Shown here in pieces: positions 1 to 64,000 of a DNA stretch of 64,000 nucleotides (position 1 is its first letter; every line of letters starts with the position of its first letter). This DNA is from Fibrobacter sp. (lineage in GTDB: Bacteria > Fibrobacterota > Fibrobacteria > Fibrobacterales > Fibrobacteraceae). A program made the position numbers and the translations under genes. The stretch covers positions 1-64,000 of the forward strand of contig JAAZFC010000070.1 of NCBI GenBank assembly GCA_012511955.1. Direction: 5' to 3'. The notes below the pieces were generated by a model. The model did no database searches, was not told the origin of the DNA, and worked only from the letters and a program-made list of their open reading frames with translations.

Positions 1-3000
1 AGCGTAACAGCGGTGATGTCTGCTGCTTGGAAAAGCGTTCCCGCAGTAACGGTGAAAGCGGTGCTTCCCAAGTCGTGATTTTCCCCATAAATCTTGCTTT
101 GATCATCTGCGGTGATGGTGATGGCTTTTTTCCCCACGGTGAGAGTGCCATTGTTGAGGGGGGTAAAGTTGTAGTTGTTGTCTGTAGCGCTTCCCATGGC
201 TAAGGTGATGGTATATGTTCCAATATCATCGCCGGTGCTATAATCTGTGCTAAGGGCAAAGTTCGTATTAGCCAAATCCCCAACATCTTCGCCATTTACA
301 AAGCCATCGTAGCTTAGAGTGAATGTTGGCGTGTCTTCGCCATAAATGATGTTTTTATCATCGGCGGTGACTTCTAAGACTTTTTTAATAATTTCAAAGC
401 GTTCTGGATCATCTACTATTTGCAGGCTATAATTGGGACCAGCATCTAAATTGTCCAAAGTGAAATCGTAAGTTCCAGCGTTTTCGCCTGCATCTCTGGT
501 TAAATTTCCATTAATATTAGTATTGTCTGGCCATTCGCTATTAGTATAGCTAAGAACTGGATCATTTTCTCCATAAATTTTGCTTAAGCCTGCGTTGGGT
601 ATAATCTCCACTGTTTTGGGGCTAATATTAGCTTGGGTGCTAGGCGCACCATCTAGGGAAAGTATATACTTATGTGCATCAGCCCCAGTTAAAGTGGAGC
701 TTGCTGCAATTAATACGGGAATATTATTGCCCACATCGCTCTGCATAAATTCTAACACCACTTGTAAATTAACTTCGTGGTCAGGATCCACCAACTCCAG
801 ACTTAAATTTTCTTCTAAAATTTCAGCAGTTTTGCTACCATCGTAGATTTTATCTTTAGCAGTGAAATTACCTGTTATTTTAATAGTCTTTTGTAAAGAA
901 AATACCACTTTATTTTCATCAATTACAATTTCTCCAGTAAAATCTTCAGGCAAGTTGCCTATTTCTAAAGTATTATCAACTAGGTTGCCGCTGTAGTTTA
1001 TAAGAGTGTAAGTCCCTGCTTTAAACCCCGGCCCAGGATTTACATTAATAACTCCATTAAGGCTTAAATCGCCATCTACAATGACTAAATCACTGGTGTT
1101 GCCTAAATCGAAGTTAAGTATTGAACTCTCACTTAAATTTAATTCGCCCACTTGAAGGGTAGCCGCGTTATCTTGTCCAGGGCTTAGTATAGCATCGTTA
1201 TCTAAGTTAAGCACACCACCTAGTGTGCCATTACCAGTCAGGGTGGCTTGGGCTTTTACATTTACTTGGGTGTTTGCCAAAGAACCAGTGAGCAAAAGTG
1301 TACCGTTTTCTACTAGGGTATTGCCCGTATAAGTGTGATTTCCACTTAATTCTAAGGTGGCGGTACCCAACTGTTTGACCATACCAGTACCTGAGATTTC
1401 TCCGCTAAAATTGTAGTCATTGGCGCGATTAAAGCTTAAAATACTGTTGTTTTCTATATCACCAATTAAAGTACCTGTGTTGGTAGCGTTTCCTATGCGG
1501 AGTTCACCTACACTGATAATAGTGCCACCGGTGAAAGTGTTGTTCCCTGTTAAGGCCCAAATAGCGTTGCCGGTTTTGCGTAAAGAAGTTTTTCCAGTAC
1601 TTGGATCTTGTAAAACAGAAGCAAGGACATTTACAACCACAGGGTTTCCGCCCAGTTCAAGTTCTCGGTCGCCAGAACCAGTAAAGGCTATATTGTCAGG
1701 GTTAGTAAAGCTTATGCCCACATCTTGTTCGCTAGATGAATATATAAAGGCGCCATTTTCAGTGATGTTAAATAATCTATTTGAGCTTTGGTTGCTGGTT
1801 CCCACAAAGCGTAAATTACCCCCATCGAGTATTAAGTTTGCAGCTTCACTGCCAGATTTTCCTAAGCTAGAATTGCTGCCGCCATCGGTGAAATAAGTAA
1901 AGTTTAAGCGAGTGTCGGGGCCTAAAACTAGAGGACCAGTAAAACTATTGTTGGCATTCAAAAACTCTACTTCTGTTTTGGAGCCTCCGCCAGTTTTTAG
2001 CAATGAAATTCCCCCATCACCATGTACCACAGATTCTATGCTAAGGCTTTTCCCAGCTGTTCCAGTGATGGTGGCATCGGGTTCAAGCTTAATTGTATCG
2101 CCACTTAATTTATAACCGTTGGATTCAAAAACGATATTGCCCACTTCTTGAGTGCTATTTACGGTGATTAAATATTCTCCTGCTTCGCCATCGGTGCCAG
2201 TAAAAAAAGCATTGCTAGGGCGGCCGGGCCAATCTCTTAGGGAAGTGCCATTTCGTGTCCAAAAGTTATCCGTGCCCCAGGTGCCACTAGCTGGTTGAAT
2301 GCCTTCATCTTCTTGGGTGTCCCAGTAAAAATTGTCATATATTAACAAGAAAACTTTGCCGCTTCTAGTTTCTATTTTGGCAGAGTATCCTTCGGGCAAA
2401 GGCTCCACTCTAAGATTATTGGCAACATTACCAGTATGGCTAAAGATTTGATACTCTCCGGCTTTGTAGCCTGCACCGGCAGTTACTATGAGTTTTCCAT
2501 TTAGGCTTAGGTTGCCATTTACTGTTACTAAATCGCTTTGGTCGCCTATATCGAAGTGCAATTCTCCATTGTTTGCCAAGTTAAGGGCACCGGTACTAAA
2601 AGTTCCTGCGCCATTGTTTCCTGGGATAAATTTAGCGCCATCATTAATGTTTAAGTTTCCAGTGCTACCTGTGCCAGTGATGGTGGCACCACTGGCTACG
2701 GTTACGGCGCTATTAATATTTCCTAATAGCTTAAGCGTACCTGCATTTATAGCAGTAGTACCAGTGTAGGTGTTGGTGCCTTGAATGGTTAAAGTTTGGT
2801 TATCGTTTTTGATTAAGTTTAAGTTGTTTTCATGGGTGCCATTACCACCTAAAAAGCTATTTAGAGTTATATCCGCAGAAAGATTCAGGGTCAAATTGCT
2901 GCTATTATTATTGCCTCCCACAATGGAGAAATCCCCTGAAGTTTCAGCTATGTTTAAAGTAGTCAGGCTCAGGTGAGATGGGCCATCATTATTGCCTAAA

Positions 3001-5036
3001 ACCAATTTGCCCATCAAGCCGGTTTTGCCTTCTTCACCAAAATTTAAAGAAGTGGGAATTACATTTGTCCCCCCCCTTAATTGTAAAATAGCCTTAGCGT
3101 TATCTACTACTTGGGGACCTCCAACGAGGTATGTGGTGCCAGTATAATATTGAGGAGCGTTTAAAACGAAGGTGCCAGCGTTAGTGGTGGCATTATTTCC
3201 AGTGATATGTAGGCTTCCACTGCCGTTAATATTTCCCGAAAAAGTTTGAGTTGCACCATTAGCTAGATTAAGGGATAAACTTCCATTGTGATTGTTGATT
3301 TTCCCATCGCCAGTGAGCCATGCCAGATTTTCGTTGAAACTTTGTATATCCCAAACTGCATTGTTACCATTGAGGTTGATGGAACTGTTTGCACCCATGA
3401 TATTTTGGTTGCCGCTAATAAGCTTGCTGTTATTGGCGATATTTAAGTTTCCTGCAAAATTAGCTGGATTGCCATCACCTACAATTTTTAGACTACCTTC
3501 ATTGACAAAAACTGCGGGTCCAGAGTGGTTTGAGCTGACGGTTAATTGTTCGCTACCGGTTTTAGTGTAAGTGCCGCTGATGGTGCTGTTAATGGTGGCA
3601 TCCACTGCGGTATGTATTTCTTTTTTATCTCCGCTTAGTTCTAAGGTTCCGCCTGTAAGCTCGTAGCCAGTGCTTTGAAAAGTTATCAAATTAGGTTTTT
3701 GAGTGCCAGAAACAGTAACTTCGTAGCTGCCATCTGCAGCATTCTCCCCAGCAAAAATAGCTTTGCTGCCTTCTCCCGGCCAAGCCATAAGATCGGTGCC
3801 AGTGTAAGACCAATAATCGTCAGTACCCCAAGTTCCATTACCTGCTTGAATACCAGGATTGGTGGAAGTGTCCCATACATAGTGAGCTTTTCTAGTGGTA
3901 AAGACCCAAGAGTTATTGTCATCTACACCAACAAAATCCTCCTCTTCCAAGTCTTTTAAAATACCATCAGGATAGTTAACATAGTATTTAGTGTTGGGTT
4001 CAAAGTTATTTGTTAAATCAATTCGCAGGTGTCTATCGCTTGGTCCTGTAAGTGCCACGGCACCGATGTAATATACACCTGCTAATCCTTGCACTCCATA
4101 TCCTTGAATTTGGCTTAGTTCTCCTGTTAGACTAAGGGGATAAGTCAAACGCTGCCAGGTGAATGCATTAAGGGGTTGCATAGTATTTGCATACCAACTC
4201 CAACCATTAGATTTTGTATAGACGGTGGCATTGGAGTTTTGTAAGGGATAGACATAAATTATAAGGGAGTCATAAGCAGTCCAATCTTCGGCGGAAAAGA
4301 TGTCTTTACCCGCATGTCCATAATCCACATCAATGCCCAGTTTAAGAGTTTGACTTTGACCTAAAACTTCTGTGTTGCTAAGAGACATTATGGTGGTCTC
4401 AGATGTTACATTCCAGCTTTGTGTGCTAAAATCATCGAGTACAATATCTTGGCGAGCGTGTATCTGGTTACTGGTTATACCAATGGCTTCCACAGTAGAG
4501 TTGTCTGAATGTTTTTTGACAACTATATCACCTTCATTAATGTTAAATGGTTGTCTAGTCCCAATATTCAGATAGGGTTGATTAAATTGAATAGCAGTGG
4601 CGTTTTGGTTCGGAAAGTATTGAGAAATTCTAGGCCTGCAGTCGGGCTCATCAAAAGAAGCGCTTATATATTCATCATCTTCATTAAAAATAACATATAC
4701 AATATGAAACACACCATCTTGTATTTGAGCTTCAAATGTTGTTTGGGTATAATAATCACCCAAATCGACACTCTTAACGGACCCGTCGTTATTAGCCCAA
4801 TCATCTACTTTTATAAAGGCGTTATCTTTTTTAAAGGCAAAAACTCCATAATTATAGTCTTTTTGCTCATAGCTAAAAGTGTAATCTGCGCCACACATAG
4901 TTATTTCAGAAAAGTTTTGCGTGTTTTGGTTTGGTGCTATCGAATATCCATGTCCCCATACAGAAATAGCTAGCGCCCAAAGGATTATGATTCCTCGGCT
5001 TAAAAGATAATTAGAGCTTTTAAACTGCGTTTTCAT
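1..5036 (-). CDS. Giant secreted PATR/YDG/MBG repeat adhesin, autotransporter-like (partial, N-terminal 1,678 codons)
   Basis: Read on the minus strand the frame is open from an ATG at 5036 to the left edge, so the C-terminus is missing. The protein begins with a signal peptide (basic start, hydrophobic stretch ending near residue 28). Residues 30-380 look globular. Two similar modules then follow, starting near residues 399 and 917, each opening with a WDT...GTWGTD-W-type motif and a WPG motif. Long Asn/Gly/Thr-rich beta-helix sequence comes after each, with repeats such as NTYTGTT and NNTFTGGT, typical of autotransporter-associated (PATR) passenger repeats. From about residue 1390 there is a YDG-type unit (motif YDGSKTAEI) and then several MBG-type units with the K-IYGE motif. 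By analogy with these families it is probably a surface adhesin or matrix-binding protein. The secretion route is unknown because the C-terminus lies outside the window. Confidence 0.85.
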   Translation of the reverse strand, partial: MKTQFKSSNYLLSRGIIILWALAISVWGHGYSIAPNQNTQNFSEITMCGADYTFSYEQKDYNYGVFAFKKDNAFIKVDDWANNDGSVKSVDLGDYYTQTTFEAQIQDGVFHIVYVIFNEDDEYISASFDEPDCRPRISQYFPNQNATAIQFNQPYLNIGTRQPFNINEGDIVVKKHSDNSTVEAIGITSNQIHARQDIVLDDFSTQSWNVTSETTIMSLSNTEVLGQSQTLKLGIDVDYGHAGKDIFSAEDWTAYDSLIIYVYPLQNSNATVYTKSNGWSWYANTMQPLNAFTWQRLTYPLSLTGELSQIQGYGVQGLAGVYYIGAVALTGPSDRHLRIDLTNNFEPNTKYYVNYPDGILKDLEEEDFVGVDDNNSWVFTTRKAHYVWDTSTNPGIQAGNGTWGTDDYWSYTGTDLMAWPGEGSKAIFAGENAADGSYEVTVSGTQKPNLITFQSTGYELTGGTLELSGDKKEIHTAVDATINSTISGTYTKTGSEQLTVSSNHSGPAVFVNEGSLKIVGDGNPANFAGNLNIANNSKLISGNQNIMGANSSINLNGNNAVWDIQSFNENLAWLTGDGKINNHNGSLSLNLANGATQTFSGNINGSGSLHITGNNATTNAGTFVLNAPQYYTGTTYLVGGPQVVDNAKAILQLRGGTNVIPTSLNFGEEGKTGLMGKLVLGNNDGPSHLSLTTLNIAETSGDFSIVGGNNNSSNLTLNLSADITLNSFLGGNGTHENNLNLIKNDNQTLTIQGTNTYTGTTAINAGTLKLLGNINSAVTVASGATITGTGSTGNLNINDGAKFIPGNNGAGTFSTGALNLANNGELHFDIGDQSDLVTVNGNLSLNGKLIVTAGAGYKAGEYQIFSHTGNVANNLRVEPLPEGYSAKIETRSGKVFLLIYDNFYWDTQEDEGIQPASGTWGTDNFWTRNGTSLRDWPGRPSNAFFTGTDGEAGEYLITVNSTQEVGNIVFESNGYKLSGDTIKLEPDATITGTAGKSLSIESVVHGDGGISLLKTGGGSKTEVEFLNANNSFTGPLVLGPDTRLNFTYFTDGGSNSSLGKSGSEAANLILDGGNLRFVGTSNQSSNRLFNITENGAFIYSSSEQDVGISFTNPDNIAFTGSGDRELELGGNPVVVNVLASVLQDPSTGKTSLRKTGNAIWALTGNNTFTGGTIISVGELRIGNATNTGTLIGDIENNSILSFNRANDYNFSGEISGTGMVKQLGTATLELSGNHTYTGNTLVENGTLLLTGSLANTQVNVKAQATLTGNGTLGGVLNLDNDAILSPGQDNAATLQVGELNLSESSILNFDLGNTSDLVIVDGDLSLNGVINVNPGPGFKAGTYTLINYSGNLVDNTLEIGNLPEDFTGEIVIDENKVVFSLQKTIKITGNFTAKDKIYDGSKTAEILEENLSLELVDPDHEVNLQVVLEFMQSDVGNNIPVLIAASSTLTGADAHKYILSLDGAPSTQANISPKTVEIIPNAGLSKIYGENDPVLSYTNSEWPDNTNINGNLTRDAGENAGTYDFTLDNLDAGPNYSLQIVDDPERFEIIKKVLEVTADDKNIIYGEDTPTFTLSYDGFVNGEDVGDLANTNFALSTDYSTGDDIGTYTITLAMGSATDNNYNFTPLNNGTLTVGKKAITITADDQSKIYGENHDLGSTAFTVTAGTLFQAADITAVT

Positions 5037-5170
5037 AGCGTATTACCAATACACACCATACCCTATCTATAATATTATCAAAAACTTAGGGGTATATCCT
5101 GTTTTTTTGCTTTGCTCTGCTCTATATTGGAATAAAAGAGTCTAGAATACAATAAGAAAATTATTTTCTT

Positions 5171-5575
5171 TTAAGGGCTTATACTTTTAAAGACGGATTC
5201 CTTTATAGTAGGAGTGGGCGGGCTGGTAAATTTTGCCAGAAATTTAAGGGCAGAAGGGGTCATATTTTGAGTTTCTTGTAAATAAACTCTGGTGCTATCT
5301 GGGGGCAAAGCTTCTAAAACCATATCCCATTGTAAATAATAATGTTTGCGCTGGGGAGTAAGTACCAAGCTCAAAGAATCGGGTAAGTGGCTGTGTTGTA
5401 ACCTTATATCTATAAAATCTGAGCTGGCAGAAGATATATTTCGCAACTGTTCCCACAGCTTTTGCTGAGGAATAGCTACCGTAAGCGTATCGTAATGAAT
5501 TTTAATATTAGAACTTTCTTTATGACAAGAAAGCAATGTCAAAGATAATAGTGTGAGAACTGAAAGCTGTCTCAT
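5171..5575 (-). CDS. Small hypothetical lipoprotein
   Basis: This encodes a 134-residue protein with a lipoprotein signal peptide: a short basic start, a Leu-rich core and a lipobox LLSC with the cysteine at about residue 17. The rest is predicted soluble, and I do not recognise a family. It lies upstream of the giant adhesin on the same strand, separated by 134 bases, and might be co-expressed with it, though I see no clear operon signal. The ATG at 5575 is the start that gives a complete signal peptide. The lipidation call is firm; the function is unknown. Confidence 0.7.
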   Translation of the reverse strand: MRQLSVLTLLSLTLLSCHKESSNIKIHYDTLTVAIPQQKLWEQLRNISSASSDFIDIRLQHSHLPDSLSLVLTPQRKHYYLQWDMVLEALPPDSTRVYLQETQNMTPSALKFLAKFTSPPTPTIKESVFKSISP

Positions 5576-5695
5576 AATAAAGGTGTGTTAATTGGTTGGT
5601 TTATATGTGTTTATATAAAAAGTAACATTTTATTTGTCCGAAAGCTACTTTTTTTATTTAATGCTAAATTTACCTCGGTTTAATTGGAGGTTCAA

Positions 5696-6901
5696 ATGTC
5701 TAATAAAGTGTTAGTAATTGGCGCCGGTGGCGTGAGTAATGTGGTGGTAAAAAAGTGCGCCCAAAACAGCGAGGTTTTTGGGGAAATTCTTTTGGCGAGT
5801 CGCACAAAATCTAAGTGCGATGCCATTGCCGCTCAGGTGAAAAATATCCCTGTGCATACCGCCCAAGTGGATGCTGATAATCTTGCGGAAGTGGCAGCTC
5901 TAATCAAAGATTTTAAGCCAAAAATGGTGATAAATGTGGCACTCCCATACCAAGATTTGGCTATTATGGATGCCTGTTTGCAAGAAGGAGTGGATTATTT
6001 GGACACCGCAAACTATGAGCCCAAAGATGTGGCGAAGTTTGAGTATTCCTGGCAATGGGCTTATCACGAACGTTTTAAAGATGCGGGTATAATGGCTTTG
6101 CTAGGGTCGGGTTTCGACCCTGGTGTTACCAATGTATTTACCGCTTATGCCAAAAAACACCATTTTGATCGCATGGATACCTTGGATATTGTGGATTGCA
6201 ACAATGGCGATCATGGCAAAGCCTTTGCCACGAATTTTAACCCCGAAATCAATATTCGCGAAATCACGCAAAACGGCCGCTATTACAAAGATGGGCAATG
6301 GATAGAAATTCCCGCACTTTCGGTAAAAGCAGACATTGATTATCCCGAAGTGGCACGCCGTGGATCTTATGTGCTTTTCCACGAAGAATTAGAATCTTTG
6401 GTGAAACACTTTCCCGAAATTAAACAAGCCCGTTTTTGGATGACTTTTGGTGAAGAGTATATTAAACATCTTACTGTTTTACAAAATGTGGGTATGACTG
6501 GGATTAAACCTGTTAAATTCCAAGGCACAGAAGTGGTTCCTTTAGAATTTTTAAAAGCTTTGCTCCCCGAACCTTCGAGTTTAGGGGAAGGTTATAGCGG
6601 AAAAACCTGTATTGGTTGTCAAATAACTGGGCAAAAAGATGGGCAAGACAAAACTTACTTTGTATATAATGTAAGTGACCATGCCGAAGCTTTTAAAGAA
6701 GTGGGTGGACAAGCCATTGCATATACCACGGGCGTGCCTGCTATGTTGGGGGCTGCAATGATGCTCACAAATAAGTGGCGCGGCGCTGGGGTTTTCAACA
6801 TGGAGCAGTTCGATCCAGATCCATTTATGGACGAGTTAGCTAAGTGGGGCTTACCTTGGTCAGAAATTCACGGTTCCGATGCACTTTTGGTATCGGTCTA
6901 A
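5696..6901 (+). CDS. Carboxynorspermidine synthase-like, saccharopine dehydrogenase family
   Basis: The 401-residue protein opens with a Rossmann NAD(P)-binding motif (VLVIGAGGVSNVVV). Its overall length and conserved blocks match the saccharopine dehydrogenase family, and the best match by eye is carboxynorspermidine/carboxyspermidine dehydrogenase. That enzyme reductively condenses aspartate semialdehyde with a diamine in the alternative spermidine pathway. A longer frame opens at TTG 5684, but a GGAGG ribosome-binding site lies at 5686-5690, inside that extension, so the ATG at 5696 is the real start. The partner decarboxylase is not in the window. Saccharopine dehydrogenase itself is the main alternative. 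Confidence 0.8.
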   Translation: MSNKVLVIGAGGVSNVVVKKCAQNSEVFGEILLASRTKSKCDAIAAQVKNIPVHTAQVDADNLAEVAALIKDFKPKMVINVALPYQDLAIMDACLQEGVDYLDTANYEPKDVAKFEYSWQWAYHERFKDAGIMALLGSGFDPGVTNVFTAYAKKHHFDRMDTLDIVDCNNGDHGKAFATNFNPEINIREITQNGRYYKDGQWIEIPALSVKADIDYPEVARRGSYVLFHEELESLVKHFPEIKQARFWMTFGEEYIKHLTVLQNVGMTGIKPVKFQGTEVVPLEFLKALLPEPSSLGEGYSGKTCIGCQITGQKDGQDKTYFVYNVSDHAEAFKEVGGQAIAYTTGVPAMLGAAMMLTNKWRGAGVFNMEQFDPDPFMDELAKWGLPWSEIHGSDALLVSV

Positions 6902-6937
6902 TGTATATTGTAAAATTCCAACCAAAGGAGTTTAATT

Positions 6938-7426
6938 ATGAAAAAAAGAAGTATAGAATTGCTTAATAAAGCTGTGGCCGACGAATTAGCTGCAGTGCAT
7001 CAGTACATGTATTTCCATTTTCATTGCGATGACCAAGGCTATGAATTGCTTTCTTCCTTGTTTAAGCGCATAGCCATTGAAGAAATGATGCATGTAGAGG
7101 AACTTGCTGAAAGGATTATTTTCCTTAAAGGCGATGTGAACATGGATGTAACTTTAGAAGTTAAAAAAATCCAAGATGTGCGTGAAATGTTAGCCTTAGC
7201 AGCGCAAATGGAAACTGATAGCGCTAGGGATTACAACAATTGGGCTAACGAATGTGCGCAAAATGCTGATTCGGTATCTAAAAAGTTATTTGAATCTTTA
7301 GTGGCTGACGAAGAAGAACACTTCGATCAATTTGATCTGGAAATGGATAACTTGCAAAAGTTTGGAGATCATTATCTCGCTTTACAATCTATTGAGCGCA
7401 GTAAAGCCACTGGACGCCAAACTTAA
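6938..7426 (+). CDS. bfr: Bacterioferritin / ferritin-like diiron protein
   Basis: A 162-residue four-helix ferritin-like protein. Diiron ligands are visible at Glu16, at Glu49 with His52 (EEMMH) and in the later DEEEHFD motif. Met50 sits where bacterioferritin places its haem-ligand methionine. The protein should oxidise and store iron in the cytoplasm and limit peroxide damage. An AAAGGAG site precedes the ATG. The gene follows the polyamine enzyme by 36 bases and is closed by a strong hairpin terminator. A Fur-family regulator lies 10 kb away and could control it, but I see no obvious operator directly upstream. Confidence 0.88.
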   Translation: MKKRSIELLNKAVADELAAVHQYMYFHFHCDDQGYELLSSLFKRIAIEEMMHVEELAERIIFLKGDVNMDVTLEVKKIQDVREMLALAAQMETDSARDYNNWANECAQNADSVSKKLFESLVADEEEHFDQFDLEMDNLQKFGDHYLALQSIERSKATGRQT

Positions 7427-7451
7427 TTCTATGAAAATCATTATAAAAGAA

Positions 7452-7478
7452 AAGCTCGGAAAATTCCGAGCTTTTTTG
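7452..7478. terminator. Bidirectional rho-independent terminator
   Basis: A 10-bp stem (AAGCTCGGAA / TTCCGAGCTT) with a 2-base gap is followed by a T-run on the plus strand. It is preceded by an A-rich stretch, so it also works on the minus strand. It lies between the convergent bacterioferritin and barrel genes. Confidence 0.9.
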
Positions 7479-7497
7479 TTGTTTTTAAAAGAGGTAA

Positions 7498-8124
7498 TTA
7501 AAAGGCATAACCCATGGTTATATTTATATCTAAGACAAAGCCAGCAGTTCTTTGGTATAAAGTAGAGTTTTCTTCAGAAGTTACTTTGATAGTAGTGCTA
7601 GCATAGCCAGCTCCAATATCAGCACCAAGGGATAATCTTTTCCATTGGCGTTTGCGACCAAAGAAGGCTAGAGCTCTAGCATGAACACCTTTGTCAGAAT
7701 CAACATCTTTTACATCTAAGCTACCAAAGCCTACGCCTACATAAGGCTGAACATAAAAACCGTAGTTTACTTCGCCATTAAAGTAAAGTCTGTATGCTCC
7801 ACCTACTAGTATGTCAAAAAGGTTAGCTTTACTACTGCTGTTTAAACCGAATTTTACATTACCAAACTGTAAATCAGGTTGGATTACTAAAGAACCGCCC
7901 GCAGTAACGGGGAACTCTAAAGTTGTTACCAATTGCACAGGGTAAGTGGGAAGCCCAGGAGAAACCAATAAGGATAAGGGGTGAAGATGAAGTATGAAGC
8001 TTGGATTAAACTCTGAAGATGGCTGGGGTATTGCCATTTCATTGTCCCCTGCTAAACCACCGTCAATGAATTGAGCTGATGCAAAAACAAAAGTTAGCAG
8101 TAAAATAGATAAAGTCTTTTTCAT
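7498..8124 (-). CDS. Outer-membrane beta-barrel protein (hypothetical)
   Basis: A 208-residue protein with a cleavable signal peptide ending FASA-Q. It has alternating hydrophobic/polar strands with repeated Gly and aromatic residues and ends in Phe, all typical of small outer-membrane barrels. Segments such as the YGFYVQPYVGVGFG region resemble OmpW/OprF-type porin-like domains, but I cannot assign a family. It converges on bacterioferritin across a shared terminator. Upstream, toward the trp operon, lies an 8-4-8 ATTGCAAT inverted repeat that is a plausible operator for it. Confidence 0.75.
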   Translation of the reverse strand: MKKTLSILLLTFVFASAQFIDGGLAGDNEMAIPQPSSEFNPSFILHLHPLSLLVSPGLPTYPVQLVTTLEFPVTAGGSLVIQPDLQFGNVKFGLNSSSKANLFDILVGGAYRLYFNGEVNYGFYVQPYVGVGFGSLDVKDVDSDKGVHARALAFFGRKRQWKRLSLGADIGAGYASTTIKVTSEENSTLYQRTAGFVLDINITMGYAF

Positions 8125-8163
8125 TTATACTCCTTTTAAAGTTGGAAGTTGTTTAAGTGTTTT

Positions 8164-8183
8164 ATTGCAATTCTTATTGCAAT
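8164..8183. promoter_or_regulatory. ATTGCAAT-N4-ATTGCAAT inverted repeat, candidate operator
   Basis: Two copies of the palindromic octamer ATTGCAAT are separated by TCTT, about 40 bases upstream of the barrel gene start and about 90 bases upstream of the trp -35 element. The symmetry suggests a dimeric repressor site. The regulator is unknown, and I saw no second copy in the window. Confidence 0.4.
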
Positions 8184-8271
8184 GCTCAAATGATAGTCAT
8201 TGTGGAAAACTAATTCAAGTAAAAAATGCTTTACGAAGTTTAATTAGGTGTTTTATTTGAAACAAAAATCA

Positions 8272-8300
8272 TTGACATAAAAGCAAAAATATTTTAAATT
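8272..8300 (+). promoter_or_regulatory. Predicted sigma-70-type promoter of the trp operon
   Basis: A perfect TTGACA at 8272-8277 is followed after 17 bases by TAAATT at 8295-8300 (four of six matches to TATAAT). Transcription would begin near 8306-8308, practically at the leader peptide ATG. Confidence 0.6.
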
Positions 8301-8307
8301 CTTCATC

Positions 8308-8358
8308 ATGCAAGTACAGTATATTGTAAACGGTTTTTGGTGGTGGTCCTTGAGTTAA
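8308..8358 (+). CDS. trpL: trp operon leader peptide
   Basis: A 16-codon reading frame encodes MQVQYIVNGFWWWSLS and a TAA stop. It has three consecutive Trp codons (8338-8346) just before a set of alternative RNA hairpins and immediately upstream of trpE. This is the classical layout of a ribosome-mediated attenuator leader. Ribosome stalling at the Trp codons when charged tRNA-Trp is scarce would cover the 5' strand of the first hairpin and favour the antiterminator. No Shine-Dalgarno sequence precedes the ATG, and the predicted transcription start lies only a few bases upstream, so translation may be leaderless. Confidence 0.85.
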   Translation: MQVQYIVNGFWWWSLS

Positions 8359-8421
8359 GGATCCCGTTACTGTATTTTGGTGTTTTCAGACCGCGGATCC
8401 ATTGGATTTGCGGTTTTTTTT
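8345..8421 (+). promoter_or_regulatory. trp transcription attenuator (pause hairpin, antiterminator, terminator)
   Basis: Three alternative pairings can be drawn. Stem 1:2 pairs GGTCCTT (8345-8351) with AAGGATC (8357-8363) around the leader stop codon. Stem 2:3 pairs the self-complementary GGATCC at 8359-8364 with the identical GGATCC at 8395-8400. Stem 3:4 is an 11-bp terminator stem (8390-8400 with 8404-8414, loop ATT) ending in eight T residues. Region 3 is shared, so antiterminator and terminator exclude each other. A ribosome stalled on the Trp codons frees region 2; one that reaches the stop codon covers it. Confidence 0.85.
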
Positions 8422-8436
8422 ATTTAGAGGATAAAA

Positions 8437-9930
8437 ATGTTATTAGAATCTTTTGCAGATGAAAAACAGTTCCTGAGTTTGGCACAAAAAGCCAATGTGA
8501 TTCCCGTGGGAGTCAAAATTTTAGCAGATACTGAAACCCCGGTGTCTGTGTTGGCGCGTTTTATGGATCAGGATTCTTTTTTCCTCTTAGAATCCGTGAC
8601 GGGAGGGGAACGCTGGGGGCGTTATAGTTTTATGGGATTGCATCCCAAAGTGCGCTTGTCGGTCTATCGCGACGAAGTCGTGGTGCGCGAAGGTATCGCC
8701 CAGCAACGCTTGGCTCACCAGGGCAAGCCTTTAGAGGTGTTGCGCGAAATTATGCAGCAGTATCAGCTGGCGGAAATTCCCCAGATGCCCCGTTTTGCAG
8801 GGGGGATGGTGGGTTATATGACTTATGAAATGTCGCATTTTTTTGAACCCAAAGTGAAAAACTTGCTCCCCCCCGAAAAACCGTTGGCGGATTTTATCAT
8901 TCCCGAAATGCTCTTGATTTTCGACAATGTGGATCACACATTGAGCGTGCTTTCCTTGGCTTTTAGCCAGGGTGAAAGCGATTTGTCCCAACTCTACGCT
9001 CAAAGTGTGAAACGCCTCAACCAAGTGTTGCAAATTTTGCAAAGCCCGGCCCCCGCCATGGATGCTACGCCTAGCGAAAAAGATTTGCGCCCCCAAGCCA
9101 CCATGGCTCCAGAGGATTTTGAGGCGAGCGTAGAGAAAATCAAAGCTCATATTGCCCGCGGCGATGTGGTGCAAACGGTGTTTTCTCAAAGCTTTGTGTG
9201 CGAAGTCCCCGAAAATCTTTTGGGATTGTATCGCGCCCAGCGCCACTTGAACCCCAGCCCTTATATGTATTTTATGCGTTTGGCCGGGGTTGATCTCATA
9301 GGATCTAGCCCCGAAACCATGGTGCGCCTCGAACAGCAACGCGCTTGTTTGCGCCCCATTGCTGGGACGCGCCCCCGGGGGGAAACGCCCCAGCAAGACC
9401 TAGCTTTGGCAGATGAACTGCTCAAAGATGAAAAAGAGCGAGCGGAGCATTTGATGCTGGTAGATCTTGGGCGCAGCGAGCTGGGACGCGTGGCCTTGAC
9501 TGGCACGGTGCAAGTCAAAGACTTGATGGTGGTGGAACGCTATTCCCATGTGATGCACTTGGTGTCCGAAATCGCCGCAGAATTGGGCGATGAATACGAC
9601 GCTTTTGACTTGTTGCAATCATCTTTCCCGGCGGGAACCTTGTCGGGAGCTCCCAAAGTGCGTGCCATGGAAATCATCGCCGAGCTAGAAAACGAAGCTC
9701 GGGGCGCTTATGGCGGTGCGGTGGGTTATGTGTCTTTTGATGGCAATATGGATTTTGCCATTTGCATTCGCACCGCCGTGGTGGAAGATGGTCGTCTTTC
9801 TTTGCGTGCTGGTGCCGGAGTAGTGGCAGATTCCCACGCCCCCACCGAGAGAGAAGAAACTATAAACAAAGCTGGCGCCGTGGCTCGAGCTTTAGAACTT
9901 TTACAATCACCTTTAAAACACCAAGGTTAG
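8437..9930 (+). CDS. trpE: Anthranilate synthase component I
   Basis: The 497-residue protein converts chorismate to anthranilate using ammonia, normally supplied by TrpG. The N-terminal part carries the LLES tryptophan-feedback motif. The chorismate-binding domain fills the C-terminal half, with hallmark blocks PSPYMYF, PIAGTRPRG and FPAGTLSGAPK. An AGAGG site lies 6 bases before the ATG. It is the first structural gene behind the attenuator, and its stop lies two bases before the trpG start. Because the partner TrpG lacks its catalytic cysteine, this subunit may depend on free ammonia or on another amidotransferase. Confidence 0.95.
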   Translation: MLLESFADEKQFLSLAQKANVIPVGVKILADTETPVSVLARFMDQDSFFLLESVTGGERWGRYSFMGLHPKVRLSVYRDEVVVREGIAQQRLAHQGKPLEVLREIMQQYQLAEIPQMPRFAGGMVGYMTYEMSHFFEPKVKNLLPPEKPLADFIIPEMLLIFDNVDHTLSVLSLAFSQGESDLSQLYAQSVKRLNQVLQILQSPAPAMDATPSEKDLRPQATMAPEDFEASVEKIKAHIARGDVVQTVFSQSFVCEVPENLLGLYRAQRHLNPSPYMYFMRLAGVDLIGSSPETMVRLEQQRACLRPIAGTRPRGETPQQDLALADELLKDEKERAEHLMLVDLGRSELGRVALTGTVQVKDLMVVERYSHVMHLVSEIAAELGDEYDAFDLLQSSFPAGTLSGAPKVRAMEIIAELENEARGAYGGAVGYVSFDGNMDFAICIRTAVVEDGRLSLRAGAGVVADSHAPTEREETINKAGAVARALELLQSPLKHQG

Positions 9931-9932
9931 TT

Positions 9933-10571
9933 ATGATTTTAGTAATAGATAATTATGGCTCTTTTAGTTACAATATTGTGCAATATTTGCGCGAAATGGA
10001 CGCCGAAGTACAAGTGCGCCGCAACGACGAAGTTTCCGTGACAGAAATAGTGGATTTGTCTCCCCAAGCTATTGTGCTTAGTCCCGGTACGGGGCTCCCG
10101 GAGCAAAGTGGTGTGAGTTGGGAGCTTATGGGGGCTTTAGCAGGAAAATTACCCATTTTAGGCATAGGATTGGGGCACCATATTGTGGCGGAATATTATG
10201 GGGCTAAAATTGTAGCTGCCCCCCAACTACTGCATGGCAAAACCGTGGTGGTACAACCCCAAGCCCAAGGGATATTTGCAGGTATGCAAAGGGATTTTAA
10301 AGGCGCTTGTTACCATAGTTTGGTGGTGGATCCTGAGAGTATTCCCGCAGATTTGCAGGTGTTAGGTCAAGCAGAAAGTGGCGAAATTATGGCCTTAAGT
10401 CATAAAAAACACCCCACCATAGGCTTACAATTTCACCCCGAAGCCATAATGACCCCCATGGGAAAAAAGATTTTCCGCAACTTTTTGCAAATAATGGCCG
10501 AGTATTCAGCTAGTTCAGCAAGTTCAGTAAGCCCAGCAAGTTCTGCTAGTTCATCAGGCTTGGATAAATGA
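9933..10571 (+). CDS. trpG: Anthranilate synthase component II, catalytic Cys replaced by Gly
   Basis: A 212-residue class I glutamine amidotransferase domain lying directly between trpE and trpD. The family motif G-x-C-x-G-H-Q reads GIGLGHH here: residue 79, the nucleophilic cysteine, is Gly (codon GGA), and the next motif Gln is His83. The other two triad positions, His169 and Glu171 (FHPEA), are intact. DNYDSF is altered to DNYGSF near the N-terminus. The C-terminus carries an extra Ser/Ala-rich tail (about residues 191-208). From family knowledge, loss of the cysteine should abolish glutaminase activity while possibly retaining a structural role on TrpE. The reading frame is intact and the fold residues are kept, so this is not an obvious pseudogene. 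The ATG at 9933 is chosen because it directly follows the trpE stop. Confidence 0.88.
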   Translation: MILVIDNYGSFSYNIVQYLREMDAEVQVRRNDEVSVTEIVDLSPQAIVLSPGTGLPEQSGVSWELMGALAGKLPILGIGLGHHIVAEYYGAKIVAAPQLLHGKTVVVQPQAQGIFAGMQRDFKGACYHSLVVDPESIPADLQVLGQAESGEIMALSHKKHPTIGLQFHPEAIMTPMGKKIFRNFLQIMAEYSASSASSVSPASSASSSGLDK

Positions 10572-10581
10572 GGTAAAGCAA

Positions 10582-11601
10582 ATGCAATTCAAAGATTTTT
10601 TAAACAAAATAACCCAGGGAAACAACCTGAGCGAAAGCGAAACCTCCCAAGCGGTGGGGCAGATTTTAGAAGGACAGTGGACTTTGGCACAAATGGGAGC
10701 TTTTTTGGGCGCTTTGAGCACCAAAGGCGAAGTGGTGGACGAAGTGGCAGGAGCGGCTGGAGCCATGCGGCGCAAAGCCATACGCGTCCAAGCTCTCGGG
10801 CAAACAGTCATAGACACCTGCGGTACTGGGGGAGACGGCTCCAATACCTTTAATATATCCACTGCCACAGCTTTAGTGGTGGCGGGTGCAGGGGTGGCGG
10901 TGGCCAAACACGGCAATCGTTCTATTTCTAGTTTATGCGGTAGCGCCGATGTGCTCGAAGCTCTGGGAATCAATTTTGCCGTGGCCCCCGATGTCATGGA
11001 AAACGCCCTTAACGAAATCGGTTTATGCTTTTTGTATGCCCCCGATTATCACGGAGCCATGAAACACGCCATGCCCGTTCGCAAGGAGTTGGGAGTGCGC
11101 ACCATTTTTAATATGCTAGGCCCTTTGACCAACCCCGCCGCCGCAACTTGCCAATTAGTGGGGGTTTTTAAACCCGACTTAACGGAAATGTTCGCCCAGG
11201 TTTTAGGTCGTTTAGGAACTCGCCGTGCCATGGTGGTTCACGGACACGATGGTTTAGATGAAATCAGCTTATTTGCACCCACTAGGGTTTCGGAGCTCAA
11301 AGATGGGGTGGTAAAAACCTATGATATTGAGCCGGAACAGTGGTTTTTAGACCCTGGGGATTACGAAGACATGGTGGGAGGCGATGCGGAGCACAATGCT
11401 AAAATGCTCAGCGATGTGTTGCAAGGTAGTACCGGAGCTGCCCGCCATGTGGTGTTGCTCAATGCCGCTGCGGCTTTGGTGGTGGCCGAAAAAGCTGAAA
11501 ATATGGACGTAGGTATTAAGCTGGCTGCAGAAGCCATTGATAGCGGAGCTGCTTGGGATAAATTACAAGCATTAGTGGCATACACCAAGGAAGCATCATG
11601 A
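10582..11601 (+). CDS. trpD: Anthranilate phosphoribosyltransferase
   Basis: A 339-residue protein of standard length that transfers phosphoribose from PRPP to anthranilate. The glycine-rich PRPP-binding motif DTCGTGGDGSNTFN lies near residues 78-91, followed by the KHGNRS anthranilate/metal-binding block near residue 110. It is a stand-alone TrpD, not fused to TrpG. Its TGA stop overlaps the ATG of trpC (ATGA), indicating translational coupling. Confidence 0.96.
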   Translation: MQFKDFLNKITQGNNLSESETSQAVGQILEGQWTLAQMGAFLGALSTKGEVVDEVAGAAGAMRRKAIRVQALGQTVIDTCGTGGDGSNTFNISTATALVVAGAGVAVAKHGNRSISSLCGSADVLEALGINFAVAPDVMENALNEIGLCFLYAPDYHGAMKHAMPVRKELGVRTIFNMLGPLTNPAAATCQLVGVFKPDLTEMFAQVLGRLGTRRAMVVHGHDGLDEISLFAPTRVSELKDGVVKTYDIEPEQWFLDPGDYEDMVGGDAEHNAKMLSDVLQGSTGAARHVVLLNAAAALVVAEKAENMDVGIKLAAEAIDSGAAWDKLQALVAYTKEAS

Positions 11602-12380
11602 CTATTTTAGAACGCATTGTGGCGGATAAATTGGCAGAAGTCGCTGCACGCCAAGCCCAAACCAGCTTAAAAGAACTGGAATTAAGCGGTGCAAAACGCA
11701 CAGATTTCCGGGATTTTCATGGCGCATTGACCCAACCTGGAGTGCAAATTATTGCCGAAATCAAGCGCGCATCCCCTTCCAAAGGCGATTTGGACTTAAA
11801 TTTAGATCCTGCAAAATTGGCACAACAATACGAAGCTGGAGGAGCTGCGGCGCTTTCGGTGCTCACCGAAGGCAAGTATTTCCGTGGTTCAGATCAAGAT
11901 TTGCAGGCGGCTCGCCAAGCTACCAATATTCCGGTTTTGCGCAAAGATTTTATTTTGACGCCTTATCAAGCTTACGAAGCTTTGGCCTTGGGTGCCGACG
12001 CTATTTTATTGATTGTGCGAATTTTAAGCGATGAACAGTTGGAGGAATTGCACCAATTAGCCATAAACTTGGGTTTGGGCGTGTTGGTGGAAGTCCACGA
12101 CGAGGCGGATTTGCAAAGAACTCTATCTTTAAAACCACAATTAATAGGTATTAATAATAGAGATTTAAGTTCCTTTCACACCGATATAAACGTGGCCATG
12201 CGGGTGGCTCAGCAAGTGCAAAATGGTTTGCCCATTGCCTTGTCAGGGATAAGCAGTCTGGACGATGCTGCTGCGAATTTGCGCCAAGGATTGCGTCACT
12301 TTTTAGTGGGCGAAGCTTTAGTAAAGGCCAAAAACAGCACGGATTTTTTGCGACAACTGCGCGCTTTGCCCGAGGACTAA
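11598..12380 (+). CDS. trpC: Indole-3-glycerol phosphate synthase
   Basis: A 260-residue TIM barrel that closes carboxyphenylaminodeoxyribulose phosphate to indole-3-glycerol phosphate. The hallmark IAEIKRASPSKG appears near residues 53-64, with LRKDFI in the middle and GINNRDL toward the C-terminal half. It is a stand-alone enzyme, not fused to TrpF. The start overlaps the trpD stop by 4 bases, and trpF follows after 4 bases. Confidence 0.96.
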   Translation: MTILERIVADKLAEVAARQAQTSLKELELSGAKRTDFRDFHGALTQPGVQIIAEIKRASPSKGDLDLNLDPAKLAQQYEAGGAAALSVLTEGKYFRGSDQDLQAARQATNIPVLRKDFILTPYQAYEALALGADAILLIVRILSDEQLEELHQLAINLGLGVLVEVHDEADLQRTLSLKPQLIGINNRDLSSFHTDINVAMRVAQQVQNGLPIALSGISSLDDAAANLRQGLRHFLVGEALVKAKNSTDFLRQLRALPED

Positions 12381-12384
12381 GCTA

Positions 12385-13041
12385 ATGAGTTTACAAGTTA
12401 AAATATGTGGTTTAACCCAAGCAGAACAAGCCGCTCAATGTGCTCAATTAGGTGCCGATGCTTTGGGAGTGATTTTTTACCCTCCTAGTCCCCGTCATAT
12501 TGATTTGGTCCAAGCTACAGAAATAGTTCAAGCGGCTGCAGAAACCCCCGTGGTGGGTGTGTTTGTGAATACTTCTGTGGAGAAAATCGTGCATATTTGC
12601 CAAAGTGCAGGCATTCATTGGGTGCAATTACATGGTGCGGAATGTCCTGGGGTGGTAGCAGCCTTGCAAGAGCGAGGTTTTAGGGTGATTAAGGTTTTGC
12701 GCAGTTTAGGAGTGTCCTTAGAGCGAGACATGGGTCGCTATGCCCATGCCGATGGGATTATGGTGGAAGCGGGGCAAGGGCCTTTGCCCGGCGGCAATGG
12801 TAGTGCTTGGCAATGGGAAGAGGCTCAAGTGGTGAGTTCTCAACGACCTTTAGCCTTAGCTGGAGGCCTAAATGCTGACAATATTTTAAAGGCAGCGGTG
12901 AGTGCTCAAGCTTCGCTTTTGGATTTGAGTTCGGGGGTGGAAAAATCCCCAGGTATTAAAGATTTAACCCAGGTCGAAGAGCTTTTAACTAAAGTACAAG
13001 CCTACGAAGCTACCTGGGAACATGGAGTTATAATCAGATGA
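12385..13041 (+). CDS. trpF: Phosphoribosylanthranilate isomerase
   Basis: A 218-residue TIM barrel catalysing the Amadori rearrangement of phosphoribosylanthranilate. The N-terminal KICGLT motif supplies the catalytic cysteine (Cys8). The phosphate-binding LAGGLN block and the C-terminal [14 protein letters not shown] motif are present. The TGA stop overlaps the trpB ATG by 4 bases. Confidence 0.96.
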
Positions 13042-14237
13042 CAAAAATTATTGGAACTTATCCCAATGCCCGTGGGCATTTTGGAATTTACGGTGGACAA
13101 TATGTGGGGGAAACCCTAATGCCCGCTTTGATAGAATTAGAAAAAGCTTATGCAGCAGTGCAAAAAGATCAAAGTTTTTGGGAAGAATACCGCCAAGTTC
13201 TCGCCGATTATGTGGGGCGACCCACTAGTTTGGACTTTGCGGAGCGTTTGACAGACCATGTAGGGGGAGCGCAAATATATTTGAAACGAGAAGATCAAAA
13301 TCATACCGGAGCCCATAAGGTAAACAACACGGTGGGGCAAATCTTGTTAGCTCGGCGTATGGGCAAAACCCGGGTAATCGCCGAAACAGGAGCCGGGCAG
13401 CATGGCGTGGCCACCGCCACTTTGGCGGCGCGCTACGGCTTGGAATGTATGGTGTTCATGGGGGCCGAAGATGTGCGCCGCCAAGCGCCCAATGTCCAGC
13501 GCATGAAGCTTTTGGGGGCCGAAGTGGTGGCAGTGGATTCGGGAACGGCCACGCTGAAAGATGCCATGAACGAGGCCATGCGCTATTGGGCGGCTGCCGT
13601 TAGCGACACATTTTATGTGATCGGCACTGTGGCGGGGCCCAGCCCATATCCGCAAATAGTGCGGGATTTTCAGCGCATCATCGGCGACGAAGCTCGCAGA
13701 CAATTTATGCAAAAATTCGACGCTTTGCCCGATTTGCTAGTGGCTTGCGTGGGGGGAGGTTCCAACGCTATGGGTTTATTTTACCCTTTCTTAGACGATG
13801 ATTGTGCCATTTTGGGCATAGAAGCCGGGGGCGAAGGCGAACACACCCAACGCCATGCCGCCACATTGGGGCAGGGTAGGGTAGGCGTGCTGCACGGCTC
13901 CAAGTCTTATATGCTCCAAGATCGTTTTGGGCAAGTGGTGGAAACTCATTCCATTTCTGCGGGTTTAGATTACCCGGGCGTGGGTCCAGAGCATTCTTTG
14001 CTTAAAGATCTGGGACGGGCGCGCTATGAATCCGTTAGCGATGCCGAAGCTTTGGAAGCTTTTCAGCTTTTAGCGCGCTTGGAAGGAATTATCCCCGCTT
14101 TGGAAAGTTCCCACGCCTTGGCTGGAGCTATGCGCACCGCCAAAACCATGAAATCTTCCCAAAGGATTTTAGTCAATCTTTCCGGTCGTGGGGACAAAGA
14201 TTTAGACCACGCCCTCAGCTTAATAAATTTGGATTAG
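13038..14237 (+). CDS. trpB: Tryptophan synthase beta chain
   Basis: A 399-residue PLP enzyme that condenses indole with serine. The PLP lysine is Lys94 within HTGAHKVNN. The glycine-rich phosphate-binding GGGSNAMG motif and the [10 protein letters not shown] catalytic loop are intact. Its length and N-terminus ([11 protein letters not shown]) are those of the standard TrpB1 subfamily, which works with TrpA. trpA follows after 8 bases. Confidence 0.97.
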
Positions 14238-14245
14238 GAGTAACA

Positions 14246-15046
14246 ATGAATCGCATTTCGCAAAAATTTGCAGAGTTAAAAAATCGCCAAGAAAAAGCTT
14301 TGGTGGCATATATTACCGCCGGAGATCCAGACTATGAGCGCAGTTTAGAGCTAATTAGCGCCGCCTGTGCCAATGGCGTAGATATTTTAGAGCTGGGCGT
14401 GCCCTTTTCAGACCCCACCGCCGACGGCCCAGTTATACAAGAGGCCGCTATACGCGCCCTGTCAACGGGCATGAATATTGAAAAAAGCTTTAAAATGGTG
14501 GCGGACATTCGCGTGCGCTTTCCGCAGTTGCCCATCGTATTGTTTAGCTATTACAATCCCCTATTTCAATACGATGCGGCAGAACTGTTCGCCCGTTGCC
14601 AAAAAGTCGGGGTAGATGGGCTTTTGGTGGTGGATTTACCCCCCGAAGAAGCCCAGGAAATCACCGCACATTTCCCCAATCCCGCCGCCTTGCCATTAAT
14701 TCGCCTCGTGGCTCCCACCACCCCCGTGGAGCGCAAACAACGCATCGCCCACGATGCCCAGGGCTTTTTGTATTTAATTACCCGAACCGGCGTAACCGGC
14801 ACCGGGGGCTTAGATGTGGATTATATTGCCCACCACGCCCGAGAACTGCGCGCGCAAACCAGTGTGCCTATATGCCTTGGTTTTGGAATTAGCACTGCAA
14901 AAGACATTCGCCAACTAGCCCCCCATGCAGATGGTTTAATAGTGGGAAGTGCCTTGGTAAAATTAGTGGCGGAGCACAAAGATAACCCCGATTTAACAAA
15001 AATAATAGCCCAAGCAGTGTGTGAGTTAAAAGCTGCTTGTAAATAG
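14246..15046 (+). CDS. trpA: Tryptophan synthase alpha chain
   Basis: A 266-residue TIM barrel that cleaves indole-3-glycerol phosphate and passes indole to TrpB. The catalytic pair Glu49 (ILELGVPFSDP) and Asp60 is present at the canonical numbering, and the RTGVTG phosphate loop is near residue 178. AGGAG precedes the ATG. It is the last trp gene. No clear terminator separates it from rpsD, which begins 89 bases later. Confidence 0.96.
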   Translation: MNRISQKFAELKNRQEKALVAYITAGDPDYERSLELISAACANGVDILELGVPFSDPTADGPVIQEAAIRALSTGMNIEKSFKMVADIRVRFPQLPIVLFSYYNPLFQYDAAELFARCQKVGVDGLLVVDLPPEEAQEITAHFPNPAALPLIRLVAPTTPVERKQRIAHDAQGFLYLITRTGVTGTGGLDVDYIAHHARELRAQTSVPICLGFGISTAKDIRQLAPHADGLIVGSALVKLVAEHKDNPDLTKIIAQAVCELKAACK

Positions 15047-15092
15047 AGGAAAATCATACTATCTTTGCTCCAAGTTTTGTGGGTCAAACACC

Positions 15093-15130
15093 ACCTGCAA
15101 AAATTATTCACCAAGGTGTTTATTGTAGGT
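15093..15130 (+). promoter_or_regulatory. Candidate rpsD leader hairpin sequestering the ribosome-binding site
   Basis: An 8-bp stem (ACCTGCAA at 15093-15100 with TTGTAGGT at 15123-15130) encloses a small inner CAC/GTG hairpin. Its 3' arm contains the GTAGG that serves as ribosome-binding site of rpsD. Such a fold could be an autoregulatory S4 site, but it matches no known S4 leader that I recognise. Confidence 0.35.
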
Positions 15131-15135
15131 AAACC

Positions 15136-15735
15136 ATGTATCATGGACCAAAAGCAAAAGTAGCCCGTTCATTGGGTCTAGCTGTTTCTCCAAAAACAGA
15201 AAAAGTTTTAGAACGCCGTAATTTTGGACCCGGCCAACACGGTCAAGGTCGTCGTAGGGCTCCATCAGTTTATAAAACCCAACTTGTAGAAAAACAAAGA
15301 TTGCGTTTTACTTATAATATTTCGGAAAAAGATATGTCGCGAGTTTTCCGTGATGCTAACCGTTTAGTTGGTTCCACTGGGGACTGGATTATGGTTATTT
15401 TGGAATCTCGTTTAGATGCAGTAATCTATCGCATGGGTTTTGCTCGCACCATGTTTGCCGCTCGTCAATATGTGGCTCACGGTCACTTCTTGGTAAATGG
15501 TAAGCGCAACTTTACTCCTTCTCGTCGTATCAAAGAGGGAGATGTTATCGAAGTGCGCGAACGCTCCAAAAATCATGTTCAAATTGCGGAAGCTATACAA
15601 GGAGCTCCAGAACCACCACCGTATTTGGAAGTGGATAAAGGTAAAATGCAAGGTAAAATGATCACTCGCCCTTTGCGCGAGCAGATTCCTGTTACTTTAA
15701 ATGAACAGCTTGTGGTGGAGTATTATTCTCGTTAA
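15136..15735 (+). CDS. rpsD: Small-subunit ribosomal protein S4
   Basis: A 199-residue S4 with the typical N-terminal domain (GPKAKVARSLG, then RRNFGPGQHGQ) and an S4 RNA-binding domain at about residues 92-155 (SRLDAVIYRMGFA...RQYVAHGHFLVNG). No zinc-binding cysteines are present. It nucleates assembly of the 30S body. It lies alone downstream of trpA rather than beside rpsK/rpoA. A GTG at 15115 could extend the protein by 7 residues, but the ATG at 15136 has the better spacing from GTAGG. Confidence 0.95.
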   Translation: MYHGPKAKVARSLGLAVSPKTEKVLERRNFGPGQHGQGRRRAPSVYKTQLVEKQRLRFTYNISEKDMSRVFRDANRLVGSTGDWIMVILESRLDAVIYRMGFARTMFAARQYVAHGHFLVNGKRNFTPSRRIKEGDVIEVRERSKNHVQIAEAIQGAPEPPPYLEVDKGKMQGKMITRPLREQIPVTLNEQLVVEYYSR

Positions 15736-15748
15736 TAAAATCTGTTTT

Positions 15749-15777
15749 AAAGCATTTCGTCTTTTGGAAATGCTTTT
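15749..15777 (+). terminator. Terminator after rpsD
   Basis: A 10-bp stem (AAAGCATTTC / GAAATGCTTT) with an 8-base loop is followed only by a short T stretch. It is a modest intrinsic terminator, 13 bases after the rpsD stop. Confidence 0.65.
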
Positions 15778-15881
15778 CATAGATAAAATAGTGCTATATA
15801 TCGAGAAAAAAACAAATCTACCTAACAAATGTGTATTATTAATCTATAATGTGCAATGATTTAGTTTAATGGGTGTTTGGT

Positions 15882-16448
15882 ATGCTAGTTTTAGAAACAA
15901 TAAAAAATCGTCGTTCTGTTAGAAGCTTTGAGTCTAAGTCCATAACTGCAGAAGATTTATTAGAAATTTTAACTGCAGGCACTTGGGCACCATTTTATGG
16001 TAGTGGTGAACCATGGCATTTTATTAAAGTGGGTGCTCAAACCCGCGCTAAAATTAGTGAACATTATTCACAGTATATGGAAGCTGGTCCTCTCAAAAGC
16101 CCAGATTTCCCGGAAGAGCGCAAAGCTTTTGTACGAGAGTTTGTAAAAGATTTCGGTAATGCAGCAGAATTGATTGTTGTAAAACATTCAGCTCCTCAAA
16201 GCCCCTTAGATGAGCATGACTTTCCTTTAGCTTCAGCGGCGGCAGTACAAAATATTTTGCTTGCTGCATGGGAAAAGGGAATCGCTAGCGTGTGGCTTTC
16301 CATAGGAGTAATTCCTGGTGTGCGTCAAGAACTGCAATTGGCAGAAAAGGAAGATATTGCTGGAGTAATTGCTTTAGGCTATGCCAAGCAAGTGCCTCCT
16401 GCGCAAGCGCGTACCCCAGTGACTGAAAGATTGATAGAATTACCTTAA
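15882..16448 (+). CDS. Nitroreductase-family flavoprotein
   Basis: A 188-residue FMN-dependent nitroreductase-like protein. The N-terminal NRRSVRSF block binds the FMN phosphate, and the W-x-P-F-Y-G-S-G-E-PW-H-F segment follows near residue 40. A central SAAAVQNILLAAWEKGI helix and the C-terminal ALGYAK motif complete the fold. The substrate cannot be inferred. The frame opens at GTG 15873, three codons upstream, but the ATG at 15882 gives the usual family N-terminus. It is a single gene between two terminators. Confidence 0.85.
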   Translation: MLVLETIKNRRSVRSFESKSITAEDLLEILTAGTWAPFYGSGEPWHFIKVGAQTRAKISEHYSQYMEAGPLKSPDFPEERKAFVREFVKDFGNAAELIVVKHSAPQSPLDEHDFPLASAAAVQNILLAAWEKGIASVWLSIGVIPGVRQELQLAEKEDIAGVIALGYAKQVPPAQARTPVTERLIELP

Positions 16449-16453
16449 TTTTT

Positions 16454-16515
16454 GCCATAGCGATGTGTGCGGGTTTCTCCTTTTGCCCAATCATATTTCG
16501 CTATGGCACTTTTTT
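16454..16515 (+). terminator. Terminator-like hairpin with long loop
   Basis: A perfect 10-bp stem GCCATAGCGA / TCGCTATGGC (16454-16463 with 16498-16507) encloses a 34-base loop and is followed by ACTTTTTT. It is probably the nitroreductase terminator, but the long loop is unusual and could be the body of a short RNA. Confidence 0.6.
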
Positions 16516-16551
16516 ATTGCAAATCCATATAAAATCTGCTATTATATTTAA

Positions 16552-16950
16552 ATGAATAAAGCAAATATTGAAAAAGCTCTTAAAATCGAGTGGAATGATG
16601 AATATTCTTTAGGCGATCCTATAATTGATAAACAACATCGCACTATTATAGAATATTCCAAATTAGTGTTTGAAACCACAGAACCCAAAGAAGTAGTTAG
16701 AAGGGTCTTAGATTTGTATGTATATACGCGCAAACATTTTTCCAGCGAAGAACAGATAATGCGTGAGCGAAAGTTTAATTTGTTGTCAAAACATCGTGAA
16801 CAGCACAATGCTATTATCACAAGATTAAGCGAATGTATGGAAGAAATTAAAATTAATCCTGAAAAAGCCCATAAATTGTTGCATGAGGTTATGTCAGAAT
16901 GGATTATTAAGCATATTTTAACAGAAGATATGAAAATTCCCAAGCCATGA
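16552..16950 (+). CDS. Bacteriohemerythrin
   Basis: A 132-residue single-domain hemerythrin that binds O2 reversibly at a non-haem diiron site. All seven expected ligands are visible: His29 (DKQH), His62 and Glu66 (KHFSSEE), His81 and His85 (HREQH), and His121 with Asp126 (HILTED). It may deliver or scavenge oxygen in a cell that otherwise avoids it. Its TGA stop overlaps the rdgB ATG (ATGA), so the two are probably translated together. Confidence 0.93.
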   Translation: MNKANIEKALKIEWNDEYSLGDPIIDKQHRTIIEYSKLVFETTEPKEVVRRVLDLYVYTRKHFSSEEQIMRERKFNLLSKHREQHNAIITRLSECMEEIKINPEKAHKLLHEVMSEWIIKHILTEDMKIPKP

Positions 16951-17552
16951 ATAAACAAGTTTTTATTGTAGCCACTGCTAATGCAGGTAAGTTGCGTGAG
17001 TTCAGCCAAGCTTTGGGAACAGAATATTACGATTTTAAAACCATGCAGGAAATGGGTTTTGAACGAGAAATTCTTGAGAATGGAGAAAGTTTTGCAGAAA
17101 ATTCTTTGATTAAAGCTAAGACAGTCTATGATTTTTTGCGGGAAAAGGGGATAAAGGTAGCGGTGCTAGCCGATGATAGTGGTTTAGCAGTTCAAGCTTT
17201 AGATGGTGCACCAGGGGTGCATAGTGCTCGTTATGCTGGGCCAGAAGCCACAGATGCGGATAATAATGCAAAGCTATTACATGAGCTAACTTCTCAGACA
17301 AATCGAGGAGCTAGTTTTGTATGCTGGTTGAGCTACATAGATTCTACAGGTGAAGTTTATCAGTTTAAAGGTGAATGCCCGGGAACTATTCTCCACGCAC
17401 CCCAAGGGGAGCAAGGTTTTGGTTACGACCCTTTATTCCAGCCTAATGGTTTTGCGCAAAGTTTCGCAGAAATGTCGGTGGAGCAAAAAAGGGTTTTAAG
17501 CCATCGCGGTCAGGCCATATCTTTGTTAGAACAGTTTTTACAAAGTCCGTGA
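16947..17552 (+). CDS. rdgB: XTP/dITP pyrophosphatase (Ham1/RdgB)
   Basis: A 201-residue house-cleaning nucleotidase that hydrolyses non-canonical purine triphosphates. The N-terminal ATANAGKLREF motif corresponds to the family T-x-N-x-x-K signature. DDSGLAVQALDGAPGVHSARYAG carries the metal-binding acids, and SHRGQA lies near the C-terminus. The start overlaps the hemerythrin stop by 4 bases. The 3' end overlaps the convergent Fur-family gene by 43 bases. Confidence 0.95.
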   Translation: MNKQVFIVATANAGKLREFSQALGTEYYDFKTMQEMGFEREILENGESFAENSLIKAKTVYDFLREKGIKVAVLADDSGLAVQALDGAPGVHSARYAGPEATDADNNAKLLHELTSQTNRGASFVCWLSYIDSTGEVYQFKGECPGTILHAPQGEQGFGYDPLFQPNGFAQSFAEMSVEQKRVLSHRGQAISLLEQFLQSP

Positions 17553-17956
17553 ATTTGGATTTGAAAACTGTCTAGCTTAAAGTGATGCTGCTTACAAAGC
17601 ACTGCAATAAAACGCTCTAGTTCTGCAGAGTAAACCTCCGTAATATCACCACACTCTCTGCAAACTAAGTGCTCGTGAGGCTTTCCTTTTTCTACTTTTT
17701 CGTAATGCAGGTGCCCATGTCCAAAATCAGCTTCGGTCAAGATTCCCGCCTCAGCCATGAGCTTTAAGTTGCGATATAAAGTAGCTCTGCTCACTTGAAG
17801 CTTGTCTTGCTGCATATAGAAAAGTAAATCTTCGGCACTAAAATGATCACTGCGCTCAAAAATTGCTTGGAGAATAAGCATTCTTTCTTGAGTGACTAAC
17901 ATATTGCGCTTACTCAAAAAACTTTTATATTGTGCTGTGGCCTCTTCTAAAGTCAT
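17510..17956 (-). CDS. Fur-family transcriptional regulator
   Basis: A 148-residue Fur-type repressor. The N-terminal winged helix holds the recognition segment QVSRATLYRNLKLMAEAGI. The HLHYE and PHEHLVC blocks carry metal ligands, and two CxxC pairs (CRECG and CKNCS) form the structural zinc site. Which member it is (Fur, PerR or Zur) cannot be decided from sequence alone. A TACATTA-GA-TAATGTA palindrome 35 bases upstream of the start suggests autoregulation. The 3' end runs into convergent rdgB. Confidence 0.92.
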   Translation of the reverse strand: MTLEEATAQYKSFLSKRNMLVTQERMLILQAIFERSDHFSAEDLLFYMQQDKLQVSRATLYRNLKLMAEAGILTEADFGHGHLHYEKVEKGKPHEHLVCRECGDITEVYSAELERFIAVLCKQHHFKLDSFQIQIHGLCKNCSNKDMA

Positions 17957-17990
17957 AAATGTTTCACCAAAAGCGTAAAAACTTAAAGTT

Positions 17991-18006
17991 TACATTAGAT
18001 AATGTA
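17991..18006. promoter_or_regulatory. TACATTA-N2-TAATGTA palindrome upstream of the Fur-family gene
   Basis: A perfect 7-2-7 inverted repeat lies between the Fur-family gene start (17956) and the end of lysC. Its size, AT-richness and location resemble Fur/PerR-type operators, so it is a likely self-regulatory site. No binding data exist. Confidence 0.5.
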
Positions 18007-18031
18007 GTTAGAACTTTAGTATTGTGCTAGT

Positions 18032-19351
18032 TTAGCGCATAAAAGCACGATAAATGGTGTTTATAGCATTTTCAAAGTCGCAATGGTCAACACCAATGAT
18101 TATGTTGATTTCAGAACTACCTTGATCAATAATGCGGATATTGATTTCGGCCTCGGCAATAGCTTGGAAAAGCGTTGCGGCTACGCCAATTTTGTTGGTC
18201 ATTCCATGGCCTACAGTGGCGATTAGAGCTATATCTTTAGAAACTTTAATTAAATCGACATTTAATTGCTGTTGTATTTTTTCTAAAACTTCGGATTCGA
18301 CTTTTTCGAAGTGGCTTTGCTCTAAAATTACTGACATGGAGTCAATGCCTGCGGGGGCGAGTTCCCATGATAAATTAAGTTCCTCTAAAATCACCATTAA
18401 ACGCCGTCCAAAACCGCGTTCTTTGTTCATCATGAATTTTTCTACATGAAGCATGGCAAAGCCTTTACGACCAGCTACTCCAGTAATTACATGGGAATAT
18501 TTATCAGTTTGTGGAATAATTAAAGTGCCTGCATCTGCAGGTTTATTAGTGTTTTTGATGCTTATAGGAATGTTCTTATCTCTACAAGGCGTAATAGCTT
18601 CATCATGCAAAACGCTAGCCCCTGAGTATGCTAGTTCGCGAATTTCCGCATAGCTAACATGAGTCATGGGTAAAGGATTTTCCACTATATTGGGATTGGC
18701 CATTAATAAGCCAGAAACATCAGTCCAGTTTTCATAAAGGGTAGCATCGCAAGCTTTGGCTAAAATAGAGCCTGTGATATCTGATCCGCCTCGACTAAAA
18801 GTTTTAACTTCGCCTTTGGTGTTTGCACCGTAAAATCCAGGGATCACAGTGATTTTATCTGTGTTTATAGTTTCTGCAATGTTGCGATAACTTTCATCGC
18901 TTACTTTATAGCGATTATTAAACTGGATTAGGGGAAAGGCATCTACAAATTCGGCATTTAAAAATTCTGCCATAATTCGAGCGCACAAAAATTCTCCGCG
19001 GGAGACTAAAAAATCTTCCGTAATTTCTTGAGCTTGGCTTTTAAGTTGCTCTTGCAATAAATTTAAGTCTTTCTGCACTTCAGATTGTACGCCTAAATCC
19101 GCAACTATTTCTAAATAACGATCACTAATAAGCTTCCAAGGTTCACTAAAGTCTAGGTTTTTAGTCGCCAAGTCGTAAGTAGAATAAAAAAGGTCTGTGA
19201 GCTTAGTCTCTGTTTCATGGCGTTTACCGGGGGCAGAAACCACTATAATACGACGCCGTTTATCAGAATCTACTATGGTTTTGATTTTTTGAAATTGTTG
19301 AGCGTCAGCAACAGAACTACCACCAAATTTGCAAACCACTAAATCTTTCAC
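18032..19351 (-). CDS. lysC: Aspartate kinase
   Basis: A 439-residue monofunctional aspartokinase that makes aspartyl phosphate, the first step to lysine, threonine and methionine. The N-terminal VCKFGGSSV motif binds ATP, FSRGGSDITGS lies near residue 190, and two ACT-type regulatory segments fill the last 140 residues. The start is GTG at 19351, preceded by an AGAGG site. It is transcribed in the same direction as the Fur-family gene, which begins 75 bases beyond its end. No homoserine dehydrogenase fusion is present. Confidence 0.94.
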   Translation of the reverse strand: MKDLVVCKFGGSSVADAQQFQKIKTIVDSDKRRRIIVVSAPGKRHETETKLTDLFYSTYDLATKNLDFSEPWKLISDRYLEIVADLGVQSEVQKDLNLLQEQLKSQAQEITEDFLVSRGEFLCARIMAEFLNAEFVDAFPLIQFNNRYKVSDESYRNIAETINTDKITVIPGFYGANTKGEVKTFSRGGSDITGSILAKACDATLYENWTDVSGLLMANPNIVENPLPMTHVSYAEIRELAYSGASVLHDEAITPCRDKNIPISIKNTNKPADAGTLIIPQTDKYSHVITGVAGRKGFAMLHVEKFMMNKERGFGRRLMVILEELNLSWELAPAGIDSMSVILEQSHFEKVESEVLEKIQQQLNVDLIKVSKDIALIATVGHGMTNKIGVAATLFQAIAEAEINIRIIDQGSSEINIIIGVDHCDFENAINTIYRAFMR

Positions 19352-19480
19352 AATAAACCTCTAGTTAAATACTTTATTATGTATCAATGCTTAATTGCAT
19401 AGAAAAGATAGTAAGAATGTTTGCTCAGTATTTAGGCTAAATCCTTTTAAAGTAGAGGGAAATTTATTTAACTTTAGTCC

Positions 19481-19873
19481 ATGAGTATTTTTAGTGTTGA
19501 TTTTAAAGTGAGGGATTACGAGTGTGATTTACAAGGGGTGGTAAATAATAGCGTTTACCAAAACTACTTGGAGCATACTAGGCATGAATATTTGTTATCT
19601 CGTGGTCTAGATTTTCCTACCTTAACTGAACAAGGGATTTATTTGGTGGTGGTGCGTGCAGAATTGGATTATCGCAAAGCTCTGCGCCCCCAAGACAGAT
19701 TTCGGGTGACTTTGCACCCTAAATTATACGGCAAATTGCGCGTTATTTTTTACCAAGATATTATTCTTGATAATAGCGAATTAATTTTACAAGCTCAAAT
19801 CACAGCCACAGCTATAAATCCACAAGGCAAACCCATAGCTGTGCCTGAAATTATGCAGAAATTGGTGGAGTAA
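19481..19873 (+). CDS. Acyl-CoA thioesterase, YbgC/4HBT hot-dog family
   Basis: A 130-residue hot-dog protein. The motif DLQGVVNNSVYQNYLEHTRHEYL matches the 4-hydroxybenzoyl-CoA thioesterase active-site region (D-x-x-G-V-V-x-x-x-x-Y), followed by YRKALRPQD. In many Gram-negatives this family member heads the Tol-Pal operon, but here it stands alone, convergent with dsbD and divergent from lysC. The substrate is unknown. Confidence 0.85.
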   Translation: MSIFSVDFKVRDYECDLQGVVNNSVYQNYLEHTRHEYLLSRGLDFPTLTEQGIYLVVVRAELDYRKALRPQDRFRVTLHPKLYGKLRVIFYQDIILDNSELILQAQITATAINPQGKPIAVPEIMQKLVE

Positions 19874-19879
19874 GGCTTT

Positions 19880-21730
19880 TTAATTCATGGAAGGTCCAGC
19901 TTGCAAGAGCGCGTCTTTGATTATATCTGGGGTTAAAATTTCTGGTAAAACTAAAGCTTGTTTCAAGCCTGTGCCATAAACAAGATACAAAGGCACCCCG
20001 CTACGACCGTGTTTGCGCAGTTCTTGGGCGATGGTGGCATCGGTCTTGGTCCAATCTGCTTTTACCATGACCACTTCAAATTCGTTAAAAAGTTCTTTGA
20101 TAGAATTTAGTGAAAGCACCCCTAATTCATTGGCTTTACAAGTTAAACACCAATCTGCAGTAAAATCCACAAATATGGTTTTTCCCTGGGCTTGCAGTTC
20201 TTGTATTAGTTGCGGACTCCAAACATGCCAACCTTGTGCATCTTTAGCCCAGATATCGGTGCTGCTGATGGTGTGGGCCTTTTCTTCTTGTTTAAGGGCG
20301 GGTTGCACAGCATAAAACCATCCTCCCAGGGCTAAAATCACCAAAATTAGCCATGATAGCAAAACATGGCTAGCTTTTTTACCAGGTGCTCCCAAAAAGC
20401 CGATAATCCACGCTCCAAAGCCTAGCAACAATAAAAGCACTAAAGTTGCAACTACAACATTTAAAGCGGTGGCTTTTCCTAAAACCCATAGCAGCCACAC
20501 CGCTGTTCCCATTAACAAGAAGCCCAAGAATTGTTTAAAAAGCAGCATCCAAGATCCTGGTTTAGGTAGCCAAGATAAACTTCGTGGGAAAATCGCAAAA
20601 ATCATAAAGGGAAAAGCCAAACCTAGCGCGGTGGCGGTAAAAAACAGAAATAAAATTAAGGGTGGCCGACTAAAAGCAAAGCCCATGGCTGAGCCTAAAA
20701 AAGGCGCTGAACAAGGGGTGGCGAGTAAGGTCATCAAAACACCGTTAAAAAAGGCCCCGCCAAAGCCAGATTTACTGGTGAGTTTACCCATACCCGTTTG
20801 CGTGGAACTAGGCAACCAAATTTCGTAAACACCAAACAGATTTAGGGCAAATAAAACCATCAAAATTGTCATAAGCAGCAAAAATATGGGGTTTTGGAAC
20901 TGAAATCCCCATCCAGCATGTCCTCCAGCTGTTTGCACTAAAATAATCGCCCCGGCTAAAACCCAAAAAGAAATTAATACCCCAGCGGTCATGGTGAAAG
21001 TTAGTCCTAAAAGACGACGGCGAGATTCTTGAGCTTGTTGGGTAAGACTTAGAACTTTAATGGAAAGTACGGGTAGCACACAGGGCATTAAATTGAGTAT
21101 TAAACCGCCTATAAATGCAAAAAGTAACATTAAAAGCCAGGTGGGGCGGTTTTTAGAATTTGCGGTATCGTCGCTTAAAGTGGTGGTATTTAAAAGCGGA
21201 GCTTCATCTTTGAAAGAGTTTTTTTTTAGAGTAGATGTCCCTAATTGCTCTGAAAATTTAACTTCTATTTCTGTGGGTGCCAGGCACATTCCTTGGCTAC
21301 AAGCTTGATAGTTCAATGTTGCAACGGTTGAAATGCTATCATAATCGTCCTTAAGTTCAGCAATGGGTAGAATAATGCTAAATGTATCGGAAAAAGTAGA
21401 GATTTCCATATCTAAGGCATCAATAAACTCTTTTTGGGCAGTGGGGTAAATAGTCGGAGCATAAGTTATGCCTGTAGCAGTGGCATTTACCGTGGTTGGC
21501 ACCAAAAAATCATCCCCTGGGGCATTGGAGTTTATACTCCAGCCAGAATCCACTTGCAATCTTAATTGCAGGTATGAATCTTCACTTAAAGTTCCTTGGG
21601 AATAAAAGATTTCTACTCTGGGTTCATTCATATCTTGACCAAAATCAAAGGCAGAAATGTCCGTTTGGGCAAAAATATTTGAACACCAAAAGAGTAAACA
21701 AAGCAAACAAATGTTTTCAAAATGCTTCAT
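19880..21730 (-). CDS. dsbD: Thiol:disulfide interchange protein DsbD-like
   Basis: A 616-residue protein moving reducing power from the cytoplasm to the periplasm. In order it has a signal peptide ending IFAQ, an N-terminal immunoglobulin-like domain with a C-x-x-x-x-C pair (ACSQGMC), a core of about eight membrane segments beginning LMPCVLPVLSIK and including ATPCSAPFLG, and a C-terminal thioredoxin domain with DWCLTC. All three redox centres are therefore present. A longer frame opens at TTG 21745, but GGAG lies just inside it, so the ATG at 21730 is the better start. It is divergent from the ECF sigma gene. Confidence 0.93.
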   Translation of the reverse strand: MKHFENICLLCLLFWCSNIFAQTDISAFDFGQDMNEPRVEIFYSQGTLSEDSYLQLRLQVDSGWSINSNAPGDDFLVPTTVNATATGITYAPTIYPTAQKEFIDALDMEISTFSDTFSIILPIAELKDDYDSISTVATLNYQACSQGMCLAPTEIEVKFSEQLGTSTLKKNSFKDEAPLLNTTTLSDDTANSKNRPTWLLMLLFAFIGGLILNLMPCVLPVLSIKVLSLTQQAQESRRRLLGLTFTMTAGVLISFWVLAGAIILVQTAGGHAGWGFQFQNPIFLLLMTILMVLFALNLFGVYEIWLPSSTQTGMGKLTSKSGFGGAFFNGVLMTLLATPCSAPFLGSAMGFAFSRPPLILFLFFTATALGLAFPFMIFAIFPRSLSWLPKPGSWMLLFKQFLGFLLMGTAVWLLWVLGKATALNVVVATLVLLLLLGFGAWIIGFLGAPGKKASHVLLSWLILVILALGGWFYAVQPALKQEEKAHTISSTDIWAKDAQGWHVWSPQLIQELQAQGKTIFVDFTADWCLTCKANELGVLSLNSIKELFNEFEVVMVKADWTKTDATIAQELRKHGRSGVPLYLVYGTGLKQALVLPEILTPDIIKDALLQAGPSMN

Positions 21731-21846
21731 AATGGGTATCTCCAAGGCTATAAAATAAGAAAAGTTACAAAAAAAAGTAACTGATACTAAATTGTTTTTG
21801 TTGGAAAATCAGGAAGTGTCTTATATGTTTTTTTTAAGGAGCTGAA

Positions 21847-22521
21847 ATGAATATAAGGCGGGAGGGTCTCCACTTCAAAATTGCTGAGTTATATAAAAAT
21901 AATGCTATGAAAGTCTATAGAGTATGTTATAGGTATGTAAAAAGCCATCAAATAGCCCTTGAACTACGGCAAGAGGTTTTTTTCAGGGTTTTTAAAAAAT
22001 ATCATACATTAAGAAATTTAAAAGCTGTGAATTCATGGTTGTATAGGATTGCTGTAAATATCAGTTTAGATTATTTAAGGAGTCAAAAAAGACGGCCTAT
22101 TTTGATTTCATTGGGTGATTCTGGGTCTCCACAACATGAAGTTAAAGATAATACGCCAACTGCTGATAAGCAGTTGGAGTTAGAAAGTGAATTAAATTAT
22201 CACTTAAGGGAATTAGACAATTTTACTAGGGAAGTAGTAGATTTGCGTTATGTTATGGGTATGACTTTACGAGAAATAGCTAAGCATAAAGGCGTTTCCA
22301 CTAGACAAGTGCGCAATTATATGTCGAGTTTTGATCGAAAAATGCGTAAATACCGTAGGGTTATTGGCCATAATGGCCAAAGAAAAGGTAACTTTGCTAA
22401 ATGCCCTTACTCTTATTCATCTTATGCACAACCATTGTCGCTACGGCGACCACCTGGGAATCGTGGTCTGCACCATACGACTATCACGGCGCTACATTCA
22501 GTGAGGGAGAAATATGGATAG
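21847..22521 (+). CDS. ECF-type RNA polymerase sigma factor with out-of-frame C-terminal extension
   Basis: The 224-residue protein has sigma region 2 at about residues 12-80 (ELRQEVFFRVFKKY, then NSWLYRIAVNISLDYLR) and region 4 at about 115-170 (TREVVDLRYVMGMTLREIA, then TRQVRNYMSSFDRKM). The recognisable sigma ends near residue 178. The last 45 or so residues are read through the beginning of the next gene in another frame and look non-homologous. AAGGAGCTGAAATG gives a strong start. No anti-sigma gene follows; instead a secreted propeller protein overlaps by 121 bases, suggesting coupled expression. Confidence 0.85.
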   Translation: MNIRREGLHFKIAELYKNNAMKVYRVCYRYVKSHQIALELRQEVFFRVFKKYHTLRNLKAVNSWLYRIAVNISLDYLRSQKRRPILISLGDSGSPQHEVKDNTPTADKQLELESELNYHLRELDNFTREVVDLRYVMGMTLREIAKHKGVSTRQVRNYMSSFDRKMRKYRRVIGHNGQRKGNFAKCPYSYSSYAQPLSLRRPPGNRGLHHTTITALHSVREKYG

Positions 22522-24632
22522 CTACTGATGGTGGCCTGCGTTCAATAGATTTAAAGACGGATAAAACCCAGACTTTTGTCGCATCCGATGGCTTAGAAGA
22601 AACAAGCCAAGTTGCAGTTGCAGTGGATGAAGAACAAAATGTTATAGTGCTTTCAAAGTCAGGGCTTTTGGCGCAATTAAAAAAAGGTCAAAAAAGATTT
22701 AATGTATTGTCGCGGTCTATGGTGGAAAAAGCTGATATTCCATTAAAAAATGGCTTACATTTACGACCAGGTTTTGCTGTGATAGCTTTTGAGCATCGCG
22801 TGGTAATTTTTGATTTAAAAAAAAGAACAGCTGTTATCACTTTTACGCAAATGGCAAGTTTTAATGCCATTCAAGAGAAGATTGTTGGTATTGTTTTGCA
22901 CAAGGATACCCTTTTTGTAGCAAATTCGCAAAAAGTTTTTAAGCGTTTTATAGATTTTCCCAACTTGGCAAGCGATCTCCGTTTAGCAGATCCATCAACT
23001 TGGGATGAACTAAAGCATCAATCGCCAAAAGTGGGAAGCATATTTTATGACCATAAAAAAGGCATACAAGTGAGCGAGTATAAGGCTTTTACCTATAGCT
23101 TGAGTAATGGCAAATTCGATCAGGTTATCACAGATGAAAAAGTAGGCGTGTGGGTTAATGGAGATTCTCTAAAGTTTAAAGATTTTTGGGATGAAGATGA
23201 AGTGTTTCTTCCCCAATGGATGGGAGTCAATCCCTTAGATTCATGCAGGTGGATTTTGAGTTCCGATCAAATTTGGCAGCATTGTAAGGGCAAAACAACT
23301 TTATGGAAAGATCCTAACGAGTTTCCTGCGGGAGTGGTAACCACAGTTAGCGTGCGCCCGGGGATAGAATTTGTGGCTTGGATGCACCCTTATCAAGTGA
23401 AGATTCCAGTAAATGGTGATTTTATAGCTTATGATTTTCGCTATGGTTCCCACTATTTCGATGATTCTAAAGGGCAAGATGCCAACCAGCCGCTTAAAAC
23501 CATGGTAATTAACGATGCGGGTTTTGTTTTTACAGGAACATGGGGTGGAAGTGTGTTTTCTCGAAGTCCCGACGACTATTTTTATAGAAATTTTCATAAA
23601 GCCAATGGAGACTGTATGGATTCATGGTCTGGGGATTATTCTATAGTGCGTGGGGTGAACAAGACATTAAATGAAAATACCATGTTCTTTAGCTATTGGG
23701 GTGAGACGGGAGAAAATAATTATGGCATAGCCTGGTTAGATGATGAGCATAATCTCTATTGCGGCAATGATATAGGTTCTTCCATGGTTTCTGGTCCCAT
23801 ATTATCCATTAAAAATAGCAAAGGTAATTACGATGTTTTTTCGGTCTATGAACATGGTATCGGCGCTTGGGATGGAGATATGGATTTTATGACTTTGGCG
23901 CCTACGAGAAGCAAAGAGTTAAAAGTAGTAAAGCGTCAAAAAGTATATACTGGCGCTTTAGGTTACGCTCGAGATATTAGCTGGGACACCAAAAACGGAC
24001 GCTTATGGTTAGCAGGGATTTCGCATTTGGGTTATTACGAACCTGGTACAGATTCGGTGATTATTCCTTTGAGTATTCGCGGCATAGAGTCTGCTGAATA
24101 CACTGCTTTAGAGGTGGATAGACATGGTGATTTGTGGGTGGGTACTCGTAGTCATGGAGTTTTTCACATTAAATTGCAAAATAACATGGCTGATTCTTTA
24201 CTTGCCACCAATATTACTAGCAAGGACGGTTTACTTTCAAACACCGTTTTAGATTTAGCCATAGACGGTGCTTTAGGTAGGGTGATTTTTGCTCATGATA
24301 TAGGAGTTTCGGTTTACCACACATTTGCTGTGCGTTTCGATGAGGGGTATTTGGAAGAAAACTCAAAACCCATTAAAGTTTATCCCAACCCCTTTAGGCC
24401 AGGAAAACATCAATATGTTACCATAGATAATATTAATTCCACTGGAGCCTTTAATTTATTCAACTCCGCAGGCAAAGTGGTAAAAACATTTTCTAGTGCA
24501 GAAATGGTGGGTGGCGGTGTGAAATGGGATGGTATTATGGCCAATGGAGAACTTGCGCCTCCAGGGGTTTATCATTATGTGGTACGGCATAATAACAAAG
24601 CCCATCGCGGACGACTTTTGATAATTCGCTAA
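22401..24632 (+). CDS. Secreted beta-propeller protein with FlgD/T9SS-like C-terminal tail
   Basis: A 743-residue exported protein: signal peptide of about 17 residues, then repeated segments resembling two-component-regulator-propeller (ligand-binding) repeats, such as IWIATDGGLRSIDL, RLWLAGISHLGYYE and DLWVGTRSHGVFHI. The last 85 residues form an Ig-like domain, starting at KVYPNPFRPGK and containing GAFNLFNSAGKVVK and GVYHYVVRHN. This type of tail is found at the C-terminus of FlgD and of many type IX-secreted proteins. It was probably exported to the surface. The start overlaps the sigma gene by 121 bases, with an AAAAGG site upstream. Confidence 0.82.
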   Translation: MPLLLFILCTTIVATATTWESWSAPYDYHGATFSEGEIWIATDGGLRSIDLKTDKTQTFVASDGLEETSQVAVAVDEEQNVIVLSKSGLLAQLKKGQKRFNVLSRSMVEKADIPLKNGLHLRPGFAVIAFEHRVVIFDLKKRTAVITFTQMASFNAIQEKIVGIVLHKDTLFVANSQKVFKRFIDFPNLASDLRLADPSTWDELKHQSPKVGSIFYDHKKGIQVSEYKAFTYSLSNGKFDQVITDEKVGVWVNGDSLKFKDFWDEDEVFLPQWMGVNPLDSCRWILSSDQIWQHCKGKTTLWKDPNEFPAGVVTTVSVRPGIEFVAWMHPYQVKIPVNGDFIAYDFRYGSHYFDDSKGQDANQPLKTMVINDAGFVFTGTWGGSVFSRSPDDYFYRNFHKANGDCMDSWSGDYSIVRGVNKTLNENTMFFSYWGETGENNYGIAWLDDEHNLYCGNDIGSSMVSGPILSIKNSKGNYDVFSVYEHGIGAWDGDMDFMTLAPTRSKELKVVKRQKVYTGALGYARDISWDTKNGRLWLAGISHLGYYEPGTDSVIIPLSIRGIESAEYTALEVDRHGDLWVGTRSHGVFHIKLQNNMADSLLATNITSKDGLLSNTVLDLAIDGALGRVIFAHDIGVSVYHTFAVRFDEGYLEENSKPIKVYPNPFRPGKHQYVTIDNINSTGAFNLFNSAGKVVKTFSSAEMVGGGVKWDGIMANGELAPPGVYHYVVRHNNKAHRGRLLIIR

Positions 24633-24633
24633 T

Positions 24634-25746
24634 ATGATGGAAACAAAGCAAAATAAGCATTTAGTACTAGTTTATGTGCAAAATCCATGGTATTATCCGC
24701 ATATAGAACGCCATTGGCGCGCATTGAGTAAAAAATATGTACAAATAACAGTTTTGGCGTGCTTTTCTGAAGCACCACAGCAGTCTTTGTCCGAAGTGAA
24801 TTTCGTTTCAATGGGGGAATTGCCTCAGGGAATTATAGGTTTTTTGAAGTTTATGTTAAAAGTATGGCGTTGGTTGCTTTGGCATAAGTGGGATATTTGT
24901 CAAGCTACGGATCCACCGTGCTTATTTCCCGCAGCTTTAGTTTCCAAAATAAAATTTAGGCCTTTGGTGTATTTTTCCATGGAGTTATTTCAACATACTC
25001 CAGCTTTGACTAACAAAAAACTTAAAAGGAAAATTTGGTACAAATTAGAGAAGTTTGGGGTGAAAAATAGCTCTAAAGTAGTTACTGTTAATCAAAGTGT
25101 AGCCGATCGCCTGCAAGCTAAATTTAAGCTAAACACAGTAAATGTAGTGCGCAGCATTCCAGAAGTGCAAAAAGAGCAAAAAGCTCCAGTGAATTTAAGA
25201 AGTCGCTTTACTTTAGCCGAAGATGATTTTATCTTAATATATCAAGGGGCCTTAGAGCCAGGGCGTGGCATAGAGTTTTGTTGCGATGCTCTGAAACAAA
25301 GATCAAAAGTTCATTTTATCATTTTAGGTTTGGGTGAATTAGAGTCTTGGGTACAAGAGCGGGCAGAAAAGCAAAGCAATGTGCATTATGCTGGAGCTTT
25401 TGATTTTGTTGAACTAATGCGTTGGGCAACAGGGGCTCAAGCTGGCTTGGTATGGATTGAACCCATTGCCGAAAGTTATAGGCTATCCTTACCGGGCAAG
25501 CTTTTTGAATACATGCACAATTTAACCCCTGTGTTAGCTTCGCCTTTGCCTGAAATTTCACGCATTGTGCAGGAGTATCAGGTGGGAATTGTGGCAAAAG
25601 ATCTGAAAAAAGAGGGTTTTTTGCAAGCTTTGGATGCGCTAGTGGCAAAAAAAGATAATTTTGGGGAAGATTTACTTCGTGCGCAAAAGGAGTTATCTTG
25701 GGAGCAAGAACAGAAAAAGCTATTGGAGGTGTATCATGGGTTTTAA
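24634..25746 (+). CDS. Glycosyltransferase, GT4-like
   Basis: A 370-residue protein with a GT-B layout. The N-terminal half ends in VVTVNQSVADRL and the C-terminal half begins with ILIYQGALEPGRGIEF, followed by LSLPGKLFEYMHNLTPVLAS, the usual nucleotide-sugar-binding block. It probably adds a sugar to an envelope polysaccharide or lipid; donor and acceptor are unknown. It starts one base after the propeller gene stop and overlaps the next lipoprotein by 11 bases. Confidence 0.82.
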   Translation: MMETKQNKHLVLVYVQNPWYYPHIERHWRALSKKYVQITVLACFSEAPQQSLSEVNFVSMGELPQGIIGFLKFMLKVWRWLLWHKWDICQATDPPCLFPAALVSKIKFRPLVYFSMELFQHTPALTNKKLKRKIWYKLEKFGVKNSSKVVTVNQSVADRLQAKFKLNTVNVVRSIPEVQKEQKAPVNLRSRFTLAEDDFILIYQGALEPGRGIEFCCDALKQRSKVHFIILGLGELESWVQERAEKQSNVHYAGAFDFVELMRWATGAQAGLVWIEPIAESYRLSLPGKLFEYMHNLTPVLASPLPEISRIVQEYQVGIVAKDLKKEGFLQALDALVAKKDNFGEDLLRAQKELSWEQEQKKLLEVYHGF

Positions 25747-25966
25747 AAGTCTTTGTTGGGGATTCGCAGTGCTTTGCTTAGTTTCTTGTGCATCTCATAG
25801 GCAAAATGCGGTGTGTAGTGAAATTCGCTATAGATTGGATAATATGGATTATAATGACGATCAAAAAGAGTGGATAGAAGAAGAATGGCGCGCTTGCATA
25901 GCTGAGCGCGACTCGTTGGCGATTATAGATGGAGAAAAATACGAAACTTTGCTAGAAGAGTACTAA
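25736..25966 (+). CDS. Small hypothetical lipoprotein
   Basis: A 76-residue protein with a lipoprotein signal (MGFKSLCWGFAVLCLVSC) and cysteine at residue 18, followed by a short acidic, helical tail. No family is recognised. A strong GGAGG site at 25725-25729 fixes the ATG at 25736, within the end of the upstream glycosyltransferase. A longer frame opening at 25661 would place this signal internally and is rejected. Confidence 0.7.
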   Translation: MGFKSLCWGFAVLCLVSCASHRQNAVCSEIRYRLDNMDYNDDQKEWIEEEWRACIAERDSLAIIDGEKYETLLEEY

Positions 25967-25968
25967 TA

Positions 25969-27258
25969 GTGATTAGCAAATTATATAGTGTAAGTAAAAA
26001 TAATTTACCTAAGATGTTAATTTCCATTGCCGACGATATCAATGGTTTGGGTGGAAAATGCTACTTGGTGGGGGGCCAAGTGCGCGATCAGCTTTTAGGG
26101 CGCGTAGATGGGCGAGATTTTGACATAGAAGTTTATCATATTAATCACAAACAGCTATTAGCGGTGCTAAAAAAATATGGAAAGCCAAATTTGGTGGGAA
26201 AATCTTTTGGGGTTTATCATTTGGTGCGCCACGGCATAGAATTTGATTTTTCTTTTCCCCGCACCGAAAGCAAAATAGGAGTGGGGCACCGAGCATTTGC
26301 GGTGGAAACTGACCCGAATTTAGATTTTAAAACCGCCGCTTCTCGCCGGGATTTTACCATTAACGCCATGGGCTTGGAATTGCCTAGCTTAGAATTAAAA
26401 GATGAATTTAATGGAAAAAAAGATTTAGAAAACAAGATTTTACGGCATATTGGTCCTGCTTTTAGTGAAGATTCGCTGCGCGTGCTACGCGGAGTGCAGT
26501 TTGCTGCGCGTTTTCAACTCAATGTGCATCCCGATACCATAAAGATTTGCCGCGAACAAGATTTGCGAGATTTGTCTAAAGAACGCCTATGGGAAGAGTT
26601 TTGCAAGTGGATGCGAGCTATCAAGCCCTCCATGGGGCTAAAAGCTTTTGTGGAAATGGATTTGACTAAGTTTTTTTCGCAAATTAAACCCTTAACAGGT
26701 TCATGGGAAAAACTGGGAAGCTTGTTAGATAAATGCGTAGCTGAAGATTTAGAAAATGATTATGATAAATTGATTTTGATGTTTAGCGCTTTGTTAGCAG
26801 GGACAAGCTTGCAGGGTGTAGAAGAATTTTTACGCAGCATTACCCAAGAACAAAAAATGTTAAAAAGCATTCCAGCGTTGTGGGTCTCTGGACGGGATTT
26901 AATGACGCAAATGGTTGCCCAAAAAGATTTTAGCGACGGGGATTTACGCAGATTTTCTTTGCGTAGCCCCATGTTTTTGATGCTTTTTTACGCCCAATGT
27001 TTAGCAGAGGTTAAATATCCTAATAAAACTTTTGCTTGGGAGGAATTACAAAAACGGGTGCAGATTCTAGAAATTATGCGTGTTGCTCCCACGCCTTTCT
27101 TGACGGGAAAAGCTTTGCAAGAGCTAGGCTTTAAACCAGGTAGGCATTTTGGAGAGATTATAGCCCAAAGTTTTGAAAAACAGTTAGATGGGGAATTTAA
27201 TAGTATTGAAGATGCAAAAAATTGGGTGCGCAATACTATTCCCAGCGTAAATTCTTAA
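25969..27258 (+). CDS. tRNA nucleotidyltransferase / poly(A) polymerase family protein
   Basis: A 429-residue class II nucleotidyltransferase. The N-terminal catalytic domain has YLVGGQVRDQLLG and the metal-binding DFDIEVY motif, then SRRDFTINAMGLEL and the SEDSLRVLRGVQFAARF segment of the RNA-binding neck. The protein may add CCA to tRNA 3' ends or a poly(A) tail; the sequence does not settle which. The start is taken as GTG at 25969. An ATG at 26014 would shorten it by 15 residues. Its end overlaps the convergent GT2 gene by 23 bases. Confidence 0.87.
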   Translation: MISKLYSVSKNNLPKMLISIADDINGLGGKCYLVGGQVRDQLLGRVDGRDFDIEVYHINHKQLLAVLKKYGKPNLVGKSFGVYHLVRHGIEFDFSFPRTESKIGVGHRAFAVETDPNLDFKTAASRRDFTINAMGLELPSLELKDEFNGKKDLENKILRHIGPAFSEDSLRVLRGVQFAARFQLNVHPDTIKICREQDLRDLSKERLWEEFCKWMRAIKPSMGLKAFVEMDLTKFFSQIKPLTGSWEKLGSLLDKCVAEDLENDYDKLILMFSALLAGTSLQGVEEFLRSITQEQKMLKSIPALWVSGRDLMTQMVAQKDFSDGDLRRFSLRSPMFLMLFYAQCLAEVKYPNKTFAWEELQKRVQILEIMRVAPTPFLTGKALQELGFKPGRHFGEIIAQSFEKQLDGEFNSIEDAKNWVRNTIPSVNS

Positions 27259-28342
27259 AAAATAGACCTTTGAGTACTGAAAATACTATCAGAGGAACTT
27301 GAATAATTTCCACCACTGGTAGCCATACTAATAGTTTAAAACATTTTAGTCGCCACCCGCCAATACCTAGCATTATAGCATCTACAGCAAATTTGACTAT
27401 GAAGGAGCCCACCCACCAGCTCCATGGTGTAAGTCCAGCTAATGAGAATAAAGGTCCTACCAAAAGCCAGCAATAAAAGCAGAAAATCAGAGTTAAAAAT
27501 AGAGTATATGCGGGATTGCCGTATTTAGTACCATTAGAGGACCAACGAGCTCTTTGATTGAGCAAAGCTTTCCAAGAATCTACCGGAGCTGTGGCCACGG
27601 CAGCGTCAGGTTCCAGGTTGTAGCAGTAATCAACGGGTTCTTTAATCATTTTATGCACTAACATATCGTCGTCGCCCGACATATATTGCATTAAATCGCT
27701 AAATCCACCTACTTTATAAAATAAATCTTTGCGGTATGCTAAAGCTGCGGCGCTAGCCACCATGGGCATTTTATTGGAAAATCCGGCGGCCTCAATCAAG
27801 GTAAAGCCCAAAGTATCGAGTTTTTGGTAAGAATGCAAAATCGAATTGGAGCCAAAGTTTTTTTTGGGACCTTGTACTATGGCAATATTATTTTCAAAAC
27901 GACTGGCCATTAGTCTTAACCAACCGGGAGGAGGGATACAATCTGCGTCCATAGTCATTAAAATTTCGTGTTTAGCAATGGCGAAACCTGTTTCTAAAGC
28001 TCTTTTTTTGGGAGATGGAAGGTCGGGGGCATCCATGGGAACGCTTAAAACGTTAAAATTTGAGTGTTGTGTGGCAAAATCATTCAAAATATTGAGGGTG
28101 TTGTCTGTGGAGCGATCATTGACGCAAATAACTTCCCATTTTCCTGAGTAATCTTGTTGGGAAAGGGCTTTTAAGGTATTTAATGCGTAGTTCTCTTCGT
28201 TGTGAAGCGGAACTACCACAGAAACCGAAGGTGTCGCTTGAGAGTCCTTGGCGCCCTGAGAACGCAAAATTCCCAAGGTAAAATAATGCATAGTTAGTGC
28301 ATAAATTGCACATAAGACAGTAATTACAACTAAGCTCAGCAT
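27236..28342 (-). CDS. Membrane-anchored family 2 glycosyltransferase
   Basis: A 368-residue GT-A enzyme. An N-terminal membrane anchor (residues 1-25) precedes the VSVVVPLHNEE nucleotide-binding start, then VICVNDRSTDN, MTMDADCIPPPGW (DxD motif) and the C-terminal NQRARWSSNGTKY acceptor motif (Q-x-x-R-W). Two or three membrane helices follow. It resembles polysaccharide or glycolipid synthases. The substrate is unknown. Confidence 0.88.
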   Translation of the reverse strand: MLSLVVITVLCAIYALTMHYFTLGILRSQGAKDSQATPSVSVVVPLHNEENYALNTLKALSQQDYSGKWEVICVNDRSTDNTLNILNDFATQHSNFNVLSVPMDAPDLPSPKKRALETGFAIAKHEILMTMDADCIPPPGWLRLMASRFENNIAIVQGPKKNFGSNSILHSYQKLDTLGFTLIEAAGFSNKMPMVASAAALAYRKDLFYKVGGFSDLMQYMSGDDDMLVHKMIKEPVDYCYNLEPDAAVATAPVDSWKALLNQRARWSSNGTKYGNPAYTLFLTLIFCFYCWLLVGPLFSLAGLTPWSWWVGSFIVKFAVDAIMLGIGGWRLKCFKLLVWLPVVEIIQVPLIVFSVLKGLFFKNLRWE

Positions 28343-28480
28343 AAAAATCTTTAAAATTCAAATATAATCATATAGAATCATTTAACTGGCAAAAATAAAT
28401 ATAATTTGCAATAATTAATAATGATTCAACTAGAAAGGCGTTTGATTTGTTATTTTCAAATAAAAGACTGAGAGGAATTA

Positions 28481-29293
28481 ATGAAAACTCTAAAAATAAT
28501 GCTCTTTGTGAGTTTATTCGTTGGCGTAAGCTTTGCTCAAATCCAAACTGTCCCAGGAAAAGGGACCATTGATTGGACTAACAGAACTGTTGAGGCAGTG
28601 GGAATAGGCGCTCCTAATCCAAATATGCCAGAAGTTACAGCTAGACCTATGGCTATTAGGGCTGCTCGTGATGTGGCTTTGCGCAATGCTTTAGAGTTAG
28701 TAAAAGGATTGCAATTAAATTCTACCACTACCGTGGAGAACCTTATGGTGCAGAATGATGCTATTCGCACCACGGTGGAAGGTAAAATCTCTACTTTTCA
28801 AGCTAGTGAGCCACGCTATATGTCCGATAAAACCATTGAGATAACTGTAAAAATCCCCATGGATTCGGGCTTAGTAGATGCAATTAGCACACCATCCCAG
28901 CAAATAACACCGGTTTCTACCCCTGCTGCTTCTAGCCCACCTGCAAATAAAAGCCATAGTGGCTTAATTATAGACGCTCGAAAAGTTGGGGTTATTCCTG
29001 CCTTGGCACCTAAAATCATTGATGAAGATGGCAAAGAAGTTTATGGCGTTAGTTTTGTGGGTCGCGATTGGGTGCTAAAATGGGGTACAGTGGGCTATGC
29101 TAAAACCACGAAACAGGCAATGACATACAAGGAGCGAATTGGATCTAATCCCAAAACCATAACAGCGATTAATTCGTCTGGGTCAATTAGGTGTGATTTA
29201 GTTATTTCTAATAAAGATGCTCAGCAAATTCGCCAACTTGCAAAATCATCTAAGCTTTTATCTGATGGCAGAGTAATGGTGGTTGTAAAATAG
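28481..29293 (+). CDS. Secreted LPP20-like protein (paralogue of next gene)
   Basis: A 270-residue exported protein with a signal peptide ending SFAQ. The segment at about residues 45-105 (RPMAIRAARDVALRNALELVKGL, then VEGKISTFQ) resembles the LPP20/FlgT N-terminal domain. A Pro/Ser/Thr-rich linker near residue 150 leads to a C-terminal domain that looks similar to part of flagellar/LPP20-associated proteins. No motility genes are nearby, so an envelope role is inferred. GAGGAA precedes the ATG. The next gene begins 10 bases later and shares the N-terminal domain. Confidence 0.75.
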   Translation: MKTLKIMLFVSLFVGVSFAQIQTVPGKGTIDWTNRTVEAVGIGAPNPNMPEVTARPMAIRAARDVALRNALELVKGLQLNSTTTVENLMVQNDAIRTTVEGKISTFQASEPRYMSDKTIEITVKIPMDSGLVDAISTPSQQITPVSTPAASSPPANKSHSGLIIDARKVGVIPALAPKIIDEDGKEVYGVSFVGRDWVLKWGTVGYAKTTKQAMTYKERIGSNPKTITAINSSGSIRCDLVISNKDAQQIRQLAKSSKLLSDGRVMVVVK

Positions 29294-29303
29294 CGAGGGT
29301 AAA

Positions 29304-30442
29304 ATGAAATTATACAAGTTTGTTTTTGTAATTCTTTGTTTTTGGGCTGGAGCTTTTGCTCAGAGCAAAGAAATAATTGTGGAAAGTGTAGGTTTTGGAG
29401 TTAGTCAAAACGATGCTATTACCCAAGCTAAACGTGAAGCTTTAGCCAAGGGAATAGGACAAATGCTCACTAGCCAAACTGAAGTAGAAAACTTTATGGT
29501 TAAGCGCGATGTGATTTTAACTGAAACCATGGGTCATGTTAAAAATTTTAAGGTGTTAAAAGAATCCCAAGGTAGCGACGGTGCTTGGGAAGTGCACATT
29601 AAGGCTTCAGTCAGCGAAGAAGGGTTAGCCAAGGATTTGGCAGCTCTTAAAATTTTAATGCAAACTTTGGGCAATCCTCGTATCGCATTTTTAGTTAAAG
29701 AAACTGTGATGGGAAATGCGGATCCTAGTGCCCAAAATGCAGAAGCAATGCTTTTAGAGTTTTTAAAGCCAAAGATTTTCGCGTGGTAGATCCCAATCAG
29801 GCTTTGCGTTTTAGAGAAAGTGCTGACGGTGTGAAAGCTGTAGGTGGAGATCCCCAAGCTGCTGCTAAATTAGGGGATATGTTAAATGCTGAGGTTATAG
29901 TGGTGGGTTCTGCGGTGGCTCAAGAAAATGATGTTTCTTCTATTAAAGGTTTAGCGGGAACTGGTGTTAAATCAGCCTCTGCGGTGGTTTCATTAAAAGC
30001 ATTTAATGTTTCTACTAGGGAGATTTTAGCCGCTAAGTCAGCCAATGGCGCCATGGTTAATGTAAGTCCCATAGTGGCAGGAAATAAAGCCATTGAAAAA
30101 GCCATCCACGCTTTGCTTGCATCTCAGGGCGGCTTTTTTGAAAGTATAGTGGAAAATTGGAGGCGTAGTGCTGCTGATGGGCAAAATTTTGTGGTAGAAG
30201 TTTCTGGTGTTGATGAGTTTTCCCAAATAAGAGTATTGCGCGACATCATAGCTACCAAAGCGACCAAAGTGGAACAAAGATCTTATCAAAAACCTCTTTT
30301 AATTTTTGAAGTTACCCGCCCTGGTACAGCAGAAGATCTCGCAGGAGTCTTAGATGCCTTGCAAATTGAGGGGCAAAAACTGTCTGTGGAAGGGTTAAAC
30401 GGAAATATTATTAACATAAGCGTAACAAAAGCTAGTGAATAA
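29304..30442 (+). CDS. FlgT/LPP20-like secreted protein interrupted by a -1 frameshift (possibly programmed)
   Basis: The zero frame starts at 29304 (GAGG site) and encodes a signal peptide (AGAFAQ) plus an LPP20/FlgT N-terminal domain, ending at a stop near 29789. The matching C-terminal part continues in the -1 frame from about 29762 to 30442. Joined, they read ...LLEFLKAKDFRVVDPNQAL... with no gap in sense. The switch point is the heptamer T TTA AAG at 29762-29768, a classic bacterial -1 slippery sequence. The C-terminal part (GDMLNAEVIVVGSAVAQ, then VSLKAFNVSTREILAAKS) resembles FlgT/TolB-N-like domains. It could be a programmed frameshift, a pseudogene or a sequencing error in a T-run. 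Confidence 0.7.
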
Positions 30443-30456
30443 TCGTCTATACTTGT

Positions 30457-32568
30457 GTGTATAGTCAAGAAGCTCAAAAAATAATTGAGGGATGTAATCC
30501 CGCCCAGTTAGAAGCCATCGTTCATAAGCACGATGAAAGTGGTCCTTTGTTAATTTTAGCCGGAGCTGGTTCTGGCAAAACAGCGGTGCTTACTCGCAGA
30601 ATGCAGTGGCTGATTCAATGTGAAAAGGTAGATGCGCAAAACATTTTAGGTTTGACATTTACAGCTAAAGCTGCTGCAGAAATGCGGGAACGTTTGACCA
30701 CTGCCACGCCTTTGTTGTGTACTTTTCACTCTTTAGCATTAAAATTGTTGCGCGAAGAGCATAAAGGCAAAACTCATTGGCAAAGACTAGGCTTTTCCCA
30801 AGCGCCCATGCCTGTAGAGCAAAATTTGGGGCAATGGATAAATCATCTAATATCTTGTGGTTTGCAAGGCAAAAAGGTTGACCGCGCAGATCTTTTTAAT
30901 CCTGATTTTAAAATAGATGCTAAAGTTTTGCAAAAAATAAGGCGACCATTTTTAGAAAGTGGGAAAATATCTTTTGACGATATGATCTGGCTCGCCATAA
31001 ATCTATTAGAAGAGTTTCCTGAAGTGCGGGCTGCGGTGCAAAAGCAATGGCGCTACTGTTTAGTAGATGAATATCAAGATATTAACCCCGAACAATATCG
31101 CTTGGTGCGCCTAATTGTGGGGGATAGCCCGAATTTATTTGTGGTGGGCGATGATGATCAGGCGATTTATGGATTTAGGGGAGCCGATGTGCGCAATATT
31201 TTGCGTTTTCAAGATGATTTTCCCCAGTGTAAGGTGGTGAAGTTAGAGCTGAATTATCGTTCCACCCCAGCCATTTTAGATTTAGCAAATAAAATATTCA
31301 CCAACAAGCCTGTAGCTTTGCGTAAATCACTGCGGGCTGGAAGCAATCGCAGCGATGCTTTATTTAAAGAAAACAGCAAAGTTGAGTTGTGGAAATGCGA
31401 AAATTCTGTGATAGAATTTGATAAAATGGTGCAAGCTATGGAGGCATGGAGGGCTCAATATGATTTGCCTTGGTCTGCTTTTGCCATATTAGTGCGTTTT
31501 CATCGTTTGGGGGAATGGTACGAGGCTGCTTTGCGCCAGCGGAAAATCCCCGTGGGTGAAGAAGAGGAAGGAGTTGCCATAGAAACTGTGCATGCCTCTA
31601 AGGGTTTACAATATCCTATTGTGTTTTATGCGGGAATTGCCGAGGGGTTAACGCCTTCTTTACCTCGTACGCAGAAAAAAGCTAAAATTGAAGCTCATCA
31701 CGAAGAAGAACGCCGTTTATTTTATGTGGGGGTAACTAGAGCAGAATGTCGCTTAGTTTTATTATTTTGTAAACTACGGCATTGGCAAGGTGCTTTGCAA
31801 AACTTTAAACCATCTCGTTTTTTAACAGTGGTGGAGCATAAGGCTTCAAGGAGAACAAATATGCTGCTATTTAGTAAGTTGATTCGAGCTATACAGATTA
31901 TTGCGTTTATGTTTGCAGGTGTAGTGCAAGAGTTTGTTTTGCGCATTTTTGGTAAAGCTGATCAGGCTTGGATAGACAGAAAGCTTTTAAACTGGTCTGC
32001 TTTTACCACAAAAGTTGTGGGTTTTGATTTTGCCACGGTGGGAAAAGAAAATTTAGAATTAGTGGATTGGAGTCGCCCCGTATTTATAGTTTGCAATCAC
32101 CAATCTTTTTTAGATATTCCAGTATTGCTGCAGGGGCTGAATCGCCGTTTTGGATTTATCGCCAAAAAGGAACTAAATGCCATACCGCTTTTAGGGTATT
32201 GGATGCGCAAAATAGGCTGTTTGATTATTGATAGAAAAAAAAGAGGGATAGGTAAAGAAATTGCGCAAAATTTAAAAAATTCTAAAATGGTACCTCATAT
32301 TGCAATATTTCCAGAAGGTACCAGAAGCACTGATGGGAATTTAGCTGCTTTTAAATCAGGTGCTTTTCGTTATGCAGTAGATTTTGAAGGGACAATTTTA
32401 CCTGTTGTGTTAAAAAATACCCGCGCAGGTTGGGAAGATAGAAGCTCTTTTAAAAATAGTGTAAAAGGCGAATGTATGGTTTTGGCTCCATTAGATATGA
32501 AAGTAAAGCCTATGAATCATAAAGATCTACAGGCTTTAGTAAGGGAGACAATGAAAAAAAGCTTATAA
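30457..32568 (+). CDS. UvrD/Rep-type helicase fused in frame to PlsC-like acyltransferase
   Basis: A 703-residue frame. Residues 1-460 form a superfamily 1 helicase with Walker A AGAGSGKT, LTFTAKAAAEMRERL, Walker B VDEYQD, GDDDQAIYGFRGA, ELNYRS, TVHASKGLQYPIV and FYVGVTRAE. It is clearly shorter than normal UvrD, with a reduced 1B/2B region. Residues 469-703 form a 1-acyl-glycerol-3-phosphate acyltransferase with a membrane segment, NHQSFLD and FPEGTRS motifs. No stop separates them. The acyltransferase has its own AAGGAG site (31848-31853) and ATG at 31861, so both a fusion and a free acyltransferase may be made. The start is GTG at 30457. Confidence 0.85.
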   Translation: MYSQEAQKIIEGCNPAQLEAIVHKHDESGPLLILAGAGSGKTAVLTRRMQWLIQCEKVDAQNILGLTFTAKAAAEMRERLTTATPLLCTFHSLALKLLREEHKGKTHWQRLGFSQAPMPVEQNLGQWINHLISCGLQGKKVDRADLFNPDFKIDAKVLQKIRRPFLESGKISFDDMIWLAINLLEEFPEVRAAVQKQWRYCLVDEYQDINPEQYRLVRLIVGDSPNLFVVGDDDQAIYGFRGADVRNILRFQDDFPQCKVVKLELNYRSTPAILDLANKIFTNKPVALRKSLRAGSNRSDALFKENSKVELWKCENSVIEFDKMVQAMEAWRAQYDLPWSAFAILVRFHRLGEWYEAALRQRKIPVGEEEEGVAIETVHASKGLQYPIVFYAGIAEGLTPSLPRTQKKAKIEAHHEEERRLFYVGVTRAECRLVLLFCKLRHWQGALQNFKPSRFLTVVEHKASRRTNMLLFSKLIRAIQIIAFMFAGVVQEFVLRIFGKADQAWIDRKLLNWSAFTTKVVGFDFATVGKENLELVDWSRPVFIVCNHQSFLDIPVLLQGLNRRFGFIAKKELNAIPLLGYWMRKIGCLIIDRKKRGIGKEIAQNLKNSKMVPHIAIFPEGTRSTDGNLAAFKSGAFRYAVDFEGTILPVVLKNTRAGWEDRSSFKNSVKGECMVLAPLDMKVKPMNHKDLQALVRETMKKSL
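31861..32568 (+). CDS. plsC: Internal start: 1-acyl-sn-glycerol-3-phosphate acyltransferase (alternative product)
   Basis: The ATG at 31861 follows a perfect AAGGAG with 7-base spacing inside the helicase-acyltransferase frame. The product would be 235 residues, beginning MLLFSKLIRAIQIIAF with a normal membrane-anchored PlsC N-terminus and including NHQSFLD and FPEGTRS. This is the natural length of a stand-alone PlsC, which acylates lysophosphatidate in phospholipid synthesis. Production as a separate protein is an inference from these signals. Confidence 0.6.
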   Translation: MLLFSKLIRAIQIIAFMFAGVVQEFVLRIFGKADQAWIDRKLLNWSAFTTKVVGFDFATVGKENLELVDWSRPVFIVCNHQSFLDIPVLLQGLNRRFGFIAKKELNAIPLLGYWMRKIGCLIIDRKKRGIGKEIAQNLKNSKMVPHIAIFPEGTRSTDGNLAAFKSGAFRYAVDFEGTILPVVLKNTRAGWEDRSSFKNSVKGECMVLAPLDMKVKPMNHKDLQALVRETMKKSL

Positions 32569-32572
32569 AAGA

Positions 32573-33163
32573 TTAAACTTCTTTAGGAGCAAACACATTG
32601 TTGAGCTTTTCCATGGTTAAATTATAGGTATCATTAAAAAGCTTTCCAGCAGGTCCTGGCAAGTTTCCTAAAGTGTTTTTTGCTTGTTTAAATCCTTCTT
32701 CTATGGCATTGCGAATCTCATTGATATAAGTGTCATCATCTATATCTTGTGCTAAACTTCTAAAAGACATGGCAAATTCTACAATGCGATTTGAAGTGTT
32801 TTCAGCGTTCCAATACTCAGGAACTTCAGCAACTTCCACATCATCGCCTATTTTATAGAGAATGTCATCGCCAAAATCAACTTTGATGGCTTCATTTTTA
32901 GATGCTTTGTGAGCTTGCCCCACCATTTCTAAAAGTTTGGACTTGATTTCACCCTTAAAAGCGTGGTAGTCAAAGTCTTTAAAAGAAATAGAACTCTTCT
33001 TTTGGCTTTTCTCTACTTCCTCAGTGTTTTCATTTGCTGATGGGGTGTAAGTATCTTGAGAAGATACTTTATTTCTGGAATTTTCAACATTTTGATTTTT
33101 GGGGTACTTATTTGCAATAGCATCATAAGTTGAAACTGTTGAAGTTATAGCTGTGGCTTTCAT
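32573..33163 (-). CDS. DUF5610-like hypothetical protein
   Basis: A 196-residue protein without a signal peptide. The first 60 residues are low-complexity, rich in Ser, Asn, Lys and Glu. The C-terminal half (IVEFAMSFRSLAQDI, then IRNAIEEGFKQAKNTLGNLP and LTMEKLNNVF) resembles the DUF5610 domain. Its function is unknown. It sits between the acyltransferase and the putative origin, transcribed away from dnaA. Confidence 0.7.
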   Translation of the reverse strand: MKATAITSTVSTYDAIANKYPKNQNVENSRNKVSSQDTYTPSANENTEEVEKSQKKSSISFKDFDYHAFKGEIKSKLLEMVGQAHKASKNEAIKVDFGDDILYKIGDDVEVAEVPEYWNAENTSNRIVEFAMSFRSLAQDIDDDTYINEIRNAIEEGFKQAKNTLGNLPGPAGKLFNDTYNLTMEKLNNVFAPKEV

Positions 33164-33523
33164 ATTACCTCCGTATTATTATTTATATCGGAAGACTTAA
33201 TGTAAAACTTTAGCTTTTACTTTAAGTCTTATTTTTTATTGCAAAAAGAGAGAAGAAAATATGTCATAAACAAATTTAACTTTTTGTAAAGGTGTTTTGC
33301 AAAAAAAACATGTTGATAAGATGGTGGTAAACAGGTGGATAACATGTCATGAAATTGTAAGCAGATTTTGTGCTAAGATGTTGATAGTGTTGGTAGTTTT
33401 AGAAGTTCTTATAAATCAAGGACTAAGCATAAAAGCTCGTTTTTTTTTATTGAAAAAATGAAAATCTATACTATCTTGGGCACACAATAAGGATAATAAG
33501 GATAATTGTAAAAGGGTGTTTTT
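33164..33523. other. Candidate replication origin region upstream of dnaA
   Basis: A 360-base AT-rich gene-free stretch holding at least three DnaA-box-like nonamers on the same strand: TGTTGATAA (33311-33319), GGTGGATAA (33334-33342) and TGTTGATAG (33379-33387). Their reverse complements are TTATCAACA, TTATCCACC and CTATCAACA. Flanking A- and T-runs could be the unwinding element. The location next to dnaA supports an oriC or a DnaA autoregulatory site. The box number is low, so the origin assignment is tentative. Confidence 0.5.
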
Positions 33524-34936
33524 GTGTCGGATAACGCTTTGTTTGAAATTTCAGGTATAAGTTTTTGGGAATCGTGTTTAACATCATTGCAGGAGATATA
33601 TAAAGAAACTAACATATATGAAACTTGGTTAGTTAGTACTGAGTTTTTGAGTATTGATGAAGGTGTATTAGAGTTAGGTGTACCCAATGAGTTGTATAAA
33701 GATTGGATCTCACAACATTTTTTAAAAGAAATAAAACAAGTTGTTTCCAGCAAATTAAATGGTGAAATTACTATAAAATTTGTTGTTACTGGTAAAAAGG
33801 ATTCTGTACCTAAGTTGACATTGTCAGATGAGCAAAATTTATCTGAAGAACTACAAGTACAAAAAAGGCCTGCAATAAAGCCATATTCTCGCATTAGAAA
33901 AGTAGCACAACGGGTTCCTGATTGTTTGTGCCCTTCACATACTTTTGAAAGTTTTGTGGTGGGAGACTGTAATATAATGGCTGATCAAGTAGCTAAAACG
34001 GTTGCCAACCATCCTGGTACAAATCAGTACAACCCCTTAATTATTCACGGGCAATCAGGCATGGGTAAAACTCATTTGCTGCAGGCAATTGCGCGCCATG
34101 CCATAGAAAACCAAACAGCATCAAAGGTTTTGTTCCGTAGTTCCGACCAATTTTTAAAAGATTTTATAAGCGCAACTAAAACTAAAAATTTTGCTTTGTT
34201 TAATAAAACTTATGAGTGTGCTGACTTATTGATTATAGACGATATTCAGTTTTTAATTGGTAAAATGGGCACTCAAGAGCAATTATTTAAGTTATTTACC
34301 CGTGCTCTTTCTCACCAAAGGCAGATTGTTCTTTCTTTAGATCAAAACCCTGCAAAACTTGAAGGAATGGATCGCCGTTTACTGTCACGTTTTGAAAGTG
34401 GATTGTGCTGTGCCATTGATTCACCAGATTTAAATACTCGTTTGGAAATTTTGCGTAAAAAAGCCCAGGAGCAAAAGCTGGATTTATCTGAAGAGGTTAT
34501 TTTATGGTTAGCCAAATCTCTTGAAACTAATGTCAGGGAAATTGAAGGTTTTTTGGTAAGTCTTTTAGGCTTAAAAGATTTATTGAAGGTAGAGCTTACT
34601 ATAGAAAACATTAAAAGCTTGCTGGGTGAAAAAAAGAAAGAACAAAATCTCAGCATAAATATGGATACTATCCAGGATGTGGTGGCCAAGGAGTTTGGGG
34701 TTGAAAGTAAACTATTTGCTACGAGAACCCGTATGAAAAAAATCGCTTTACCCCGAAAAGTAGCCATGTACTTATGCAGGACTTTAACCAATCTTTCTTT
34801 TGAAAACATTGGTTTAAAATTTCAAAGGGATTATAGTACCGTAATAGCGGCTATAAAATCATTGGAAGAAGACATGGAAAAAGATCGTGACTTATTAAAT
34901 AGGGTAGAAATGCTTAAAAATATGTTAAGCTACTAA
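33524..34936 (+). CDS. dnaA: Chromosomal replication initiator DnaA
   Basis: A 470-residue AAA+ initiator. Domain I covers about residues 1-90. Walker A is GQSGMGKT (176-183), Walker B is LLIIDDIQF, and box VII is MDRRLLSRFESG. The domain IV helix-turn-helix ends the protein. In domain IV the usual GRDHTTV reads QRDYSTV (residues 434-440), changing a His and a Thr that contact the DnaA box in E. coli. The next gene is tolQ rather than dnaN. Start GTG at 33524 is assumed. It could be a diverged second DnaA, but no other copy is in the window. Confidence 0.9.
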   Translation: MSDNALFEISGISFWESCLTSLQEIYKETNIYETWLVSTEFLSIDEGVLELGVPNELYKDWISQHFLKEIKQVVSSKLNGEITIKFVVTGKKDSVPKLTLSDEQNLSEELQVQKRPAIKPYSRIRKVAQRVPDCLCPSHTFESFVVGDCNIMADQVAKTVANHPGTNQYNPLIIHGQSGMGKTHLLQAIARHAIENQTASKVLFRSSDQFLKDFISATKTKNFALFNKTYECADLLIIDDIQFLIGKMGTQEQLFKLFTRALSHQRQIVLSLDQNPAKLEGMDRRLLSRFESGLCCAIDSPDLNTRLEILRKKAQEQKLDLSEEVILWLAKSLETNVREIEGFLVSLLGLKDLLKVELTIENIKSLLGEKKKEQNLSINMDTIQDVVAKEFGVESKLFATRTRMKKIALPRKVAMYLCRTLTNLSFENIGLKFQRDYSTVIAAIKSLEEDMEKDRDLLNRVEMLKNMLSY

Positions 34937-35019
34937 TTAAAAATCACAAGTATTTTTCCCCACATCTACTGCTCTCTTTTGTATCTTTAAGTAAAAGTGA
35001 AATAGATATGTGAGGGTAC

Positions 35020-35712
35020 ATGGAAAAAGCTCCTTTTTTTGAATTGATTAAAATGGCTGACTCGGCGACTTTAATCATTTTAATTCTTCTATTGGTAATG
35101 TCGGTGGGGACTTGTGGAATAATATTGATTAAGATGAGATATTACCGCAATACCACCAATGCTAATGCAGAATTTTATGAGCGTTTTGTGCATATAGAGC
35201 AGTTTGTGCAAGTAAAAGGTATTTGTAGGCAAATAGGTAGCAGTCCACTTAAACAGCTTACCGAAGAAGTTCTGATAGAAGCGCAAAAGTTCTCTGCCTT
35301 TGTCAGTTATGATTCCATCCAGCATCGCGCATCTTTATTAGAAGACACTATTCAACGCTCCATTGAGGCTATTCGTTTAGAAGAAGATCGTTTTTTAAGT
35401 TTTTTGGCTTTATCTTCGAATCTCTCTCCGTTTTTTGGTCTTTTAGGAACAGTTTGGGGAATAATGGTGGCATTTTATGAGATTGGGCAACATGGTTCTG
35501 CAGATTTAACTGTGGTTGCTCCTGGTATTGCTGCGGCGTTGATCACCACAGTGGCGGGTTTGCTTGTGGCAATTCCCGCATCTGGAGCTTATAATATTTT
35601 TGTTAATCGCAACAATCGCAACGAAATTAGTTTTTACAATTTTGGCTCTAGGGTGCTGAGTTTGTTTAAACGAGGTGATTTGTTAGCCCTCGAAGAAGTA
35701 GCAGGCGAATAA
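35020..35712 (+). CDS. tolQ: TolQ / ExbB-family proton channel protein
   Basis: A 230-residue inner-membrane protein with a TM helix at about residues 14-35 and a long cytoplasmic loop. A second and third TM pair follow (LSPFFGLLGTVWGIMVAF and APGIAAALITTVAGLLVAIPA), the conserved MotA/TolQ/ExbB signature. With TolR it forms the proton-driven motor that energises TolA. It starts the tolQRAB-pal-cpoB operon, one base before tolR. Confidence 0.92.
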   Translation: MEKAPFFELIKMADSATLIILILLLVMSVGTCGIILIKMRYYRNTTNANAEFYERFVHIEQFVQVKGICRQIGSSPLKQLTEEVLIEAQKFSAFVSYDSIQHRASLLEDTIQRSIEAIRLEEDRFLSFLALSSNLSPFFGLLGTVWGIMVAFYEIGQHGSADLTVVAPGIAAALITTVAGLLVAIPASGAYNIFVNRNNRNEISFYNFGSRVLSLFKRGDLLALEEVAGE

Positions 35713-35713
35713 T

Positions 35714-36115
35714 ATGAAGCGCAGCAGAAGCAAACCATTAATGCAGGAAATGAACCTCACCAATATGATTGATGTGGTTTTTGCTGTTTTAATTGTTTTT
35801 ATGATTTCTGCTCCCCTAATGAGTCAGGGGGTGCAAGTGGATTTGCCTAAGGCAGAAGCGCCTACCATTGAGCAAAAAAAGCTTTTAAAAGTTTCAATCA
35901 CCCAAGATTGTAAAATTTTTATTGCGGATATGGAAGTTAGCAGAGGTGATTTTGATAATGTATTTAGCACTATTTGGGATGGTGAAAGTCCTGTGGTTGT
36001 TAATTCTGATGAGTCAGTTAATTATGGCATGGTGATGGAAATAGTATCTCAAATTCAAGCTAATGGAGTAACTCGTTTAGGCTTTTTAACTCTCCCCCCC
36101 AGAACGGAGTTTTAA
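35714..36115 (+). CDS. tolR: TolR / ExbD-family protein
   Basis: A 133-residue protein with one TM helix (NMIDVVFAVLIVFMISAP) carrying the essential membrane aspartate, then a periplasmic domain (VDLPKAEAP onward). It partners TolQ as the motor stator. It is separated by one base from tolQ and three from tolA. Confidence 0.92.
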   Translation: MKRSRSKPLMQEMNLTNMIDVVFAVLIVFMISAPLMSQGVQVDLPKAEAPTIEQKKLLKVSITQDCKIFIADMEVSRGDFDNVFSTIWDGESPVVVNSDESVNYGMVMEIVSQIQANGVTRLGFLTLPPRTEF

Positions 36116-36118
36116 TTA

Positions 36119-36820
36119 ATGATAGAAGTTGCCTTTCGCCGAGATGATACCGGGCGATATTTAGTGCGTATTGTTGTAGCTTCTGTAATATTGCATGCAG
36201 CTGTAATAGTGGCATTGGTGGCCTTTATGTTTTTTAAACCCAAAGCTAAAATTGAGCCCATTCATATATTTGAACTTATAACCATAGAAGAACCTAAACC
36301 TATGGTTAAACCTAAGCCAAAAATTGCTCAGCCTACTCCGCCCAAGCCCCCAGAAGTAAGACCTAAACCCCAAGATCCAAAGCCAGTAACAAAGCCAGTA
36401 GAAAAAACTTTAGCGCCAGAACCTAAATTAGCTACTGAAGAAACTGTAGAAGAAATTGTGGAAGAAGAAGAGTTTGAAATGGAATTACCCGAGTTCGATA
36501 ATGCTCCTCAGTTGCGGACAGTGGAATCGATATTTATAGATCCTTTGATGCAAGTTTATTTAGAACAGCTTCAGATGATTTTAATGGGGAATTTTAATCC
36601 CCCTGCAGGCATAAATGTATCTAAATATGCAAAAACTTCAGTGCAGTTTACAATTCAACGGAACGGTGCTATAACTGGGGTGCAACTTAAAATTTCTTCA
36701 GGAAATGCCACTTGGGATCGTTTAGCTATGCGAGCTATTAATATTTCTAAACTTCCCCCTTTGCCTCCCAATTATCGTGCTCCTGTGCTCCCCTTAGTGT
36801 TTGATTTTAGAGAGAAATGA
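36119..36820 (+). CDS. tolA: TolA / TonB-like energy transducer
   Basis: A 233-residue protein with an N-terminal TM anchor (about residues 19-39) and a Pro/Lys/Glu-rich linker (about 45-125). The C-terminal domain contains TIQRNGAITGVQLKISSGNATWDRLAMRA and a PPLPPNYR end, typical of TonB/TolA C-terminal domains. It spans the periplasm to link TolQR to Pal and TolB. The position between tolR and tolB favours TolA over TonB. Confidence 0.85.
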   Translation: MIEVAFRRDDTGRYLVRIVVASVILHAAVIVALVAFMFFKPKAKIEPIHIFELITIEEPKPMVKPKPKIAQPTPPKPPEVRPKPQDPKPVTKPVEKTLAPEPKLATEETVEEIVEEEEFEMELPEFDNAPQLRTVESIFIDPLMQVYLEQLQMILMGNFNPPAGINVSKYAKTSVQFTIQRNGAITGVQLKISSGNATWDRLAMRAINISKLPPLPPNYRAPVLPLVFDFREK

Positions 36821-36850
36821 ATTAGTTTTAATTAAATTTTGGTGTAAAAT

Positions 36851-38128
36851 ATGCGTTGGTTTTTAATTTTAATGTTTGGAGTGGCTTTATCTTACGCCGC
36901 CATTGACACTGTTTATTTAGAAATTGCAGTGGAAGGCCAAAGAGCTATTCCTTTGGGCTTAGTACATATAGAAGGGACTGAAAACATTATTCTCCATGAA
37001 GCACCACATAAAACTCTAGAAAGAGACTTCTTTATGTCGGGGAGGTTTGCTCCCGTAGTTTTACCCCAATACAATCGCATGACTTTTTATCAAAATCGCG
37101 TGGCATATTTTGTTTCGGGGAAAATTACCTCCACCGATGATAAACAATATGAATTGGAGTTGAAATTAATTGCGGTGCAAAGTTTAACTTTGGTTACGGG
37201 ACAGTCTTATAAAGTGCCTTTAGAACAAGTGCGCCAAGCTTTGCATGATTTTGCTGACATGGTAAGCCAACAATTGACTGGGTATAGAGGGGTGGCATCT
37301 TCTCGCTTGGCTTGGGTGTCTAAAATTCGCGGTTATAAACAAATTGTAGTGGGGGACTATGATGGTTACAATGCCAAACAAGCTACCACCCATCCCAGCA
37401 TAAATACCATGCCTACCTGGGATCGCAATCTCAATAAGATTTATTTTACTAGTTTCCGCAACGATAGGCCGCAGATTTTTTCCCGAGATTTTAACACAGG
37501 GAGAGTGCAATTGCTTTTTCCCCATTTAGATCAAACTTTTAGTCCAGCAGCGAGTCCTACTACTGATGAATTGGTTTTTACCGTTTCTAAGCATGGAAGG
37601 TCTAACTTATGGATAGCTGACACAGAAAGTCTAAGAACTAGGCAATTATCATATCAGCGTGCTAATGAAACCAGCCCCGCTTGGGCTCCCAACGGTTATG
37701 AAGTTTTATTTAGCGCTGACAGAGGTGGTTCCCCACAAATATATGCCATGGATAACAATGGTGGCGATATGCGGCGCGTGACTTTTGTAGGACATTACAA
37801 TGAAAGTGCTTCTTGGTCTCCCTTAGGGGGAAAAATCGTGTATTCTTCTCAAGATCCAGGTGGTTTCAACATTTATACCAGTGATTTAGCTGGGGGAGAA
37901 GTAACGCAATTAACCATGAATGCTGGCAATAATGAGCATCCAGTTTGGTCTCCCGATGGCATGATGATCGCTTTTTCTTCAAATCGTACAGGCTCGTATC
38001 AAATTTATGTGATGCGTCAAGATGGTTCAGGCGTTACGCGCATAACAGGTGGAACAGAAAACACTTGGCCTTCTTGGGCGCCCTCTGTAAATACTTTTCA
38101 CCAAGAATCCCAAGGAAATAATCCATGA
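36851..38128 (+). CDS. tolB: TolB periplasmic beta-propeller protein
   Basis: A 425-residue secreted protein with a signal peptide (about 17 residues), an N-terminal alpha/beta domain and a propeller of repeated WSPDG-type units, such as PVWSPDGMMIAFSSNRTGSYQIYVM. It is released to the periplasm and binds Pal. The stop overlaps the pal ATG by 4 bases (ATGA). Confidence 0.93.
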   Translation: MRWFLILMFGVALSYAAIDTVYLEIAVEGQRAIPLGLVHIEGTENIILHEAPHKTLERDFFMSGRFAPVVLPQYNRMTFYQNRVAYFVSGKITSTDDKQYELELKLIAVQSLTLVTGQSYKVPLEQVRQALHDFADMVSQQLTGYRGVASSRLAWVSKIRGYKQIVVGDYDGYNAKQATTHPSINTMPTWDRNLNKIYFTSFRNDRPQIFSRDFNTGRVQLLFPHLDQTFSPAASPTTDELVFTVSKHGRSNLWIADTESLRTRQLSYQRANETSPAWAPNGYEVLFSADRGGSPQIYAMDNNGGDMRRVTFVGHYNESASWSPLGGKIVYSSQDPGGFNIYTSDLAGGEVTQLTMNAGNNEHPVWSPDGMMIAFSSNRTGSYQIYVMRQDGSGVTRITGGTENTWPSWAPSVNTFHQESQGNNP

Positions 38129-38694
38129 AAAAAACATTACTTATAACATTAACCTTCGCAATGATATTTGCCTGTGGAAAAAAGGCAGAACCTCCGCAAG
38201 TAGAGGTTCCCGCTGAAGAGGCACCTGTTGCAGCTGCTCCTGTAAATCAAGATAGTATAGATGCTGCTCAGCAAGCTGAAGAGCTTAGACAAGCGGAGCT
38301 AGAAAATCAAAGAATAGAGCAGCAGCGCTCCTTGTTAGAAGACATGATGAACAGATTAATGGCAGAAGAAATTTATTTTGACTTTGATAAAGCCAGTCTT
38401 ACGGAAAAAGCGAGAGCTTTATTAGCTGAAGCTGCAGATATTATGCAAAAGGAACCCACTCTTTATGTGGAAGTACAAGGACATACCGATGAGCGTGGCT
38501 CTGCTGCATATAATATGGCATTAGGCGGAAAACGCGCTCAATCTGTGGTGCAATACCTTATAGATTATGGAGTTTCCAGTGATCGCCTTAAAAGTATTAG
38601 TTTTGGGGAAGAGGCTCCCAAAGCGGAAGGTGTTACCGAAGAAGCTTATGCTCTAAATAGGCGTGCCGCTTTTAAAGTGCAAATTATTAAATAA
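38125..38694 (+). CDS. pal: Peptidoglycan-associated lipoprotein Pal
   Basis: A 189-residue outer-membrane lipoprotein with lipobox FAMIFAC. A Glu/Ala/Gln-rich helix precedes an OmpA-like peptidoglycan-binding domain, with YFDFDKASLTEKA and the VQGHTDERGSAAYNMALGGKRA motif. It links the outer membrane to the cell wall and to TolA/TolB. It is followed by cpoB. Confidence 0.95.
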   Translation: MKKTLLITLTFAMIFACGKKAEPPQVEVPAEEAPVAAAPVNQDSIDAAQQAEELRQAELENQRIEQQRSLLEDMMNRLMAEEIYFDFDKASLTEKARALLAEAADIMQKEPTLYVEVQGHTDERGSAAYNMALGGKRAQSVVQYLIDYGVSSDRLKSISFGEEAPKAEGVTEEAYALNRRAAFKVQIIK

Positions 38695-38731
38695 CTTATA
38701 AATGATAGGTTCATATCTTCAAGGTGAGGTC

Positions 38732-39631
38732 ATGCAAATAAAAAAAATAATATTACCCGCTTTTTTCTTGGCATTCTTATGGAGTTGCTCCAGCGTGACT
38801 CTATTGAGAACAAAAGAAATTCAGGCCGTGGGCGATGATGTAAAAAAAGAAGTAAATGTTCAAATGACCCAGCAAATAGACTCTTTGCGTTTGATTTTGG
38901 ATTCTCTAATGGAGTCCAATGAGCGCTTACAAAGGCGTTTAATTGCGGATTTTGGCATGGTTTCTGGGCGTTTTGCTTCTGATATGGACAAAATAGATGC
39001 TCGCCTTGAAGAAGCCTTGTACAGGTTAGATATGGTGGTTAATGCCGCTCGAACTCCCACTAAAAGAGTGGTGATAGACAAAAGGGAAGAAATGGCCACC
39101 AATGCACCACCTATAGCAGAGCAAGACCCTAATATGATGGGGCAAGAATCTGGTATGGGGGTATTAGTTCCGAAAAGCGATGAAGAAACTGAGTTAGAAA
39201 AGCTTTATGCCACGGCGCGCTTAGATTTCCAGCGCAGTGAATATAAAATAGCTTTTGAGGGCTTCAAGCAGGTATATGAACAAGCGGGGCAAACAGAAAT
39301 GGGAGAAAATGCTCTTTATTGGATTGCTTTTTGCCTATTAGAAACCAAACAAGAAGATAAAGGCATACAGGTTTTAGAGAGAATTTTAAAACAGTTTCCC
39401 CAGGGCAATAAAGTTTGTTTGAGTTTGTTTAAATTAGCGCAAATAAGTGAAACAAAAACAGAAACACAAAACCAAGTGCAGTATTTGCAAAGATTAACCG
39501 CCCAGCCTCAGTGTCGGGAAACTAACGAAGCCTATCGCGCCATTGAATTGCTAAATGAGCTTGTGGGTTCAGATGGTAAAATTAGAACACAAAAAGTACC
39601 TCCGCCCCCCGCAGCTCCCCCTATACATTAG
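38732..39631 (+). CDS. cpoB: CpoB/YbgF-like Tol-Pal accessory lipoprotein
   Basis: A 299-residue protein. The ATG at 38732 follows an AGGTGAGG site, while a longer frame opening at 38702 lacks one. It carries a lipoprotein signal with cysteine at about residue 19 (FLWSC), a coiled-coil segment (about 30-100) and C-terminal TPR-like repeats (KLYATARLDFQRSEYKIAFEGFKQVYEQ). It coordinates Tol-Pal with cell-wall synthesis in other species. The 3' end overlaps the convergent glycosyltransferase by 11 bases. Confidence 0.85.
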   Translation: MQIKKIILPAFFLAFLWSCSSVTLLRTKEIQAVGDDVKKEVNVQMTQQIDSLRLILDSLMESNERLQRRLIADFGMVSGRFASDMDKIDARLEEALYRLDMVVNAARTPTKRVVIDKREEMATNAPPIAEQDPNMMGQESGMGVLVPKSDEETELEKLYATARLDFQRSEYKIAFEGFKQVYEQAGQTEMGENALYWIAFCLLETKQEDKGIQVLERILKQFPQGNKVCLSLFKLAQISETKTETQNQVQYLQRLTAQPQCRETNEAYRAIELLNELVGSDGKIRTQKVPPPPAAPPIH

Positions 39632-40721
39632 AATTAGCACTGCTAGAATTTAAGACTAATTCCGCAATTTGCTGAGCGCATTTTTGCCAGCTAAAGTTTT
39701 GTGAGTTTTCTGCGCCAAGATCTATCATTTCTTGGTGTTTTTCGTTGTTTTCTAGTTTTTTAAGATTTGCCACCCAACTTTGGGGATTATGAGAATCTGC
39801 CACAAGCACTCCAGCGCCCCCCACCTCTAATAAAGCTGGAGTGGGAGCGACCACCACCGGGCAAGAATGACTTTGGGCTTCCAACATTGGCATTCCAAAC
39901 CCTTCTGCCAAGCTGGGATACACCAGAGCAAAAGCATTTTGATACAACTGCACCAAAGTTTCGGTAGAAGTATATTCCCACCAATGCACTCGTTGCTGCA
40001 GTTGCAGTTTAGCGATAAGATCTTGCAACTTCTGCTTGTATTTACCCTGGGTTTGCCCAGTAATTATTAAATCCATTTTTAAACTGGGCATGGCTTTGAG
40101 CACCACTTCGAGGTTTTTGTGGGGCAAGCTTAGCCCTACGCAGAGAATATATTGGGAAGGTAAATCTAAAACATCTTTTGAGGGAGAAAAATCTTGTAAA
40201 CTCACTCCATTGGATATGATTTTAGTCTGAGATAAAGGAATTTTGAAATGTTTGTGCAATAATTTTTGGGTTTGCTGGGAAATGCAGATAATTTTGACAC
40301 TGGATTTTAAAAGGCTAGGCAAGCGAAATTTGGTGAAAAAATATTGCAACAAATGTTGGCGGGGAAAGCTAAGCGCGATAAAATCGTGGACGGTGATTAT
40401 CTGCTGGGGGATTTTACCGCTATTGGGAGAGGGCGAATACACCCGATCGTAGTTTTTGGCGATTTTAGGAAAGATAAAAGCATTCCACCAATGGCGGTAA
40501 ATCGCGGGGAAATGCGTGCTGGTGGAGCGCCCCATCTGGGGCTTGAGCGGAATCCAGCGAAAATTTTTGTCCCAGTTGGGGATTTTCACCGGACTAAAAA
40601 CATCTATTTGATGGGTGGAAAATTCGGGCATTTGCGCCCATATTTTGAGGATTTCAAGGGTGTAAATGCCAATGCCACTGGGTTTTGGACTCAAAAAAGA
40701 AGCATTTACCGCGATTTTCAT
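39621..40721 (-). CDS. Glycosyltransferase family 4 (GT1-type fold)
   Basis: A 366-residue GT-B enzyme. The N-terminus MKIAVNASFLSPKPSGIGIYT and the C-terminal YPSLAEGFGMPMLEAQSHSCPVV motif are typical of mannosyl/glucosyl GT4 transferases. It is probably involved in envelope polysaccharide. It is minus strand, between cpoB (convergent overlap) and the ferredoxin gene, and a terminator lies just upstream. Confidence 0.88.
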   Translation of the reverse strand: MKIAVNASFLSPKPSGIGIYTLEILKIWAQMPEFSTHQIDVFSPVKIPNWDKNFRWIPLKPQMGRSTSTHFPAIYRHWWNAFIFPKIAKNYDRVYSPSPNSGKIPQQIITVHDFIALSFPRQHLLQYFFTKFRLPSLLKSSVKIICISQQTQKLLHKHFKIPLSQTKIISNGVSLQDFSPSKDVLDLPSQYILCVGLSLPHKNLEVVLKAMPSLKMDLIITGQTQGKYKQKLQDLIAKLQLQQRVHWWEYTSTETLVQLYQNAFALVYPSLAEGFGMPMLEAQSHSCPVVVAPTPALLEVGGAGVLVADSHNPQSWVANLKKLENNEKHQEMIDLGAENSQNFSWQKCAQQIAELVLNSSSANSNV

Positions 40722-40734
40722 GGTTTTAATCTAT

Positions 40735-40761
40735 AAAAAAAGCCCTGTCCGAGGACAGGGC
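40735..40761 (-). terminator. Terminator of the ferredoxin gene (minus strand)
   Basis: The hairpin GCCCTGTCC / GGACAGGGC (40742-40750 with 40753-40761) is followed on the minus strand by a T-run at 40735-40741. It closes the ferredoxin transcript 19 bases after its stop and before the downstream glycosyltransferase. Confidence 0.9.
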
Positions 40762-40779
40762 ATGCTAAAATCTTAATGA

Positions 40780-41007
40780 TTAAACAGGATAATCGCGATT
40801 TCCAGAATTGTCGAATTCGATAGCGATAGTTGCCACAGGGCAGCTATCCGCAGCTTCTTTGATTTCGTCAACTAAAGAAAAATCCGCATCTTCTTTAATA
40901 ATCATTTTTTCAGGAACTTCAAAAACTGAATCACATACTGCTTCGCAAGCGCCGCACATGGTACATTCGTTTTCAGTTTCATCTAGCCATACTCTTGTAA
41001 TTACCAT
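40780..41007 (-). CDS. Single-cluster [4Fe-4S] ferredoxin
   Basis: A 75-residue ferredoxin with one set of cluster ligands, CTMCGACEAVC (Cys15, 18, 21) and a distant CP (Cys56); an extra Cys lies at 25. A single cluster of D. gigas/4Fe type fits better than a 2x[4Fe-4S] protein. It probably carries electrons for anaerobic metabolism. It is divergent from argB, and AGGAG precedes the ATG. Confidence 0.85.
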   Translation of the reverse strand: MVITRVWLDETENECTMCGACEAVCDSVFEVPEKMIIKEDADFSLVDEIKEAADSCPVATIAIEFDNSGNRDYPV

Positions 41008-41095
41008 AATAATACTCCTTGAAGTTTGGTTTTAATAATACGAATATAAAAAAATAAAAGTTTTGTATTTGCTAATATTGTATTAAAGGTTAAAA

Positions 41096-41875
41096 ATGAC
41101 AAAAATAGTGATAAAAATTGGCGGTTCCTTAGCCATAGATGAGGCTAAGTTAGAGGATTTCTTGCGTGGATTTGCGCAAATAACTGCACTTCCCCATATA
41201 AAAGTGGCTTTGGTGCATGGGGGCGGCAAAGATATCAATGAGAATATTGCCCTACTCCAAGAAGAAGTTAATTTTATTAATGGCTTACGCGTAACCACCC
41301 CCGGAATTATGAAAATGGTGGAAATGACCCTGAGCGGTCATGTAAACAAAAAACTGGTGCGCATGCTTTTAGCCATGCAATGCCCCGCCGTGGGAATTTC
41401 CGGCGTAGATGGGCAAATTTTTAGTGCAGATAAACTAAAAGCTGAGGTGGATTTAGGTCAGGTGGGCGATATTCACAGCGTAAATCCTCAATTAATCCAA
41501 GATTTATGGCAAAGCGGTTGGACCCCAGTGGTTTCTCCGATTTCTTATGGCGCTGAAATGCCTTTTAATGTCAATGCCGATACTGCTGCTTCGGAATTGG
41601 CCGTAGCTTTACAGGCAGATCAGTTTATTTTGGTCAGCGATGTCCCTGGGGTTTTAGATGGGGAAAAAAATGTCATTGGCGAACTAGATGCCCCAAAAAT
41701 CGCCACACTCATAGACCAGCAAATAATTACTGGGGGAATGATCCCTAAAGTGCAAGCCAGCTTAGACTCCATTGAGCGCGGTTTAAAATCAATTCATATC
41801 GTGGGTTGGCATAGCCCTGAACACTTGCGTCAACAAATTACAGGAGAAGAAAATCATGGAAGCATCATCCGTTAA
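41096..41875 (+). CDS. argB: Acetylglutamate kinase
   Basis: A 259-residue kinase phosphorylating N-acetylglutamate in arginine synthesis. It has the KIGGSLA start and HGGGKDINE substrate loop, and the later segments resemble the amino-acid kinase fold (SDVPGVLDG). It overlaps argD by 20 bases, indicating tight coupling. Start ATG at 41096. Confidence 0.95.
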   Translation: MTKIVIKIGGSLAIDEAKLEDFLRGFAQITALPHIKVALVHGGGKDINENIALLQEEVNFINGLRVTTPGIMKMVEMTLSGHVNKKLVRMLLAMQCPAVGISGVDGQIFSADKLKAEVDLGQVGDIHSVNPQLIQDLWQSGWTPVVSPISYGAEMPFNVNADTAASELAVALQADQFILVSDVPGVLDGEKNVIGELDAPKIATLIDQQIITGGMIPKVQASLDSIERGLKSIHIVGWHSPEHLRQQITGEENHGSIIR

Positions 41876-43067
41876 TTTACAAGAATTAGACAATACTTTA
41901 TTAGCGCCCACTTACATTAAGGCAGATATGGAGTTCAGCCATGGGGAAGGTTCATGGCTATTTACTCGTCAAGGGGAAAAGGTCTTGGATTTTGTTACCG
42001 GTATTGCGGTAAATGCTTTAGGTCATGGTCATAAAGCGGTGCAAAATGCCATTGTGGAGCAAAGTCAAAAATATTTGCACCTTTCAAACTTGTATATCAA
42101 CGAGCCACAATTAAGCTTAGCTCAAGAACTGCTAAAAACCAACCCTAATTTGGGAACTGGTGCTAAAGCTTTTTTCGCTAATTCAGGTACTGAGGCTAAC
42201 GAAGGAGCTATTAAGTTTGCTCGCAAATACTTTGATCGCCAAGGCCAAGGCCAACGTCAGCAAATCGTTACTTTTGTCAATAGTTTTCACGGTAGAACTT
42301 TCGGCGCTTTAGCCGCTACTGGCCAACCCGCACTTAAACAGGGTTTTGGTACCATGCCCGGCGATTTTGTGCATTTAGAATGGAATGATAGTGAAACTCT
42401 GCGCCGCACAGTAAACGCAGAAACTTGTGCTATTATGTTAGAACCCATCGCTGCCGAAGGTGGTATTTTAACCCCGAACCCAGAATTTATCGCCACAATC
42501 AATGAACTGCGTCAAAAGCATGGCTGTTTGGTAATTGTAGATGAAATTCAAACCGGATTGGGGCGTTGCGGAGCTATATCTGGAGCGCATAAATACGATT
42601 TAGACCACGATATAAGCACCTGGGCCAAAGCTTTGGGTGGCGGTTTGCCCTTGGGAATGATTTTGTTGCGCAAAAAAGTGGCTGCGCAAATAAAACCTGG
42701 AGATCACGGCACTACTTTTGGTGGTAATCCCGTATCTTGTGCGGCGGGTTTGGCTGTGCTAAAAACAGTGAATAATTCAGACTTTTTGGCTAACTTGACT
42801 GAACGCAGTGAGCAAATTCAAGCGGGTTTGCAAAAACTAGGAGAAAAATACTCCTGGTTGGGAGAAATCCGCGGGGCAGGTTTGCTTTTAGGCATTCGCT
42901 GTACCAAACCTGTGGGCGATCTTATCGCAGCTTGTCGCAGTGAGGGATTGTTGGCGCATCGCGCTGGCGCCGATATTTTGCGCTTGCTCCCACCACTAAA
43001 TGTCAGTGAAAATGAAGTGGAATTGGCCTTGTCCAAGATAGATGCCGCCTGTGCAACTATGAATTAA
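41856..43067 (+). CDS. argD: Acetylornithine aminotransferase
   Basis: A 403-residue class III PLP transaminase. It has the FANSGTEANEGAIKFARKY block, the VIVDEIQTGLGRCG metal/PLP site and the active lysine in WAKALGGGLPLG. It converts N-acetylglutamate semialdehyde to N-acetylornithine. AGGAG inside argB precedes the ATG at 41856. argG follows after 67 bases, which include a weak AGCAAG/CTTGCT hairpin. Confidence 0.93.
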   Translation: MEASSVNLQELDNTLLAPTYIKADMEFSHGEGSWLFTRQGEKVLDFVTGIAVNALGHGHKAVQNAIVEQSQKYLHLSNLYINEPQLSLAQELLKTNPNLGTGAKAFFANSGTEANEGAIKFARKYFDRQGQGQRQQIVTFVNSFHGRTFGALAATGQPALKQGFGTMPGDFVHLEWNDSETLRRTVNAETCAIMLEPIAAEGGILTPNPEFIATINELRQKHGCLVIVDEIQTGLGRCGAISGAHKYDLDHDISTWAKALGGGLPLGMILLRKKVAAQIKPGDHGTTFGGNPVSCAAGLAVLKTVNNSDFLANLTERSEQIQAGLQKLGEKYSWLGEIRGAGLLLGIRCTKPVGDLIAACRSEGLLAHRAGADILRLLPPLNVSENEVELALSKIDAACATMN

Positions 43068-43134
43068 AAAGTTTTAAAAGCAAGCAAATTTGTAGCCTTG
43101 CTATATTTGTTTAAAAATTAACTATGAGGTTTTT

Positions 43135-44394
43135 ATGTCATCAGCACCCAAAGTAAAAAAAGTAGTTCTCGCTTATTCGGGCGGATTAGACACTTCTGTA
43201 ATAATTCCCTGGCTCAAAGAAAACTATGATTGCGAAGTCATAGCTTTTGCCGCAGATTTAGGCCAGGGCGATATAGAACCTGAAGCCTTAAAAGAAAAAG
43301 CCATTCAAACCGGCGCTTCCAAATGTTATGTGTTGGACTTGCGCAAAGAATTTATGGAAGATTATGTTTGGCCTACATTGCGTGCTGGGGCTAAATACGA
43401 AGGAACATACTTGCTGGGCACAGCCTTTGCTCGCCCCTTAATCGCCAAATATCAAGTGCTAATCGCTCAAAAAGAGGGCGCCGATGCAGTGGCTCACGGT
43501 TCCACTGGAAAGGGCAATGACCAAGTGCGTTTTGAGTTGACTTATGCGGCCATGGATCCCAGTTTGACCGTACTAGCCCCATGGAAAGATCCCCTTTGGG
43601 ACTTGGACAGCCGTGAAGCCTGTATAGATTATGCCAAAGAGCGCAATATTCCCTTGACTGTAAGTAAAGAAAAGATTTATTCCGAAGATGGCAACTTGTG
43701 GCATCTTTCCCATGAAGGGGGGATTTTAGAGTTTCCCGAAAAAGAACATAAGTACGACATGTTGCAAATGTCCAACACCTTTGAACAAGCCCCTGACACC
43801 CCAGGTTATGTGAGCATAGGCTTTGAAAAAGGCATTCCGGTTTCTGTGGATGGCGTTAAAATGGACGCAGTGGAGCTAATAGAAAAACTCAACGCTATTG
43901 GTGGTGAACACGCTTGTGGTTTGCTCGATATCGTGGAAAATCGCTTGGTTGGTCTTAAAAGTCGCGGTGTTTATGAAACTCCAGGTGGTTCATTGCTTTA
44001 CAAAGCCCATGAATTGCTAGAAACTTTGACTTTAGATAAAAGTACCATGGCAGAAAAGCAAAAATTAGCCCAAACTTATGCCTTTTTGGTGTATAATGGC
44101 GAATGGTTTACTCCTTTGCGCCAGGCCATAGATGCTTTTGTGGATGAAACTCAAAAAGTTGTTACCGGCGAGGTACGCTTAAAACTATATAAAGGTAATA
44201 TCATACCCGCAGGCTACAGCAGCCCTCACAGTCTTTACGACGATGAGCTGGGCGGCTTTTCTGATGTGGAAATGTACGATCAAAAAGACGCTACCGGATT
44301 TATCCGCTGCTTTGGTTTGCCCATGAAAACCCGTGCGCTTATGTTAGGTGATAAGAGCAATGTGGATTTTGGGGACAACCAGGTTGATGTGTAA
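43135..44394 (+). CDS. argG: Argininosuccinate synthase
   Basis: A 419-residue enzyme coupling citrulline and aspartate with ATP. The N-terminal [11 protein letters not shown]-loop is intact, as are [14 protein letters not shown] and ALSPWKDP-like [15 protein letters not shown]. It follows argB-argD; argH, argC and argF are not in the window. The 430-base region after it is an unusual structured stretch rather than a simple terminator. Confidence 0.96.
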
Positions 44395-44824
44395 TAAGTT
44401 GGTTGTTCACGGAATGGAGTGTTAAGCCACGGTCCCCGAGTGTTTTTTGCTTAGGCAAAAAAAATATCGAGGGGTAGTCCTGTGTATAGTGGACTTCCGG
44501 ACTTTCTTTCAGCCAGCATTAGCGGGCTGATTAAAATCATCCATGCATAGTCCAGAGAAGTAGTTAGTAGTAAGTGTGCAAAAAGCGCCGTATTTACTTC
44601 TTTTCTGCATGGTATCGCGCTTACGAACATCCTGCCGACTAGCCTAAACGAGTCGGCTAAAAGCCCATCTCGACACTATTTCGCCTGAAAACACCATTTT
44701 TTATATTAGCGAAATCACTCGATGACCGTGGATTGCAATTTCGTCTATGGCATTAGTTGGTTTGTAGATAGCTTGCTTTTTGGCACTTTTTAAAGGGTAA
44801 ATTATTAAAAAGTGGAGGTTAAAT
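44395..44824. ncRNA. Inverted-repeat-rich region, possible structured noncoding RNA of unknown family
   Basis: I see no credible gene here but many pairings. TTTTTTGC/GCAAAAAA (44443-44450 with 44455-44462) nests inside CCCCGA/TCG-A-GGGG (44434-44439 with 44467-44474). CAGCC/GGCTG pairs 44510-44514 with 44525-44529. CCATGCA/TGCATGG (44541-44547 with 44606-44612) encloses AGAAGTA/TACTTCT (44556-44562 with 44595-44601). GCCGACT/AGTCGGC pairs 44634-44640 with 44651-44657. ATTTCGC at 44678-44684 can pair with GCGAAAT at 44709-44715, which can instead pair with ATTTCGT at 44738-44744. It lacks recognisable signatures of tmRNA, RNase P, SRP or 6S RNA. Strand and boundaries are undetermined. Confidence 0.45.
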
Positions 44825-45364
44825 ATGAAAAAGAAAGTTTTAGTAATCGCTTTATTAATGGTGGGGCTTGGTTTTGCGCAAAGGGGCCCAAGAATGGGGC
44901 AAGGCGCAAATTGGGACAATAAAGAACGCTATTCTGAGAGCAAAGAGCGCTCTTCGGGCTACATGGGGCGCGGATTTGGTTATATGAATCCCCTAATGCA
45001 AGAAGCTTTGAACTTAAGCCCAGAACAAAAAAGCGCTTTAAATAAACATTGGGAAGAGCACCAGAAAAATCGCCGTAGTTGGAGCGAAAAAATCGCTGCT
45101 TCCGAAAAATCTTTGCAAGATGCTATTTGGCAGCAAGATGAAAAGAAAGTCAAAGAATACAGCGCCGCCGCGCAAAAAGCCCAGGCAGAAATGCAAAAAC
45201 AGCGCGTGGCAAGCTTGGTGTTTATGCGTAGCGTTTTAAGCGCAGAACAAGCGCAAAAAATGCTAAAGCTCCAAGAAGAGCAAAGAGCGGAGCGAAAAAA
45301 GCATTACGAAATGCGTCGCAATTCTGGTAAAGGCAAAAGGGGAGAAAAGAGAAGAGCCAGTTAA
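44825..45364 (+). CDS. Spy/CpxP-like periplasmic protein
   Basis: A 179-residue exported protein: signal peptide ending GFAQ, Arg/Gly-rich linker, then a helical domain with NLSPEQKSALNKHW and VLSAEQAQKMLKLQEEQ, resembling the LTxxQ motifs of Spy/CpxP-type proteins. It ends in a strongly basic tail. It probably acts as a periplasmic chaperone or envelope-stress/metal-response protein. GGAGG precedes the ATG. It follows the structured region, which could be its leader. Confidence 0.75.
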   Translation: MKKKVLVIALLMVGLGFAQRGPRMGQGANWDNKERYSESKERSSGYMGRGFGYMNPLMQEALNLSPEQKSALNKHWEEHQKNRRSWSEKIAASEKSLQDAIWQQDEKKVKEYSAAAQKAQAEMQKQRVASLVFMRSVLSAEQAQKMLKLQEEQRAERKKHYEMRRNSGKGKRGEKRRAS

Positions 45365-45389
45365 AGCGTAGATATTTATCTTTGTATTA

Positions 45390-46088
45390 ATGAAAGAAAA
45401 TACTTCTCACAATTTTGCTGCCATACTCCCCGCTGGGGGCTTGGGAAAAAGATTGGGTGCTGACACCCCCAAACAATTATTGACCTTAGGCGAAAAAGCT
45501 ATGTACAAACATAGCTTAGATCTGTTTTGGAATGAACCGCGCATCGCACAAGTGGTGTTAGCCGTCCCCAAAGAATGGCAAGATTTTTTTATCAAAGATT
45601 TGCGAAATTACGATGCCAATCGCCTCACCATTGTAGAAGGCGGTGCCGAACGCTGGCAGTCTGTGCGCCATGGCATCGAAGCTTTGGAATCTCATATAGA
45701 ATACGCTTTGGTTCACGATGTGGCTCGGCCTTTTTTGAGTGCAGAAATTTTACAAGCTGTGCTAAAAAAAGTGCAAAAAGAGGCCTGTATTGTGGCAAAA
45801 CCCTGCGTAGATACGGTGAAAATCGTGCGGAAACAAAATATCGTCGAGACCATTGACCGCAATTTGGTATGGCTGGCGCAAACTCCCCAAGCTGCGCGGG
45901 TGGATTTGCTCAAAAAGCTTTATGTGCGCATGGATGGAGATGCTTTGGATTGGAATCCTACCGACGAGGCTTCAATATTGGAGCATTATGGAGTAGCTGT
46001 GGGAATAGTTCCCGGAAACACCTTAAACGATAAAATCACCACCGCTGAAGATTTAGAACTTTTTAGAAAAAGGTTGAGTTATGAATAA
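45390..46088 (+). CDS. ispD: 2-C-methyl-D-erythritol 4-phosphate cytidylyltransferase
   Basis: A 232-residue MEP-pathway enzyme making CDP-methylerythritol. It has the AAILPAGGLGKRLG CTP-binding loop, followed by TPKQLL, VHDVARPF and the TDEASILEHYG segment. The gene overlaps ispF by 8 bases, a common arrangement, and GTP/CTP handling residues look intact. Confidence 0.95.
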   Translation: MKENTSHNFAAILPAGGLGKRLGADTPKQLLTLGEKAMYKHSLDLFWNEPRIAQVVLAVPKEWQDFFIKDLRNYDANRLTIVEGGAERWQSVRHGIEALESHIEYALVHDVARPFLSAEILQAVLKKVQKEACIVAKPCVDTVKIVRKQNIVETIDRNLVWLAQTPQAARVDLLKKLYVRMDGDALDWNPTDEASILEHYGVAVGIVPGNTLNDKITTAEDLELFRKRLSYE

Positions 46089-46605
46089 ATTACCAGAATT
46101 TGTGTTTCGCACAGGATTCGGTGCAGATGTACACGCTTTTGTAGAAGGTCGTCCTTGCATTTTGGGAGGTGTGAATATCCCCCATCATCTCGGTTTAGCA
46201 GGGCATTCCGATGCCGATGCGGTGGTACACGCCCTTTGCGATGCTATTTTAGGCGCCATGGGTTTAGGAGATATTGGTACTTGGTTCCCCGACAACGATC
46301 CCGCTTTTAAAGATGTGGATTCCTTATTGTTATTGGCTCAAGTGCAAAAATTAATGGAAGAAAATAGCTGTGTTTTGGTAAATGCCGATATTGTGCTTTT
46401 TGCCGAAGAACCCAAGCTTAAGCCCCACCGGCAAGCCATACAAAACAAGCTTTCTGAAGTTTTAAAATGCCGTCCCGATCAAATCTCTGTCAAAGCTTCT
46501 ACCATGGAGAAAAAAGGCTTTGTGGGTCGAAGCGAAGGGGTGTTTAGCCAAGTGGTGGTTAGCATTTACGGTCCTGCCCAAATCAAAGCAGAAACCCCAA
46601 AATAA
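46081..46605 (+). CDS. ispF: 2-C-methyl-D-erythritol 2,4-cyclodiphosphate synthase
   Basis: A 174-residue MEP-pathway enzyme that cyclises the phosphorylated intermediate. Zinc ligands appear in GADVHAF and in the conserved HSDADAVVHALCDAILGA segment; SVKASTMEKKGFVGR is near the C-terminus. It is slightly longer than the usual 157 residues at both ends. The ATG overlaps the ispD stop. Confidence 0.95.
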   Translation: MNKLPEFVFRTGFGADVHAFVEGRPCILGGVNIPHHLGLAGHSDADAVVHALCDAILGAMGLGDIGTWFPDNDPAFKDVDSLLLLAQVQKLMEENSCVLVNADIVLFAEEPKLKPHRQAIQNKLSEVLKCRPDQISVKASTMEKKGFVGRSEGVFSQVVVSIYGPAQIKAETPK

Positions 46606-46625
46606 TCAAAAATCCTTTAATTATT

Positions 46626-46922
46626 CTAAGGTTTCGGATTGTTTACACTATCAACAAAAATGTAAATCTGTTCATTGGGTTTAGACATACCGTACAAAGT
46701 GCGAGCAGTGCTTTCCATATAAAAAGAATCGTTTTGTAATAGGTAGATTTTCAAGTATTTTGCTTCCAAAAGCTGCTGAGCCGAATCTATGCTCTGGCTC
46801 AGACTTTGGTTTTCTTTATCTATGCGGTATAAGTTTAGCAAGCCGTTGCGTCCTAAAAATAAAACCCCCAACACAGCTATGACGGCGATGAAAGTTAATA
46901 TTTTAAGGACCTTTTTTAGCAT
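46626..46922 (-). CDS. ftsB: FtsB/DivIC-like septum formation protein
   Basis: A 98-residue bitopic membrane protein with a short cytoplasmic tail, one TM helix (about residues 8-25) and a periplasmic coiled coil (about 30-60). A C-terminal segment (ARTLYGMSKPNEQIYIF) resembles the family's conserved end. It scaffolds the divisome with FtsL and FtsQ. It begins 4 bases after the dprA stop on the same strand. Confidence 0.82.
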   Translation of the reverse strand: MLKKVLKILTFIAVIAVLGVLFLGRNGLLNLYRIDKENQSLSQSIDSAQQLLEAKYLKIYLLQNDSFYMESTARTLYGMSKPNEQIYIFVDSVNNPKP

Positions 46923-46926
46923 TTTA

Positions 46927-47811
46927 CTATGGGGGTGTTTTATTAAAACTATAGTTTTTTTGTGGTGTTTGTTCTACTAAACCCTGAATTTCCAACTCGC
47001 TCAATATAGATAATAAATGGGGTAGATTTTTTTGCGAGCGTTGAGCAATTTCTTCTATACTTAGACATTCTCCCGCAAAATTATTCCAAAAATCCAGTTG
47101 TTGGGCGGCTACAGCTCCGCTTGGACTGGAATCTTGGGAAATAAATTCCAGTTCAGCAAAAATGGGCAGATTGTCGCATTGCCACAAAGCTAGAGCCGAT
47201 TGACTTTCCACTAACAAATTAGGTCCCTGGGCGGTTTTTCGCAAAATATCTCCAGGGGTGGCGAGAAGCAATCTTCCTTCTTCTAAACAATGGGCAGCAG
47301 TGTGCATAGAACCTCCACTTTCCCGGCTTTCTACAATTACTGTGGCGCAGGCTAAGGCGGCAATAAAGTGATTGCGTATCAAAAATTTGTGTTTAAAAGC
47401 TTTGCTTCCCAAGGGAAAAGGACTGACTAAAGCTCCACCCTGCTCTAAAATTTGCCCTGCTAATCGTCCCCGAGGCCCGCCAATGGGCATATCCAAGCCT
47501 TGGGCTAAGACTGCTACCGTATGCACTTGATTTTTAAGCGCTGCTTCGTGGCATTGGGAGTCTATGCCGTGGGCTAAACCTGAAATCACAGAAGTTTTGC
47601 AGTTTTTAAGCGATGCTACTAGTTCTTTAGCTAAAGCATTGCCATTCCAGCTGGGAGTGCGAGTTCCCACCATGGCTATAGGACGGTAATCCGTAGGAAA
47701 GAGTTGCCCCCGCACATAAATGGTATGCTTATTTTGGGTTGAAGTGGATAACCAATAAGGATAATTTGCCTGTTTAGGCTCGATTTTGATAATAGGATAT
47801 TTTTCGTTCAT
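46927..47811 (-). CDS. dprA: DNA processing protein DprA/Smf
   Basis: A 294-residue Rossmann-like protein that loads RecA on incoming single-stranded DNA during transformation. It has AMVGTRTPS, the SGLAHGIDSQCHEAAL core, VVESRESGGSMHTA and a C-terminal winged-helix-like domain (LSIEEIAQRSQKNLPHLLSILSELEIQGLV). A longer frame opens at 47919 but would overlap the divergent mazG start; the ATG at 47811 gives the better N-terminus. Confidence 0.9.
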   Translation of the reverse strand: MNEKYPIIKIEPKQANYPYWLSTSTQNKHTIYVRGQLFPTDYRPIAMVGTRTPSWNGNALAKELVASLKNCKTSVISGLAHGIDSQCHEAALKNQVHTVAVLAQGLDMPIGGPRGRLAGQILEQGGALVSPFPLGSKAFKHKFLIRNHFIAALACATVIVESRESGGSMHTAAHCLEEGRLLLATPGDILRKTAQGPNLLVESQSALALWQCDNLPIFAELEFISQDSSPSGAVAAQQLDFWNNFAGECLSIEEIAQRSQKNLPHLLSILSELEIQGLVEQTPQKNYSFNKTPP

Positions 47812-47845
47812 ATTATATATGACGCTAAATATTATCTTTTGTGCC

Positions 47846-48652
47846 ATGAAATATTCATTTAATGATTTAATTGGCGTTTTAGAACGCTTACGAGGGGAAA
47901 ATGGCTGCCCCTGGGACAAAGAACAAACCCAAGAATCTCTGCTGCCTTATTTACTTGAAGAATCCACGGAATTTATTGAAGCGGTGCATCAGGGAAGTAC
48001 TAAAGATGCCTGCGAAGAACTAGGCGATGTATTGTTGCAGGTGGTGTTTCATGCACAAATCGCCAAAGAAAAAGGAGATTATACCATAGATGATGTGGTG
48101 CATGGCATTGCCGAGAAGATGGTGCGCCGTCATCCTCATGTTTTTGACGAAGTAAAGGTCGATAGTACGGCGGAAGTGGATGATTTGTGGCAGGAAATCA
48201 AAGCAAAGGAAAGAGCGGGGCAACCCAAGCCAAAATCGATTTTAGACAAAGCCAAAGAATCTTTGCCAGCTTTGATGCGGGCCCAAGAGTTGCAAAAATT
48301 AGCGGCGAAAACTGGCTTTGATTGGCCGCAAGCCCAAGATGTTTTGGAAAAAGTACAAGAAGAAGCTCAAGAATTAGCTGCTGAAATTGCTAAACAAGAT
48401 GTTGGAGCGGAAAATACCGCCGCGGTGGAAGAAGAATTGGGCGATCTGTTGTTTGTACTGGTGAATTTGGCTAAGCATGCAAAAGTAGATGCGCAAATGG
48501 CCATGCTGCGGGCCAATGCTAAATTTGTGCGCCGTTTTAAAGCCATGGAAGCATTGGTTAAAGCAGATGGACAGGTCTTAGAAGAACTTAAATTGTCAGC
48601 TATGGATGAATATTGGGATAAAGTAAAATATTCAGAGAAAAAGTCTAAGTAA
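47846..48652 (+). CDS. mazG: Nucleoside triphosphate pyrophosphohydrolase MazG
   Basis: A 268-residue two-domain MazG. The first domain has GCPWDKEQTQESLLPYLLEE, with the EExxE-type metal site completed by EELGDVLLQ. The second repeats the pattern (EEAQELAAEI, then EEELGDLLFVLVN). It hydrolyses NTPs in nucleotide house-cleaning and the stringent response. The ATG at 47846 is preferred to an upstream frame. It is divergent from dprA, with a 34-base AT-rich gap. Confidence 0.93.
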   Translation: MKYSFNDLIGVLERLRGENGCPWDKEQTQESLLPYLLEESTEFIEAVHQGSTKDACEELGDVLLQVVFHAQIAKEKGDYTIDDVVHGIAEKMVRRHPHVFDEVKVDSTAEVDDLWQEIKAKERAGQPKPKSILDKAKESLPALMRAQELQKLAAKTGFDWPQAQDVLEKVQEEAQELAAEIAKQDVGAENTAAVEEELGDLLFVLVNLAKHAKVDAQMAMLRANAKFVRRFKAMEALVKADGQVLEELKLSAMDEYWDKVKYSEKKSK

Positions 48653-48857
48653 AGATTACATTATTTACAGTTAGTCCAACAAAAAAGACAAACACATAAG
48701 TGTGCCAAATAACGCTAAATGGATAATTCAAAAAGCGCTTGAAAGCAGAGGGTTCTGTGCAGTTTTTTTCACGAATGTTTTTAAAAGCTTTTATGCTGGA
48801 TTTGCTATTGTAGAATAAGCCCAACAATGATATTAGCACGAGTATTAGAATTTTCAT
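48645..48857 (-). CDS. Small hypothetical membrane protein
   Basis: A 70-residue protein with two predicted membrane segments (about residues 2-16 and 48-68) and a basic loop between them. No family is recognised and no clear ribosome-binding site precedes the ATG. Its 3' end overlaps mazG by 8 bases. The call as a real gene is uncertain. Confidence 0.4.
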   Translation of the reverse strand: MKILILVLISLLGLFYNSKSSIKAFKNIREKNCTEPSAFKRFLNYPFSVIWHTYVFVFFVGLTVNNVIFT

Positions 48858-48965
48858 AGAAAAAATCTACAAAAAAAAAGATAAATCGTGGTATTGGTTG
48901 ATAAAAAGCGATAATTTTTCTCTATTTGTTATAATTGTCGGGAATAGAAAAAGGTTTCCGATGCT

Positions 48966-49424
48966 TTGAGGTATTTGTTGGAATATCGAACACAATTAGA
49001 TAAAATGATTCAAGAAGTCTGTGCTGATATGAGTGTAGAGCTTGTAGAATTTGATATGTTTCAAGCGGGAAGGCGTAAACTACTCCGTTTATATATTGAT
49101 GCTGAAGACGGCATCAGTGTAGAAAATTGTGCTCAAGTGAGTAGAGAATTAGGCGCCAGGCTAGATTTGGAAAATATTTTTGAAGAACCTTATACATTAG
49201 AGGTTTCTTCTCCTGGTTTGGACAGGCCGCTTAAAACTGATAGAGATTTTCAACGAAATTTAAATAGATTGATTAAGGTTACTCAAGGTGCAGGAACACC
49301 AGTAATAGGTTATTTAAAGGCTGTAGATGCGGATAAATTAGTATTAGAAGTTAAGAAAACTTGCGCAGAAACTGCTATACAACGAGCTGATATTTTAGTT
49401 GCTAAGGTAGAGGCTGAACTCTGA
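48966..49424 (+). CDS. rimP: Ribosome maturation factor RimP
   Basis: A 152-residue 30S maturation factor. The segments ELVEFDMFQAGRRKLLRLYID, SRELGARLD and LEVSSPGLDRPLK are characteristic. It heads the nusA-infB operon in many bacteria, as here. The start is not certain: TTG at 48966 is used, but TTG codons at 48975 or 48978 lie better behind a GAGGT site. Confidence 0.92.
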   Translation: MRYLLEYRTQLDKMIQEVCADMSVELVEFDMFQAGRRKLLRLYIDAEDGISVENCAQVSRELGARLDLENIFEEPYTLEVSSPGLDRPLKTDRDFQRNLNRLIKVTQGAGTPVIGYLKAVDADKLVLEVKKTCAETAIQRADILVAKVEAEL

Positions 49425-49434
49425 GAGAAGTGTT

Positions 49435-50772
49435 ATGAAAAAGAAAGGACTCAGTGAATTAGTAGAAGTGTTACTTCAAGAAGTAGCCGAATTTAAAAAC
49501 ATCGACAAAGATGTTGTCTTAGATTCATTAAAAGATGCTTTATCATCTGCTGCGCGTAGGTATTTGCAACTGCAAAATAGAGTAGATGTAGATATAGATG
49601 TTGAAACAGGCGAAGTTAGCGTGTTTTTGCGCGTAGAAGTGGTGGATGATTATCCCGAATACGATTTAGATATGTCTGCCGAAGAGGTTGCCGAGTTAGA
49701 TGAAGGTTATATGTTGGTGCAAAATGCCCAGCGTTTTAATGAAAATGCTCAACATGGCGATTTTTTAGAAATGGAAATTCCCATTGCAAATTTTGGTCGT
49801 CAAGCTATACAAACAGCTAAGCAGTTTTTGATACAACGGGTAAAAGAAGCAGAAAGGGCACAAATTTACGAGAGTTATAAGAATAAAGTGGGAATGCTAA
49901 TAACGGGAACCGTTATGCGCACTGAAAAAAGAGCTCATTATGTAAGTATAGGCCCCAATGTGGAAGGTGTTTTACTGGAAAGTGGGCAAATACGCAAAGA
50001 AAAACTGAAGCGTGGCTCTCCTGTAAAGGCTATTATAGAAAGTGTGAATGAAGCATCACGAGCAGGATCGCAAATTGTTTTATCTCGAACTAGTGGAAAG
50101 TTTTTAGAAGAGTTATTCCGCCAAGAAGTACCAGAAATAGCTGAAGGTACTGTGGAAATCAAGGGTACGGCTAGAGATCCTGGTTTTAGAGCTAAAATAG
50201 CTGTGCTTTCCCGGGATAGTCGAATAGATCCCGTGGGGGCTTGTGTGGGTATGCGCGGAATGCGTGTGCAGTCTATTGTGCGTGAACTATCCAATGAGCG
50301 CATTGATATTGTGCATTGGTCCGAAGAGCTGCCCACATATATTCGCCGTGCTTTAAGTCCAGCCAATGTGTCACGAATTTTTGATGTGGAAGGCGTACAG
50401 CGTTCGGTGGTGGTAGTAAGTGATGCGGATTTGGCGCAAACCATTGGTCGCAATGGGCAAAATGTGCGTTTAGCTTCGAATTTACTTGGCAGAACCATAG
50501 ATGTGTTTGGCGAGTCTGATTGGGCAGAAAAAACCGAAGAAGAAAAACAAATAATTATTCAGCCACGTTCTGAAGATTTGAGAAAAGAGCAAAAAGAAGC
50601 AGGTAAAAGTTTAAAGGAATTGTTTGACGAAGAAAACACTAGCACTAGCAAAACCGATGAATTGGATGGTATAGAAGCTATGGTGCAAGCGGGCGAAGAT
50701 GCCGCAGTGGAACAAGATTTAGAAGATGCTGACGAAATGGTTCCTTTAGATAGAGAAAATTTAGAAAATTAA
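49435..50772 (+). CDS. nusA: Transcription termination/antitermination factor NusA
   Basis: A 445-residue RNA polymerase-binding factor. It has an N-terminal domain (about 1-130), an S1 domain (about 135-205, VGMLITGTVMR), two KH domains (about 210-350, including DPVGACVGMRGMRVQ and IGRNGQNVRLAS) and a long acidic C-terminal tail. It controls pausing, termination and antitermination. AGAAGTG precedes the ATG. infB follows after 9 bases. Confidence 0.95.
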   Translation: MKKKGLSELVEVLLQEVAEFKNIDKDVVLDSLKDALSSAARRYLQLQNRVDVDIDVETGEVSVFLRVEVVDDYPEYDLDMSAEEVAELDEGYMLVQNAQRFNENAQHGDFLEMEIPIANFGRQAIQTAKQFLIQRVKEAERAQIYESYKNKVGMLITGTVMRTEKRAHYVSIGPNVEGVLLESGQIRKEKLKRGSPVKAIIESVNEASRAGSQIVLSRTSGKFLEELFRQEVPEIAEGTVEIKGTARDPGFRAKIAVLSRDSRIDPVGACVGMRGMRVQSIVRELSNERIDIVHWSEELPTYIRRALSPANVSRIFDVEGVQRSVVVVSDADLAQTIGRNGQNVRLASNLLGRTIDVFGESDWAEKTEEEKQIIIQPRSEDLRKEQKEAGKSLKELFDEENTSTSKTDELDGIEAMVQAGEDAAVEQDLEDADEMVPLDRENLEN

Positions 50773-50781
50773 GCAGGTAGT

Positions 50782-53712
50782 ATGACGGAGAAGATTAGAA
50801 TAAGCGACTGGGCTGAAAAAAACGGATTTAAGCCTATGGAAGTAACACGCTTTCTCATAAAAGAGAAGGTAGAAGGTGTTAATTCAACTCAGAGTCAGCT
50901 TGATCCAGAAGTGTTGGAAAAACACAAAAGCAAATTTGGAAGTAAGAAAAAGGTTGCTAAAAAGGCTGCATCTAAAAGCAAAAAAGCTGCGGCGAAAACT
51001 GTTAAAAAAACTGTTAAAAAAGCTACACTTAAAAAGAAAAAACCCGTTAAAAAAGAAGTAACTCAGCTAAAAAAAGGTGGTAAAGAGTTTACTGTTACTT
51101 TAAGAAGGTCTGAAACTGTAGAAGAAGAGGCTAAAGTTGTAGCAGAAACACCTAAAAAAGAAGCACCTAAGCTTAAAAAGGATGAAGTGGTTGATTCTAA
51201 AACCACAGACACTAAACCAAAGCTAGCTGAAAAGCCAAGTGACGAAATTATTGCAAAAAGTGATAAGCCTAAGGTGAAAACTGAAGTTGTTAAAGAAAAA
51301 ACTTCAAAAGCTAAAAAAGCAGAAGTTGAAGCTGATACTGATGCTAAAAAAGTTAAGAAAGAAAAAGATTTAAAAGAGGCAAGTGCGGACAAAGCAGAAA
51401 AGGCTAAAAAACCTGAAGCTCCTCGCACAGCGCCTATGCTAGCTAAAGTAAGCAAGCCTAATCCTGAAGTTTTAGCGCGAATAAAACGCACACAAGAGCA
51501 GCAACAAGCGCAGCAGAAGGCTAGACAAGCCACACGCAGTGCGTCAAAATCTGGTGGTAGAGGTTATACTGGATCATTTGGTAGGTCTGCCACTCCGTCA
51601 GGAAGAGGACCGGGCAGACCAAGTGGAGCTCAGCGCCCAGGATTTGGCAACGCTATGCAAGATGCCATGATGGGTGCAGGGTTTCAGCAAGCTGCGGCGG
51701 CAGCGAGATCAGGCGGAAGGCCAACCAGGGGTAAAAGAGGCGGTAGAAACCGTCAGCAACCCAAGGAGAAGGCTAGAGAACAAATGGATGTAGCACGGCA
51801 AAATGTTAGCCGTGTGATGGCCTCGCTCTCGAAAAACCCTGTTAAAAAAGTTTATCGCAAAGAAGCTACACCTCAAAAAGCTGGGGAAGAAAGACAAGTT
51901 TTAAAGACTTCTGATTTTATTACAGTGGGCGAATTAGCTGGATTAATGGAACAAATGCCTGCAAAAGTAATAGCCAAGTGCATGGAAATGGGCTTAATGG
52001 TTACCATTAACCATCGTCTTGATTTTGAGAGCATTCAACTATTGGCAGACGAATTTGGTTTCGATGCAGAACTAATGGAAGAATACGAAGAGGAAATTCT
52101 TGGTATAGAGACAGAAGACGAAGAAAATCTCAAACCTCGTTCACCCATTGTAACAGTGATGGGACATGTGGATCATGGTAAAACATCTTTGTTGGACTAT
52201 ATTCGACGAGAAAATGTGGCTTCTGGCGAATCTGGTGGTATTACTCAGCATATTGGTGCTTATGAAGTTAATACCCCTCACGGAAAAGTAACTTTTCTAG
52301 ATACTCCTGGTCACGAAGCTTTTTCTGCTATGCGTGCAAGGGGAACTCAAGTTACTGATGTTATTGTTTTGGTTGTGGCCTCTGATAGTAAAGTTATGCC
52401 ACAAACCATAGAGTGCATAGAGTTAGCCAAGAGCTCCAAGGTTCCGTTGGTAGTGGCTATTACTAAAATGGATTTAGAAACTGCAAATCCCGATAGAATT
52501 CGCACGGAATTAGCTGGACATGGCATAGAAGTGGAACAGTGGGGAGGTCAAACTTCTTGTGTGGAAGTTTCTGCGCGCACAGGTTTAGGCATGGATAAAC
52601 TATTAGAAATCTTAGCCTTAGAAACTGAAGTGCAAGAACTAAGGGCTAATCCAGACGCTCTTGCTCGCGGTACAGTGGTAGAATCTCAGTTAGACCACGG
52701 AAAAGGTGCTGTGGCTACGGTGCTAATTCAAAATGGTACCTTGCGCGTGGGCGATGTTTTTGTTTGTGGAAACCAATCTGGGCGAGTTCGCGCCATGTTT
52801 GACCATTTAGGTCAAATGCGTGAAGAGTCAGGGCCTTCTGTACCTTGTCAAGTTTTAGGATTTGATGGTACGCCCCAAGCGGGTGATGATTTAATAGTAT
52901 TTGCCGACGAAAGGCAAGCTCGTAATATCGCTGAAAACCGTCGCATGGCTGCTAGGGAAAGAGAATTGCGTTTCCGCAAAAGAATGTCCCTGGAACATGT
53001 ATATGATAAAGTTAAGACTGGGGAATTTTCTGAGCTTAATCTTATTGTAAAATCTGATGTAGATGGTTCCGCAGAAGCTATTGCTTCCTCTTTAGAAATG
53101 CTTTCTAACCGCGAAGTTAAAATCAACATTATTCGCAAAGGCGTGGGAGCAGTTAATGATTCTGATATTCTTTTAGCTTCCACTGCCGATGCGGTGATAA
53201 TAGCTTTCCACCTAATGCCTTCCCATGCCATAAGAGAAATGGCTGAACAAGAAGGCATTGAAATCAAGACTTATCGTATTATTTACGAAATTATCGAAGA
53301 AATTCAAGGCGTGGTGGAAGGTATGTTGAAACCCACTACTAAAGAAGAATTGGTGGGTGAAGCTGAAATTCGCGAAGTATTTAAAGTTCCTCGCGTGGGT
53401 ATAATTGCCGGTTGTATGGTGGTAGATGGTACTGTTAACCGCGACTCCCATGTGCGAGTATATCGCGATGGTGTGGAGTTGGGAGTTACCCATGTACAGT
53501 CTTTAAAACACCATAAAGATGATGTCAGCTCAATCAAGAGAGGCATGGAATGTGGAATAGGATTAAAAGGCTATGACGATATTAAAGAAGGCGATTCATT
53601 GATCTTCTTTAAAGAAGTAGAAGTAGCTCGGACTTTGGCCGATGTTAAAGATGATGCAGATGAAATTGCTAAATCGGCGGCTAAACTTAAAGGTGATAGA
53701 CCCAGATCATGA
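50782..53712 (+). CDS. infB: Translation initiation factor IF-2
   Basis: A 976-residue GTPase that delivers initiator tRNA to the 30S subunit. The N-terminal IF-2N-type segment is followed by a very Lys/Ala-rich region (about 50-230) and a Gly/Arg-rich linker (about 255-330). A second IF-2N segment precedes the G domain. G1 GHVDHGKT lies at 461-468, then DTPGHEAF and TKMD. C-terminal domains follow. Its stop overlaps rbfA by 4 bases. Confidence 0.97.
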   Translation: MTEKIRISDWAEKNGFKPMEVTRFLIKEKVEGVNSTQSQLDPEVLEKHKSKFGSKKKVAKKAASKSKKAAAKTVKKTVKKATLKKKKPVKKEVTQLKKGGKEFTVTLRRSETVEEEAKVVAETPKKEAPKLKKDEVVDSKTTDTKPKLAEKPSDEIIAKSDKPKVKTEVVKEKTSKAKKAEVEADTDAKKVKKEKDLKEASADKAEKAKKPEAPRTAPMLAKVSKPNPEVLARIKRTQEQQQAQQKARQATRSASKSGGRGYTGSFGRSATPSGRGPGRPSGAQRPGFGNAMQDAMMGAGFQQAAAAARSGGRPTRGKRGGRNRQQPKEKAREQMDVARQNVSRVMASLSKNPVKKVYRKEATPQKAGEERQVLKTSDFITVGELAGLMEQMPAKVIAKCMEMGLMVTINHRLDFESIQLLADEFGFDAELMEEYEEEILGIETEDEENLKPRSPIVTVMGHVDHGKTSLLDYIRRENVASGESGGITQHIGAYEVNTPHGKVTFLDTPGHEAFSAMRARGTQVTDVIVLVVASDSKVMPQTIECIELAKSSKVPLVVAITKMDLETANPDRIRTELAGHGIEVEQWGGQTSCVEVSARTGLGMDKLLEILALETEVQELRANPDALARGTVVESQLDHGKGAVATVLIQNGTLRVGDVFVCGNQSGRVRAMFDHLGQMREESGPSVPCQVLGFDGTPQAGDDLIVFADERQARNIAENRRMAARERELRFRKRMSLEHVYDKVKTGEFSELNLIVKSDVDGSAEAIASSLEMLSNREVKINIIRKGVGAVNDSDILLASTADAVIIAFHLMPSHAIREMAEQEGIEIKTYRIIYEIIEEIQGVVEGMLKPTTKEELVGEAEIREVFKVPRVGIIAGCMVVDGTVNRDSHVRVYRDGVELGVTHVQSLKHHKDDVSSIKRGMECGIGLKGYDDIKEGDSLIFFKEVEVARTLADVKDDADEIAKSAAKLKGDRPRS

Positions 53713-54098
53713 ACCGACGCACAGAAAGATTAGGGGAATTGTTTCGCCAAGAAATAAGTAAAATCTTAGCTGATGGAATTAAGGATCCTCGCATAGGATT
53801 CGCAACAATTTCGCGAGTAGAAGTGAGTGAGGATTTAAGTTATGCTAAAGTTTGGGTGTCAGTTTTAGGTTCTGATAAAGAAAAAAATGACACTTTGATA
53901 GCTTTGGGAAGATCAGCAGGTTATATTCGCTCGATTTTGTATAAAAGCATTAAGATTCGCAAGATTCCTGAGTTTAACTTTGTTTTAGATGAAAGTTTAG
54001 AGCATAGTGCGCGCATTCAAGAGATTTTGGGTGAGCTTAGAGAAGCTGGGGAGTTTGGTGATGAAGAAAAATCCCCTGAGGGCTCAGTCGAGGAATAA
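53709..54098 (+). CDS. rbfA: Ribosome-binding factor A
   Basis: A 129-residue KH-like 30S assembly factor. It has the RTERLGELFRQEISKILADGIKDPRIGFATISRVEVS start (typical of the family) and the RIPEFNFVLDESLEHSARI-like end. It overlaps infB by 4 bases (ATGA), and truB follows after 4. Confidence 0.95.
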   Translation: MNRRTERLGELFRQEISKILADGIKDPRIGFATISRVEVSEDLSYAKVWVSVLGSDKEKNDTLIALGRSAGYIRSILYKSIKIRKIPEFNFVLDESLEHSARIQEILGELREAGEFGDEEKSPEGSVEE

Positions 54099-54102
54099 AT
54101 AA

Positions 54103-54975
54103 TTGTCAAAATCTACTCCATCTGGTTTTGTAATTATAAATAAGCCTTCAGGAATAACATCCTTTCGAGTTTTAGGTCCTATAAAAAAAACTTTTGGCAC
54201 TAAAAGAGTAGGCCATGCGGGAACTTTAGATCAAAATGCGTCTGGTTTAATAATTGCTGGAGTGGGAAAAAGCACCAGATTGCTTTCGCAAATCGAAGTC
54301 ATGGATAAAGTCTATGAGTTTAAAGTGCATTTGGGGTGTAGTACCGATACGCTCGAATGGACTGGACAAGAAGTTGCCGTTGATGCAGACGGCGCGCGAA
54401 CAGTGGAAGAAATTGAAAAAATATTACCGCGGTTTTTGGGAGCCATTGCTCAAATTCCACCTCAGTATTCAGCTATAAAAATTAAAGGAAAAAGAGCTTC
54501 AGATATAGTGCATCGCGGGGGCGAAGTCAAGCTTAAAGCTAGGCAAATAATGGTGCATAGTTTGGAACTTTTAACCAAGGCAAAACCCAGTGAAGCGCTA
54601 AAAGAATTTACATTTCGTTGCCATTGTAGCAAAGGCACTTATGTGCGTGCCCTGGCCAGAGATATGGGTGAAGCATTGGGGACGGTGGCTTGCGCCTCAA
54701 AGATAAAAAGAACAGCCATTGGTCATATAAATTTAAAAATGGCCAGTGAATCCATAGAAAACTTAGTTTTAGAAGAGCCAGAAAGCTTATTTGATTGGCC
54801 TCAAATTGAGCTAAATCCAGCGGAAATTAGATTTATAAAAAATGGACGGGGCATTCGCAATTCCTCACAAGAAGAGGCGGAAAATGTTTTTGTAATGTTT
54901 CAAGGGCTTTCCCAGGCTGTGGCTAGTTTAAAAAGTGGTCGTTTGGAGCCTAAGTTCTTGCTGAGGGATTTGTAA
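54103..54975 (+). CDS. truB: tRNA pseudouridine-55 synthase TruB
   Basis: A 290-residue enzyme making pseudouridine 55 in the T-loop of tRNAs. It has the NKPSGITSF block, the catalytic GHAGTLDQNASGLI motif (Asp in TLD) and the YSAIKIKGKRA segment; the C-terminal PUA-like part is present but reduced. The start is TTG at 54103. The stop overlaps the ribF ATG (TAATG). Confidence 0.94.
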   Translation: MSKSTPSGFVIINKPSGITSFRVLGPIKKTFGTKRVGHAGTLDQNASGLIIAGVGKSTRLLSQIEVMDKVYEFKVHLGCSTDTLEWTGQEVAVDADGARTVEEIEKILPRFLGAIAQIPPQYSAIKIKGKRASDIVHRGGEVKLKARQIMVHSLELLTKAKPSEALKEFTFRCHCSKGTYVRALARDMGEALGTVACASKIKRTAIGHINLKMASESIENLVLEEPESLFDWPQIELNPAEIRFIKNGRGIRNSSQEEAENVFVMFQGLSQAVASLKSGRLEPKFLLRDL

Positions 54976-55850
54976 TGGGCTATGTGTTGGCTACAGGTAA
55001 TTTTGATGGGTGGCATTTGGGGCACCACAGTATTTACGAAGAAGTTAATCGCATTGCTAAAGCGAAGAATTTGCAACCATTGATGGTGTCGTTTGCTCCC
55101 CACACTTCCCATCTTTTAAACAACAATGCAAGGCCTTTACTGCTTACGACTAGTCAAGAAAAACAAGATCTTTTCAAAGAGCTAAAAATACCTCATCAAG
55201 TGTTAGATTTCACTAAAAAAATGGCTGGTTTAGACGCTGATGTTTTTATTCGCGAAGTCATCATCAAAAAAATGCGTGCTAAAGCTTGGGTTTTTGGTGC
55301 AAATCATCGATTTGGTCGTGGTGGTCTTGGAGATTTTCCCTTTGTAAAGGAAAAATTCCCTGATATGCCAGTATATCAAGCTCCTTTTACGAAATATAAA
55401 GGGGAAATGATAAGTTCCTCTCGAATAAGAGCACTGTTAGTTAATTGCGATTTGGATTTGGCAAATAAAATGCTTGGTAGAGCTTATAGCATCACAGGAA
55501 AAGTGGTTAAAGGCTTTGGACGAGGTGCTAAAATAGGCTTTCCTACCGCTAATTTGGAAGTGAATGTGCATAAAATGCTACCTGGTAATGGAGTTTATGG
55601 TGGCATAGCCATAATCGATGGTAAAAAGTATCGTGCAGTGACCAATATTGGGGAAAGACCTACTTTTTCAGGGGCAGGGTCAGCGGTTGAGGTGCATTTA
55701 ATTGATGATAAGTTAGAACTTTATGACAAAATAATAGAAATGAAGTTAAATTTGTTTATTCGAAGAGAAAAAAAGTTTGCAAATGTCGATGAACTAAGAA
55801 TGCAGATTGCTCGTGATGTTCAGTATGTGCAAACAAAAACTGTAATTTGA
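54975..55850 (+). CDS. ribF: Bifunctional riboflavin kinase / FAD synthetase
   Basis: A 291-residue enzyme. The N-terminal adenylyltransferase has GNFDGWHLGH and ISSSRIRALL. The C-terminal kinase has GFGRGAKIGFPTANLEV and YGGIAIIDG. It turns riboflavin into FMN and FAD. It is coupled to truB by a 1-base overlap. An rpsO leader hairpin begins 12 bases after its stop. Confidence 0.94.
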   Translation: MGYVLATGNFDGWHLGHHSIYEEVNRIAKAKNLQPLMVSFAPHTSHLLNNNARPLLLTTSQEKQDLFKELKIPHQVLDFTKKMAGLDADVFIREVIIKKMRAKAWVFGANHRFGRGGLGDFPFVKEKFPDMPVYQAPFTKYKGEMISSSRIRALLVNCDLDLANKMLGRAYSITGKVVKGFGRGAKIGFPTANLEVNVHKMLPGNGVYGGIAIIDGKKYRAVTNIGERPTFSGAGSAVEVHLIDDKLELYDKIIEMKLNLFIRREKKFANVDELRMQIARDVQYVQTKTVI

Positions 55851-55862
55851 ATGGCAACAACC

Positions 55863-55877
55863 AGGGGATGGTCCCCT
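55863..55877 (+). promoter_or_regulatory. Hairpin just upstream of the rpsO start
   Basis: A perfect 6-bp stem AGGGGA/TCCCCT with a TGG loop ends one base before the AAGGA ribosome-binding site. Its position suggests translational autoregulation by S15, but no known motif is matched and it might also be a processing site. Confidence 0.4.
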
Positions 55878-55891
55878 AAAGGAAAATGGAA

Positions 55892-56164
55892 ATGGCTTCC
55901 ATTACAAAAGAAAAAAAAGTAGAACTAATTAGTGCTTTTGGTGAAAATGCTGCTGACACAGGGAATATCCGTGCTCAAGTGGCTATAATTACCGAACGCA
56001 TTCGCAACTTAACTGAACATTTGAAAGTTCATAAAAAAGATAAACACACTCTTAAAGGCTTGACTTCTTTAGTCTCTCAACGCAGGCGTTTGTTGAAATA
56101 TTACGCTGAAAAAGACATTGAAGGATATCGCAGCCTTATCAAAGAGTTAGGTTTGCGCCGCTAG
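55892..56164 (+). CDS. rpsO: Small-subunit ribosomal protein S15
   Basis: A 90-residue 16S-binding protein with the helical signature (DTGNIRAQVAIITERIRNLTEHLK, then SLVSQRRRLLKYY). An ATG at 55886 is also in frame, but it lies only 2 bases from the AAGGA site, so the ATG at 55892 is chosen. It precedes pnp by 38 bases, the classical rpsO-pnp pair. Confidence 0.94.
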   Translation: MASITKEKKVELISAFGENAADTGNIRAQVAIITERIRNLTEHLKVHKKDKHTLKGLTSLVSQRRRLLKYYAEKDIEGYRSLIKELGLRR

Positions 56165-56202
56165 TTAGTTTTTAAAATACACTTTTACACAGGGAGATTA
56201 CT

Positions 56203-58353
56203 GTGGAATACAAGATGCTTAAAGCAAATGAGACCGTAGCTGATATGGGCGACGGTCGTAATATTCGTTTTGAAACTGGTCGCTTAGCTAAGCAAGCTGC
56301 TGGTTCAAGTTTAGTTCAATTTGGTGATAATGTGGTCTTAGCAACGGTATGTTTTGGTCCAGAACAAGATGCGGATTTTTTCCCATTGACTGTGGAATAT
56401 CGTGAAAAAACTTATGCAGCTGGTCGTTTACCAGGGGGGTATCTCAAAAGAGAAGGTCGTCCTAGCGATGATGAAACTCTAAGAGCACGACTTATAGATA
56501 GACCTATTCGCCCCATGTTTCCTGACAATTTTACCAGAGAAGTTCAGGTGGTGGTGCAAGTTTTATCTGCAGATAAGGAATACAATGCCGATGTAACTGG
56601 CATAAGTGCTGCTTCCATAGCCATTGGTTTATCTGAGTTGCCTTTTGAAGAGCAAGTAGCAAGCGTGCGCGTAGCTATTATAGAAGGTGAAAATATTATT
56701 AACCCTAGTTATGAGCAGTTAGAAATTTGCGACTCTGAAATGGTGGTGGCAGGTACTGAGTCTTCAGTTTTAATGGTAGAAGGCGGAGCTTTTGAAGTTC
56801 CTGAAGAACAAATAATTGCCGCCATTGAAGCAGGCCATGAAGTTATTAAAGAACTTTGTCGCAAGCAGCAAGAGTTGGTAGATCAGTTTGCCAAAGCTAA
56901 AATGGAAATAGCGCCCGCAGACGAAAGTGAAGAACAAAAGCGCTTAGTTTCTTTGGTTCACGAAATTGTTGCGGAAGATATGAATAAAATCTTGCACAGC
57001 AAATTTGTTAAAACCCAATTATATCCCGCTGTGGCTGAACTACAAGAAAAGCTTTTGAATGACCAAAGATTGGTGGATTTATTAGGTGAAGAACTAGAAG
57101 AAAAAAAACCTTTGGTAAAAAGCATTTACTCTGAATACGAACGCACTAAAATGCGTGAAATGATTCTCAATGAAGGTGTGCGCATAGATGGTCGTGATGC
57201 TACCACGGTTAGAGATATAGAAATTCAAACAGGGATTTTACCCAGTGCTCATGGCTCCTCTGTTTTCCAAAGAGGCGAAACCCAAGCATTAGTAACTTGT
57301 ACTTTAGGCTCAAAAAGTGATGAGCAAAGAGTTGATAGCCTGCAAGGTGAAAGCTTTAAAAATTATATGCTACATTATAACTTCCCAGCATTTTCTGTGG
57401 GCGAAGTTAAAAGATTTGGTGGAGTAAGTCGCCGAGAAATTGGCCATGGAAATTTGGCTGAAAGATCTTTGGCACCAGTTTTACCTCATCCCGAAGATTT
57501 CCCTTACACTATTCGCGTAGTATCTGAGATTTTAGAATCCAACGGTTCATCTTCCATGGCATCCGTTTGTGGTGGTGCTTTGGCTTTAATGGATGCTGGG
57601 GTTCCTATTAAAACTCCTGTAGCTGGTGTAGCCATGGGGTTAATTTCAGAAAGTGGCAGTGCCACTGATGGTGGTAAAGTTGCAATTTTAACCGACATCA
57701 CTGGAACTGAAGATCATTTAGGCGATATGGACTTTAAAGTAACAGGTACTGCTGAAGGTATCACTGCTTTTCAAATGGACATTAAAATCCGCGGAATTAA
57801 CGCAGAGTTAATGACTCAGGCTTTGGCCCAAGCCAAAGAAGCTCGCTTGCATATTTTGGCAAAAATGGCTGAATTAGGCTTAGCTGAACCTCGAGCTACT
57901 CTTTCAGACCGTGCTCCGGTAATGTTAAGGACCAAAATCGCCACTTCAAAAATTCGCGATGTGATTGGTCCAGGTGGTGCTGTAATTAAGGGAATTCAAG
58001 CTCAAACAGGCGCTACTTTAAATGTTCAAGACGACGGTAGTGTAGATATAACCGCTCCTAATGCTCTATCAGGTGAAATTGCCATGAAAATGGTAGAGGA
58101 TTTAGTAGCTGAAGCTGAAGTTGGACGCATCTATAAAGGCAAAGTAAAAAGCATCGTACATTTTGGTGCCTTTGTGGAAATCTTACCTGGCCGCGACGGT
58201 TTAGTGCATATTTCTGAACTTTCGGAAGAGCGCGTAGAAAAAGTTGAAGATATATTAAATATCGGCGATGAAATCATGGTTAAATGTATAGGCGTAGATC
58301 CCAAAGGAAAAATTAAGCTTAGCTTAAGAGAAGCTCAACAAGAAAATCAATAA
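56203..58353 (+). CDS. pnp: Polyribonucleotide nucleotidyltransferase (PNPase)
   Basis: A 716-residue 3'-to-5' phosphorolytic exoribonuclease. Two RNase PH-type halves are visible (about residues 1-230 and 320-550, including GRDATTVRDI and QRGETQALVT). A KH domain (VIGPGGAVIKGIQAQTGA) and an S1 domain (VHFGAFVEILPGRDGLVHISEL) follow. Start GTG at 56203 with GGGAG 6-10 bases upstream. A strong terminator follows. Confidence 0.97.
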   Translation: MEYKMLKANETVADMGDGRNIRFETGRLAKQAAGSSLVQFGDNVVLATVCFGPEQDADFFPLTVEYREKTYAAGRLPGGYLKREGRPSDDETLRARLIDRPIRPMFPDNFTREVQVVVQVLSADKEYNADVTGISAASIAIGLSELPFEEQVASVRVAIIEGENIINPSYEQLEICDSEMVVAGTESSVLMVEGGAFEVPEEQIIAAIEAGHEVIKELCRKQQELVDQFAKAKMEIAPADESEEQKRLVSLVHEIVAEDMNKILHSKFVKTQLYPAVAELQEKLLNDQRLVDLLGEELEEKKPLVKSIYSEYERTKMREMILNEGVRIDGRDATTVRDIEIQTGILPSAHGSSVFQRGETQALVTCTLGSKSDEQRVDSLQGESFKNYMLHYNFPAFSVGEVKRFGGVSRREIGHGNLAERSLAPVLPHPEDFPYTIRVVSEILESNGSSSMASVCGGALALMDAGVPIKTPVAGVAMGLISESGSATDGGKVAILTDITGTEDHLGDMDFKVTGTAEGITAFQMDIKIRGINAELMTQALAQAKEARLHILAKMAELGLAEPRATLSDRAPVMLRTKIATSKIRDVIGPGGAVIKGIQAQTGATLNVQDDGSVDITAPNALSGEIAMKMVEDLVAEAEVGRIYKGKVKSIVHFGAFVEILPGRDGLVHISELSEERVEKVEDILNIGDEIMVKCIGVDPKGKIKLSLREAQQENQ

Positions 58354-58362
58354 TTGAATAAA

Positions 58363-58389
58363 GCCGGCGCAATAAGCGCCGGTTTTTTT
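58363..58389 (+). terminator. Rho-independent terminator after pnp
   Basis: A GC-rich 7-bp stem CCGGCGC / GCGCCGG (58364-58370 with 58376-58382) with loop AATAA is followed by seven T residues. It closes the rimP-pnp operon. Confidence 0.95.
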
Positions 58390-58402
58390 ATAAATTTAAA
58401 TC

Positions 58403-59683
58403 ATGCGGAAATCTCCCATTGATATAAGTGAACTCAGTAATGGCGTGATAGTGGCTTCTGAGCATATTCCCACAGCTCGTTCTGTTTCCATAGGTCTTTG
58501 GATAGAGGTGGGGTCCGGCTCAGAAGATCCTAATTATAACGGAATAAGCCATTTTTTTGAGCATGTGGTATTTAAAGGCACCACTAAACGCTCAGTATTA
58601 CAGTTGGCCAGCGAAATCGAAGAAACTGGGGGTCGGCTAAATGCTTATACATCTAGAGAACACACTTGTTTTTATGCAAGAGTCATCCACGAAGAACTGC
58701 CTTTAGCCTTAGACACGCTTTGTGATTTAGTATGCAACCCTTTGCTGCGTTCTAGTGATATAGCCAAAGAACGGAAAGTGATAAATGAAGAAATTCGTAG
58801 CTATTTTGATGTTCCTGAAGAAATTGCTTACGACGCATTTAGTATGCGGCACTTTAATGGTCAAGGTTTAGCTTATCCCATTGCAGGTGACTTGTCTTCT
58901 GTAAGTAAAATTGGTGCTAAACAACTGCGCTCTCACCATAAGTTTATTTTAGAGCAAGCTCCAGTTTGGGTGGTGGCTGCAGGGAATGTGGATCATCAGT
59001 GGTTGGTACAGCAAACGGAAGAACTTTTAGCGACCAAAACTTCTACCCATAGATCTGGAGTGGTAAAACACACTTATGGCAAAGGTAAAGGTGCAGAACA
59101 ATTGCGCCGCGATGTAAAGCAAAGCAATATAGTGATTGGGGCTTCGGTGCCGTGCTCTGGGGACGAAAGTAAAAGAGCAGCTTTGGGATTATTTAACCGC
59201 ATGTTTGGCGGAGCGAGTTCTTCGCGATTGTTTCAAAGTATCAGAGAAAAGCATGGTTTAGCCTATTCTGTTTATTCTGCTTTGGATAGCTATAGATCAT
59301 GCAGGGCTTTTACTATAAATTTGGGAACAAATCCGTTAAGACATGAAAAAGTTGTGCATTTATTGCGTAAAGAAATAGATCGTACTTTAAAAGAAGGTTT
59401 TAGTGAAGATGAATTAGCACGGTCTAAAAAAGCTCTTTTGGGTTCCTTAAAATTGCGTTGGGATTCTCCTTCTTTTCATAGCAATAGATTGGCGGGGCAG
59501 TTGATTCGCAAAGGAAGTTGGACTAGTTTATCTGAATTTGAAACACTTTTGTACAAAATAACTCTTGATGATGTGCTAGCGGCGGGAAATGAACTGTTTG
59601 CATATGATAATTGGACTGCTGTGGCGGTAATTCCCGAAGAAAGCGACGATATAGATTTTAGCTCCTTATTGAGTTTTAAATAA
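58403..59683 (+). CDS. M16-family zinc metallopeptidase
   Basis: A 426-residue inverzincin-type protease with the HFFEH zinc motif (HxxEH; about residues 51-55) and the later downstream glutamate (ERKVINEEI). It resembles processing-peptidase-like M16B enzymes; the substrate is unknown. No signal peptide is visible. The stop overlaps the murD start (TAATG). Confidence 0.88.
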   Translation: MRKSPIDISELSNGVIVASEHIPTARSVSIGLWIEVGSGSEDPNYNGISHFFEHVVFKGTTKRSVLQLASEIEETGGRLNAYTSREHTCFYARVIHEELPLALDTLCDLVCNPLLRSSDIAKERKVINEEIRSYFDVPEEIAYDAFSMRHFNGQGLAYPIAGDLSSVSKIGAKQLRSHHKFILEQAPVWVVAAGNVDHQWLVQQTEELLATKTSTHRSGVVKHTYGKGKGAEQLRRDVKQSNIVIGASVPCSGDESKRAALGLFNRMFGGASSSRLFQSIREKHGLAYSVYSALDSYRSCRAFTINLGTNPLRHEKVVHLLRKEIDRTLKEGFSEDELARSKKALLGSLKLRWDSPSFHSNRLAGQLIRKGSWTSLSEFETLLYKITLDDVLAAGNELFAYDNWTAVAVIPEESDDIDFSSLLSFK

Positions 59684-61047
59684 TGATTTCTCCTATAAAT
59701 AATAAGTTTTCGCTAAAATTGCCGGTGGGTATTTTAGGCTTTGGTAAGGAAGGGCAAAGCTCACTACAGTGGTTGCTTAAGCAAGGCGTAGCTGTGGAGC
59801 AAATCAAAATATTTGATAAACAGAAGCCTAATTTGAAACATGAAATAGAAGTTTTTTCAGGTGAAAATTACTTAGAAAATCTTGATAAATGTGCCACGAT
59901 TATAAGATCAGCTGGGGTACAGCCTTTTTTATCTGAATTAGAAGAATTTAGTTGCGTAGGAGGCATAGTAACAAGTCAAATTCAAATGTTTTTGGGTTTG
60001 TACGGTCCCAAAAATGTGGTGGGAATCACGGGAACCATGGGAAAAGGCTCTTGTCTATCTATGATTTCGCATATTTTTAGTCAAAATCAAGTATCCCACT
60101 TGGTGGGCGGGAACTTTGGAGTACCAGCTCTGGATTTAACTGCCAATATTGATGAAAAAAAAGTGGTGATTTTGGAGCTTTCATCCTTTCAGCTTATGGA
60201 TTTAAACATTGCCCCCGAGGTGGCAGTAGTTTTAAAGACCACCGTGGATCACCTGGACTGGCATCGCAGTTTAGATGAGTATCATCTAGCTAAATCTCGC
60301 ATTGCGGCTATGCAAAAATCAGAAGATTCATGCGTGGCATGGGGGGCAGGGGTAAGCGCCGAATTAGCAAGCAAATCTATGGGGAAAGTTGAATTTATAG
60401 GTGAAAATAACAATCTCGCGACTTTAAGCGCAAATATAGATGGCGAAAAGCTCCATATAAATGGAGAAACTTTGGATTTGCAGCAATGCCAGGTTGAAGG
60501 AAAACATCAGTTGGAAAATATGGCAGCGGCGACTTTGGTGGCGCGAAAGTTCGGGGTTTCTGTTAAAAAGAGCTTTGCAGCTTTGCAAAACTATGTGGGG
60601 TTGCCTTTCCGTTTGCAAAAAATAGCTGAAAACCGGGGCGTGACTTATTACAATGATTCTTATGCCACGCGGCCCGATGCGACTATTGCAGCAGTGAGAG
60701 CTATGTCCGAAGAATTTGCGCTAATTCTGGGTGGTTCCGATAAAGGCGTGGATTTTAGCCAATTAGCCGCTGAATTAACTGAAAATAAATTCATAAAAGC
60801 TGTGGCACTTATGGGGCAAAATGCTGAAATTATTGCGAAAAACTTGCATAAACATGGGTTTTCTAAGCAAATGCAGCAATTTATGAGTTTAAAAGAGGCT
60901 TTTGGATGGGTTCATGAATTAATTACAAAAGGAGCTATTTTGCTGTCTCCAGCCTCAGCTTCTTTTGGCTTATTTGCGAATTATGTGCAACGAGGAGAAG
61001 TATTCAACGAATTTATTTTTGAATATATGTCTAAAAACGCAAAATAG
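59683..61047 (+). CDS. murD: UDP-N-acetylmuramoyl-L-alanine:D-glutamate ligase (MurD), unusual P-loop
   Basis: A 454-residue Mur ligase. It has the N-terminal VGILGFGKEGQSS uracil-binding start, ELSSFQL, DHLDWHRS, NDSYATRPDATIAA and the GGSDKGVDF motif, all typical of MurD. The P-loop, usually GxxGKST, reads GTMGKGS (117-123), with Gly122 after the invariant Lys, which is the pattern found in FolC. It adds D-Glu to the peptidoglycan precursor. It is coupled to the peptidase gene by overlap. Confidence 0.88.
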   Translation: MISPINNKFSLKLPVGILGFGKEGQSSLQWLLKQGVAVEQIKIFDKQKPNLKHEIEVFSGENYLENLDKCATIIRSAGVQPFLSELEEFSCVGGIVTSQIQMFLGLYGPKNVVGITGTMGKGSCLSMISHIFSQNQVSHLVGGNFGVPALDLTANIDEKKVVILELSSFQLMDLNIAPEVAVVLKTTVDHLDWHRSLDEYHLAKSRIAAMQKSEDSCVAWGAGVSAELASKSMGKVEFIGENNNLATLSANIDGEKLHINGETLDLQQCQVEGKHQLENMAAATLVARKFGVSVKKSFAALQNYVGLPFRLQKIAENRGVTYYNDSYATRPDATIAAVRAMSEEFALILGGSDKGVDFSQLAAELTENKFIKAVALMGQNAEIIAKNLHKHGFSKQMQQFMSLKEAFGWVHELITKGAILLSPASASFGLFANYVQRGEVFNEFIFEYMSKNAK

Positions 61048-61062
61048 GGTTATTTTTTTATA

Positions 61063-61548
61063 GTGGAAAAAGAATTTATCAATTATTGCAATCATTTATT
61101 AGGGGAATCTTTGCTAAGAACAAAGGAAGACTTTATTGCTTTGTCCAGTGCAAAACTTTTGCAATTAGCCCACGCGCTTCCCGATGAATTATTGCCTTTT
61201 CTCATGGGCGTTTTCAAGGAAAGTAAAGGGGGTGACAAGCTTTTTGTTAAGCTTATGGGATCTCATGATGCAGAAAATCGTTTTTTGGTAGATAGCTTTT
61301 TTGAGCGTTACATGAATTTAGTTTTAGAAGATGAGCTGCTTGAATATAACCCCTTGGTGATTTATTTAGATTCTCAACTTTTTACAGACCTTGCCTTGGT
61401 GCAAACTAGGGAAAGCTTTTTTAAGCGTCAGACCATTTCCTGCATAAATGAATTTTTGCAGCTGCATTTTAACCTAGAAGAAGACTTTTTACCAGGAGAA
61501 GAACAAAAAGCGTGGAACTTTTTCTTTTCCCAATTACTTAGCTTATAA
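61063..61548 (+). CDS. Hypothetical protein
   Basis: A 161-residue, largely helical and acidic protein with no signal peptide, membrane segment or recognisable motif. It starts with GTG at 61063, 15 bases after murD, and ends 2 bases before the clpS-like gene, so it is probably part of the same transcript. Coding character is supported by tight packing; the function is unknown. Confidence 0.6.
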   Translation: MEKEFINYCNHLLGESLLRTKEDFIALSSAKLLQLAHALPDELLPFLMGVFKESKGGDKLFVKLMGSHDAENRFLVDSFFERYMNLVLEDELLEYNPLVIYLDSQLFTDLALVQTRESFFKRQTISCINEFLQLHFNLEEDFLPGEEQKAWNFFFSQLLSL

Positions 61549-61550
61549 TT

Positions 61551-61880
61551 ATGCGTAGCAATTCAAAAATAGAAGAGTACATAAAGACGGAGACTTTAGC
61601 TCAAAGCCAGTTGCAAAAAAATTGGCGGGTAGTGCTTTATAACGATGAAGAACATACCTACGATTATGTAGTGGAAATGCTTATGGAAATTTGCAGATTT
61701 AGTCGTAATCAAGCTTTTCGTTGTGCTGTGGAGATAGATCTAACAGGAAAATCAGTGGTTTTTTACGGCAAAAAAGATGATTGTGAAGTTGTGGCCGCAA
61801 AAATTCACGGTTGGGGACCCGATCACCGTCTTTTGCATAGCCGAACTTCTATGCAATGCGCGGTTTTAAGCCAAGATTAA
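61551..61880 (+). CDS. clpS: ClpS-like Clp protease adaptor
   Basis: A 109-residue protein with the ClpS core: WRVVLYNDEEHTYDYVVEMLM contains the N-D/E-E-H-T peptide-binding segment, and AFRCAVEIDLTGKSVV follows. It hands N-degron substrates to ClpAP in family members. It overlaps the convergent Na/Pi gene by 4 bases. No clpA gene is nearby in the window. Confidence 0.85.
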   Translation: MRSNSKIEEYIKTETLAQSQLQKNWRVVLYNDEEHTYDYVVEMLMEICRFSRNQAFRCAVEIDLTGKSVVFYGKKDDCEVVAAKIHGWGPDHRLLHSRTSMQCAVLSQD

Positions 61881-63580
61881 CGCAAACCGGCGTGCACTTC
61901 GGCGGCAGTGATTATATGATTTTTGATTTTCCTATAGGCAAAAAGCATATCTGAGAAAGTAGTGCTAATGAGCGGTGAGTATTCGTCTTGGGTTTTCTTT
62001 TCCCAGTTTGCGGCGCGTAATTCTCGCACCATAGTATTAACACTTTGTCCGTGTTCGCTAATATCTCTAAACAAATCACCGTCTTCTTCATTGCGTAAAT
62101 AGTGCCTTAATTTAGGTATAAGAGAAGCGGTTAGGTCGTGGAGCTCCATCATAGAATCTTTTTGCTCTTCGGTAAACGATTCGTTATTGCCATCTAAACG
62201 CAGTTCTAATTTGAGAATTTGAGTGGCATAATCACTAATGCTTTCTAGGTCATCTACTAAACGCAACTGCCTTTCGGCTTTGCGGGCTATATATTCTGGA
62301 ACTCTTTGCCCCAAAAGTCTAGTTAAATAATTGGTGATTTCTTCTTCGATACTATCCATGCGTTCTTCGGTATCGAAGACGTTTTTCCCTATGGAAACTC
62401 TGCTTTTGGGTTCTAAAAGCGCGGTGCGTAAATCGTCCATCATAGAACTAAGATCTTTGGTGGTACGCCTTAAAACAAATGCGGTTTGCTGAATAGCTGC
62501 AATAGGGCTATCGAGTAATTGATCGCCCAATTCGTATTGTAAAACATTCTTTTGGGGCTTCTGCGATTTTTCTTTAACAAACCTTTCCAAAAATTTCACT
62601 AATAAATTGGCAAAAGGCAGTAAGGCTATCAAATTAATAATATTGAACAAAGTGTGCGTTGTAGCTATGGCGGTGGCCAAATGGGGGAAAACCTCCACTC
62701 CATTTCGCATTACACTAGCTCTTAACTCGGGAATGCCAAAGAAGGTAGCGGCTATCCATTCTACTACAAATAAAAACACATTGAAAATCAAAGACACCCA
62801 CCCCACGCCGAATATAGCAAAAAAAGTGTGGAAAAAAGCCGCCCGCCGAGCATTGACATTGGAACCAATGGAAGCGATTTGGGCGGTAATAGTAGAACCG
62901 ATATTTTCACCTAAAACTAATGCTGCTGCGGATTCAAAAGTTACTAATCCTTGGGTTGCTAAAGCTATGGTAATACCCACTGTCACCGAGGAAGATTGAA
63001 CTATCATGGTTAAAATACAACCCACAGCAATATTTTTAAGAATGCCAGAGTATGTATCGGCATTGAACTTATGGAACCAAGCAATAAATTCGGGTATTTT
63101 GCTGATGGGTTCTATGCCCTCTTTCATGATTTCGAGTCCCATGAATATTAGTCCAAAACCCAGTGCAGCAAGCGCAGCGTATTTAATCTTTTCTTTTTTG
63201 GAAAAAGTAAAGAAAAATGCTGCAATTCCTGTTACTAGAAGGCCACTTTTGCCAATATTGAGGGTCATAAGCCAGCCTGTCATGGTGGTTCCCACATTGG
63301 CACCCATAATCACTCCCACCGCTTGGGTGAGGTTCATAAATCCACTATTTATAAAACCCACCACCATTACTGTGGTGATAGAGCTAGATTGAATGATAGC
63401 AGTTATGAGTGCACCTACACCTATACCCATAAACCTATTACTTGTAAATGTGGCTATAAGTTTACGCAGACCAGCGCCTGCCATGGTTTGCAGGCCTTCT
63501 GACATAAAGTGCATTCCCAAGAGTAAAATTCCTAAACCAGCTAGAATTTCTAGGGCTGCACTAAAAATAAGATCGGTCAT
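61877..63580 (-). CDS. Na+/phosphate cotransporter-like protein with PhoU domain
   Basis: A 567-residue inner-membrane protein. Two homologous halves carry the QSSS motifs (IIQSSSITTVM and IVQSSSVTVGI) of NptA/PNaS transporters, and the C-terminal 220 residues form a PhoU-like helical domain. The combination matches YjbB-type phosphate carriers. It faces the clpS-like gene and is divergent from polA. Confidence 0.9.
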   Translation of the reverse strand: MTDLIFSAALEILAGLGILLLGMHFMSEGLQTMAGAGLRKLIATFTSNRFMGIGVGALITAIIQSSSITTVMVVGFINSGFMNLTQAVGVIMGANVGTTMTGWLMTLNIGKSGLLVTGIAAFFFTFSKKEKIKYAALAALGFGLIFMGLEIMKEGIEPISKIPEFIAWFHKFNADTYSGILKNIAVGCILTMIVQSSSVTVGITIALATQGLVTFESAAALVLGENIGSTITAQIASIGSNVNARRAAFFHTFFAIFGVGWVSLIFNVFLFVVEWIAATFFGIPELRASVMRNGVEVFPHLATAIATTHTLFNIINLIALLPFANLLVKFLERFVKEKSQKPQKNVLQYELGDQLLDSPIAAIQQTAFVLRRTTKDLSSMMDDLRTALLEPKSRVSIGKNVFDTEERMDSIEEEITNYLTRLLGQRVPEYIARKAERQLRLVDDLESISDYATQILKLELRLDGNNESFTEEQKDSMMELHDLTASLIPKLRHYLRNEEDGDLFRDISEHGQSVNTMVRELRAANWEKKTQDEYSPLISTTFSDMLFAYRKIKNHIITAAEVHAGLR

Positions 63581-63707
63581 AAATATCCAAACTCCTTATT
63601 TGAAACAAAAACTTAGAAAAAAGTTTAAAAGCTTGGAGATTTCAGAGTAAAAAAACAATAAAACCGTTGAGAATGGCGAAACGCACATAATTTCATAAGT
63701 TTAGCTT

Positions 63708-64000
63708 ATGAATGATTTATATATAATAGACTCTTTTGCATTGGCATTTCGCATTTTTTATGCCTTTGCTAAAAATCCCCTAATCAACAGTCAAGGCCAA
63801 GATACTTCGGTGGTGCATGGATATTGGAGCAACATATTGCGCATTTTACAAATGCAGAACCCCTCTCATGTAGCTATTGTGAAAGATATGGGGTCTCAGA
63901 CTTTCCGCAATGAACTGTACCCCGATTATAAAGCAAATAGGGGAGAAATGCCCGAAGAAATGCGCGCTCAACTGCCCATGCTCGAAGAATTTATGCAGCA
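63708..64000 (+). CDS. polA: DNA polymerase I, N-terminal 5'-nuclease domain (partial)
   Basis: The frame from ATG 63708 is open to the right edge (97 codons). It begins MNDLYIIDSFALAFR, corresponding to the metal-binding IDGxxxxxR start of PolA-type 5'-3' nucleases. The FRNELYPDYKANR helical-arch motif of this family follows. The polymerase portion lies outside the window, so a stand-alone 5' exonuclease is also possible. Confidence 0.88.
   Translation, partial: MNDLYIIDSFALAFRIFYAFAKNPLINSQGQDTSVVHGYWSNILRILQMQNPSHVAIVKDMGSQTFRNELYPDYKANRGEMPEEMRAQLPMLEEFMQ

Follow-up and report, generated by a model that had tools for sequence, protein, structure and literature searches.

A TrpG without its catalytic cysteine in a Fibrobacter genome with widespread glutaminase loss, and a possible switch to free ammonia

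Glutamine channelling is textbook knowledge for the synthesis of anthranilate, CTP, GMP, purines, carbamoyl phosphate, histidine and NAD. How then does an anthranilate synthase work whose glutaminase subunit has lost its nucleophile? The question is raised by a trpG gene of Fibrobacter sp. (assembly GCA_012511955.1, contig JAAZFC010000070.1), which lies in the stretch of 64,000 nucleotides analysed here and called the window. The assembly is a draft of 150 contigs with a completeness of 96.85%.

The TrpG of the window

The trpG gene, an uninterrupted frame of 212 codons, lies next to its partner trpE (Table 1), and its product scores 187 bits against TIGR00566 (cut-off 121) and 163 bits against PF00117. 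In class I amidotransferases the cysteine of the GxCxGxQ motif forms a glutaminyl thioester and the glutamine of GHQ touches the substrate. Both residues are absent from the window TrpG: where the aligned relatives read LPILGVCLGHQ it reads LPILGIGLGHH, with Gly79 in place of the nucleophile and His83 in place of the glutamine. The original prediction of a GIGLGHH motif is thus confirmed down to the codons. It had also described the rest of the triad as intact at His169 and Glu171; these residues are indeed retained, but the numbering was one too high and the correct positions are His168 and Glu170.

Table 1. Features of the trp operon in the window
Feature	Position	Strand	Evidence
trpE, synthase retained, conserved motifs kept	8437..9930	+	TIGR00564, PF00425; alignment with E. 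coli
trpG, putative pseudo-glutaminase subunit of anthranilate synthase	9933..10571	+	TIGR00566 and PF00117 matches; sequence
trpG codon 79, GGA (Gly); Cys in relatives	10167..10169	+	sequence, alignment
trpG codon 83, CAT (His); Gln in relatives	10179..10181	+	sequence, alignment
TrpG His168-Pro169-Glu170, remainder of the triad, kept	10434..10442	+	sequence
9-bp tandem repeat encoding the Ser/Ala-rich C-terminal tail of TrpG; none in relatives	10505..10553	+	sequence, alignment
trpD	10582..11601	+	ORF; 74% identical to G010 copy
trpC (by reading)	11598..12380	+	ORF
trpF (by reading)	12385..13041	+	ORF
trpB (by reading)	13038..14237	+	ORF
trpA (by reading)	14246..15046	+	ORF

Cys79 and Gln83 are kept in 32 of 32 other TrpGs in the alignment. 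At 42 columns that are near-invariant among these proteins the window TrpG differs six times (D9G, P53T, C79G, Q83H, R126C and A145G), and most relatives' TrpGs do not differ at all. An AlphaFold2 model calculated with a four-row alignment predicts an ordinary fold (pLDDT 86), in which Gly79 sits between a strand ending at residue 78 and a helix beginning at residue 80. A second TrpG or PabA was not found, as PF00117 matches only the window TrpG and PyrG in the whole genome. A search of genome and viral contigs with the query P0001 returned no close relatives, only distant homologues that bear the cysteine, or none. Given the established class I chemistry and the residue losses, glutaminase activity should be lost. 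We therefore regard the window TrpG as a pseudo-glutaminase that would be unable to form the glutaminyl thioester and that probably does not hold glutamine well.

The trpEGDCFBA run itself is complete and open in the window. Between the window genome (G000) and the relative G010 the identity is 53% for TrpG and 67% for TrpE; for the intact pair G010/G023 the values are 70% and 60%. By this comparison the divergence of the window TrpG is accelerated relative to TrpE. The pair, with the nucleophile gone and the synthase kept, has a sequence pattern like that of carbamoyl-phosphate synthetase I (CPS I). Two other open reading frames of the window may be recorded here. A single frame at 30457-32568 fuses a UvrD-type helicase with a PlsC-like acyltransferase domain, and a 743-aa frame at 22401-24632 has no Pfam match.

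Glutaminase units in the rest of the genome and in relatives

The loss in TrpG is real, but it is not the isolated oddity it had first seemed to be; the pattern is genome-wide and recurs in the family. Of the glutaminase units of the window genome, seven are dead, truncated or absent, and their partner synthases persist and are conserved. The nucleophile site of PyrG reads FLAIGEAMYC, with the catalytic cysteine changed to glycine, and PurL reads TLGVGNGAQM where E. coli and the intact relatives have LGVCNGCQM. CarA has only 146 aa, matches PF00988 alone and stops where the glutaminase domain should start, and CarB is full length. GuaA keeps its ATP-pyrophosphatase behind a remnant of the N-terminal glutaminase. 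HisH was not found in the genome, and HisF is present. In NadE, the nitrilase-type glutaminase of which has a fold unrelated to class I, the cysteine and the first glutamate are both replaced by glycine; an explanation limited to class I was therefore dropped. The class II enzymes PurF, GlmS and an AsnB-like protein still have Cys1.

Some neighbouring observations stand apart from this list. GlmS (L074, G000:C15) reads LEYLGYDSAG where relatives have LEYRGYDSAG, a change of a conserved arginine near the class II active site. PabB (L034, 1337-2374, minus strand, G000:C1) has lost the last third of its chorismate-binding domain and runs directly into PabC. Since PabB is shortened and there is no PabA, the synthesis of pABA is probably broken. 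Near nadE, an open frame of more than 1000 residues (L121, 5953-9003), beginning with LGLDLGVTSIGWALV, resembles Cas9 by eye only.

An assembly in this many contigs invites the suspicion of sequencing errors, or of a glycine codon that is read as cysteine. A base-calling error is very unlikely, however, because TrpG departs at six positions and like losses are found in genes on other contigs. Among TrpG, PyrG, PurL and NadE the glycine codons at the four lost cysteines are one GGA, two GGC and one GGG, and this mixture rules out the recoding of one glycine codon. The cysteine codons of PurF and GlmS are normal, and neither artefact would account for domain deletions or for the serine, alanine and arginine found at these sites in other genomes. 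We give both next to no weight. That glycine is so often the replacement might be due to backbone strain at the nucleophile elbow.

Decay is confined to the glutaminase parts. Between G000 and G010 the synthase part of PurL is 63% and its glutaminase part 48% identical, and the corresponding values for PyrG are 75% and 46%. In most relatives with an intact PurL cysteine the glutaminase part is instead the more conserved one, again in comparison with G010. Together with the values for TrpE and TrpG, these identities indicate that the synthases are constrained and the glutaminases less so.

Roughly four further lineages of the same family have eroded glutaminases and are nested among intact relatives. 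The calls of dead and intact sites were made by eye from alignments, and as the genomes are drafts the absence of a gene is not proof. G002 has a PurL with C to S and HPE to HVD, a GuaA with C to S and a NadE with C to A; CarA and HisH were not found in it. In G005 and G014 PurL has C to G, CarA is reduced to its N-domain, the GuaA glutaminase is deleted or gutted, and neither HisH nor TrpG was found; G014 has in addition a PyrG with C to R and a NadE with C to G. GuaA of G003 and G018 is without a glutaminase domain and, at 39% identity, is perhaps a replaced gene. In G003, moreover, NadE has C to S and no glutaminase half was found for PyrG. G006 has a CarA with C to G and HPE to FPD and a NadE with C to G, the latter change being also seen in G013. 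G023 and G026 share a PyrG with C to G and a PurF with C1 to S. In a sister family, NadE of G038 misses the nucleophile segment. Five relatives have a short NadE of 242-251 aa, and TrpG, CarA and HisH are entirely missing in some relatives. A tree built from the synthase domains alone, on which several branches are weak, requires by parsimony five changes of the class I state. G036 (5% contamination, with trimmed copies beside full second copies) was left out of the counts. As a separate observation, G023 carries second, more distant copies of PyrG and PurF with an intact cysteine beside the cysteine-less ones (L061 and L095 against L076 and L102), possibly a re-acquired glutaminase function.

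Free ammonia as the nitrogen donor

We suggest, with a probability of roughly 0.78, that the genome as a whole is committed to high ammonia and that TrpG is one part of this change. TrpE, CarB, PyrG, GuaA, PurL, HisF and NadE are able to use ammonia in vitro. We infer from the sequences that the lineage would live on abundant external ammonia, assimilated via glutamate dehydrogenase, and that relaxed selection would then be the cause of the loss of activity. As ammonia is abundant the glutaminase part would be dispensable wherever the synthase takes ammonia, and it could be lost by a point change of the nucleophile or by deletion of the domain. TrpE would combine chorismate with free ammonia to yield anthranilate, and TrpG would remain beside it as a partner in decay or with a structural role. 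Class II steps (GlmS, PurF) are retained. The isomerase of GlmS does not use free ammonia, so GlmS should keep its glutaminase, and it does. PurF speaks against the proposal, since ammonia is a substrate for this enzyme in vitro as well and it nevertheless keeps Cys1. The original prediction holds in part: that TrpG should no longer hydrolyse glutamine follows from established chemistry, and the use of free ammonia by TrpE gains strong though indirect support from the genome-wide glutaminase losses with synthases kept and from the failure to find glutamate synthase, AmtB and PII. For Fibrobacter succinogenes, ammonia serves as the only source of nitrogen (PMC10308913).

With GdhA assimilating abundant ammonia, glutamate synthase, AmtB and PII would become dispensable as well. 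Each of the six eroded genomes (G000, G002, G003, G005, G006 and G014) has GdhA and GlnRS. In the first genome set, in which the link was noticed, GltB, AmtB and PII were found in 0 of 6 eroded genomes vs 7 of 7 intact ones, and eight intact relatives with a completeness of at least 90% have all three. The second set is the sole forward test and its outcome was mixed, several genomes being too incomplete to judge. G009, complete and intact, has all three genes; G020 (88% complete) has intact glutaminases yet lacks them; G023 and G026 have AmtB and PII despite a dead PyrG; and the f2 genomes have GltB and lack AmtB and PII. G020, G023 and G026 are thus misfits to the proposal. Across 21 genomes, with kinship ignored, Fisher's test gives p = 8.5e-4; a kinship-aware test offers four pairs, nearly all in the same direction, a number too small to reach 0.05. 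The link is suggestive. That several lineages have independently dropped the glutamine donor in most biosynthetic amidotransferases, together with GltB, AmtB and PII, and supply the synthesis of amino acids, nucleotides and NAD with free ammonia appears likely to us, if slightly less so than the commitment of this one genome.

Other causes can be envisaged. Retention of TrpG might serve the structure or the allosteric control of TrpE, whether glutamine comes from another source or from none; this is compatible with a switch to ammonia. The gene remains in its operon, 36 of the 42 near-invariant columns are kept and the fold is confidently predicted; on the other hand TrpG diverges faster than TrpE, and in the same genome CarA and GuaA have simply lost the domain. 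We consider such a role possible but doubtful. Salvage would demand that the cell imports tryptophan, nucleotides and further products and that whole pathways are dying, with the glutaminase sites by chance the first to go. The truncated PabB would fit, as would the relatives in which TrpG, CarA and HisH are missing outright, but the trp operon is open, TrpE and TrpD are conserved, and PurL, PyrG, GuaA and NadE have intact synthase parts that exceed their glutaminase parts in conservation, all of which makes salvage unlikely. Still harder to credit is a natural, acivicin-like glutamine antimetabolite that poisons the catalytic cysteine and so favoured glutaminase-free enzymes: the losses do concentrate in the triad and nitrilase-type cysteine enzymes and mostly spare class II, but the missing GltB, AmtB and PII would be left unexplained.

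Relation to known ammonia-dependent enzymes

If the switch to ammonia is correct, these lineages should depend ecologically on high ammonia. The graded set of genomes, intact at one end and largely free of glutaminases at the other, would reveal when channelling is dispensable, and natural ammonia-only enzymes would become available for comparison. Such genes should, as a caution, not be annotated as glutamine-hydrolysing. Single ammonia-dependent amidotransferases are known already; for a genome-wide or convergent loss of glutaminases in bacteria we found no account in the open-access literature, a weak sign that such a switch is new.

By profile, fold, operon position and the His and Glu of the triad the window protein resembles the TrpG/PabA subunits of known structure (1i7q, 1qdl, 8rp0), from which it differs by the absence of the catalytic cysteine and of Gln83 and by its faster divergence. 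E. coli NadE, annotated as NH3-dependent, makes NAD from ammonia, as is predicted here; however, it has no glutaminase domain, whereas NadE of the window genome has the domain with Cys and Glu replaced. A further parallel comes from animals. CPS I of land vertebrates lost the cysteine and runs on ammonia, and fish show intermediate steps (PMC7657897). In CPS I, as in the altered CPS III of Alcolapia fish (PMC7657897), the triad cysteine or glutamine-binding residues are lost and the synthase works on free ammonia. There, however, the change concerns a single enzyme, in an animal organ devoted to detoxification, whereas here, as far as sequences can tell, it concerns most amidotransferases of a bacterium, one of them with an unrelated glutaminase fold.
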